Made by a program: the position numbers and the translations under genes. From contig CAMCWU010000007.1 of assembly GCA_945882675.1 (NCBI GenBank), forward strand, positions 1 to 34,635: a stretch of 34,635 nt of DNA. Reading direction: 5' to 3'. This document shows positions 1 to 34,635 of the stretch, piece by piece; position 1 is the stretch's first letter, and every line of letters begins with the position of its first letter. Source of the stretch: Klebsiella pneumoniae (lineage in GTDB: Bacteria > Myxococcota_A > UBA796 > GCA-2862545). The notes under the pieces were generated by a model. That model saw only the letters and a list, made by a program, of their open reading frames with translations, was not told where the DNA came from and did no database searches.

Positions 1-1158
1 GCGCCCAGCATCGTAACCGTTCTTCCCCTCTTTCCAGTCGGGCGCGCCGACGAGGAGGTCGTCGGTCCCGTCGCCGTCGAGGTCCCCGGTCGCGACCTCC
101 CGCCCCACGTGCGACCCGGCGGCCGCCGTGTCCGCCACGATCTCCGCGCGCCGGCTGGGCGTCGGCTGGTCGAGGTTACTCAGGATCCAGGCTGATCCCG
201 CGCCCTCTTCCGCGCCGGGGGCGCCCGCCACCAGGTACGCCACGGGATCGCCTTCCGGGACCAGCGTCGCGAGGCTCGTCCCGAGCCAGCTCCCGGCCGC
301 GCCGTCCACCGTGCGGGTCGCCGCGCCGTCCACCGGCCCCGAGTCCGGGAGCGCGGCGCCGGAGATCACATAGACCGCGCCGTCGTCCGCTGCGCCGAAA
401 TACGGAGCTCCGAGCGCGATATCCACGACGCCGTCGCCGTCCAGGTCGCGGTCGCACACCATCCCCGCGCCGAGCGCGTCCCCGGCCGTGGCGCCCCACC
501 AGAGCCGGCCGGCCGTCCACGGCTCCCGGACGGCGACGCCCTCCTGCGCGCTCAGCACGAGCACGACGGCCCCCGCAAGCGCAGGCACGTCGTCCGCGAA
601 CGGGAAGCCGTCCGGCGCCGCGAACCACGGCGCGGACACGAGGAGGTCCTGCAGGCCGTCCCCGTCGAGGTCCCCGCACGTCGCGAGCGCGTCGCCGAGC
701 CGGTCGCCGGGGCCTGCCCCCCGGATCACGGGGTCCGCTCCTCCGGGTACCCGGTACACGCCGCCCTGCGAGAAGTCGAGGTCTGGCGCGCCGATCCACA
801 GGTCGGTGCCGTTCGCCACCGCGAGCGCCGCCCCGAACGCGGACGTATCCCCCTGCGTGATGCTCGCCGCCGGGAGCGCCATGTCCGCCGTGCCGTCAGC
901 CACCACCGCCACTGAAGAGACGTCGGGGAGGCCGACCCACATGGTCGTGCCCGCTGCGGCGACGACCCAGCCGTTGCCCTGCTCCACCGTGCCGAGCCAC
1001 GCGCCGCTGGCGGCGTCGACGGCGTCGGCGTCGCCCTGCGCGCCGCGCACCACCAGCAGCCGACCGAGGTCCCACTCGTCGGCGCACCCGGGTCCGCGGC
1101 AGACGACGCCGCAGCCCGACATCGACGCCCACACGAACACCCAGACGGACGCCGCCAT
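1..1158 (-). CDS. FG-GAP repeat lipoprotein (3' end beyond window)
   Basis: The reading frame is open for 386 codons from an ATG at 1158 to the window edge, so the C-terminus is missing. The translation contains three clear FG-GAP/VCBS calcium-binding repeats of the form GDLDGDGxxDLLVGAP, at about residues 162-177, 236-251 and 358-373. These mark an integrin-alpha-like beta-propeller found in secreted or surface proteins. The N-terminus MAASVWVFVWASMSGC looks like a short lipoprotein signal with the lipid-accepting Cys at 16. It has no basic residue near the start and Met at the -3 lipobox position, so lipidation is uncertain. The start lies only 28 bases from the divergent glgC start. Its binding partner is unknown; the fold usually mediates adhesion or serves as a scaffold. 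Confidence 0.85.
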   Translation of the reverse strand, partial: MAASVWVFVWASMSGCGVVCRGPGCADEWDLGRLLVVRGAQGDADAVDAASGAWLGTVEQGNGWVVAAAGTTMWVGLPDVSSVAVVADGTADMALPAASITQGDTSAFGAALAVANGTDLWIGAPDLDFSQGGVYRVPGGADPVIRGAGPGDRLGDALATCGDLDGDGLQDLLVSAPWFAAPDGFPFADDVPALAGAVVLVLSAQEGVAVREPWTAGRLWWGATAGDALGAGMVCDRDLDGDGVVDIALGAPYFGAADDGAVYVISGAALPDSGPVDGAATRTVDGAAGSWLGTSLATLVPEGDPVAYLVAGAPGAEEGAGSAWILSNLDQPTPSRRAEIVADTAAAGSHVGREVATGDLDGDGTDDLLVGAPDWKEGKNGYDAGR

Positions 1159-1186
1159 GAGGTAGCATCGCTGCGCGGGGTGGCGG

Positions 1187-2473
1187 TTGGCGACGATCAG
1201 CGGGCGGGTCATGACGGTGGTGCTCGGGGGCGGTCGCGGCTCACGCCTCTACCCCCTGACGGCGTTCCGGGCCAAGCCGGCGGTGCCGCTCGGCGGAAAG
1301 TACCGCCTCATCGACATCCCCATCAGCAACGCGATCAACAGCGGGCTGCGCGAGATCTTCGTGCTCACGCAGTTCCAGTCGGCGTCGCTCAACGCGCACA
1401 TCGCGCGGACGTACCGGTTCGACGCCTTCTCCAACGGCTTCGTGGAGGTCCTGGCGGCCGAGCAGACCGACCATGACCGGGACGACTGGTATCAGGGCAC
1501 CGCGGACGCCGTGCGCAAGCACATGCACCGGTTCCAGCGGGACGGCGCGGAGCTCGTGCTGATCTTGAGCGGAGATCACCTGTACCGCATGGACTATGCG
1601 GCGTTGATCGCGCGACATGACGCGACGAAGGCGGATGTGACCGTCGCCTGCATCCCCGTCACCCGGGAGGGCTGCAACGGCTTCGGCGTGACCCGCGTGG
1701 ACTCGGACGGCATCATCCGCGAGTTCCGCGAGAAGCCGCGTCCGGAGCAGGATCTGACAGATATCGAGACGCCGCCGGATCTCGTTGAGCGCTGGAAGAT
1801 GGGCGACCGGACCTACCTCGCGTCGATGGGCGTGTACGTCTTCTCGATCAAGGCGCTGGAAGCCGTCCTGTCGGCGAACACCCACGACTTCGGTAAGGAC
1901 ATCCTCCCGGCGGCGCTCGAGACGCACAAGGTCTCGGCGTTCCTGTTCGACGGCTACTGGGAAGACATCGGCACGATCAAGAGCTTCTTCGAGGCAAATC
2001 TCGCGCTGTGCGACGAGAACACGCCGTTCCGCTTCTACGACCCGTCGGCACCCATGTACACGCGGCCGCGGTTCCTACCGCCGTCGGTGTTCGAGGGCGG
2101 GCGCGTCGAGCGCACGATCGTCGCGGAGGGCTGCGTCGTGCAGGCGGAGCGCGTGATCCACTCGATCGTCGGCTTGCGGAGCTGGATCGAGAAGGGGGCG
2201 GTCATCGAGGACACGATCCTGATGGGCGCCGACTTCTACGAGGTCACGGGCAAGCGCGAGGCCGTGGTCGCGGCGGGGGGCGTGGCCGTCGGCATCGGGC
2301 CGGGCGCATCCGTGAAGCGCGCGATCATCGACAAGAACGCGCGGGTCGGCGCGGGCGCGGTCATCCACGGGTCGCCGGACCGGCCGGACGAGACCCACGC
2401 GGACTGGGTCGTACGGGATGGGATCGTGATCGTCGCCAAGGGGGCCACGATCCCGCCGGGGGCGATCCTCTAA
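1187..2473 (+). CDS. glgC: glucose-1-phosphate adenylyltransferase (ADP-glucose pyrophosphorylase)
   Basis: This enzyme makes ADP-glucose from ATP and glucose-1-phosphate, the first committed step of glycogen synthesis. Visible signatures are the nucleotide-binding loop GGGRGSRLYPLT (14-25), KPAVPLGGKYRLIDIPISN (30-48), WYQGTADAVRK (101-111), SGDHLYRMDY (128-137), FREKP and GYWEDIGTI, followed by a C-terminal left-handed beta-helix domain. The stretch VGLRSWIEKGAVIEDTILMG and the tail with AIIDKNARVG resemble the cyanobacterial/plant subfamily rather than the E. coli type. The start is TTG at 1187. It was preferred over ATG 1211 because RVMTVVLGGG then aligns with the family N-terminus (KVLAVILGGG in cyanobacteria). 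The length of 428 residues is normal. The stop overlaps that of the convergent CapA-like gene (CTAA). Confidence 0.96.
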   Translation: MATISGRVMTVVLGGGRGSRLYPLTAFRAKPAVPLGGKYRLIDIPISNAINSGLREIFVLTQFQSASLNAHIARTYRFDAFSNGFVEVLAAEQTDHDRDDWYQGTADAVRKHMHRFQRDGAELVLILSGDHLYRMDYAALIARHDATKADVTVACIPVTREGCNGFGVTRVDSDGIIREFREKPRPEQDLTDIETPPDLVERWKMGDRTYLASMGVYVFSIKALEAVLSANTHDFGKDILPAALETHKVSAFLFDGYWEDIGTIKSFFEANLALCDENTPFRFYDPSAPMYTRPRFLPPSVFEGGRVERTIVAEGCVVQAERVIHSIVGLRSWIEKGAVIEDTILMGADFYEVTGKREAVVAAGGVAVGIGPGASVKRAIIDKNARVGAGAVIHGSPDRPDETHADWVVRDGIVIVAKGATIPPGAIL

Positions 2474-3642
2474 GGCGCGGGAAAGCCAGGAGCGAGCTCC
2501 GCTCCGCGCAGGAATCGGGTGGTGCGCGCCATCCCCGTCGGATCGGCGGCCCAGGCCACCTCCTCGCGGCGGCGGCCGACGCCCGGCGGCTCCAGGGACA
2601 GCGGACCGAGCAGGGCCTCCGCGTGCGCGCGAAACCGCAGGGCGTCCACCCGATCCGCGGCCGACAGCCCCCCGTCGGCGTCGATCCACCCGGCGTCCGC
2701 GGGCACGACGCGGAACACCTTGCGCCCGTCCGCGTCTCGCAGGTCCACCCACGTCGGCATCAGACGGACGTCGGCGATGCGGGTCTCACGCGTGACCGGG
2801 CAGAACGCGAGCTCGATCCTCGTCAGCAGGCCCCCGGCCCGCGGGAAGGTGCGCTGGCCTGACACGAGGTTGCCGTGGCTGTACGCCACCACGGCGTCGT
2901 CGATCTGCTCCACCGGCTGGATCACGTGCGGGTGGTGTCCCCACACGACGTCGGCACCGGCGGCCACCCACGCGCTCGCGAGCGCGACCTCCGGCTTCCG
3001 GGGGCGCGGCTCGTACTCCCAGCCCCAGTGGATCCCGGCGATCACGAGGTCGGCCTCCGTTCGGGCAGAGGCCACGATCCACGTCAGATCTTCGATGGGG
3101 GTGGCACCCCACCGCGTATTCTTCGGCAGGGTGAACCCGTTGAGCGAGAAGGTTCCGCCGGCCACCGCGACGCGCGGCCCGATGTCCGCGGTCACCCACG
3201 GCGTCGTGTCCGGCGCGGCCCAGGTCCCGACGTGAGCGAGGCCGGCGCGATCCAACACCTCGATCGTGCGGAGCAGGCCGGGGCCGCCGCGATCCAGGCA
3301 GTGGTTGTTGGCCGTCTGCACCACGTCGAACCCGGCAGCCACGAGCGCGTCCGCGAGCGCGTCGGGTGTGTTGAACGTCGGGTAGCCGGTGTAGCCGGAT
3401 CCGGGGCCGGCCATCACCGTCTCGAGGTTCGCGAGCGCCAGGTCCGCCCCGCGGATCCACGGCGCGACGGCGTCGAATTGCGTGGTGAAATCCCACGATC
3501 CGTCCGATCGGCTGGCGGCTGCGAGCTGGTCCCCGTGCGCCATCACGTCGCCCGCGAGCAGCACCTCCACCCGCTCCCAGGGGCAGGCGGCGGGGTCCGG
3601 CGGCGGGGGGAGGGGGAGGGGCACCCGCGCAACTATCGTCAC
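2470..3642 (-). CDS. CapA-family metallophosphatase-like protein
   Basis: The 390-residue protein has the motif order of the CapA/PgsA poly-gamma-glutamate capsule family (calcineurin-like fold): GDVM (31-34), ANLETV (71-76), TANNHCLDRGG (110-120), GIHWGWEYEPRP and GHHPHVIQP. The Asp, Asn and His residues in these motifs are the usual metal ligands. Family members sit at the cell surface in capsule synthesis, but many paralogues lie outside any capsule operon, as here. The N-terminus is Pro-rich (PLPLPPPPDP) and lacks a typical signal peptide. The start is a GTG at 3642 with no obvious Shine-Dalgarno; a second GTG at 3624 is equally possible. No capsule or gamma-glutamyl ligase gene is nearby, so the substrate is unknown. 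Confidence 0.85.
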   Translation of the reverse strand: MTIVARVPLPLPPPPDPAACPWERVEVLLAGDVMAHGDQLAAASRSDGSWDFTTQFDAVAPWIRGADLALANLETVMAGPGSGYTGYPTFNTPDALADALVAAGFDVVQTANNHCLDRGGPGLLRTIEVLDRAGLAHVGTWAAPDTTPWVTADIGPRVAVAGGTFSLNGFTLPKNTRWGATPIEDLTWIVASARTEADLVIAGIHWGWEYEPRPRKPEVALASAWVAAGADVVWGHHPHVIQPVEQIDDAVVAYSHGNLVSGQRTFPRAGGLLTRIELAFCPVTRETRIADVRLMPTWVDLRDADGRKVFRVVPADAGWIDADGGLSAADRVDALRFRAHAEALLGPLSLEPPGVGRRREEVAWAADPTGMARTTRFLRGAELAPGFPAP

Positions 3643-3740
3643 GATGGCGCTTGCGCATTCTCGACTGGCCCGGTTACCGGTCCGATGTCGGCGCGCGATT
3701 CGGCGCCGTCACGTCCACACACCCTTCCAGGAGGCCCCAC

Positions 3741-3809
3741 ATGATCGGACCGAGCTGGGCGGCGCGCTGCGCCGGTGTCGTGGTCGTTATCACCGTCAGC
3801 CCGGCTTAG
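3741..3809 (+). CDS. possible 22-residue hydrophobic peptide
   Basis: A strong AGGAGG lies 7 bases before an ATG that opens a 22-codon frame. The peptide begins MIGPSWAARC and ends in a hydrophobic run (AGVVVVITV) and SPA. Its stop codon falls in the loop of a perfect 10-bp inverted repeat (3792-3824). It lies in the 277-base gap upstream of the MATE gene. The Shine-Dalgarno quality argues for translation. No family is recognised, and the frame is short enough to be chance. It could be a leader peptide or a small membrane peptide. Confidence 0.35.
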   Translation: MIGPSWAARCAGVVVVITVSPA

Positions 3810-3824
3810 CGCGCGGCTGACGGT
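3792..3824 (+). terminator. perfect 10-bp inverted repeat, hairpin with 13-nt loop
   Basis: ACCGTCAGCC (3792-3801) pairs exactly with GGCTGACGGT (3815-3824). The repeat spans the stop codon of the 22-residue ORF. No T-run follows, so it is not a classical intrinsic terminator. It could terminate or attenuate transcription before the MATE operon, or act in a Rho-dependent setting. Confidence 0.4.
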
Positions 3825-3919
3825 CTCCCCGCGTGCCGACAGCCCTCCCCGGGCCGGTCGGTGGGTACGAATCGTGTCACTTGTGGTACCCGTCCGGGTG
3901 CCCTGGGAAGAGGTGCGCC

Positions 3920-5263
3920 ATGGCGGCGCTGACTGTGAACGGATCGGCGCCCGGCGCCGGTGTGGCGGACGTGGCGCGCATCGCGTGGCCCGTGGCGATC
4001 TCGATGCTCTCGTACGTGGCGATGAACGTCACGGATACGCTGTTCGTGGGCCAGCTCGGGACGGAGGACCTGGCGGCCGTCGGGCTCGCTGCGAGCCAGG
4101 TGTTCCTCGCGATCATGGGCTTCACCGGCCTGCTCGAGGGCGTCCGGGTCGGCGTGGCGCACGCGACCGGTGCGGGCCGGCACGCCGACGGGCGGCGGCT
4201 CGCATGGGCGGGGCTGGCGATAGCCGACGTCGCAGGTGCGCTCGTGGCGACCTGGGCGCCGTTCGGCGAGCACATCTTCGCTTGGCTCGGCGCGAGCCCC
4301 GCGGTGGCCGGAAAGGCGGCTTCGTACTTTGCGTGGCGGATCTTCGCGGCGCCGCTCCTGTTCGTGACCGTCACGCTCTCGTGCTGGTTCGGCGGGCGCG
4401 GCGAGACCCAGATCCCGATGCGGGCGACGCTCGCGGGAAACGCGACGAACATCCTCCTCGATTCGATCCTCGTGTTCGGGCTCGGGCCGATCCCGCAGCT
4501 CGGGATCGTGGGCGCCGGCATCGCGAGCGCGTGCGGGCAGGCCGTGGCGTGCATCGTGATGGTGGCGGCGGCGCGGCCGCTGTGGCGCAAGGGGCTCCAG
4601 CGGCCGCGGCGGTCGGACCTCGCGGCGATCGTGCGGGTCGGAGCGCCCATCGGCGTGAACCACGTGCTCGACGTGGGCGCGTACGTGGGCCTCGCTGCGC
4701 TGCTCGCGGGCGCAGGGGACGTGCAGCTCGCCGCGCACGTGGTGGCGGCGCGCATCCTGTCCGTGAGCTTCATGCCCGGGTACGCGATCGGCGAGGCGGG
4801 CGGGGTGCTCGTGGGCCAGGCGCTCGGCGGCGGGTCGAAGGCCGGGGCGCGGCAGGCGCTCCGGTCGGCGATGGGCCTCTCGGTCGGGGCGATGGCGGCG
4901 TGCGGCCTGCTCTTCGCGGTGCTGCCGGCGCTCTGGCTCGCGCCCTTCCGGCTCGCGCCCGACGTATTCGCGGTGGCGCGCGACGTGCTGCTCCTGGGCG
5001 CGGTGATGCAGCTCTTCGACGCCGTTGCCACCAGCGCCATGTGCGCGCTCAACGGCGCAGGGGACACCCGGTTCACGCTCGCGTGGAACGTGGGGTCGGC
5101 GTGGCTCGTGCAGGTGCCGATCGCGATGGCGCTCTGCCTGTGGCTCGACCTGGGCGCGGTGGGCGTGTGGCTGGCGATGGGCGCGCACCTGGGCCTGCAG
5201 GCGCTGGTGTTCGGGCTCCGCGTTCGCGGCGACCGCTGGCTCACCCGGGCCCCGACGGCGTAG
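3920..5263 (+). CDS. MATE family efflux transporter
   Basis: The 447-residue product is a multi-drug and toxic compound extrusion antiporter of the inner membrane, normally driven by H+ or Na+. It has the MATE N-terminal pattern (ARIAWPVAISMLSYVAMNV, then DTLFVGQLGTEDLAAVGLA) and about 12 hydrophobic segments arranged as two similar halves. A second-half signature VGAPIGVNHVLDVGAY and the loop CALNGAGDTRFTLAWNV are also present. The frame is open upstream to 3833, but ATG 3920 is preferred: GAAGAGG lies 6 bases before it, and the protein then starts just ahead of the first helix. Its stop is 20 bases before the amidase start, so it probably heads a three-gene operon (MATE, amidase, glycerate kinase-like). 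The substrate is not predictable. Confidence 0.92.
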   Translation: MAALTVNGSAPGAGVADVARIAWPVAISMLSYVAMNVTDTLFVGQLGTEDLAAVGLAASQVFLAIMGFTGLLEGVRVGVAHATGAGRHADGRRLAWAGLAIADVAGALVATWAPFGEHIFAWLGASPAVAGKAASYFAWRIFAAPLLFVTVTLSCWFGGRGETQIPMRATLAGNATNILLDSILVFGLGPIPQLGIVGAGIASACGQAVACIVMVAAARPLWRKGLQRPRRSDLAAIVRVGAPIGVNHVLDVGAYVGLAALLAGAGDVQLAAHVVAARILSVSFMPGYAIGEAGGVLVGQALGGGSKAGARQALRSAMGLSVGAMAACGLLFAVLPALWLAPFRLAPDVFAVARDVLLLGAVMQLFDAVATSAMCALNGAGDTRFTLAWNVGSAWLVQVPIAMALCLWLDLGAVGVWLAMGAHLGLQALVFGLRVRGDRWLTRAPTA

Positions 5264-5283
5264 GATCCCGGCGGGGAGGTGCG

Positions 5284-6732
5284 ATGCACGAGAGCCTGGG
5301 GTGGTCGGCGACCACGAACGCGGCGCGGATCCGGGGAGGGGACATCACCGCGCTCGAGGTGGTGGACGCCCACATCCGAAGGATCCAGGCGGTCAACCCG
5401 GCGCTCAACGCGGTGGTCGCCGACCGGTTCGGCGCCGCGCGCGAGGAGGCGCGGGCGATCGCACCGGGCGACGCGCGGCCCCTCGCGGGCGTGCCCGTGA
5501 CGATCAAGGAGTTCGTGGCGGTGGCGGGGATGCCGAACACGGGCGGGATCCTCCACCGGAGGGGTACGGTGGCGGCGGTGGATTCGCCGGTCACCGCGCG
5601 CCTCCGCGCAGCGGGCGCCATCGTCCTCGGCGTGACCAACGCGCCCGAGGGCGGCCTGTGGGCGGAGACGAACAACCCGGTGTACGGCCGCACGAGCAAC
5701 CCGCACGATCTGGGGCGTACGAGCGGTGGATCGAGCGGCGGGGAGGGGGCGATCATCGCGGCGGGCGGCTCGCCGCTCGGGATCGGCTCGGACACGGGCG
5801 GGTCGATCCGGATCCCCGCGGCGTTCTGCGGGATCGCCGGGCACAAGCCGACGGGCGGGATCGTGCCGAACACGCTGCACTTCCCGCCCGCACCGACGCT
5901 CGACGTGCCCGTGATGACCACCGGGCCAATGGCCCGGCGGGTGGAGGACCTGATGCCCGCGCTGCGGATCATCGCCGGCGCGGACGGCGTCGACCCGTGG
6001 ATCGGCGCGGTAGAGCTGGGAGATCCGGCGACGGTGGATCTGCGGGACGTCACGGTGTACCCCGTGTCGGTCGGCGACGCGGACCAGCGCGCGGCGGTCC
6101 TGCGCGCCACGGAGGCGCTGATGGCCGCGGGTGCGCGGCGTGCGCGGCTGGATCCCGGCGTACCGCTCCGTGAGGGGATGGACACGTGGGCCGCGCTCCT
6201 CCGCGAGACCGGCATCGGCTACGACGACATCGTCTCCGAGGGGCGGGTGCCGCTCGCCCGGGAAGCGGCGAGGTACCTGCTCGGCCGCTCGTCCCACGCG
6301 GGCGGGGTGCTCGCGATGCTCGCGCTCGATAGGTATCTCCCGGTGGGCCGCAAGATCGACGCGTACGCGGTAGCCCGCGAGCTGACCGCGAGGATCGAAG
6401 GTCAGATCGGGCCGATGGGCGTGGTACTGCATCCCACGTTCACGCGCACGGCGCCGCACCACCGCGGGATGGCCGTGGGGCGCCCGAGCGACGTCGGCTG
6501 CACGACGCTGTTCAACGTGACGGGCTCGCCCGTGACGGTGGTGCGTGTCGGCGAGGATCGAGCTGGGATGCCGATCGGCCTGCAGGTGGCGGGCGCGCGG
6601 CACCGCGACCACGTGACGATCGCTGTGGCCCTGGAGCTCGAGCGGTCGCTCGGCGGCTGGACCGGCCCGGTCGAGCCGGTGCGGCGACCGCGGGCGGTGC
6701 TCGCGTCGCTGGCGCGTCGGGTGCGGGCGTGA
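5284..6732 (+). CDS. amidase-signature hydrolase, fatty-acid-amide-hydrolase-like
   Basis: The 482-residue protein carries the amidase signature with a complete Ser-cisSer-Lys triad: Lys75 in PVTIKEF, Ser150 in RTSGGSSGGEG and nucleophile Ser174 in SDTGGSIRIPAAFCG. The spacing of 24 residues between the two serines and the text GGEG...GSIR...FCGI...HKPT look closer to FAAH/FAAH2-type enzymes than to GatA. This would favour hydrolysis of a small or lipid-like amide rather than tRNA amidation, and no gatB or gatC is adjacent. GGGGAGG precedes ATG 5284 closely. Its TGA overlaps the GTG of the next gene (GTGA), implying translational coupling. No signal peptide is seen, so it is probably cytoplasmic. 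The natural substrate is unknown. Confidence 0.92.
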   Translation: MHESLGWSATTNAARIRGGDITALEVVDAHIRRIQAVNPALNAVVADRFGAAREEARAIAPGDARPLAGVPVTIKEFVAVAGMPNTGGILHRRGTVAAVDSPVTARLRAAGAIVLGVTNAPEGGLWAETNNPVYGRTSNPHDLGRTSGGSSGGEGAIIAAGGSPLGIGSDTGGSIRIPAAFCGIAGHKPTGGIVPNTLHFPPAPTLDVPVMTTGPMARRVEDLMPALRIIAGADGVDPWIGAVELGDPATVDLRDVTVYPVSVGDADQRAAVLRATEALMAAGARRARLDPGVPLREGMDTWAALLRETGIGYDDIVSEGRVPLAREAARYLLGRSSHAGGVLAMLALDRYLPVGRKIDAYAVARELTARIEGQIGPMGVVLHPTFTRTAPHHRGMAVGRPSDVGCTTLFNVTGSPVTVVRVGEDRAGMPIGLQVAGARHRDHVTIAVALELERSLGGWTGPVEPVRRPRAVLASLARRVRA

Positions 6733-7973
6733 ACCCCGCCGAGGACATCTGGCGGGCCGGGGTGGCCGGCGCCGACGCGGAGGCGCTGGTGCGGCGCCAC
6801 GTGTCGATGGTGGCGCGCGGCGTGCTCGGGGCGGGCCGGCACTCGGTCGGCGTGAGCGGGCGCGTGTGGCTGTTCGGGGCGGGGAAGGCCGCGATCGGCA
6901 TGGCCCGCGGGGTCGCGGCCGTCGTGGACGTGGCGGGTGGCCTGCTGGTCGGAGACGGCGAAGGAGCCCCCGTTCCGGTGATCCCTGGGGCGCACCCGTT
7001 CCCGGATGGCCGCTCGGTCGCAGCGGCAGACCGCATGCTCGCGGAGATCGGCCGGGTTCCACCACAGGATCTCGTGATCGCGGTGTGGTCGGGTGGCGGG
7101 TCGTCCCTCCTGGGCGCGCCGATCGACGGGCTCACGCCCGACGAGCTGGCCGGGATCGGCCGGACCCTCCTCGACGCGGGCGCGCCGATCACGGACGTCA
7201 ACGCGGTCCGGCGGCGGCTCGGGCGGGCGGCGGGCGGGCGGCTACGTGCGGCCTCCAAAGCGCCGATCCTGAACCTGGCGCTGTCGGATGTGCCCGGAGC
7301 GGGCGAACGCTGGGCCGACGACCCCGTCCACCACGCCACCATCGCGTCCGGGCCCGCCGTCCGCGACCCCACCACCCGCGAGGACGCCGCGCAGATCCTA
7401 CGCGATCACGGGCTCGAGCGGTTCGTGGGCGCGCTGGGTGCGGACGTGGACGTCCCGCGGAGCCCGTACCTGGTGGTCGGCAACGCGGAGTCGGCGGTGC
7501 ACACGGCATCTCACCGGGCGCGGCAGCTCGGGTGGGTGCCCCTCGTGGTGAGCGCCCACGAGACCGCGCCCGTGGCGGACGTGGTGTCCAGGTTGCTCGC
7601 TGCGCTGCGGACCGTGGCGGGCGGCCCGCCCATGGCGCTCATCGTGGCCGGCGAGCCGTCCCTCCGCGTGGAAGGGGTGGGTGTCGGCGGGCGATCCAGC
7701 CACGCGGCGGCGCTGTTCGCGCGGGAGCTGGCCGCGCAAGGGATGGACGCGGTCGCCGCTTGCGGCGGCACGGACGGGGTGGACGGGCGGTCCGCGGCGG
7801 CCGGGGGCGTGGTGGACCGGACGTCCGCGGATAGCACGTTGGACGCGGCGATCGCGGGGTTCGACACGGCGACCTGGCTCGATCGGCGCGGCTGCGCGCT
7901 GGTCAGCGGACCCACGGGTACGCAGGTGGGCGACCTGTGGGTGGTGCTCGCGGGCTCGCCGCCTACCGGTTGA
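6729..7973 (+). CDS. glycerate 2-kinase-like protein (DUF4147/MOFRL family)
   Basis: The 414-residue protein matches the GckA/TtuD class of glycerate kinases, which phosphorylate D-glycerate to 2-phosphoglycerate. Visible motifs are FGAGKAAIGMA with the conserved Lys53, WSGGGSSLLGAP (120-131), LALSDVPG, TIASGPAVRDPTT and GTDGVDGRSAAAGGVVD. Two normally strong motifs deviate. The family VRKHLSxxKGG reads VRRRLGRAAGG (160-170), and GGRNQE reads GGRSSH. The product may therefore have altered activity or substrate. The start is GTG 6729, overlapping the amidase stop, so it is the last gene of the MATE-amidase operon. Its last 11 bases overlap the convergent gene at 7963. Confidence 0.88.
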   Translation: MNPAEDIWRAGVAGADAEALVRRHVSMVARGVLGAGRHSVGVSGRVWLFGAGKAAIGMARGVAAVVDVAGGLLVGDGEGAPVPVIPGAHPFPDGRSVAAADRMLAEIGRVPPQDLVIAVWSGGGSSLLGAPIDGLTPDELAGIGRTLLDAGAPITDVNAVRRRLGRAAGGRLRAASKAPILNLALSDVPGAGERWADDPVHHATIASGPAVRDPTTREDAAQILRDHGLERFVGALGADVDVPRSPYLVVGNAESAVHTASHRARQLGWVPLVVSAHETAPVADVVSRLLAALRTVAGGPPMALIVAGEPSLRVEGVGVGGRSSHAAALFARELAAQGMDAVAACGGTDGVDGRSAAAGGVVDRTSADSTLDAAIAGFDTATWLDRRGCALVSGPTGTQVGDLWVVLAGSPPTG

Positions 7974-8241
7974 AGGGGATCACGTCCGCCTGCTCGGCCT
8001 TCTGGCAGGTCGCGCAGCCCGGGCCGACGTCCCCGAACGCGGCGTCCACCGCCTTCCGCACGTCCTGCTTCGTCAGCCGCTCGAACTCGAGGACCGCCGC
8101 GGCCACCGTCTGCTGCTGGCCCGCGTGCGCGTCGCCGTAGATCCCGTGCGCTTCGCAGCACGACATCTCGCCGACGTCCACGGCGAGCTCCCGGATGCGC
8201 TCGCGGGTCTTCGGGTCGTCACTCGGGCTGCGCTTCGCCAT
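7963..8241 (-). CDS. small hypothetical protein with Cys pairs
   Basis: The product is a 92-residue soluble protein of unrecognised family starting MAKRSPSDDP. It has two cysteine sites: SCCEAHGIYGDAH near residue 28 and PGCATCQKAE near the C-terminus. The CxxC plus CC/His pattern could bind a metal or undergo redox chemistry. ATG 8241 was chosen over the upstream ATG at 8277 because GGAG lies 7 bases before it. It follows the DUF481 gene by 55 bases on the same strand, so the two may be co-transcribed. Its 3' end overlaps the convergent kinase-like gene by 11 bases. No function is assigned. Confidence 0.7.
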   Translation of the reverse strand: MAKRSPSDDPKTRERIRELAVDVGEMSCCEAHGIYGDAHAGQQQTVAAAVLEFERLTKQDVRKAVDAAFGDVGPGCATCQKAEQADVIPFNR

Positions 8242-8272
8242 CACTGCTCCAGATCGGCGTGTCAGGTAAGCA

Positions 8273-8288
8273 CCCACATCTCCGTGGG
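8273..8288 (-). other. short intercistronic hairpin
   Basis: CCCAC (8273-8277) and GTGGG (8284-8288) form a 5-bp stem with a 6-nt loop, between the DUF481 stop and the small Cys-pair gene. There is no T-tract. It may be an mRNA-stabilising or weak terminating structure, or chance. Confidence 0.2.
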
Positions 8289-8296
8289 AAGCTTCC

Positions 8297-9097
8297 TCAG
8301 AGCAGGTTGGCCACCAGCGTCGCCGTCGTCGTCTGGTCGAGCTTGCCGAAGCCTTCGACCGGCACGTTGTCGAAGATCAGCGTGTTCCCGACCTTGAAGC
8401 TCAGCGCCTTACTCACCGTGAACGAAACCGCGATCGTGTTGAGCACGCGCACGTCCTTGATCGTCACCACGTTCTCGTAGACCTCGAGCTGCTCCGTGAT
8501 CCCGACGACGTCACCGAGAGCCGTGGTCACCCGCACCATCTCGCGCGCCGCGTAGATGCTCTGACGGTTCGGATCGACGCCGTCGACGTAGTTCTCCTGC
8601 GCCACGTCGAAGCCGAGCTCGCCCGCCAGCTCCGTTTTCTCCGTCTTCACGAGGAGCCGGCTGTACCCGAGCTGCTCGTGGGTTCGCAGGTCGTAGCCGG
8701 CGAACGGGTCGTACAGCGCGCCGACGAGCCCGTAGAGCGAGTTGACCTCTCCGAAGAAGCGATCGTAGCGCAGGTCGGCCGTGGCGCGCCGCGCGGTCTC
8801 GACGGGCTTCGCCGCCTGCTCCACCTCGTCCAGCGATCCGCTCGCGTCCGCGTCCACCCGGCCTCGCCCATAGACGCCCGCGAGGATGAGGCCCACCTTG
8901 TTCTGCGACGCCTGGTATGACCCGTTCACCGTGGAGGAGACCGTGTAGAAGCTCGTGTTTCCCCCGGACGCCGACCCGCCGAGCTCTGCGCTCAAGTGGG
9001 CCTCCGGCTCGGGCGGCAGCTCCTTGACGGGCGCTGCGGTACCGGCGAACACGGGATCCTCTGCGAGCGCGACAGCGACCGTCCACAGCAGCAACAT
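8297..9097 (-). CDS. DUF481 (YdiY-like) outer-membrane beta-barrel protein
   Basis: The 266-residue product starts with a short hydrophobic signal peptide (MLLLWTVAVALAEDP). It then reads as alternating beta-strand sequence typical of DUF481 proteins: SAELGGSASGGNTSFYTVSS, RATADLRYDRFFGE, EQLGYSRLLVKTEKTELAGE, and a final strand ending TATLVANLL. Family members are small outer-membrane barrels of unclear role, sometimes salt- or stress-induced. A strong Shine-Dalgarno (GGAGGAGGGG) precedes ATG 9097. It is divergent from dusA across 46 bases and upstream of the small Cys-pair gene. The family call rests on the overall strand pattern and the YDRFFGE-type motif, and is fairly secure. Confidence 0.82.
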   Translation of the reverse strand: MLLLWTVAVALAEDPVFAGTAAPVKELPPEPEAHLSAELGGSASGGNTSFYTVSSTVNGSYQASQNKVGLILAGVYGRGRVDADASGSLDEVEQAAKPVETARRATADLRYDRFFGEVNSLYGLVGALYDPFAGYDLRTHEQLGYSRLLVKTEKTELAGELGFDVAQENYVDGVDPNRQSIYAAREMVRVTTALGDVVGITEQLEVYENVVTIKDVRVLNTIAVSFTVSKALSFKVGNTLIFDNVPVEGFGKLDQTTTATLVANLL

Positions 9098-9143
9098 GGC
9101 CCCTCCTCCACGAGCGGTTACGACACGGGGCCCTGGTGACCCG

Positions 9144-10127
9144 ATGCGCGCACCCTATCACACCGACCGTCGCCGCCTGTCCGTCGCCCCGATGATGGAC
9201 TACACGGACCGCCACCTGCGGTACCAGCTCAGGCTGATCAGCAAGCATGTGACCCTGTTCACCGAGATGGTGACTACGGGCGCCGTGCTGCGTGGGGACC
9301 GGCGCATGCTGCTCGAGCACGCGCAGGAGGAGCATCCCGTAGCACTCCAGCTCGGGGGCGACGACGCGGGCGCGCTCGCAGAGTGCGCCGCCATCGCCGA
9401 GGAGTGGGGCTACGACGAGGTGAACCTGAACTGCGGCTGCCCGAGCGATCGGGTGGTCTCGGGCGCGTTCGGGGCGTCGCTCATGCGCACGCCCGCGAAG
9501 GTGGCGGACGCGCTCGCCGCGATGGCGAAGGCGACGAAGCTGCCGGTCTCCGTGAAGCACCGGATCGGCGTGGACGATCTGGATTCGTACGAGCATATGG
9601 ACGGGTTCGTGCGCACGGTCGCGGACGCCGGCTGCACCCGCTTCACGGTGCACGCGCGCAAGGCTTGGCTCCAGGGCCTGTCGCCGCACCAGAACCGCAC
9701 GATCCCGCCGCTCCGCTACGAAGACGTGTACCGGCTCAAGGCCGCTTACCCGCACCTGTGGATCGAGATCAACGGGGGGATCACGTCGCTCGACGCGGCC
9801 GAAGCGCACCTCGGACGCGTGGACTCCGTGATGATCGGGCGGTGGTTCATGGACGACCCGTTCGGGCTCGCGGACGTCGACAGCCGGATCTACGGCGACC
9901 CGACCCCGCCCCCGACCCGTGAGGAGGTCGCCAGGAAGATGGCCGACTATGCCACCCAGGACCTGGGGCCGGGGTTCAAGCCGCGGCATGCGCTGCGCCA
10001 CCTGCTCCCGCTGTTCAACGGCCTGCCGGGCGCGCGCATCTGGCGCCGCACCCTGACCGAGGGGATGACCGCCGGCGTCCCACCCCGCGAGCTCGTGGAG
10101 GACGCGCTTACTCGCCGCTCCCCTTGA
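9144..10127 (+). CDS. dusA: tRNA-dihydrouridine(20/20a) synthase
   Basis: This FMN-dependent enzyme reduces uridine to dihydrouridine in the tRNA D-loop, using NADPH. The DusA subgroup is indicated by APMMDYTDRH (15-24), FTEMVTTGAVLRGDR (39-53), EEHPVALQLGG (62-72), NLNCGCPSDRVVSG with catalytic Cys99 in GCPS, SVKHRIGVDDLDSY, VHARKAWLQGLSP and INGGI. The 327-residue length from ATG 9144 is typical. The frame is open upstream to 8955, but that extension lies on the opposite strand of the DUF481 gene. No clear Shine-Dalgarno precedes ATG 9144. Its last 20 bases overlap the 3' end of the convergent hypothetical gene. Confidence 0.96.
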   Translation: MRAPYHTDRRRLSVAPMMDYTDRHLRYQLRLISKHVTLFTEMVTTGAVLRGDRRMLLEHAQEEHPVALQLGGDDAGALAECAAIAEEWGYDEVNLNCGCPSDRVVSGAFGASLMRTPAKVADALAAMAKATKLPVSVKHRIGVDDLDSYEHMDGFVRTVADAGCTRFTVHARKAWLQGLSPHQNRTIPPLRYEDVYRLKAAYPHLWIEINGGITSLDAAEAHLGRVDSVMIGRWFMDDPFGLADVDSRIYGDPTPPPTREEVARKMADYATQDLGPGFKPRHALRHLLPLFNGLPGARIWRRTLTEGMTAGVPPRELVEDALTRRSP

Positions 10128-10464
10128 ACTTGTCGGCCTCGTCGCGGAACAGGAAGTTGAACGTGGTCAGCGAGCCGTAGGCGCGGGTCAGGTAGCCCTG
10201 GAGCTCGGCGCGGTCCGCAGGCCCGATCGCGTCCGTGTTGTTGATCTTCTGCTCGAGCACGCGGAGCTTCTCGCGCACCGCGGTCACCTTGCGGAAGATC
10301 GCGAAGGCGTCGATCTCCTTGAACCGCCGGCCGTCCGAGTCCTCGAAGATCACCTTGCCACCGACCATCCGCTTCGACAGCGGCACGTCGTCGCCGCCGG
10401 CCTCTTCGCGCAGGCCCTGCTTCACGGCGTCGATCACCAGCTCGTACAGCTCGTCCCGCTCCAT
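10108..10464 (-). CDS. hypothetical protein, 118 residues
   Basis: The product is a soluble, charged, mostly helical protein starting MERDELYELVIDAVKQG, with a central FEDSDGRRFKEIDAFAIFRKV segment and a C-terminal helix pair ending in FLFRDEADKFKGSGE. I do not recognise the family. The amphipathic helices and even charge suggest a small cytoplasmic protein. GGAGGC precedes the ATG. It is divergent from the gene at 10510 across 45 bases and converges on dusA, overlapping it by 20 bases. Codon use and GC match the neighbours, so it is very likely a real gene. Confidence 0.7.
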   Translation of the reverse strand: MERDELYELVIDAVKQGLREEAGGDDVPLSKRMVGGKVIFEDSDGRRFKEIDAFAIFRKVTAVREKLRVLEQKINNTDAIGPADRAELQGYLTRAYGSLTTFNFLFRDEADKFKGSGE

Positions 10465-10509
10465 CGCGCCTCCGTAGCAGGCCGGTTAACCCGTCCGTGG
10501 AGGGCACGG

Positions 10510-11115
10510 ATGCGTCAGTGGTGGTTGCCTGCCGTTCTCCTCGCTGCCGGGCTCGCGGTCGCCGGGGGCGCCGTCGCTACGCTCGCGTGGGACGCCGCGC
10601 CCGCGCCCGCGCCGACCCTCTCCAACGCGCCGCCGGAGCGCCTCGCGGCCCGCGCGGACCGCCGCAAGGCCCGCGGAGAGCGCCGCGCCCGCCGCCCCGC
10701 TGCCGTGCGCGACCCGAAGCTCCCGAGCGCCGAGCGGTCCGAGCTCCGTGACGCCACGCGCGACGACCAGCTCGACGCGCTCTTGACCCGGATCGAGGAG
10801 CACGCGGACGCTGCCGGCTGGCCGGAGGACGACCTCGCCGCCACGGAGGAGATCCTCGCCGCCAGCACGGAGTCGATCTCCGCGTCGCTTCGTCGCGTCG
10901 ACGAGGGACTGGCCACGTGGGAAGAGGTCCGGCCCGTCATCCGCGACGAGCGGCTCGCGAGCGCCGACGACGTCCGGGCGCTCCTCGGGGACGCCCGCTT
11001 CCAGGCCATGGCTCAGGGCGTGGGCCTCGAGCGGTTCCTCGGCGACGAGCCCGTGCGCGGCAGGCTGTCCGCCGCCCCCGCCCAGCGCGACCGCCCGCGG
11101 GTGGACGAGAAATGA
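10510..11115 (+). CDS. hypothetical membrane-anchored protein
   Basis: The 201-residue protein has an N-terminal hydrophobic anchor or uncleaved signal (about residues 5-26: WLPAVLLAAGLAVAGGAV). An Ala/Pro segment and a very Arg-rich stretch (RRKARGERRARRPAAVR) follow, then an acidic helical domain (about 75-180) with ERFLGDEPVRGRL near the end. No family is recognised. GGAGGG precedes ATG 10510. The basic linker next to a membrane anchor suggests interaction with phospholipid, nucleic acid or cell wall on the far side of the membrane, but that is only inference. It is separated by 178 bases from the response regulator downstream. Confidence 0.65.
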   Translation: MRQWWLPAVLLAAGLAVAGGAVATLAWDAAPAPAPTLSNAPPERLAARADRRKARGERRARRPAAVRDPKLPSAERSELRDATRDDQLDALLTRIEEHADAAGWPEDDLAATEEILAASTESISASLRRVDEGLATWEEVRPVIRDERLASADDVRALLGDARFQAMAQGVGLERFLGDEPVRGRLSAAPAQRDRPRVDEK

Positions 11116-11185
11116 CGCATTCAGAGAGTCGAGGGCGAGTGAAGGGAAGATGGCGGTTACCAGCGGACTGCCAGCGATAGCCACG

Positions 11186-11217
11186 TTGAAACGATCGCGC
11201 CGCGCTCCGGCTACACT
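11186..11217 (+). promoter_or_regulatory. possible promoter of the response regulator gene
   Basis: TTGAAA (11186-11191) and TACACT (11212-11217) resemble -35 and -10 boxes, but the 20-bp spacer is longer than the usual 17. They lie in the 178-base gap upstream of the GTG at 11294. Either the -10 box is used with another -35 element or the match is chance. Confidence 0.3.
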
Positions 11218-11293
11218 GGCCGTACGCCGCGTCTCGCGCTCGACGCGGCCCGCGGCGGGGATTACCGATGGTGCCGGAGGGCCGGACCGACCC

Positions 11294-12010
11294 GTGACCT
11301 ATCGCCTGCTCCTGGTGGAAGATGATCCGCAGCTCGGGCCCGCCCTCCTCCGCGGCTTGATCTCGGCCGGGTACGCCGTCGAGCTCCACACGGAGGGCGC
11401 GGGCGCGGTCGACCGCGTGCTCGCTGGCGGGTTCGATGGGGTGATCCTCGATCTCGGGCTACCCGGGGCGGATGGGTACTCGATCCTCGACACCCTCGTG
11501 TCGCGATGCAGCATCCCGGTCATCGTCGTGACGGCGCGGATCTCGCTCGACGATCGGCTGGCCACGTTCGAGCGCGGCGCCGTGGACTACCTGGCCAAGC
11601 CGTTCTTCGTGGAGGAGCTGGTGGCCCGGCTGCGCGCGCGCGTGGGGCGGCCCGCCGCGGCTCGCCGGGTCGTGCGCTGGCGCGACGTAGCCGTGGATCT
11701 CGCGTCTCGGCGCGTGTGGATCGGTGCGCTGGAAGTGGCGCTTACCGGCCACGAGTTCAACATCCTCGCCTACCTCATCGAGCGCGACGGAGAGGCCGTG
11801 GACCGCGAGCGCCTCGCCACGGACGTCCTCACGGCGGACTTGTCGCCGCGGCCGCGCACGGTGGACAGCCACGTCACGCGCCTGCGCAAGAAGCTCGGGG
11901 CGGAAGGCGCGGTCATCCGCACGGTCTGGCGGATCGGCTACCGGTTCGACCGCCACGCGCCCCGCGGCGTGGTGGAAGAGTTCGGGGAGCCCTTGGAGAA
12001 CGCAGGTTAG
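11294..12010 (+). CDS. OmpR/PhoB-family response regulator
   Basis: This 238-residue DNA-binding response regulator has an N-terminal receiver domain with acidic pocket Glu9-Asp10-Asp11, phospho-acceptor Asp53 (VILDLGLPGADG), Thr79 (VIVVTAR) and Lys101 (LAKPF). A C-terminal winged-helix follows, with LTGHEFNILAYLIERDGEAV, a recognition-helix region SPRPRTVDSHVTRLRKKL and the wing VWRIGYRF. The frame is open from 11150, but GTG 11294 gives the canonical start VTYRLLLVEDD, with GGAGGG 12 bases upstream. No histidine kinase is co-directional. It converges on the FIST/hybrid-kinase/Ser-Thr-kinase genes and overlaps the Ser/Thr kinase stop by 4 bases, so it is a candidate output for that block. 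Confidence 0.94.
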   Translation: MTYRLLLVEDDPQLGPALLRGLISAGYAVELHTEGAGAVDRVLAGGFDGVILDLGLPGADGYSILDTLVSRCSIPVIVVTARISLDDRLATFERGAVDYLAKPFFVEELVARLRARVGRPAAARRVVRWRDVAVDLASRRVWIGALEVALTGHEFNILAYLIERDGEAVDRERLATDVLTADLSPRPRTVDSHVTRLRKKLGAEGAVIRTVWRIGYRFDRHAPRGVVEEFGEPLENAG

Positions 12011-13857
12011 AGCGCGGAGATCGCGTCCTCGATCCGCTTCTTCGTCTTGCCGTCGCTCTCCTTCGCGGCCTGCCCTTCGAGCAAGGTGCGCGCCGCGGCC
12101 TGCGCGCCCGTCCGCGGAGCGAGCGCCGCGATCGCCTCGACCGCCGCGCGCCGCACCGTCGGCTGCGGGTGCTGCAGCGCGGACGACAGGTCCGTCAGCC
12201 GCTCGCTGTGCGCCCCGACCCACGGGACCGCCATGAGCCGCAGCTCCGTGCCGCCGTGCTTCGCGGCCCACACGATCTGCGCCGCGGCCTCCGCCTGGCT
12301 CCCGACCTTTCGGCTCCACCGGTCTTCGAGCAGCTTGTACGCCCGCTTCACGACGCCCGCGTCCGTGTCGCGCTGCATCACCTGGCCGATCGCGCTCGTC
12401 GCGTCCGGCGCGCTCGCGAGCTTCTCGAGCGCCGCGATCCGCTGCGACGGCGTGCCGCTCGAGAGATCCGGCGGCAGGCCGCCGCCCCCACCGCCCGTCG
12501 CGGTCGCGGTAGAGCTCTTCGGCGAGGGAGCCGGCGAGCCCCACGGATTGTCGGCCGCCACCAGGGGCTTCTCGGTCTTCGGTGCGGCGGGCTCCACCGA
12601 TCCGGCGATGTCGGGGACCGGGACCGGCGGGCCCACGATCGCGATTGTGCTCGGGTCCACGGGGCCCGTGTTCGGGTCCACGGCGCCCGTGCTCGGGTCC
12701 ACCGCGCCCGTGCTCGGGTCCACCGGAGCGGGCCGGGTCGTTGCGGCCGGCAGGTTGCTGGCCGCCATCACCACATCTGCGGGCGGCGCCTCCAGCCGGC
12801 GCTCGTCCGCGCCCATCTGCCACAGCCCGATGGCCACCGCGCCGACCATCATCAGCGCCACGAGCACGGCGCCCCCGACCGCGAACAGGGCTCCGCCGCC
12901 CATCACCGCGCCCTTCGAGAACTGCGTGAGCGTGTGCGTGAGCGGGTTGAATTGCCGCGTATTCCGCTGCGCGCCCTCCGGCATGATCGAGACGACGCGC
13001 TCGATCGCGTTCCGGTCCCACAGGCTCTCACGCTCGCCGTTCCAGATCGCGCGGAGCTCGTCCACCGACTTCACACGGAGCCGCATATCCGTCTGGAGCG
13101 CCCGGTTGATCGCCATCTCCATGCGTACCGGAAGGTCCGGCACCAGCTGGCGCGGCGGCGTGTACTTCCCCTGCGCGATCTTGTTGAACACGTCGAGCAT
13201 GCTATCGCCGTCAAACGCCCGCTTTCCCGTAACCAGCTCATAAAGGATCGCGCCGAGCGCGAACACGTCGGCCTGCGGCCCGACCGTCGCCGTGTCCTTG
13301 ATCTGCTCGAGCGCCATGTAGTGCGGCGTGCCCATGGTCGCGCCGGCCAGCGTCCTCGCGGCGAGCGGGTCGCCCTCGCGGACGATCTTCGCGAGCCCGA
13401 AGTCCGCGATCTTCGGCACCAGCCCGTCCCGGCTCACCTGGAGCAGGATGTTCGCGGGCTTCAGGTCCCGGTGCACCAGGTTCTTGGCGTGCGCGGCCGC
13501 GACTCCCTCCATGATCCCCTGCGCGAGCGCGTCCGCCTGCGCGAGCGTCGGCCGCTCCGCCTCGATGTACGCGTCGAGGGTCGGCCCCTGCACGAACTCG
13601 AGGACGAGACCCGGCGCGTCCCCGACCTGCACCACGTCCGTGACCTGCACGATGTTCGTGTGCCGGAGCTGGCCTTGAACCCGGCCTTCCTGCAGCAGTC
13701 GCTCCTTGATCTGGGGCGACGTGATCGTCAGGACCTTGAGCGCGTGGAGCGACCCGAGCGTGTTGTGCCGCACCTTGTAGACGACGGCCATCCCGCCTTC
13801 GCCGAGCTTCGACTCGACCGTGTAGCGGTCGATGACCGTCCCCGGCACCACGTCCAT
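12007..13857 (-). CDS. Hanks-type Ser/Thr protein kinase with membrane span and HEAT-like repeats
   Basis: The 616-residue kinase has all core motifs: glycine loop GEGGMAVVYKV (19-29), ATP-binding Lys41 (HALKV), catalytic HRDLKPANIL with Asp131, DFGLAK with Asp152, and GTPHYMALEQ in the APE position. The kinase domain (about 10-275) is cytoplasmic. A single membrane span follows (about 317-347), then a linker with four 7-residue VDPSTGA-type repeats (379-406), Gly/Pro-rich sequence and a C-terminal helical HEAT-like region (about 460-616) that would be periplasmic. ATG 13857 follows AGGAGG closely. The longer frame upstream is read against the histidine kinase gene. It is third after the FIST and hybrid kinase genes, 47 bases downstream, and may also have its own promoter. 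Confidence 0.94.
   Translation of the reverse strand: MDVVPGTVIDRYTVESKLGEGGMAVVYKVRHNTLGSLHALKVLTITSPQIKERLLQEGRVQGQLRHTNIVQVTDVVQVGDAPGLVLEFVQGPTLDAYIEAERPTLAQADALAQGIMEGVAAAHAKNLVHRDLKPANILLQVSRDGLVPKIADFGLAKIVREGDPLAARTLAGATMGTPHYMALEQIKDTATVGPQADVFALGAILYELVTGKRAFDGDSMLDVFNKIAQGKYTPPRQLVPDLPVRMEMAINRALQTDMRLRVKSVDELRAIWNGERESLWDRNAIERVVSIMPEGAQRNTRQFNPLTHTLTQFSKGAVMGGGALFAVGGAVLVALMMVGAVAIGLWQMGADERRLEAPPADVVMAASNLPAATTRPAPVDPSTGAVDPSTGAVDPNTGPVDPSTIAIVGPPVPVPDIAGSVEPAAPKTEKPLVAADNPWGSPAPSPKSSTATATGGGGGGLPPDLSSGTPSQRIAALEKLASAPDATSAIGQVMQRDTDAGVVKRAYKLLEDRWSRKVGSQAEAAAQIVWAAKHGGTELRLMAVPWVGAHSERLTDLSSALQHPQPTVRRAAVEAIAALAPRTGAQAAARTLLEGQAAKESDGKTKKRIEDAISAL
12640..12723 (-). repeat. four 21-bp in-frame tandem repeats in the kinase linker
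   Basis: Four consecutive 21-base units encode VDPSTGA, VDPSTGA, VDPNTGP and VDPSTIA, just after the membrane span of the Ser/Thr kinase. DNA identity between units is high, so the copy number could vary between strains and change the length of the extracytoplasmic stalk. Confidence 0.85.
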
Positions 13858-13876
13858 CGCGCGAACCTCCTGCAGG

Positions 13877-13885
13877 AGCGTACCA
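13877..13885 (-). promoter_or_regulatory. possible extended -10 element for the Ser/Thr kinase
   Basis: On the minus strand this reads TGGTACGCT, fitting the extended -10 form TGnTAnnnT, in the 47-base gap between the hybrid kinase stop and the Ser/Thr kinase ATG. No clear -35 is seen. It would give the kinase an independent, very short leader starting near its Shine-Dalgarno. Confidence 0.2.
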
Positions 13886-13904
13886 TGCGCGGCACGGGTT
13901 TGCT

Positions 13905-15503
13905 TCAGCCGGCGACCTCCACCAGCAGCGCGAGCAGCTCCCGCTGCCCGAACGGCTTCTGCAGGTACCGCTGGCCCGACCGCGGCGGGTGGAACGCGCC
14001 CGAGATGAAGATGATCCGCCGCCCGAGCGCCGGCCAGCGCTCCGCTACGCGCGTCGCGAGCGCCTCTCCGGAGATGCCGGGCAGCCGGATATCCGTGATC
14101 ATGGCGTCGAACAGGTGCTCTTCCAGGGCCTCGAGCGCCTGCTCGGCCGACGCCACGGACCCGACCGTGTGGCCCAGCGCCTCCGCGAACTGTCGGATCA
14201 TCCCCGCGAGGAGCGGCTCGTCGTCCACCACGAGCAGCCGGAGCGGCCGCAGCGGCGGGATCGACGGCTCGTCCTCCGGCGGGGAGGCCGAGCGACCGGA
14301 AGCCGGCAGGTCGAGGTCGAACCGCGCGCCGCCGTCCGGGCGGTTGGCGCCGCGCAAAACCCCGCCGTGCTCGTCCACGATCCTCCACGCGATCGCGAGC
14401 CCCAGGCCCATGCCCCCCGCGTCCTGCCGATCGGTGACGAACGGCGTGAACATCATCTCGATGAGCCCCGGCGGGATGCCCGGCCCCTCGTCGTCGACCT
14501 GGATCACGACGCGCCCGAGCGCGCCGGGGCCCACCCGGATCGTGACGATACCCGCCAGCTTCATCGCCTGGGCCGCGTTCGCGACGAGGTTCACCAGCAC
14601 CTGCTCGATCGCCCCCCGGTCCACGTCCACCGTCAGCCCCGGTGGCCGCTCGACCAGCCGCATGCGCGCTGCGCCGCGCGCGTCCCGCGTGAGCTCGACG
14701 ACCGCGGCGTACAGGTCGCCGATTCGGCACGACTGCCGCTCTTCGGTGTTCGGCCGCGCGAACGTCTGGAGGTTCCTCACGATCCGGGCGATCCGCAGCA
14801 CGTGGGCGCGGAGCACCGCGGCCTGCTCGGCCGCAGCGCGCGGGTCGAACGAGGGGAGCGCGAGCTGGCGTTCGAGCAGCTCGAGCCGCAGAAGGAGCAC
14901 CGCGAGCGGGTTGTTGATCTCGTGCGCGACGCCGGCCGCCAGGTGGCCGATCCCGGCCAGGCGGTTCGCGTGCTGGAGCTCGACTTCGAGCGTGCGGCGC
15001 GCCGTCACATCCCGCATGACCACCAGGCTCACCGCGGCAGGTCCGGGGATCGGAGCGGCGTTCAACGAGACCCAGCGCTGGGACGCGAGCGGGAGCTCGG
15101 GGCTCGTCTCGTCGGCATAGCCCTGCTTCCGCCAGCGCGCGACGGTCTTGCGGACGTCTGGCGCGAACAGATCCTCGAGCAGCACGCCCGCCAGGCCCGC
15201 CGGATCTTGCGTCAGCGCGCGCGCAGCCGTGGCGTTGCAGGTGCTGATCCGACCGTCCCCCGCGATCGACAGCAGCATATCTGGGCTGTGGTCGTACAGC
15301 GCGCGATACCTCGCTTCCGACAGGGCGAGCTCGCGGCTCCGCACGTCCACCGTGTTCTCGAGGCTCGACAGGGCCTTGATCATGGCCATGCGGTCCTCGG
15401 CCGGGCCATGGCTCGCCTGCTGCTCGACGCGGCGGGCGAGCACGTCCACGACGCGCCTCAAAGCGGCGATCTCACCCTCGAGCTCCAGTACCCGGGATGT
15501 CAC
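13905..15503 (-). CDS. soluble PAS hybrid sensor histidine kinase with receiver domain
   Basis: The 532-residue protein has no membrane span. It starts with a coiled-coil-like helix (1-60), then a PAS domain (about 62-170). A HisKA domain follows with phospho-acceptor His194 in GVAHEINNPL, then a HATPase domain with N-box NLVANAAQA (305-313), DDEGPGIP and GGMGLGLAI. The C-terminal receiver domain has Asp427-Asp428, phospho-acceptor Asp471 (ITDIRLPG) and Lys516 (YLQKPF). The start is GTG 15503, overlapping the FIST stop (GTGA), so the two are translationally coupled. Without its own transmembrane sensor it probably responds to an internal cue or to the FIST partner. The receiver lacks an output domain, so phosphate must pass on or act as feedback. 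Confidence 0.94.
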   Translation of the reverse strand: MTSRVLELEGEIAALRRVVDVLARRVEQQASHGPAEDRMAMIKALSSLENTVDVRSRELALSEARYRALYDHSPDMLLSIAGDGRISTCNATAARALTQDPAGLAGVLLEDLFAPDVRKTVARWRKQGYADETSPELPLASQRWVSLNAAPIPGPAAVSLVVMRDVTARRTLEVELQHANRLAGIGHLAAGVAHEINNPLAVLLLRLELLERQLALPSFDPRAAAEQAAVLRAHVLRIARIVRNLQTFARPNTEERQSCRIGDLYAAVVELTRDARGAARMRLVERPPGLTVDVDRGAIEQVLVNLVANAAQAMKLAGIVTIRVGPGALGRVVIQVDDEGPGIPPGLIEMMFTPFVTDRQDAGGMGLGLAIAWRIVDEHGGVLRGANRPDGGARFDLDLPASGRSASPPEDEPSIPPLRPLRLLVVDDEPLLAGMIRQFAEALGHTVGSVASAEQALEALEEHLFDAMITDIRLPGISGEALATRVAERWPALGRRIIFISGAFHPPRSGQRYLQKPFGQRELLALLVEVAG

Positions 15504-16654
15504 GCGGGCTCACCGAACGCGAGGCCCGTCAGCGTCTCGTTGACCAGGAACGGCCCCAGGTGCTCGCCGTACGTGTCGAACCCCGCCACCCGGTGCGTCC
15601 CGCACATGGCTTCCACGAGCGATGCGCGCAGGCCGAGCGACGTCGCCGTCCGCGACCGCCCCATGCAGTGAAAGAGCAGGAGACCCGCCGGCGGTGTCGG
15701 GAGACCCCCGGTCGCCCGCGCGATCGCGGCCGTCGTCTCCGCCACGATGTCGCCGGGCTCCATCCACCGGAGCACCGTGCCCACGGCGACCGCCCCGCCC
15801 ATGAGCAACGAGTCGCCTTCGAGGCGCATCACCGCCCGCATATACCAGTCGCCGCCGTGCGCGAACCCGAGGCATGCGCTCCGCCGCTGGATCTCCGCCG
15901 GGAGCTCGTCGCGCGGGACGCCCATCAGCTCGGTGAGCCGATGGGCCGCCGGCCAGCCGTCGAGCTCGTGGACCAGCCGCCGCTGCGGCTCCGCGCCCGT
16001 GACGACCACGCGGCGCTCGGTGGGCCGGAAGTGGTGGGTCGCGAACGGGAGGAACGGGATCCCGGGATCGAGGAGTACGATCGCCGCTCCCCGGCCGGAC
16101 GACCGGCCGCCCACCGCCACCACCGTACGGTGGTACGCTTCCCCGTCCGCTGCCGCGCCGCCGACCATGGCCAGGTGGGGGGCGTGGGCGCCGAGGCTCG
16201 CCGCGAGCAGCTCGCCGCCACCCGAGAGCCCATCCGTGAGCGCGAGCAGCACGTGGCGCTCGCGCACGAGGCTCTCGAGCGTCTCTCCGATCGCCCCGGC
16301 CAGCCGGTCGAGCACGTCCCGCCCCGAGCGGAAGTGGAAGTCGTCGAGGTCCACCAGCACCGCCGCCGCCCGCGCCGGAGCGCCGAGCGCGATCGCCGAG
16401 ACCGTACCCCGCGTCGCGCCCGCTGGGGAGAGCTCGCCCGCCGTCGTGCAGCCGACGACCTGCGCCGCCGGGAACCGCTCGGACAACCGCGCCGACAGGG
16501 CCTCCACGCACAGGTGCGTCCCGCTGAAGAACAGGATCAGGCGCGGATCGGGGCCCGCCTGGCGCGCCAGATCGTCCGCGGCGCTGGCGACGTCGGCTGC
16601 GTCGGTGGCGGCGACCCGGAACGGGCCGGCGACGGCGTCGGTTCGGAGCGGCAT
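15500..16654 (-). CDS. FIST N/C-domain sensory protein
   Basis: The 384-residue soluble protein matches the FIST (F-box and intracellular signal transduction) architecture. The N-terminal half contains LILFFSGTH, QVVGCTTAGELSPAG, LALTDGLSGGGELL and MVGGAAADGEAYHRTVV. The C-terminal half contains LDGWPAAHRLTELMGVP, EGDSLLMGG and AAGLLLFHCMGR-like sequence (PPAGLLLFHCMGRS). FIST domains are proposed to bind small ligands such as amino acids and feed signalling proteins. ATG 16654 has GGAGG 5 bases upstream; the longer open frame beyond it lies opposite the next gene. It is the first gene of the block and overlaps the hybrid kinase start by four bases, which supports a sensor-kinase partnership. 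Confidence 0.92.
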   Translation of the reverse strand: MPLRTDAVAGPFRVAATDAADVASAADDLARQAGPDPRLILFFSGTHLCVEALSARLSERFPAAQVVGCTTAGELSPAGATRGTVSAIALGAPARAAAVLVDLDDFHFRSGRDVLDRLAGAIGETLESLVRERHVLLALTDGLSGGGELLAASLGAHAPHLAMVGGAAADGEAYHRTVVAVGGRSSGRGAAIVLLDPGIPFLPFATHHFRPTERRVVVTGAEPQRRLVHELDGWPAAHRLTELMGVPRDELPAEIQRRSACLGFAHGGDWYMRAVMRLEGDSLLMGGAVAVGTVLRWMEPGDIVAETTAAIARATGGLPTPPAGLLLFHCMGRSRTATSLGLRASLVEAMCGTHRVAGFDTYGEHLGPFLVNETLTGLAFGEPA

Positions 16655-16733
16655 GCGGCCTCCGGGGCGGTTCCGTGCAACGGTGGGGCTCCGTAACCCG
16701 GTTCCGGCCCGCACGAGTGGGGCACCGTCCAGG

Positions 16734-16762
16734 TTGCCTCTCGCCCGGATCCGTGGTTGCAT
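16734..16762 (+). promoter_or_regulatory. candidate promoter for the MYXO-CTERM/lipoprotein gene
   Basis: TTGCCT (16734-16739), a 17-bp spacer and TTGCAT (16757-16762) form a housekeeping-type promoter just before the gene at 16781. The same bases also contain GG (16747-16748), 10 bases and GC (16759-16760) with TTGCA at the -12, a partial sigma-54 pattern. The sigma-54 reading would put the transcript start on the Shine-Dalgarno, so the housekeeping reading is preferred. Confidence 0.4.
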
Positions 16763-16780
16763 GCGAGCTCGGGAGGCTCG

Positions 16781-19216
16781 ATGGGCATGCGCGCGCTGGG
16801 GATCGCACTGGTGGTGGGCTCGGGCCTCTTCCCTGGCCTCGCCCATGCGGGCATGCGCCAGGTCCTGCAGGAGAGCGGGCCGTACGTCCTTTCCGTGGAC
16901 GGCGCGGGCTCTGCGTTCACCTCTGCGCTGACGTGGCGGATCAACCGCCCCTCGGCGGGCGCGACGGTCCGCACCGTCTACGCCACCGTGTCGTCCGCGG
17001 CGTTCACGGGCGATCCGGGCGGGAACTGCCTCGTCATCGACGGGATCGCGGTCAAGATGCCGGATGTCGTCGTCGACAGCGGGTCGGGCGTGTACACGCG
17101 CTACGGCGACGTGACGGCCGCCCTCGCCCCGTACCTGGAGGCGCTGCCGTCGGGCAACGCGACCATCCCGTTCGTGGAGTGCGGGGCCACCGGCGCGAAC
17201 GACGGGAGCGGCCTGCTGATCGTGTGGGAGGACCGGGCGTTCCCGGACGCGGCGGTCGCGCTCGCGTTCGGCAGCGAGCTCACCGGCCTCGATCCCACGC
17301 TCACGCTCGTGACGGACCCGCTGGACACCAGCGAGCCCGACTTCAAGGTAGAGGTCGGGCTCGGGATCTCGTACTCGACCGGCTCGATCTACGGGCAGTC
17401 CTCGGACATGGTCGTCAACGGTACGCTCGTCGACCAGGACGCCGGCGGCTTCGACGATGGCGACCTCGCCAACGGCGGCCTGTACACGCTCGGGGGCGAT
17501 GGCGACGGTCCGGACTCCGAGCGCTACGACGTGACGTCGCTCGTCTCCAACGGCGACACCCAGATCGAGGCCATCCTCCAGGGAGACACCTTCGACGACT
17601 ATGCCGTCGTGATGTGGCTGTGGGGCGTCGGCATCACCGTGCCGTGCCCGGACGCGAACGGAGACGGCATCATCGACTCGTGCAAGGTCATCGTGGATCT
17701 CCTCTCGCCGAAGGTCGGGCCGACCGCGGGCGGGAACGCGGTGGACGTCCTCGGGGAGGGCTTCGATCCGAGCTGCGTGACCTGGCTCGGCGGCGTGGAG
17801 GCCCCGACGACGTTCGTGGACGAGACGCACCTGATCGCGACGCCGCCGGCCCACGCCGCGGGCATCGTGGACGTGGAGGTCGTCTGCGCGTCTGCCAACG
17901 CGGATCTCGCCGGTGGATACTCCTGGTTCGACGAGGCGCCGATCACCCCGGCCCCGCCCGACGTCGTGGCCGCGCTCCCGTACACGGTGCTCGTCGCGGG
18001 TGGCGACTCCGTGACCATCCAGGGGCTCGGGTTCGACGCCGGTGCGATCGTCCGGGTGGACGGGGTGGACGCCGCGGCCACCTGGGTCGACAGCACGCAG
18101 ATCACCGTGGTGGCGCCGCCGCACGCCGCCGGGAACGCCACGGTAGAGGTCGTCAACGGAGACGGCACGTCGGACGCCCTGTTCGCCGCGCTCTTGTACG
18201 TCGAGCCGGACGCCAGCGGTGGCATCCCGGGCGCGGAGGACACCGGCACCCCCGCCGTGGAGGCTCCGGAGCCCGGCAAGGGCGGCTGCAGCACCTCTCC
18301 GGGTGGGAGCCGGCTCGCGCTGCTCGCTCCCCTCCTGCTCCTCGCGCTGCGTCGTCGGCGAGGGGTGGCGCTGGGCGCGCTCGCGGCCGCCGCGGGGTGC
18401 AGCGAGTACGAGCTCCAGGGCGCCGCGCCCGCCCCCGAGACCGTCCCGGAAGGCCAGGAGCTCCCCCCGGTCGCGCTGACCGGCCCGCCCGCCAGCACCG
18501 TGCGGGGCGTCGCCGCTTCGCTCGACGGCACCAGCTCCCACGACCCGGACGGGAGCACCACCGCGCTGTCCTGGGCCTGGGAGATCGCGGCCTCCCCGGC
18601 GGGCGCGCAGCCTGTGCTCCTCGGCGCGGACACGGCCACGCCCACGCTCGCATCCGACACGATCGGCGTGTACGTCGTGTCGCTGCGCGTGACGGACGCT
18701 CAGGGCCTCGAGTCCACGAACCCCGCCGCCCAGGCGGTAGAAGTGCAGCCGTGGCGCGACCTGGAGGTCACGCTGGCCTGGGACGCGGCCGCGGACCTGG
18801 ATCTGCACCTGATCCAGCCCGGCGGCGGCTACTTCGGCGCCGGCGACTGCTTCTCCGGCAACCCGCGGCCCGACTGGGGGATCGTAGGGTCGAGCGTGGA
18901 CGACCCCGAGCTCGACGCGGACGACGACGCCGCGCTCGCCGGCCCGCACCAGGAGGCCATCACGCTCGCGGTGCCGCCCGAAGGCCCGCTCTCGGTCGTG
19001 GTCGTCTACTGGCGCGATCGCGGGGCCGGCGGGGCGGTGGATGCCACGCTCACGCTGCGCGGGGAAGGCACCGTCATCGCGGAGTTCCCGGTGACCCTCG
19101 ACGTCGTCGGCGCGGCGTCGCTCGCGGGTGCCGTGGACTGGACGACCCTCGGCTGGATCGCGGACGGGACCGCGACCACGCACGACGCCCTGGGCGGCCC
19201 CCCGTTCGACGAGTGA
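16781..19216 (+). CDS. secreted IPT/TIG protein with internal MYXO-CTERM-like tail fused to a lipoprotein
   Basis: The continuous 811-codon frame reads like two proteins joined. Residues 1-25 are a signal peptide (ALGIALVVGSGLFPGLAHAG). A DUF3344-like beta domain follows, ending near RYDVTSLVSNGDTQIE, then a DANGDGIID calcium-type loop. Two IPT/TIG domains come next, about 310-370 and 400-475. At 501-525 there is a MYXO-CTERM-like signal: GGCSTSP, a hydrophobic helix and four arginines. Instead of stopping, the frame continues into GVALGALAAAAGC (529-540), a lipoprotein signal with lipobox Cys540. A PKD-like domain and a DLDLHLIQPGG-type domain follow, ending at 811. GGGAGG precedes ATG 16781; ATG 16787 is an alternative. 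A second start at GTG 18365 would yield a separate lipoprotein. Confidence 0.85.
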   Translation: MGMRALGIALVVGSGLFPGLAHAGMRQVLQESGPYVLSVDGAGSAFTSALTWRINRPSAGATVRTVYATVSSAAFTGDPGGNCLVIDGIAVKMPDVVVDSGSGVYTRYGDVTAALAPYLEALPSGNATIPFVECGATGANDGSGLLIVWEDRAFPDAAVALAFGSELTGLDPTLTLVTDPLDTSEPDFKVEVGLGISYSTGSIYGQSSDMVVNGTLVDQDAGGFDDGDLANGGLYTLGGDGDGPDSERYDVTSLVSNGDTQIEAILQGDTFDDYAVVMWLWGVGITVPCPDANGDGIIDSCKVIVDLLSPKVGPTAGGNAVDVLGEGFDPSCVTWLGGVEAPTTFVDETHLIATPPAHAAGIVDVEVVCASANADLAGGYSWFDEAPITPAPPDVVAALPYTVLVAGGDSVTIQGLGFDAGAIVRVDGVDAAATWVDSTQITVVAPPHAAGNATVEVVNGDGTSDALFAALLYVEPDASGGIPGAEDTGTPAVEAPEPGKGGCSTSPGGSRLALLAPLLLLALRRRRGVALGALAAAAGCSEYELQGAAPAPETVPEGQELPPVALTGPPASTVRGVAASLDGTSSHDPDGSTTALSWAWEIAASPAGAQPVLLGADTATPTLASDTIGVYVVSLRVTDAQGLESTNPAAQAVEVQPWRDLEVTLAWDAAADLDLHLIQPGGGYFGAGDCFSGNPRPDWGIVGSSVDDPELDADDDAALAGPHQEAITLAVPPEGPLSVVVVYWRDRGAGGAVDATLTLRGEGTVIAEFPVTLDVVGAASLAGAVDWTTLGWIADGTATTHDALGGPPFDE
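18365..19216 (+). CDS. possible separate lipoprotein ORF within the fused frame
   Basis: A GTG at 18365, in the same frame as the gene above, would give a 283-residue lipoprotein starting MALGALAAAAGCSEYELQG with lipobox AAGC. It contains a PKD-like domain (SLDGTSSHDPDGS) and a C-terminal domain with LAWDAAADLDLHLIQPGGG, a pattern common in secreted proteins. The preceding AGGGG is too close to be an ideal ribosome site, and the signal lacks basic residues unless initiation occurs at a CTG at 18347 (giving RRRR). It is listed because the sequence strongly suggests an ancestral or actual second protein. Confidence 0.35.
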   Translation: MALGALAAAAGCSEYELQGAAPAPETVPEGQELPPVALTGPPASTVRGVAASLDGTSSHDPDGSTTALSWAWEIAASPAGAQPVLLGADTATPTLASDTIGVYVVSLRVTDAQGLESTNPAAQAVEVQPWRDLEVTLAWDAAADLDLHLIQPGGGYFGAGDCFSGNPRPDWGIVGSSVDDPELDADDDAALAGPHQEAITLAVPPEGPLSVVVVYWRDRGAGGAVDATLTLRGEGTVIAEFPVTLDVVGAASLAGAVDWTTLGWIADGTATTHDALGGPPFDE

Positions 19217-19334
19217 GCGGCCCCCGCCACGTCCACCGCGCGTAAAATCGTACCCCGGTAGTGCCCGTCCCGTCCCGTCCCGGGGCGCGGCGAGCTACTC
19301 GGGGAGGGCGCAACTCTGCTGCTCCGAGGGGCCA

Positions 19335-20426
19335 GTGACCGAACCGAGCGACCCTGTCAGCCGCGAGACGTGGCTCGCCCGAGTCCTGGAGCCGCCGCGC
19401 TATGGCTGGAGCCGCGACGGCGCGTTGTACGTGCCCGGCGTCCGTGAGAGCTGGGCCGAGTTCTTCCACCACGTCAACCCGCTCGTCACGCGGAAGAACT
19501 GGGTCGCGGCCTTCTCCTGGTTCACCACGCTCGTGCTCGCCGTCCCCGCCGTGGTGTACGTGGCGCTGTACTGGTCGTGGCCGATCACGGCGTTTGGCGT
19601 CGTCTACAGCATGGTCGCGCTCGGCACCCACGGCACGGTCTGGTACCACCGGTACGGCTCGCACCAGGCGTACAAGTTCCGCAACCCGTTCGCCATGTTC
19701 ATCGTCCGCAACCTGGTGATCAAGCTCGTGGTGGAGGAGGCGTACATCGTCTCGCACCGCGTCCACCACACCCTCGCGGAGCGGCCCGGCGACCCGTACA
19801 ACGCGAACGCGGGGTTCCTGTACTGCTTCCTGGCGGACGCCAACCACCAGATGATCGCGCGGAACCTCGACGAGAAGCGCTACACCCAGGTTGCGCGCCT
19901 GGTCACGCACACCGGCGTGAAGGCGAACAGCTACGCCCAGTACCAGCGGTGGGGGTCGATCGCGCACCCGGCGCGGACCGTGGCGCACTTCGCCGCGAAT
20001 TGGGCGTTCTGGTACGCGGCGTTCTGGCTCATTGGCGGTCACGCGCTCGCGACCGGCATCTTCGCCTGGTCGATGATGTGGGCCGTCGGCGTCCGGACCT
20101 ACAACTTCGAGGGCCACGGCAAGGGCCGGGACCAGCGCGTGGACGGCGTGGACTTCCACCGCGGCGACCGCTCGGTGAACCAGATGTGGCCGGGCTACGT
20201 CGCCGGCGAGTGGCACAACAACCACCACCTGTACCAGAACGGGGCGCGCTCGGGGTTCCTGCCGTACCAGCTCGATCTGGCGTGGCTGTTCATCCGGGGG
20301 TACGCGGCGATCGGTGGGGTCACGTCCTGGGTGGACCCGAAGCCGCAGTTCATGCGGGACCACTACGAGCCGTGGCTGGCCACCCGTCAGGCGCGGGAAG
20401 CGGCGTCGCGGGCGGCAGACGCCTGA
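19335..20426 (+). CDS. membrane fatty-acid (acyl-CoA-type) desaturase
   Basis: The 363-residue membrane protein has the three histidine boxes that bind the di-iron centre: HRYGSH (105-110), HRVHH (141-145) and HNNHH (294-298). It also has hydrophobic segments at about 58-95 and 215-255. This is the delta-9-type acyl-lipid or acyl-CoA desaturase family, which introduces a cis double bond into fatty acyl chains with O2 and an electron donor. GTG 19335 is the likely start, with GAGGGG 4 bases upstream; the open frame before it is Ser/Pro/Arg-rich and not protein-like. Its stop abuts that of the convergent YgiQ gene within a palindrome. No reductase or ferredoxin partner is adjacent. Confidence 0.92.
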   Translation: MTEPSDPVSRETWLARVLEPPRYGWSRDGALYVPGVRESWAEFFHHVNPLVTRKNWVAAFSWFTTLVLAVPAVVYVALYWSWPITAFGVVYSMVALGTHGTVWYHRYGSHQAYKFRNPFAMFIVRNLVIKLVVEEAYIVSHRVHHTLAERPGDPYNANAGFLYCFLADANHQMIARNLDEKRYTQVARLVTHTGVKANSYAQYQRWGSIAHPARTVAHFAANWAFWYAAFWLIGGHALATGIFAWSMMWAVGVRTYNFEGHGKGRDQRVDGVDFHRGDRSVNQMWPGYVAGEWHNNHHLYQNGARSGFLPYQLDLAWLFIRGYAAIGGVTSWVDPKPQFMRDHYEPWLATRQAREAASRAADA

Positions 20427-20433
20427 TCAGGCG
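20420..20433. terminator. 14-bp palindrome across two convergent stop codons
   Basis: CGCCTGATCAGGCG is a perfect palindrome containing both TGA stops, of the desaturase (+) and YgiQ (-). As RNA it could form a 5-bp stem with a GATC loop on either strand. This is weak for a terminator, but it is placed where a bidirectional one would be. Confidence 0.3.
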
Positions 20434-22409
20434 CCTGAACGCCGCTCCACCCGCTCCCGCGGCCCCCCCGGCGGAGGCACGAGCGCGTCCGGCCCGCTCC
20501 CGATCAGGTCCGCGCGACCGGCGAGCTTCAGCGCCTCCCGCGCGTCCTCCCACCACTCGGCGTTCCAGTACATGAGAAGCGCCTTCTGGAGGTGCTTCTC
20601 GCGCAGCCCGCGCGCGACGTAGACTGGCTCCATCGTCAGCGGGTCGATGCCGGTCCAGTACATGGCGGACGCGATGGACATGGGGGTCGGGATGAAGTCC
20701 TGCACCTGTCGTGGGCGATATCCCTCGCGTTTCAGCCAGAGCGCGAGCTCGACCATATCGCTCATCTCGCAGCCGGGGTGGCCGCTGATGAAGTAGGGGA
20801 TCTCGTACTGGTCCTTGCCGGCGTCCTTGCTGGCGCAGGCGAACATCTCTTTGAAGCGCTCGTACGCCGCGATGCCGGGCTTCTTCATCTTGTCGAGGAC
20901 GCGCGCCGACGCGTGCTCCGGCGCGACCGACAGGTGCCCGCCGACATGGCTGGCCGCGAGCTCGCTCACGTACTGGGGCGAGAGCTCCGCGAGATCGTAC
21001 CGAACGCCCGACGCGATGAAGACGTGCTTTACACCTTCCTCTTTGCGGACCTGCTGCATGAGATCGATGACGGGGCCGTGGTCCGTGTTCAGGTTCACGC
21101 AGACCTTCGGGTGCAGGCACGACAGCTTGCGGCATGCGCTCTCGATCGCCGGGTCCTTGCACTTCATCTTGTACATGTTGGCGGTCGGGCCGCCGATGTC
21201 CGTGATGGTCCCGCGGAAGTCGCCCATGCGCCGGATCGCGCGGATCTCCTGGAGGATGCTGTCGGCGCTCCGGTTCTGGATGACGCGGCCTTCGTGCTCC
21301 GTGATCGAGCAGAAGGTGCAGCCGCCGAAGCAGCCGCGCATGGTGACGACCGAGTGCTTCACGGTCTCGTACGCCGGGATCGTCTGGTCGTAGATCGGGT
21401 GCGGCAAGCGGGTGAACGGGAGCTGGTAGAGCTGGTCCATCGCGACCGAGCCCTCCCCACCCAGGCCCATCCCGTCTTCGAGCGGCAGGGAAGGCGGGTT
21501 GTAGACGACCGCGCGATCGCCGTGGGCCTGCACGAGGCGCCGGCCGTTCGCCGGGTTCGTCTCGTGCTGGAACAGCTTCGCCATGCGGGCGTAGGCGACC
21601 CGGTTCTCCTTGACGTCCTCGTAGGACGGCAGGATCAACGTCTTCTTGTCGCTCACGCGCAGCGCGGGGTCGGCGATGATCGCGGGCACGTCCGCCTTCG
21701 GGGCGATCCAGGCAGTCCCGCGGATGTCGCGCAGCGTCTTCACGCTCTCGCCGGCCCGGAGTCGGCGCGCGATCTCCCAGATCGGCCGCTCGCCCATGCC
21801 GAACACGAGCAGATCCGCCTTGCTGTCCACCAGCACCGAGCGCCGCACGGTGTCCGACCAGTAGTCGTAGTGCGCGATCCGCCGCAGCGAAGCTTCAATC
21901 CCGCCGAGGATCAGCGGAACGTCCGGGAACGCCTCGCGGCAGCGCTGGGCGTACACGAGGGTCGCGCGGTCGGGGCGCTTCCCGGTCTCGCCGCCCGGAG
22001 AGTACTGGTCCTCCGCCCGGTTCCGCTTCTGCGCGGTCAGGCGGTTCAGCATGGAGTCGAGGTTTCCGGCCGCGACCCCGTAGAACAGCCGCGGCTTGCC
22101 GAGCGCCTTGAACGGCTCCGCGCTCTGCCAGTCCGGCTGCGCGATCAGCCCGACGCGAAACCCGCGTCCCTCCAGGAACCTGGCGATGAGCACCGGCCCG
22201 AACGCCGGGTGGTCGACGTACGCGTCCCCCGTCACGATCACGATGTCGACGGCGTCCCAGCCCCGGGCGTCGAGGTCCGCCCGGTTCATGGGCAGGTACG
22301 CGCTGCGCGGCGGGCGCGCCGGCTGGCGGGCTACCGGGTTGGGCTTTCCCCCGCGGATCGGAGCTTTTGTAGCCGAGAATCGGCTCCCTTCGGTCTCCCC
22401 GAAACCCAT
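20427..22409 (-). CDS. ygiQ: YgiQ family radical SAM protein
   Basis: The 660-residue protein has the YgiQ N-terminal domain ([20 protein letters not shown], then [13 protein letters not shown]), the family segment [12 protein letters not shown] followed by [12 protein letters not shown], and the radical SAM cluster motif [10 protein letters not shown] with Cys360, Cys364 and Cys367, which bind a [4Fe-4S] cluster. Downstream come [12 protein letters not shown] and [19 protein letters not shown]. The function of YgiQ is not established, although radical SAM chemistry is certain from the motif. ATG 22409 follows GGAGG by 8 bases. The stop abuts that of the desaturase gene. It is divergent from the YbjN-like gene, with overlapping promoter elements between them. 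Confidence 0.94.
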
Positions 22410-22430
22410 GGCGGACGCCTCCGACCGGTC

Positions 22431-22459
22431 AATATAGCCGATAGACGGGCGCGTGTCCT
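22431..22459 (-). promoter_or_regulatory. candidate promoter of the YgiQ gene
   Basis: On the minus strand AGGACA (22454-22459), a 17-bp spacer and TATATT (22431-22436) resemble a housekeeping promoter. This is the most AT-rich spot in the local intergenic region. It overlaps the divergent promoter at 22442-22470. Confidence 0.5.
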
Positions 22460-22470
22460 CCTGATAGGTT
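22442..22470 (+). promoter_or_regulatory. candidate promoter of the YbjN-like gene
   Basis: TAGACG (22442-22447), a 17-bp spacer and TAGGTT (22465-22470) with an extended TG at 22462-22463 form a housekeeping-type promoter 18 bases before the ATG at 22488. It shares 18 bases with the leftward YgiQ promoter. Confidence 0.45.
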
Positions 22471-22487
22471 GCCAGAGCGGAGGCACC

Positions 22488-22871
22488 ATGGCGACCTGGG
22501 CCGACGTCCAGGCGGCCGCCCGCACGACCTGGACGCTCCACAGCGACAGCGACACCGAGTTCTCCGTCACGGTAGAATCCCAGAACGGCCGCGCCCAGCG
22601 CGTCATGGTCCGGAGCTATTCGGCGTGGGGACTCGACATGATAGAGGTCCGCTCGGCCTTCGCGCAGGTCGGCGACTTCGACCCCGCGAGCCTCCTCGAC
22701 AGCAACATGCAGCTCCCGCTCGGCGCCGTGGCGCGCCACGGGAAGTTCCTGGTGCTGGTGCAGAAGGTGTGCCTCGATCACATCTCGGTGGAAGGCGCGT
22801 TGTTCCTGGTCGGGCGCATGAGCGTGCTCGCGGACGTGCTCGAGGAGCGCTCGGGGGCGGACCGCTTCTAG
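22488..22871 (+). CDS. YbjN-like / type III secretion chaperone-fold protein
   Basis: The 127-residue soluble protein begins [20 protein letters not shown] and ends with [20 protein letters not shown] and GADRF. The pattern of two beta-strand blocks, [18 protein letters not shown] and a final helix with ADxLE-G-D resembles the YbjN family, which shares the small type III secretion chaperone fold. The role of these proteins outside secretion systems is unclear; some are sensory or stress regulators. GCGGAGG lies 5 bases before ATG 22488. A much longer open frame upstream is antisense to the YgiQ gene and was rejected. It stands alone, followed by the non-coding repeat region. Confidence 0.7.
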
Positions 22872-22943
22872 CGGAGCGGTCAGCGATCAGCGATCAGTCG
22901 TCAGGTCCGGCAGATGGGGGGGGCGAGCCGGTCTGTGGCGCGA

Positions 22944-22971
22944 GGCTCCGGTCCGTGCGCTCACACAGGGC
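22944..22971 (+). repeat. dispersed intergenic repeat, copy A
   Basis: These 28 bases (starting GGCTCCGGTCCGTGCGCTCA) match 34284-34311 with one mismatch (C at 22964, G at 34304). Both copies lie in non-coding DNA and follow a poly-G stretch, suggesting a family of small interspersed elements. Confidence 0.75.
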
Positions 22972-22990
22972 ATCCGCGACCCCTGACCTC

Positions 22991-23250
22991 CGACGGTTCA
23001 CCATCCCCGCCTCCGCGAGACGCCGATGTCTCGCCAACGGCCCGATGGTTGATCATCCCCGGCTCCGCGGGACCGTGGAGTCCCGCCAAGGCCCCGATGG
23101 TTGACCATCCCCGGCTCCGGGGGACTGTGGAGTCCCGCGAAGGCCTCGATGGTTGACCATCCCGGGCTCCGCGGGACCGTGGAGTCCCGCCAATGGCGCG
23201 ATTGTCCACCATCCCCGTGGCCAGGCGAGACAGATCCGTCTCGGCGAGGC
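22991..23250 (+). repeat. five-unit 52-bp tandem array with paired inverted repeats
   Basis: Unit starts are 22991, 23043, 23095, 23147 and 23199. The first and last units are diverged. Each unit begins near CGATGGTTGACCATCCCC, which holds the hairpin GATGG-TTGA-CCATC. A second stem follows: GCGGGAC-N6-GTCCCGC in units 2 and 4 (23067-23086, 23171-23190), GCGAGAC-N6-GTCTCGC in unit 1 (23015-23034), a one-mismatch form in unit 3 (23119-23138), and a GCGAGAC form in unit 5 (23225-23244). Units are directly adjacent with no spacers, so this is not CRISPR. A length of 52 is not a multiple of 3, so the array is not coding. Confidence 0.9.
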
Positions 23251-23334
23251 GCCCACGCGGCCACATGTCCCGCCGCGCGAGACACACCGCGCCGATCCGC
23301 GTCGCGGGTGCTACCATGCGGTGCGGAGGCGCTC

Positions 23335-23865
23335 GTGGCGCGGTTCTGGACGCTCGTTGCGCTCGCTGCACCTGCCACGGCCCGCGCCGGGATCTGGGAC
23401 GCGCCGCCAGAGATCGGCGTCATCGGCGGCGCGAGCGTCGTCGTGGCGCTCGGCGCGGACCCCGACCGGGCGCGCGTCGGCTTCGGGTTGGACGCGGGGT
23501 ACCAGTGGTTCTGGCACGGGGGCTCCGACGGCCCGCTGGTCCCGGGCCCGCTCGGCACCGTCGCCGTCCACGCCGGATGGACGAAGCCGTACCTGTTCGC
23601 GGAGGTCACCGCCGTCGCCGGTGCCATGTACCCGGCCCTCGTCGCGGACGGCGGGTTCGTCCAGGCGATCGGCGCGCAGGCGGGGGGTGGCCTCGGCATC
23701 GCGACGGACGGCTGGGCCGGGCCCGTGCTCGTCGGCGCGCTGCTGGGCCCGCTGGTGGAGGCACGGATCGAAGCGGCACGGCGGGACGCGGACTGGCATG
23801 CGCCCCGGCTCGCGATCGGGGCTTCGCTCCCGCTGAACTGCTGCTCCTACGAGCTCGCGCTGTGA
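23335..23865 (+). CDS. secreted beta-rich protein, paralogue 1 of 3 (NCC family)
   Basis: The 176-residue protein has a signal peptide (MARFWTLVALAAPATARA) and a mature part of alternating beta-strand type, rich in Gly, Ala and Val. It contains GGASVVVALGADPDRARVGF, GLDAGYQWFWH, HAGWTKPYLFAEVTAVAG, ATDGWAGPVLVGAL and LVEARIEAARRD, and ends LPLNCCSYELAL. The pattern suggests a small outer-membrane barrel or periplasmic protein. No named family is recognised. GTG 23335 is chosen because GGAGG lies 5 bases upstream and it gives a standard signal peptide. By eye it is about 70 percent identical to the next gene, whose GTG overlaps its TGA. Confidence 0.8.
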   Translation: MARFWTLVALAAPATARAGIWDAPPEIGVIGGASVVVALGADPDRARVGFGLDAGYQWFWHGGSDGPLVPGPLGTVAVHAGWTKPYLFAEVTAVAGAMYPALVADGGFVQAIGAQAGGGLGIATDGWAGPVLVGALLGPLVEARIEAARRDADWHAPRLAIGASLPLNCCSYELAL

Positions 23866-24395
23866 GGCGGTTCTGGATCCTCGTGGCGCTCGCAGCGCCC
23901 AACACGGCCCGCGCGGCCTTCTGGGACTACCCCGCGCGCCTGGGCATCACGGGCGGCGTCAGCGTGGTCGTGGCGCTCGGCGCGGACCCCGACCGGGCGC
24001 GCGTCGGCTTCGGGCTCGACGCCGGCTACCAGCGGTTCTGGCACGAGGGCGCGTACGGTCGCGACCGGCCGCTCGTCGTGGCCCCCCTCGCGACCGTCGC
24101 GGCGCACGTCGGCTGGACGAAGCCGTTCGTCTTCGCTGAGGTCACGGCCGCCGCCGGGCCCATGTACCCGCTGTTCGTCGCGGACGGCGGGTTCATGCCG
24201 CTGATCGGCGCGCAGGCGGGCGCGGGGCTCGGCATCTCGACGGACGGCTGGGCCGGCCCGGTCTTCGTGGGCGGCGTGCTCGCGCCGTTCGTAGAGGCGC
24301 GCATAGAAGCGTCCCGCCGGGACGGCGCCTGGTACGCCCCGCGGCTCGCCGTCAGCCCCACGCTCCCCCTCAACTGCTGCGGGTACTACGATTGA
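23862..24395 (+). CDS. secreted beta-rich protein, paralogue 2 of 3 (NCC family)
   Basis: The 177-residue product aligns with paralogue 1 along its whole length: signal MRRFWILVALAAPNTARAAF, then VSVVVALGADPDRARVGFGL, DAGYQRFWHEG, TDGWAGPVFVGGVLAPFVEA and the end LPLNCCGYYD. It has a three-residue insertion near residue 66. A 48-base block (23967-24014) is identical at DNA level to 23440-23487 in paralogue 1, although flanking sequence has diverged, which suggests recent gene conversion or strong local constraint. The start is GTG 23862, overlapping the upstream stop (GTGA). Its own TGA overlaps the TTG of paralogue 3. The conserved Cys-Cys near the C-terminus may form a disulfide or bind a metal. 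Confidence 0.8.
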   Translation: MRRFWILVALAAPNTARAAFWDYPARLGITGGVSVVVALGADPDRARVGFGLDAGYQRFWHEGAYGRDRPLVVAPLATVAAHVGWTKPFVFAEVTAAAGPMYPLFVADGGFMPLIGAQAGAGLGISTDGWAGPVFVGGVLAPFVEARIEASRRDGAWYAPRLAVSPTLPLNCCGYYD

Positions 24396-24997
24396 TAGCG
24401 CTCATCGCTGCGTCTGCCCTCGCTGGCTTCCCCGGCGACCGCGTCAACGAGTGCTGCTTCGTCGTCGGCGCGAGCGTCGTCGTCGCGCTGGGTGAGGTGG
24501 AGGGCTCGCGCGTCGGCGGCGGGCTCGACCTCGGCTACCAGGCCCAGCGTTATACCCATGCGACCAAACAGATCGAGGGCGACCTCATCGTGTGGGCGGA
24601 GGAGCACCCGGCGCTGAACTACGGGCCCGTCGCGCACGTGTGGCGGGTCGGCGGCGCGTGGAACGCGAGCTTCGGGGCGCGCTTCGGCGTCGGCTGGCCG
24701 CTGCGGATGGGCCTCGGGCGCGGCTGGTACCCGGGCCCCGCGGTGACGGTGGAGCTCGCGCCGGCGCTGTCGACGGCGGGCTGGTTCGGCCTGGACGGCC
24801 AGCTCGCGCTGGATGCGCCGTGGGTGCAGGGCCGGGTCGGCACGGCGCTCACGGGTCAGGGCTGGAGGGCCCGCCGGGTGTCCATGGGGCCGTTCGCGGT
24901 GCTCGGGCTGCCGCGAAACTGGCCGGGCATCCCCAACTACTGGGACGAGCCGGAGCCCGGGGACCCCGTGCCGCCGAACGCGCCGGAGTGGCCGTAG
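24392..24997 (+). CDS. secreted beta-rich protein, paralogue 3 of 3 (diverged)
   Basis: The 201-residue protein starts at TTG 24392, overlapping the previous stop (TTGA). It has a short signal (MIALIAASALAG), then NECCFVVGASVVVALG and SRVGGGLDLGYQ, clearly related to the first strands of paralogues 1 and 2. The middle diverges (AHVWRVGGAWNASFGARFG, WYPGPAVTVELAPALSTAG), and the C-terminus is a Pro-rich tail (YWDEPEPGDPVPPNAPEWP). The Asn-Cys-Cys-like motif sits at the N-terminal end here instead of the C-terminal end, yet these ends would be neighbours in a closed barrel. It is last in the three-gene set and converges on the GltS gene, with the stops one base apart. Confidence 0.78.
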   Translation: MIALIAASALAGFPGDRVNECCFVVGASVVVALGEVEGSRVGGGLDLGYQAQRYTHATKQIEGDLIVWAEEHPALNYGPVAHVWRVGGAWNASFGARFGVGWPLRMGLGRGWYPGPAVTVELAPALSTAGWFGLDGQLALDAPWVQGRVGTALTGQGWRARRVSMGPFAVLGLPRNWPGIPNYWDEPEPGDPVPPNAPEWP

Positions 24998-24998
24998 C

Positions 24999-26222
24999 TC
25001 ACTTCAACACGTTCACGAACCCCGTCACGATGATCGCGTTCGTGAAGTCGATGAAGAACGCCCCGACCATCGGCACCACCAGGAACGCCCGCGGCGCCTG
25101 CCCGTAGCGCTCCGCGAGCGACCGCATATTCGCCATCGCGTTCGCCGTGGTCCCGAGCATGAACCCGCAGAATCCGCCGCTCATGACGGTGGCTTCGTAG
25201 TCGCGGCCCATCAGCGCGAAGATCGGCCCGTACGCGATGACGGCCACGAGGAGCACCTGCGCCACGAGGATCACGAGCATCGGGAGCGCCAGATCCGTGA
25301 TCTGCCACAGCTTCAGCGTCATCAGCGCCATCGAGATGAAGAGCGCGAGCGCGACGTTGCCGACATCGTCGATGATCCGCTGCGAGAGGCCGATCCGGCC
25401 GGTCACGTCGTCCACGTTCCGGATGACGGCGGCCACGAGCATCGCGCCGATGTAGCCGGGGAGCGTGACGCCCAGCGCCGTGAAGCCGGCGCTGACCCAG
25501 GATCCTCCCCACATCGCGACCAGGATCAGGACGATGGACTTGAGCAGGACGAACGCCTCGGCGTCCTCGCCAGCGGGGGTGGCGGTCGGCGGGTCGGCGA
25601 GCTGATCCTCCATCGCCTGCGTCGGAGGGGGGGTCTCCACCGGATGGGTCCGCCGGACCCGCAGGCCGTGCCGCTCCACCAGGCGGGTGCCGATCGGCGC
25701 GCCGATGACCCCGCCCATCACGATGCCCACCATCGCCGCGGTGACGGCCACGGCCTCGGCGCCGGGGACGCCGGCTGCCTCGAAGAGCGGGGCGAACGCC
25801 AGGCCCGTCGCGGGGCCGCCTGTCAGCGTCACGGAGCCCGTGAGCACGCCGAACAGCGGGTGCAGGCCCATCCCCCACGCGAGGCCGGCGCCGAGCACGT
25901 TCTGCGCCACGGCGACGACGGTCGCGAGCGCGAAGAACAGCAGGACCTGGGGCCCGCCCGTCCGGAGAAGCCGGATCGACGCCGCGAACCCGATGGTCGT
26001 GAAGAACGCCACCATCATCGGCGCCTGCAGGAGCGTGTCGAACTCGAGCGGAACCGACCCGCGCGACCGCGCGAACGTGAGGATCCCCGCCACGATCAGC
26101 CCACCGATGACTGGCGCCGGGATATTGTACCGCGCGAGCGGCGGCACGAGCCGGCGGACGCCGTACCCCGCTAACAGCACCGCCCCGGCGAACGCGACGG
26201 TCTGGATCGCGTCGAGCTTCAT
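24999..26222 (-). CDS. gltS: GltS-type sodium/glutamate symporter
   Basis: The 407-residue inner-membrane protein matches E. coli GltS across its length: YNIPAPVIGGLIVAG (32-46), MMVAFFTTIGFAASI, LFGVLTGSVTLTGG, a central hydrophilic loop (about 183-222), NVALALFISMALMTLKLWQI, and the end AFLVVPMVGAFFIDFTNAII. It would import glutamate with Na+. Two re-entrant-loop motifs differ from the usual form: GGHGTG is GGPATG (135-140), and CGFGLGATPTAIANM is CGFMLGTTANAMANM (352-366). Substrate specificity may therefore differ. ATG 26222 overlaps the stop of the upstream alkylation-repair-like gene (ATGA), and the extended frame upstream was rejected. Confidence 0.93.
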   Translation of the reverse strand: MKLDAIQTVAFAGAVLLAGYGVRRLVPPLARYNIPAPVIGGLIVAGILTFARSRGSVPLEFDTLLQAPMMVAFFTTIGFAASIRLLRTGGPQVLLFFALATVVAVAQNVLGAGLAWGMGLHPLFGVLTGSVTLTGGPATGLAFAPLFEAAGVPGAEAVAVTAAMVGIVMGGVIGAPIGTRLVERHGLRVRRTHPVETPPPTQAMEDQLADPPTATPAGEDAEAFVLLKSIVLILVAMWGGSWVSAGFTALGVTLPGYIGAMLVAAVIRNVDDVTGRIGLSQRIIDDVGNVALALFISMALMTLKLWQITDLALPMLVILVAQVLLVAVIAYGPIFALMGRDYEATVMSGGFCGFMLGTTANAMANMRSLAERYGQAPRAFLVVPMVGAFFIDFTNAIIVTGFVNVLK

Positions 26223-26983
26223 GCCGCCTTCTCGGCCAGCGACCGCGCCGCCCGCCGGATCAGCCGCGGCGCCACGCCCTCGCTCTCCCACGCGGCGAGG
26301 AGGTCACGCAGCCACGTCGCGTCGTCCTTCCCGGCGTCGTTGAGCCAGTTCGCGACGGAGTCCTCGACGTACCGGCTCGGGTCGCGGCGCAGGGGCCCCA
26401 GGATCGGGAGGCCGCGGGCGGGTTCGCGGCGAAGCAGCGGGATCGAGGGCGACCACACGCCGCGCGGCCGGGTCGCCTCGCTGGCGAAGCGGCGGACGTT
26501 GGGGTCGGGGTCGGCGGTCCAGGCGGCGAGTAGCGCCACGGCGCCCTCGGTCTCCGCGATGATCGCGCCCCGCACGGCGAGCCACGCCCACTCACGCACG
26601 CCGAAATGCGGGTCCGCGGCCGACGTTCGCATCCCCGCGATCCGCTCGAGCGGGGGCCGTGCGGCGTCCTGCCCGTGCGCGAACGCCACCCAGCCCCGCA
26701 CCGTGTCCGACGGGTGCCGCGCAAGCGCCGCGAGCTCGTCGGGTGGGAGCCGGGTCCGGAGCAGCTCGCCCGCCCGCGCCATCCGCGCCACGATCCCCAG
26801 CGAAAGGTCGAAGTCGGCCCCGGCCAACGCGGGCACCGCCGCCGCGAGCAGCCGGTCCATCCGGATCGCGAGGCCCTCCGCGAGCGTGGCGCTCTCGGCG
26901 CTCCCGTCCTCGAGGCGCGCAAGCGTCTGCGGCGGCACGCCGCGCACGGTCGTCGAGCCCGTACGTCGCTCTGCTCCCGCCAT
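26219..26983 (-). CDS. DNA-alkylation-repair-like HEAT protein (AlkC/AlkD type)
   Basis: The 254-residue all-helical protein resembles the DNA alkylation repair family (PF08713-like, tandem HEAT-like repeats). Visible features are MDRLLAAAVPALAGADFDL, RLPPDELAALARHPSDTVRG, DPHFGVREWAWLAVRG, DPNVRRFASEATRPRGVWSP and DPSRYVEDSVANWLNDAGKD. The last two are characteristic of AlkC-type proteins (RRxxSExxRPRxxW and SVANxLNDxxKD). Such enzymes excise alkylated purines, although some relatives are inactive. ATG 26983 is chosen because the more upstream Met codons would add an Arg-rich, non-family extension. No strong Shine-Dalgarno is seen. The stop overlaps the gltS start, indicating an operon. It is divergent from the gene at 27121 across 137 bases. 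Confidence 0.78.
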   Translation of the reverse strand: MAGAERRTGSTTVRGVPPQTLARLEDGSAESATLAEGLAIRMDRLLAAAVPALAGADFDLSLGIVARMARAGELLRTRLPPDELAALARHPSDTVRGWVAFAHGQDAARPPLERIAGMRTSAADPHFGVREWAWLAVRGAIIAETEGAVALLAAWTADPDPNVRRFASEATRPRGVWSPSIPLLRREPARGLPILGPLRRDPSRYVEDSVANWLNDAGKDDATWLRDLLAAWESEGVAPRLIRRAARSLAEKAA

Positions 26984-27086
26984 CCAACGACCCCGCGTCG
27001 GGAGGATACCACGCCACCGCGACAGCGGCGCCGCGATCCGCATGCGGCGCCGGTCGCCCACGACGGTCCAACGCCGCTTCACTGGA

Positions 27087-27102
27087 TGGCACGGAGCGTG
27101 CT
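27087..27102 (+). promoter_or_regulatory. strong sigma-54-type promoter match
   Basis: TGGCACG, four bases, then GTGCT matches the sigma-54 consensus TGGCACG-N4-TTGCW at all but one position. GG is at 27088-27089 and GC at 27100-27101 with exactly 10 bases between. The predicted transcript start near 27113 lies at the AGGAGG just before the ATG pair at 27121 and 27124. Confidence 0.6.
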
Positions 27103-27120
27103 AGTTCGGGGGAGGAGGGG

Positions 27121-27786
27121 ATGATGCGACTGCGGAAGCTTGCGACGGGGGCGGTGCTGACGGCGAACCTGGTGGTTCTGGTAGCCACCAGCAAGAGCGC
27201 CGATTACCCGGACACCACCACCACCTGGACGGACGCGTCCACCGGGCCCGACACGGGCTGGACGGACACGACCTACACCGAGCCGTATACGACCCCGACC
27301 TCGACCACGGACACCGACGACGGCACGGACACGGGCGTGCGGGGCGACCCGTCGATCCGCACCGCCACGGACGGCCCGCTCGACCTCCTGTTCGACGCCG
27401 ACATGCGGATCGCGATGTTCGAGGTCCAGCTCGACGTCGGCCAGGAGCTGCTCGACGCGGGAGCGGTCGACCTGGTCATCGACCTCACGGGCGAGCACGC
27501 GCTGCCCGCGGACGCCGTCCTCGCCGTCTATGATCTCGCCGACCCGGCCGATCCGCTCCCCGCGCTCCCGGCGGCGTCGACCACGATCCTCGGCATCGGC
27601 GGCGAAGTCCTCGAGCCCGTGAGCCTCTCGCTGGAGCTCCCGATCGGGGAGGGCGGCATCACGGTGCACCACCTGGTCGTGACGCTCGAGGGCGACGGCG
27701 TCCTGACCGGCGCCGCCACCTTCACGCTCCGCGCCGAGACGACTGGCGAGATGCCGCTCCCGCCGCTGGTGATCGAGGTCCAGTGA
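27121..27786 (+). CDS. secreted protein with Thr/Asp-rich linker
   Basis: The 221-residue protein has a signal peptide (MMRLRKLATGAVLTANLVVL and a few more residues). A low-complexity Thr/Asp/Tyr-rich linker of about 45 residues follows (TTTTWTDASTGPDTGWTDTT and similar), then a beta-rich domain (about 75-221) with DLLFDADMRIAMFEVQLDVG and ELPIGEGGITVHHLVVTLEG. There is no lipobox cysteine. No family is recognised. Such Thr-rich linkers are typical of surface-exposed proteins in this kind of organism. A very strong GGAGGAGGGG precedes two adjacent ATGs (27121, 27124). A sigma-54-like site lies just upstream. Its stop overlaps the next start (TGATG). Confidence 0.75.
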   Translation: MMRLRKLATGAVLTANLVVLVATSKSADYPDTTTTWTDASTGPDTGWTDTTYTEPYTTPTSTTDTDDGTDTGVRGDPSIRTATDGPLDLLFDADMRIAMFEVQLDVGQELLDAGAVDLVIDLTGEHALPADAVLAVYDLADPADPLPALPAASTTILGIGGEVLEPVSLSLELPIGEGGITVHHLVVTLEGDGVLTGAATFTLRAETTGEMPLPPLVIEVQ

Positions 27787-28220
27787 TGCCCGGCGATCGC
27801 CTGCTGCACCCCGTCGCGCTCGCGGCCGTCGCGCTGATGGCGTTCAACGACCACTGGATGAAGGTGTACCAGCCGGGTGTGCTCTCCGGGAAGCTCTCGG
27901 ACGTAGCGGGCCTCCCGGTGCTGGCGCTGACGCTGTTCGCGCTGGCAGAGGTGGCGTCGCGGCGCCTTCTGGGCCGGCGCGCGCTGCTGGCGTGCATGGC
28001 CGTCGCGGCCGTGGGCTACACCCTGGTGGAGGTGTGGGCGCCCGCCGAGCTCGCGTGGTGCTGGACGTGGGGCGCGCTGCAATGGCCGGTTCGCGCTGCG
28101 TTCGCGGCGTCCCGGGGCGATGGGATGCCGACGGTCGCGCCAGTCCGCGCGTGGTCGGACTGGACCGATCTACTGGTGCTCCCAGCGGTCGGCGGAGCGT
28201 GGCTCGCTCGTCGCCGCTGA
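27786..28220 (+). CDS. small integral membrane protein
   Basis: The 144-residue protein has about four hydrophobic segments (near residues 8-22, 42-56, 65-90 and 125-140). A conserved-looking loop NDHWMKVYQPGVLSGKLSDV lies between the first two. I recall similar NDH...GxLSGKLSDVAGL loops in uncharacterised myxobacterial membrane proteins, but no function is known. ATG 27786 shares its A with the stop of the upstream gene (TGATG), so the pair is coupled; GTG 27783 is an alternative start. The C-terminus is basic (WLARRR), consistent with a cytoplasmic end. The secreted Thr-rich protein upstream is the natural candidate partner. Confidence 0.72.
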   Translation: MPGDRLLHPVALAAVALMAFNDHWMKVYQPGVLSGKLSDVAGLPVLALTLFALAEVASRRLLGRRALLACMAVAAVGYTLVEVWAPAELAWCWTWGALQWPVRAAFAASRGDGMPTVAPVRAWSDWTDLLVLPAVGGAWLARRR

Positions 28221-28300
28221 GAGCGAATTTCGATCGTGCGGATCGGGTCCGGACTGGCTAAGCGGCCCCCGTCCGCTGAACGGACCACGAGGACGCCCCC

Positions 28301-29299
28301 ATGATCAAGGCCGAGTACATCTGGGTCGACGGCAGCCAGCCGACCCAGAAGCTGCGTAGCAAGACGCGGATCGTGAAGAACGAGCGGACCCTCCCCGAGT
28401 GGTCGTTCGACGGATCGAGCACGTACCAGGCCGAGGGGCACTCGTCCGATCTCATCTTGCGCCCCATGTTTCACTGCCCGGACCCGATCCGCGGCGGCGA
28501 GAACGTCCTCGTCATGTGCGAGGTCTTCTATCCGGACGGCCGCCCGCACGAGACGAACACCCGGCAGTCGCTCCGGGCCACCGCCGAGAAGTACGCGGAC
28601 CACGAGCCCTGGTTCGGCATCGAGCAGGAGTACGTCATGTTCCGCGGCGCCCGGCCGCTCGGCTGGCCGGAGGGCGGATATCCGGCGCCCCAGGGGCCGT
28701 TCTACTGCGGCGTCGGCGCGGACGAGGCGTTCGGCCGCCCGATCGTGGAGGCCCACATGGACGCCTGCATGAAGGCCGGTCTGCTGATCTACGGGATCAA
28801 TGCGGAGGTCATGCCCGGCCAGTGGGAGTTCCAGATCGGCACGGGGAGCCCGCTGCAGGTCGCGGACCACCTGCAGATCGCGCGCTGGCTGCTCTACCGC
28901 ATCGGAGAGGACCACAACGTGAGCATGGCGCTGCACCCGAAGCCGGTCCAGGGTGACTGGAACGGGTCGGGCGCGCACACGAACTTCTCGACCAAGGCCA
29001 TGCGCGAGCCGGGCGGGATCAAGGTGATCGAGGCCGCCATGGGCAGCCTGGAGCGCCGGCACGACCTGCACATCGCGAGCTACGGCTCGGGGATCGAGCA
29101 GCGCCTGACGGGCCGCCACGAGACCTGCTCGTACAAGCAGTTCAAGTACGGCGTCTCGGATCGCGGCTGCTCGGTGCGCATCCCGCTGCACGTCGCGGCC
29201 GACGGGTTCGGTTACCTGGAAGACCGGCGGCCGAACGCGAACATCGACCCCTACGTCGTGTGCGACCTCATGCTCGAGACGATCTGCGGCGGGCACTGA
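28301..29299 (+). CDS. glnII: glutamine synthetase, type II (eukaryote-like)
   Basis: The 332-residue enzyme joins ammonia to glutamate with ATP. It is the short GSII type, not the 470-residue GSI. Features are EYIWVDGSQPTQKLRSKTR, PEWSFDGSSTYQAEGHSSD, FGIEQEYVMF with metal-binding Glu residues, GPFYCGVGADEAFGR, AEVMPGQWEFQIG, the ATP/glutamate site QGDWNGSGAHTNFST and LTGRHET. GSII lacks the Tyr adenylylation site of GSI, so control would differ. GAGGA precedes ATG 28301. The 80-base leader contains a GTCCG-N5-CGGAC hairpin close to the ribosome site. It is separate from the small membrane gene upstream. A sigma-54-like site follows just downstream for the next gene. Confidence 0.95.
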   Translation: MIKAEYIWVDGSQPTQKLRSKTRIVKNERTLPEWSFDGSSTYQAEGHSSDLILRPMFHCPDPIRGGENVLVMCEVFYPDGRPHETNTRQSLRATAEKYADHEPWFGIEQEYVMFRGARPLGWPEGGYPAPQGPFYCGVGADEAFGRPIVEAHMDACMKAGLLIYGINAEVMPGQWEFQIGTGSPLQVADHLQIARWLLYRIGEDHNVSMALHPKPVQGDWNGSGAHTNFSTKAMREPGGIKVIEAAMGSLERRHDLHIASYGSGIEQRLTGRHETCSYKQFKYGVSDRGCSVRIPLHVAADGFGYLEDRRPNANIDPYVVCDLMLETICGGH

Positions 29300-29360
29300 T
29301 CCGAGCGTTCGCAGACGCGAGCGCGGACGGGCCGCCGGCGGTCGTTCCGGGGTTTTGACC

Positions 29361-29376
29361 CGGCGTGGTTCTTGCA
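29361..29376 (+). promoter_or_regulatory. sigma-54-type promoter match
   Basis: CGGCGTG, four bases, then TTGCA fits sigma-54 with GG at 29362-29363 and GC at 29374-29375 separated by 10 bases, and a perfect TTGCA at -12. The predicted start near 29387 leaves a 23-base leader containing GGAG before the ATG at 29410. Confidence 0.45.
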
Positions 29377-29391
29377 CCGCTCTCCGGTGCA
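29373..29391 (+). other. 7-bp hairpin overlapping the -12 element
   Basis: TGCACCG (29373-29379) and CGGTGCA (29385-29391) are perfect inverted repeats around a 5-base loop. They cover the -12 box and the predicted transcript start of the gene at 29410. This could be a protein-binding dyad or a DNA structure at the promoter. Confidence 0.4.
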
Positions 29392-29409
29392 CGATCCCCC
29401 GGAGCCGAC

Positions 29410-29820
29410 ATGCCCGATCCCGCCAGGCCGCCCGATCCCGCTCAGCCGCCCGGTGCCGGAGCCCCCGCCGACCCGCCCGGTCGCGCAGAGGAGACGTCGC
29501 TGGCCGGCCTCGTCGACCGCCTGGTCGCGCGCGGCTACCGCTGCCAGCTCCTCGTCCAGGACGCCGGCATGGTGCGCTGCCCGGAGCACGGCACCCACGG
29601 CCCGAGCTCGGACCTCACGGTGGACGCCGCCCGCCGGTTCGAGGGCATGAGCGACCCCGACGACATGGCGCTCGTCGCCGCCGTCCGCTGGACTTCAGGG
29701 GAGAACCCGGCGTGCCGCGGCGTCCTGGTCCTGACGTTCGGGCCCATGGCGCCGCCGGAGCACCAGGCTGCCATCGCCGGCCTCTCGCACGATCACCGCC
29801 GCCCCGGCCCGTTCATCTGA
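29410..29820 (+). CDS. small RFEGM(S/T)xPDD-family protein
   Basis: The 136-residue protein has a Pro-rich N-terminus (about 1-30), then TSLAGLVDRLVARGYRCQLL, VRCPEHG, RRFEGMSDPDDMALVAAV and CRGVLVLTFGPMAPPEHQAA. The segment around RFEGMSDPDD and the following AVxW...G-VLV-FG resembles a small bacterial family often labelled phosphoribosylpyrophosphate synthetase without evidence; members typically carry RGYxxDF and RFEGMTxPDD. The CPEHG motif could bind a metal. Function is unknown. ATG 29410 is chosen because GGAG precedes it and a longer start at 29365 would overlap the promoter-like site. It follows the glutamine synthetase by 110 bases. Confidence 0.68.
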   Translation: MPDPARPPDPAQPPGAGAPADPPGRAEETSLAGLVDRLVARGYRCQLLVQDAGMVRCPEHGTHGPSSDLTVDAARRFEGMSDPDDMALVAAVRWTSGENPACRGVLVLTFGPMAPPEHQAAIAGLSHDHRRPGPFI

Positions 29821-29885
29821 ACGCCAGGACCTTCGACGCCACGGGCACCGCTGACCGCCACGGGCCCACCAGCGACCCCCTGACC

Positions 29886-30011
29886 ATGAAGATGACCGGG
29901 CGCTGCACGGTCCTGGGCGCCAGCCACCTCACGGTCGAGCTGACGGACGCGTCGAACGGGATCTCGGCGGAGGGGCTATCCGGAGACCCGGCCACCCCCC
30001 CGCCGGGATAG
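29886..30011 (+). CDS. possible 41-residue ORF
   Basis: A short frame begins MKMTGRCTVLGASHLTVELT and ends PATPPPG in the 211-base gap between two genes. It has no good Shine-Dalgarno. Its start resembles a beta-hairpin, but its end overlaps a hairpin sequence. It may be a chance frame; no family is recognised. Confidence 0.2.
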   Translation: MKMTGRCTVLGASHLTVELTDASNGISAEGLSGDPATPPPG

Positions 30012-30014
30012 CCC
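29973..30014 (+). terminator. long imperfect hairpin before the 30032 gene
   Basis: GGGCTATC (29973-29980) pairs with GATAGCCC (30007-30014), continued by CGG with CCGG, giving about 11 pairs with one bulge. No T-run follows. It could end the 29410 transcript or structure the leader of the 30032 gene, whose ATG is 18 bases on. Confidence 0.4.
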
Positions 30015-30031
30015 GAGGCCAGGGAGGGCGC

Positions 30032-30877
30032 ATGATCGCGTGGGTCGGAGCGGCGTTCGCCGGGGTCGTGGGCATCGCGGTGGACGTGGACGGTGGCCGG
30101 TGCATGCTCACGGAGGGCGAGCAGGTCGGGGCGTCGGTGGCGGGGCCGGACGCCGCGCTGGTGCGGTGGGCCGCGCCCCTCGGGCCGGCGGCGGTGCCGT
30201 CGGGGTCGCTCCCGCCGTGCGGAGGGATCCCGCCGATCTTCGACGCGAAGGTCCCGGTGACCGGTGGCGTCGTGGGCCTCAAGCGCCCGGCGACGGGCCA
30301 GGCCGGCACGTCCGCGGCGCTCCCCCTGGGCCAGGACCGCCGGTACTGGTGGGTGGACCTCGGGACGGACGCGCAGCCCTGGATCGCGTTCGACCACGCG
30401 GAGGGCCCGCCCACGCGCCTGCGCCTGCTCGCCGCGCCGCCGGTGACCGTGCAGGCCGCGCCCCTGCCGCAGGGATCCGTGCTGTTCGTGCCGCTGCCGC
30501 CGGGCGGGGACGCCGTGGTGACCGGCGCCGCGCAGGCCGTGCGGCTGCCCGACGGCGTGGCCATCCTCGCGACCGGGAAGGGCACCGCCACCGGCGCCGT
30601 CCGCCGCGCGGACGAGCCGCCGCAGGAGCTGGCGTTCGCCGTGGGCGGCCCGCTGAAGTCCACCCCGGACGAGCTCTGGGTGACCGTGGGTCAGCAGCTC
30701 CGCCGTCGCGTCGTCCCCCCCGTCACCGCCGCCCACAGCGGGGACCCCGCGACCGTGACCGTGGAGGTGAAGAAGGGACAGTTGATCCTCACGGGTCGGG
30801 CGCCGGGGCGCGCGCAGGTCGCGGTCGTGGACAGCGATGGGAAGACCTACGTGATTTCAGTGGCGGTCGGGTCCTAG
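30032..30877 (+). CDS. secreted protein with pilus/secretin-N-like C-terminal domain
   Basis: The 281-residue protein has a short signal peptide (MIAWVGAAFAGVVGIAV) and a beta-rich, Pro/Gly/Ala-rich body of unrecognised family. Residues about 214-279 (ELWVTVGQQLRRRVVPPVTA, then VTVEVKKGQLILTGRAPGRA and VVDSDGKTYVISVAV) resemble the N-terminal domain of CpaC/RcpA-type pilus proteins (T2SS-T3SS_pil_N pattern: a value at transition, a GxxPGxxxVxVxDxxG turn, then a final strand). In those proteins it precedes a secretin; here it is C-terminal with no secretin. It may bind an envelope complex. GGAGG lies 5 bases before ATG 30032. The next gene follows by 16 bases. Confidence 0.7.
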   Translation: MIAWVGAAFAGVVGIAVDVDGGRCMLTEGEQVGASVAGPDAALVRWAAPLGPAAVPSGSLPPCGGIPPIFDAKVPVTGGVVGLKRPATGQAGTSAALPLGQDRRYWWVDLGTDAQPWIAFDHAEGPPTRLRLLAAPPVTVQAAPLPQGSVLFVPLPPGGDAVVTGAAQAVRLPDGVAILATGKGTATGAVRRADEPPQELAFAVGGPLKSTPDELWVTVGQQLRRRVVPPVTAAHSGDPATVTVEVKKGQLILTGRAPGRAQVAVVDSDGKTYVISVAVGS

Positions 30878-30893
30878 GTGCTTACGATACCGG

Positions 30894-31574
30894 ATGACCA
30901 CACTGCGCCACGTCCTCCTCGACATCGACGGCACCCTCCTCGACAGCAACGACGCCCACGCGCGCGCCTGGGTCGGGGCCCTGCGCGAGCACGGCGTAGA
31001 GGTCGAGTTCGACCAGGTGCGGGGAATGATCGGCATGGGCGGTGATCTCCTGCTGCCGGCGGTCGCAGGGATCGAGCTCGACAGCCCGCTCGGGAAGAAG
31101 GTCGCGAAGACCCGCACGGCCATGTTCCTCGCCGAGCTGCCGTGGCTCAAGCCGTTCCCGCACGCGGCGGACCTGGTGCGGCGCCTGAAGGAGGCTGGCC
31201 TCGGCTGCGTGGTCGCGACATCGGCCGGCGAGCAGGAGCTCGGCCCTATGCTCAAGCAGTGCGGGATCGCGGGGCTCGTGGACCACGTCACGTCCTCGGC
31301 GGACGCTGCGGTCAGCAAGCCGGCCCCGGACATCCTCCAGGCCGCGCTCGAGAAGGCACAGGCCACGCCGGAAGAGTCCGTCATGATCGGCGACACGCCC
31401 TTCGACATCGAAGCCGCTGCGCGCGCCGGCGTCCGGATCGTGGCCGTCCGGAGCGGCGGCTGGCCGTTCACGGACCGGGACGGCGCGGTCGCCGTGTACG
31501 CGGACGTGGGCGCGATCCTCTCGGACTTCGACGCCTCGGTGTTCGGTCAGGGCGCGGCGGGGTCCCCTTCGTAG
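30894..31574 (+). CDS. HAD-superfamily phosphatase (phosphoglycolate/beta-PGM-like)
   Basis: The 226-residue enzyme has the HAD motifs: I, LLDIDGTLLDSND, with nucleophile Asp10 and acid/base Asp12; II, VATSAG (Thr109/Ser110); III, Lys142 in VSKPAPDIL; and IV, MIGDTPFDIEAA with Asp167 and Asp171. A helical cap sits between motifs I and II (about 18-85), as in phosphoglycolate phosphatases and beta-phosphoglucomutases. The substrate cannot be told from sequence. ATG 30894 is clear. TACGAT at 30884-30889 could be a -10 box giving a very short leader. The 3' end overlaps that of the convergent sulfatase gene by 28 bases. Confidence 0.92.
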   Translation: MTTLRHVLLDIDGTLLDSNDAHARAWVGALREHGVEVEFDQVRGMIGMGGDLLLPAVAGIELDSPLGKKVAKTRTAMFLAELPWLKPFPHAADLVRRLKEAGLGCVVATSAGEQELGPMLKQCGIAGLVDHVTSSADAAVSKPAPDILQAALEKAQATPEESVMIGDTPFDIEAAARAGVRIVAVRSGGWPFTDRDGAVAVYADVGAILSDFDASVFGQGAAGSPS

Positions 31575-32998
31575 GTGAGCATTGCCTCGTGGCCGTCGAT
31601 CGCGCGCCGCAGCCCGTCGAGCGCCGTCCGGGCCTCCTCGTCGAGCGGGGTCCCGCTGGCCAGCAGATCCTCGCCCTCGTCCACGACGCCCGGCGTGAGC
31701 CGGTACAGGCTCTCTTGCCCGCCGAGCGCGTCGATCATGAGCTTCCAGCGCGCGTTGCGCACGCTGCGCAGGTCGGTCTCGCCGTACGGGGGCGGGCCGT
31801 TCGGCGCGAACTTCTCGTTGTAGAGCACCAGCCGGTCGTCCGGGGCGGCGGGGTCGGTCAGCCAGGGGACCAGGCTGCGGCCGTCCAGCACCACCGGCGC
31901 GCCGTCCCCGCGAACGAGGACCCCGGCGTCGAACCCCGCGATCTCCGTGACGGTGGGCAGCACGTCGACCAGGTGCACCAGCGGCGTGGCCCGCGACCCG
32001 GGCTGGGCCACGAGGGGCCCGGAAACGATGAGCGGCACGCGCACCCCGGCCTCGTAGAGCGAGAGCTTGGCGCGCTCGGGGTCCCACGGCGGTAGGATCG
32101 CCTCGCCCGGCGTGCCGTTGTCGCCGGCCAGGACGATCGTGGTCCGCGCCAGGACGTCCGGCGGGATGCCCGCGAGGAGCCGCCCGATCTCGGTGTCCGC
32201 GGCCTCGAGCATGGCGCGGTACAGGCTGCTCTGGTCGAAGCTCGGGGTGGCCGTGATCAGCTCCGCCGGCGGCGTGTGGAACGGCGAGTGCGGCGCGTTC
32301 AACGCCACGTACGCGAACCACGGCTCGGGCGCTGCCTGGATCCGGTCGAGCGCGTCGTCCACCGTGCGGGTGGTCGCGTAGGTGGTGACCGTGGTGGCGA
32401 CGCCGTCCTCGTTGCGGTCCCAGTCCGTGTAGTCGCCGTCGGGCGTGCCATAGACCAGGCGCATCGCCAGGTTCTCGACCGAGCCCGCGTACGTCGAGAA
32501 CCCCTGGTCGAGCGGATCGCGCAGGAACGCCGGGCGGTTGTGCGCTGCGAGATGCCACTTCCCCGCCGCGACCGACGTGTAGCGGGGCGCCCCCTGGGCC
32601 AGCGCCTCCGGGATGAGGATCTCGCTCGTCGGCAGGCTGTACTCCGCGCGCCAGAAGTGGATGACCTCTCCCACGCCGCTCCGCCGGGGGTACCGCCCGG
32701 TCAGCAGCGCGGCGCGGCTGGGCGAGCACGCGGCCTGGGCGTAGGCGTTGTCGAACTGCACGCCGCTCGCGGCCAGCGAATCGATCGTCGGGGTGTACGC
32801 CGGATCCGGGTGCATCCCGTACGACGCGATCTGGTCGACGCCGATGTCGTCGAGGAGGATCACCAGGATGCTGTTCCCGGGATCTCCCGGCGTCGTGACC
32901 GTCGGCTCGGGCACCGACGCCGTCGGCTCCGGCTTCGGCGCCGGCGGGGCCACGGAGGCCGGCGGCTGCGCGCAGGCGAGCATCAGGAGCAGGGTCAC
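31547..32998 (-). CDS. sulfatase, probable lipoprotein
   Basis: The 483-residue enzyme belongs to the type I sulfatase (alkaline-phosphatase fold) family. The formylglycine motif is CSPSRAALLTGR with Cys91, and metal ligands are in VILLDDIGVDQIASYG (Asp50, Asp51). Further motifs are AGKWHLA, NAPHSPFH, VLAGDNGTPGE and YEAGVRVPLIVSGP. It would need a formylglycine-generating enzyme, which is not encoded here. The N-terminus MTLLLMLACAQPP has a minimal lipobox (LAC, Cys9), followed by a Pro-rich linker, indicating an envelope-anchored enzyme. The start is GTG 32998, overlapping the aminotransferase stop (GTGA). The substrate is unknown; no polysaccharide degradation genes are adjacent. Confidence 0.93.
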   Translation of the reverse strand: MTLLLMLACAQPPASVAPPAPKPEPTASVPEPTVTTPGDPGNSILVILLDDIGVDQIASYGMHPDPAYTPTIDSLAASGVQFDNAYAQAACSPSRAALLTGRYPRRSGVGEVIHFWRAEYSLPTSEILIPEALAQGAPRYTSVAAGKWHLAAHNRPAFLRDPLDQGFSTYAGSVENLAMRLVYGTPDGDYTDWDRNEDGVATTVTTYATTRTVDDALDRIQAAPEPWFAYVALNAPHSPFHTPPAELITATPSFDQSSLYRAMLEAADTEIGRLLAGIPPDVLARTTIVLAGDNGTPGEAILPPWDPERAKLSLYEAGVRVPLIVSGPLVAQPGSRATPLVHLVDVLPTVTEIAGFDAGVLVRGDGAPVVLDGRSLVPWLTDPAAPDDRLVLYNEKFAPNGPPPYGETDLRSVRNARWKLMIDALGGQESLYRLTPGVVDEGEDLLASGTPLDEEARTALDGLRRAIDGHEAMLTYEGDPAAP

Positions 32999-34188
32999 CG
33001 GGGCGCAACGCCCGGATACGCCGCGACGCCCCTCGCGAGGAGCCCGACCGCGTGCCGCAGCACGTCCTCGCCGTTGACGGCCGCGAGCCGGATCTGCCGC
33101 CGGCCGTCCGCCGGATCTGCGTAGAACCCGCCGCCGGGGGCCACGACCACCGACTCACCGTCGTGTCGGAAGTCCGTCACGAGCCAGCGCGCGAACCGGT
33201 CCGAGTCGTCCACCGGCAGGTCCACCATGCAGTAGAACGCGCCCTTCGCCCGCGGCGCGACCGCGCCCGGGATCTCCGCCAGCGCGTCCGTCATCGCCCC
33301 GACGCGGCCCGCGTACGCCGTCCGCATCTCCTCGTAATAGCCTTCCTCCAGGGACAAAGCCGCGATCGCCACCGTCTGGGCGAGCGGCTGCACGCCCAGG
33401 CGCGCCTGCCCGAGCCGCTCCACCTTCTCCATCAGGTCCTCGTTCCGCGAGATGAAGAAGCCGACCCGCGCCCCGCACGCCGAGTACGTCTTGCTCACCG
33501 AGTCGACCACGATCACCCGGTCCCGGTGCTCCGCGAACTCGAGGGCCGACGTCGGCGGCGCATCGAACCAGATGCGGCGATACACCTCGTCCGCCACGAC
33601 CCACAGGTCGTTCCGCGCTGCCCACGCGAGCACGCGCGCGAGCGTCTCCTTGCCGTACACGGCACCCGTCGGATTGCCCGGGTTGCACAGGACGATCATG
33701 CGGGTCCGCGGCGTCAGCGCCGCATCCAGCTCGGCGTCCGACGGGATCTCGAACCCGTCCGCGATCGACGTCCGCACCGGCTTCACGGTCGCGCCGGCCA
33801 CCGTGGCGAACCCGTTGTAGTTCGTGTAGTACGGCTCCGGAACCAGGATCTCGTCGCCCGCGTCGCAGATCGCGGTGAACGCGAACAGCAGCGCCTCCGA
33901 CCCGCCCGCCGTGACCGCCACGTGCCGCCGCTCCAGGCCCGGGCTCCACCGCGCGTGGTACGCCGCCGCCGCCTCCCGGCACGACAAGAGCCCGCTCGCC
34001 GGCCCATACGCAATGACTTCGGGCTGGAACGCGCGGATCGCGTCGAGCAGCGGCCGCGGCGTCGGCAGGTCCGGCTGGCCGATGTTCAGCCGGTGGAACC
34101 GCACCCCCTGCTGGGCCAGCACGACGAAGTCGAGCTTCCGAATGGAGCTCTCCTGGAGCACGCTGGCGCGGTGGGACAGGCGGGGCAT
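32995..34188 (-). CDS. PLP-dependent class I/II aminotransferase (aspartate aminotransferase-like)
   Basis: The 397-residue fold-type I enzyme has LNIGQPDLPTP (35-45), YGPASGLLSCREAAA, TAGGSEALLFAF, PEPYYTNYNGFA, CNPGNPTGAVY with Asn172, ADEVYRRIWF with Asp200 and Tyr203, and PLP-Lys233 in VDSVSKTYSACGARVGFF. It would move an amino group between an amino acid and a 2-oxo acid; specificity is not clear. ATG 34188 follows GAGGT. The open frame upstream is low-complexity repeat translation and was rejected. It is the first gene of a two-gene unit with the sulfatase, whose GTG overlaps its stop, although no metabolic link between the two is evident. Confidence 0.94.
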   Translation of the reverse strand: MPRLSHRASVLQESSIRKLDFVVLAQQGVRFHRLNIGQPDLPTPRPLLDAIRAFQPEVIAYGPASGLLSCREAAAAYHARWSPGLERRHVAVTAGGSEALLFAFTAICDAGDEILVPEPYYTNYNGFATVAGATVKPVRTSIADGFEIPSDAELDAALTPRTRMIVLCNPGNPTGAVYGKETLARVLAWAARNDLWVVADEVYRRIWFDAPPTSALEFAEHRDRVIVVDSVSKTYSACGARVGFFISRNEDLMEKVERLGQARLGVQPLAQTVAIAALSLEEGYYEEMRTAYAGRVGAMTDALAEIPGAVAPRAKGAFYCMVDLPVDDSDRFARWLVTDFRHDGESVVVAPGGGFYADPADGRRQIRLAAVNGEDVLRHAVGLLARGVAAYPGVAPR

Positions 34189-34283
34189 CGCGGACCTCGG
34201 GTTCGGGTAGCGGGCCTTAACCGGGGGCTGCGGGCGGGTCGAGAGGGGGATCTGGGGGGGTCGATCCCGTGCATGGGGGGCAG

Positions 34284-34311
34284 GGCTCCGGTCCGTGCGC
34301 TCAGACAGGGC
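34284..34311 (+). repeat. dispersed intergenic repeat, copy B
   Basis: This is the second copy of the 28-base repeat also at 22944-22971, in the same orientation and with one mismatch. It is flanked by a CTCCGG/CCGGAG inverted repeat. Confidence 0.75.
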
Positions 34312-34316
34312 GGCCG

Positions 34317-34435
34317 GAGGTGGGTGGTGGTCGGTGGCGGTGGGCGGTGGGCGGTGGGAGTGAGCGGTGGGCGGTGAGAGTGGGGGTGAGCGGTGGGCGG
34401 TGCGCGGTGAGGGTGGGCGGATCGCGGTGGGCAGT
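34317..34435 (+). repeat. degenerate G-rich repeat (GGTGGGC-type), G-quadruplex candidate
   Basis: About 120 bases consist of imperfect copies of GGTGGGC, GGTGGGAG and similar. Several GGG runs separated by 4-10 bases occur together, for example around 34340-34375. Four-stranded DNA or slippage is plausible. Confidence 0.7.
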
Positions 34436-34447
34436 GGTCGGTTTGCG

Positions 34448-34487
34448 GTCCGTGTCCGTGTCCCTGTCCGTGTCCGTGTCCGTGTCC
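34448..34487 (+). repeat. hexamer tandem repeat (GTCCGT)
   Basis: Six full units and a partial unit of GTCCGT run head to tail, with one variant unit (GTCCCT at 34460-34465). Translated frames over it are two-residue repeats, so it is not coding. Confidence 0.9.
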
Positions 34488-34635
34488 CCACGGGAACGCG
34501 ATCCGTTGAAGGCCCATAGACCGGTCGTTTTCACCCGATGTGCGCGAAAGTGGCGGCAACGCCTCACTTCTGGCGGCGGTGTCCGCATTCAGTCGGCTCC
34601 CGGACCTCTCGTTGGTTCTGCGTGTCGCCGCTCGG

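Follow-up and report, generated by a model that had tools for sequence, protein, structure and literature searches.

A MYXO-CTERM sorting tail belongs at the C terminus of a protein and a lipoprotein signal at the N terminus; at this locus the two meet in the middle of a single open reading frame. Does the frame encode one protein, a precursor of two, or two genes joined in error? The window is the whole stretch of DNA analysed (34,635 nucleotides), and the features of the fused frame all lie on its plus strand.

A sorting tail runs into a lipoprotein signal in one frame

The initial annotation had read a MYXO-CTERM tail passing straight into a lipoprotein signal within one frame. This is confirmed: positions 16,781–19,216 are free of internal stops and encode 811 residues followed by TGA. 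The protein begins with a signal peptide, MGMRALGIALVVGSGLFPGLAHA (residues 1–23; 16,781–16,849), with a predicted cut between AHA and G. The domain that follows (about residues 24–298; 16,850–17,674) found no match in a Pfam search and has a relative in a protein of genome G047 (contig C239), to which residues 11–298 are 43% identical. That relative sits inside a much longer frame of 1,478 residues (L005). Two TIG/IPT domains come next (about residues 304–465; 17,690–18,175; PF01833, E=4.7e-23, two stretches, the better being 397–465), and a linker connects them to the internal MYXO-CTERM tail, GGCSTSPGGSRLALLAPLLLLALRRRR (residues 501–527; 18,281–18,361).

The tail consists of a GGC motif, a hydrophobic helix and RRRR. 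Cys503 (18,287–18,289) occupies the position of the invariant MYXO-CTERM cysteine and is the putative site of lipidation and myxosortase action, the role proposed for the family's cysteine in published work (PMC11980579). The arginines R524–R527 (18,350–18,361) end the tail and may also act as the basic n-region of the next signal. The lipoprotein signal GVALGALAAAAGC, which includes Cys540, abuts the tail without a gap. Its h-region, GVALGALAAAAG (residues 528–539; 18,362–18,397), reaches a maximum 10-residue hydropathy of 2.22. Cys540 (18,398–18,400), the candidate site for Lgt and signal peptidase II, aligns with the lipobox cysteine of L004, L006 and L036. A PKD-like domain follows (residues 562–646; 18,464–18,718; PF18911 at E=3.7e-5, below the gathering score, and 6nz0 at E=6e-6). 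The C-terminal domain (residues 647–811; 18,719–19,213) is conserved in orthologues from genomes G009 and G018; it has no Pfam match in the window and a weak PPC match in an orthologue.

Measured against family criteria, both signals are well formed and out of place. Scanned alone, the tail scores 21.7 bits against TIGR03901 (cut-off 20), and 17.8 bits within a genome-wide search; it has the invariant cysteine, hydrophobic helix and arginine-rich end of the family, and 284 residues follow it. The lipoprotein signal has a hydrophobic stretch ending in Cys540, here as AAGC, and starts at residue 524–528 of 811. The only basic residues before its h-region are those of the tail's RRRR.

The GC content at codon position 3 is 0.80–1.00 throughout, in the same frame on either side of the joint and across it. 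This unbroken pattern rejects a frame-shift artefact between the halves. A long antisense frame (15,500–19,183) is attributed to the high GC content, since the codon-position pattern fits the plus strand. The open joint is by itself weak evidence because the DNA is GC-rich, and the 160 bases around the joint contain no stop in any of the three frames. Stronger evidence than openness comes from the separate alignments of the G009 orthologues, which match the two halves independently up to the joint, at 41% identity over residues 304–528 and 43% over residues 523–810.

The orthologues are two overlapping genes

Orthologues of the C-terminal half were found at three loci in two genomes, both of one genus of the same family (G009:C66, G018:C482 and G018:C450). 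At all three, a MYXO-CTERM-like gene lies just upstream, ending in RRRS or RRRR and then TGA, and the lipoprotein gene starts in another frame, at the ATG of a four-base ATGA overlap. The initial annotation had named a stop or a change of frame between the halves in orthologues as evidence against its reading, and that is the arrangement seen here. The single frame of the window is thus derived, not ancestral. Set beside these genes, the window is shown to have lost the stop and the start and to have merged the frames, with both sorting signals intact. The DNA around the joint is too diverged for the exact ancestral base change to be reconstructed. No other window gene matches the surroundings of the two orthologue loci that were compared. 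The G047 relative covers the N-terminal domain whereas the G009 and G018 genes match only from residue 302, a pattern read as a domain swap.

Tail-to-head pairs of MYXO-CTERM and lipoprotein-like genes recur in the family. At four further loci (L139, L157, L232 and L237) the start of a lipoprotein-like frame overlaps the stop of a terminal MYXO-CTERM gene or lies almost beside it.

The split orthologues lend some weight to a different explanation, in which the organism has two genes and one base at the joint is wrong in a draft assembly. A single draft genome (81% complete, 377 contigs) shows the window fusion; no other full-length match, such as from a second genome of the species, appeared in the genus, family and order searches or in a contig scan. 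Within 18,300–18,399, exactly one single-base substitution suffices to create a stop right after the tail and its arginine cluster. However, no single-base insertion or deletion in that interval yields a stop just after the arginines, and a lone stop would leave the GTG at 18,365 as the start, giving a signal without a basic n-region. The frames of the orthologues differ by the ATGA overlap, which is more than a point change away from the window, and a point error alone would not restore that overlap. Three other fusions of the same kind are found in this genome, two of which are also fused in other genera. We consider an assembly artefact unlikely.

The initial annotation had placed a CTG (18,347–18,349) and a GTG (18,365–18,367) in frame, correctly, and had suggested that a second start at either could give two proteins from one frame. 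The CTG would yield MRRRRGVALGALAAAAGC, a well-formed lipoprotein signal. The upstream protein would still have no stop after its tail, the signal from the GTG contains no basic residue, and neither codon has a ribosome-binding motif at the usual distance upstream. Hence, a second start is disfavoured, and we regard it as very improbable.

Tails continue into signals elsewhere in the genome and family

Among the 30 best MYXO-CTERM tails of the window's genome, 27 end within 15 residues; the other three, in the window and on contigs C30 and C56, continue into a signal peptide. A fourth case, on contig C51 (L088:1–183, minus strand, G000), has a tail that continues into RRRRVAAVAAGLVAAPLAGAQEVNSQRF until the contig ends; it resembles a barrel-type fusion. 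Two more, weak, tail hits extend by 38 and 59 residues that contain no signal. Contig C226 of the same genome (L092:2443–3588, minus strand) carries a degenerate MYXO-CTERM-like cysteine motif without an arginine cluster, with a lipobox (GCATTAAPPWLGLLALLLVAC) at the end of its single hydrophobic helix, between two exported domains.

Another 20 genomes of the family gave 108 best tails, of which 106 are terminal; the two internal ones (G002:C4 and G012:C289) both directly precede a signal-like stretch. In G002:C4 (L351:2446–4956, minus strand) the protein beyond the tail resembles TraB (NF033763, E=8e-55, below its cut-off) and has an OmpA domain. With the hydrophobicity threshold taken from the weakest of the six cases, stretches at least as hydrophobic make up 14% of the 25-residue windows of the fused proteins (387/2,742) and turn up in 10 of the 78 open in-frame sequences that follow the stop of a terminal tail. 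Given these backgrounds, and subject to that choice of threshold, a signal-like stretch after all six internal tails is not expected by chance.

In the C30 fusion (L098:98–3910, minus strand, G000; relatives L336–L338), a MYXO-CTERM tail is followed by a signal peptide and a 179-residue C-terminal part. The fusion is also a single frame in G001, G014 and G008, where both signals are kept, and its halves are separate in G010, G012 and G019.

An order-wide fusion keeps both signals

In the C56 protein (870 residues; L099:1387–3996, G000; relatives L100–L129), a MYXO-CTERM tail and a signal peptide link an MXAN_2561-like part to one that resembles the MXAN_2562 beta-barrel family (E=6e-5 and 2.5e-20, respectively, both below the curated cut-offs). 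The literature searched contained no papers on MXAN_2561 and MXAN_2562. Most of 63 genomes of the order carry the fusion as a single open frame. A script recovered the cysteine, first helix, basic cluster, second hydrophobic stretch and A-x-A-type site in 53 of 55 distinct C56-type sequences; the remaining two keep all these features, judged by eye. The halves belong to two genes in sister groups of the class, where three adjacent pairs overlap by ATGA (L305, L307 and L313), and within the order one genus (g20) has the halves split and adjacent. Relatives of the fusion are also carried by L242 and L244, titled as Rhodobacterales and Klebsiella pneumoniae metagenome-assembled genomes; for this reason both titles are probably wrong.

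Selection for both cuts would predict that both signals persist long after fusion. The order-wide presence of the cysteine motif and the cleavage site in mid-protein suggests that both are used. The same conservation bears on a further alternative, that the window fusion is real and is not cut twice: the chain might stay as an uncut two-helix hairpin, be cut at the lipoprotein signal only, or come from a recent, damaged allele. Conservation in the other fusions would also be compatible with an uncut membrane hairpin, processing of the window protein is read from its signals, and its fusion is unique to one genome in the sample; for MXAN_5598, too, the role of internal tags was put forward as a proposal (PMC11980579). 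Against this, the ancient C56 fusion family keeps an invariant cysteine and Ala-x-Ala sites that a plain hairpin would not need. We judge this alternative unlikely.

A putative precursor of two anchored proteins

In lipoprotein signals the basic end stays inside, and signal peptidase II cuts before the lipidated cysteine. Work on myxosortase places the MYXO-CTERM tail as an anchor in the inner membrane with its arginines inside; lipidation of the cysteine is proposed, and the cut by MrtX falls distal to it (PMC11980579). MrtX is reported in that study to be active in E. coli. We think it moderately probable that the window frame is a tail-to-head fusion that still encodes two sorted, separately anchored proteins. 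The N-terminal signal would take the precursor into the Sec pathway, and the MYXO-CTERM helix would cross the inner membrane, leaving RRRR on the cytoplasmic side. These arginines would double as the n-region of the next helix, which would lead the chain back out as a hairpin. Two signals joined at the arginines form a legal hairpin, so both enzymes could act. Cys503 would be lipidated and a myxosortase would cut behind it, and Cys540 would be lipidated by Lgt, with signal peptidase II cutting before it. A hairpin peptide of ~36 residues (504–539) would be discarded. The products, in equal amounts, would be a TIG-domain surface protein and a PKD-domain lipoprotein, each anchored.

Of 21 genomes in the family, 19, among them one of the same genus, have a myxosortase core domain that scores over the cut-off. 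The window's assembly, 81% complete, reaches 40.9 bits against a cut-off of 100; it yields no myxosortase over the cut-off and only one weak CPBP protein. That CPBP protein, on contig C150, falls below every cut-off and was rejected as a myxosortase.

The initial annotation had offered a true fusion cut near Cys503 and lipidated at Cys540. That idea gains strong support from the three parallel cases in the genome and from the 55 of 55 C56-type sequences that keep both signals; the orthologues are split, and the cuts and lipidations are predictions from the sequence. Its interpretation as a whole is partly supported. The wider pattern of tail-to-signal fusions is robust; the window case on its own comes from a single draft genome. 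Extended to the order, the same reading would make the joint a general device, in which the tail and the next signal share an arginine cluster and form an excisable hairpin, with cuts by myxosortase and by signal peptidase I or II. Such joints would arise repeatedly from ATGA-overlapping gene pairs and fix their ratio at 1:1. We regard this extension as evenly balanced between true and false.

Relation to known systems

An internal MYXO-CTERM motif was published in 2025 for MXAN_5598 of Myxococcus xanthus (PMC11980579), which makes the "new processing scheme" of the initial annotation too strong a phrase. As in MXAN_5598, the window protein has a mid-protein MYXO-CTERM with exported-protein domains on both sides; MXAN_5598 is likewise a proposed fusion of two genes whose N-terminal part is proposed to be processed and anchored (PMC11980579). 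The C-terminal part of MXAN_5598 is an outer-membrane beta-barrel with an OmpA domain, whereas the window tail enters a lipoprotein signal directly and is followed by a lipobox and a PKD-like domain. The window fusion, unlike MXAN_5598, has split orthologues in hand.

The TraA and TraB open reading frames of M. xanthus overlap (PMC11980579), and here too a MYXO-CTERM gene overlaps the gene of an exported partner, an arrangement from which such fusions would arise. TraA and TraB are, however, two unfused genes, and TraB is an outer-membrane protein, not a lipoprotein. The G002:C4 protein looks like a fused counterpart of this overlapping arrangement. Relatives of MXAN_2561 and MXAN_2562 (NF045522 and NF040596) are joined in C56 by the same tail-to-signal joint as in the window, but these are other protein families, and their fusion is order-wide whereas that of the window was seen once. 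Bacterial precursors cut into two separately anchored proteins have rarely been described. The Bradyrhizobium fbcH product, cytochrome b/c1, is made as a single precursor and cut at an internal signal sequence to give two membrane proteins; in contrast to the window protein it involves no sorting tag or lipidation, and the proteins are unrelated.

Four features are new here: a tail that passes directly into a lipoprotein signal, the ATGA-split orthologues, the recurrence within one genome and the order-wide fusion with both signals retained; descriptions of them were not found in the literature searched, most subscription journals lying outside it. Should both cuts occur, a sorting tag can act inside a protein to separate two products, and overlapping genes gain a simple route to a fused, equal-ratio product. 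Annotation pipelines that allow a MYXO-CTERM tail nowhere but at the C terminus, or restrict signal peptides to the N terminus, would then miss such proteins.
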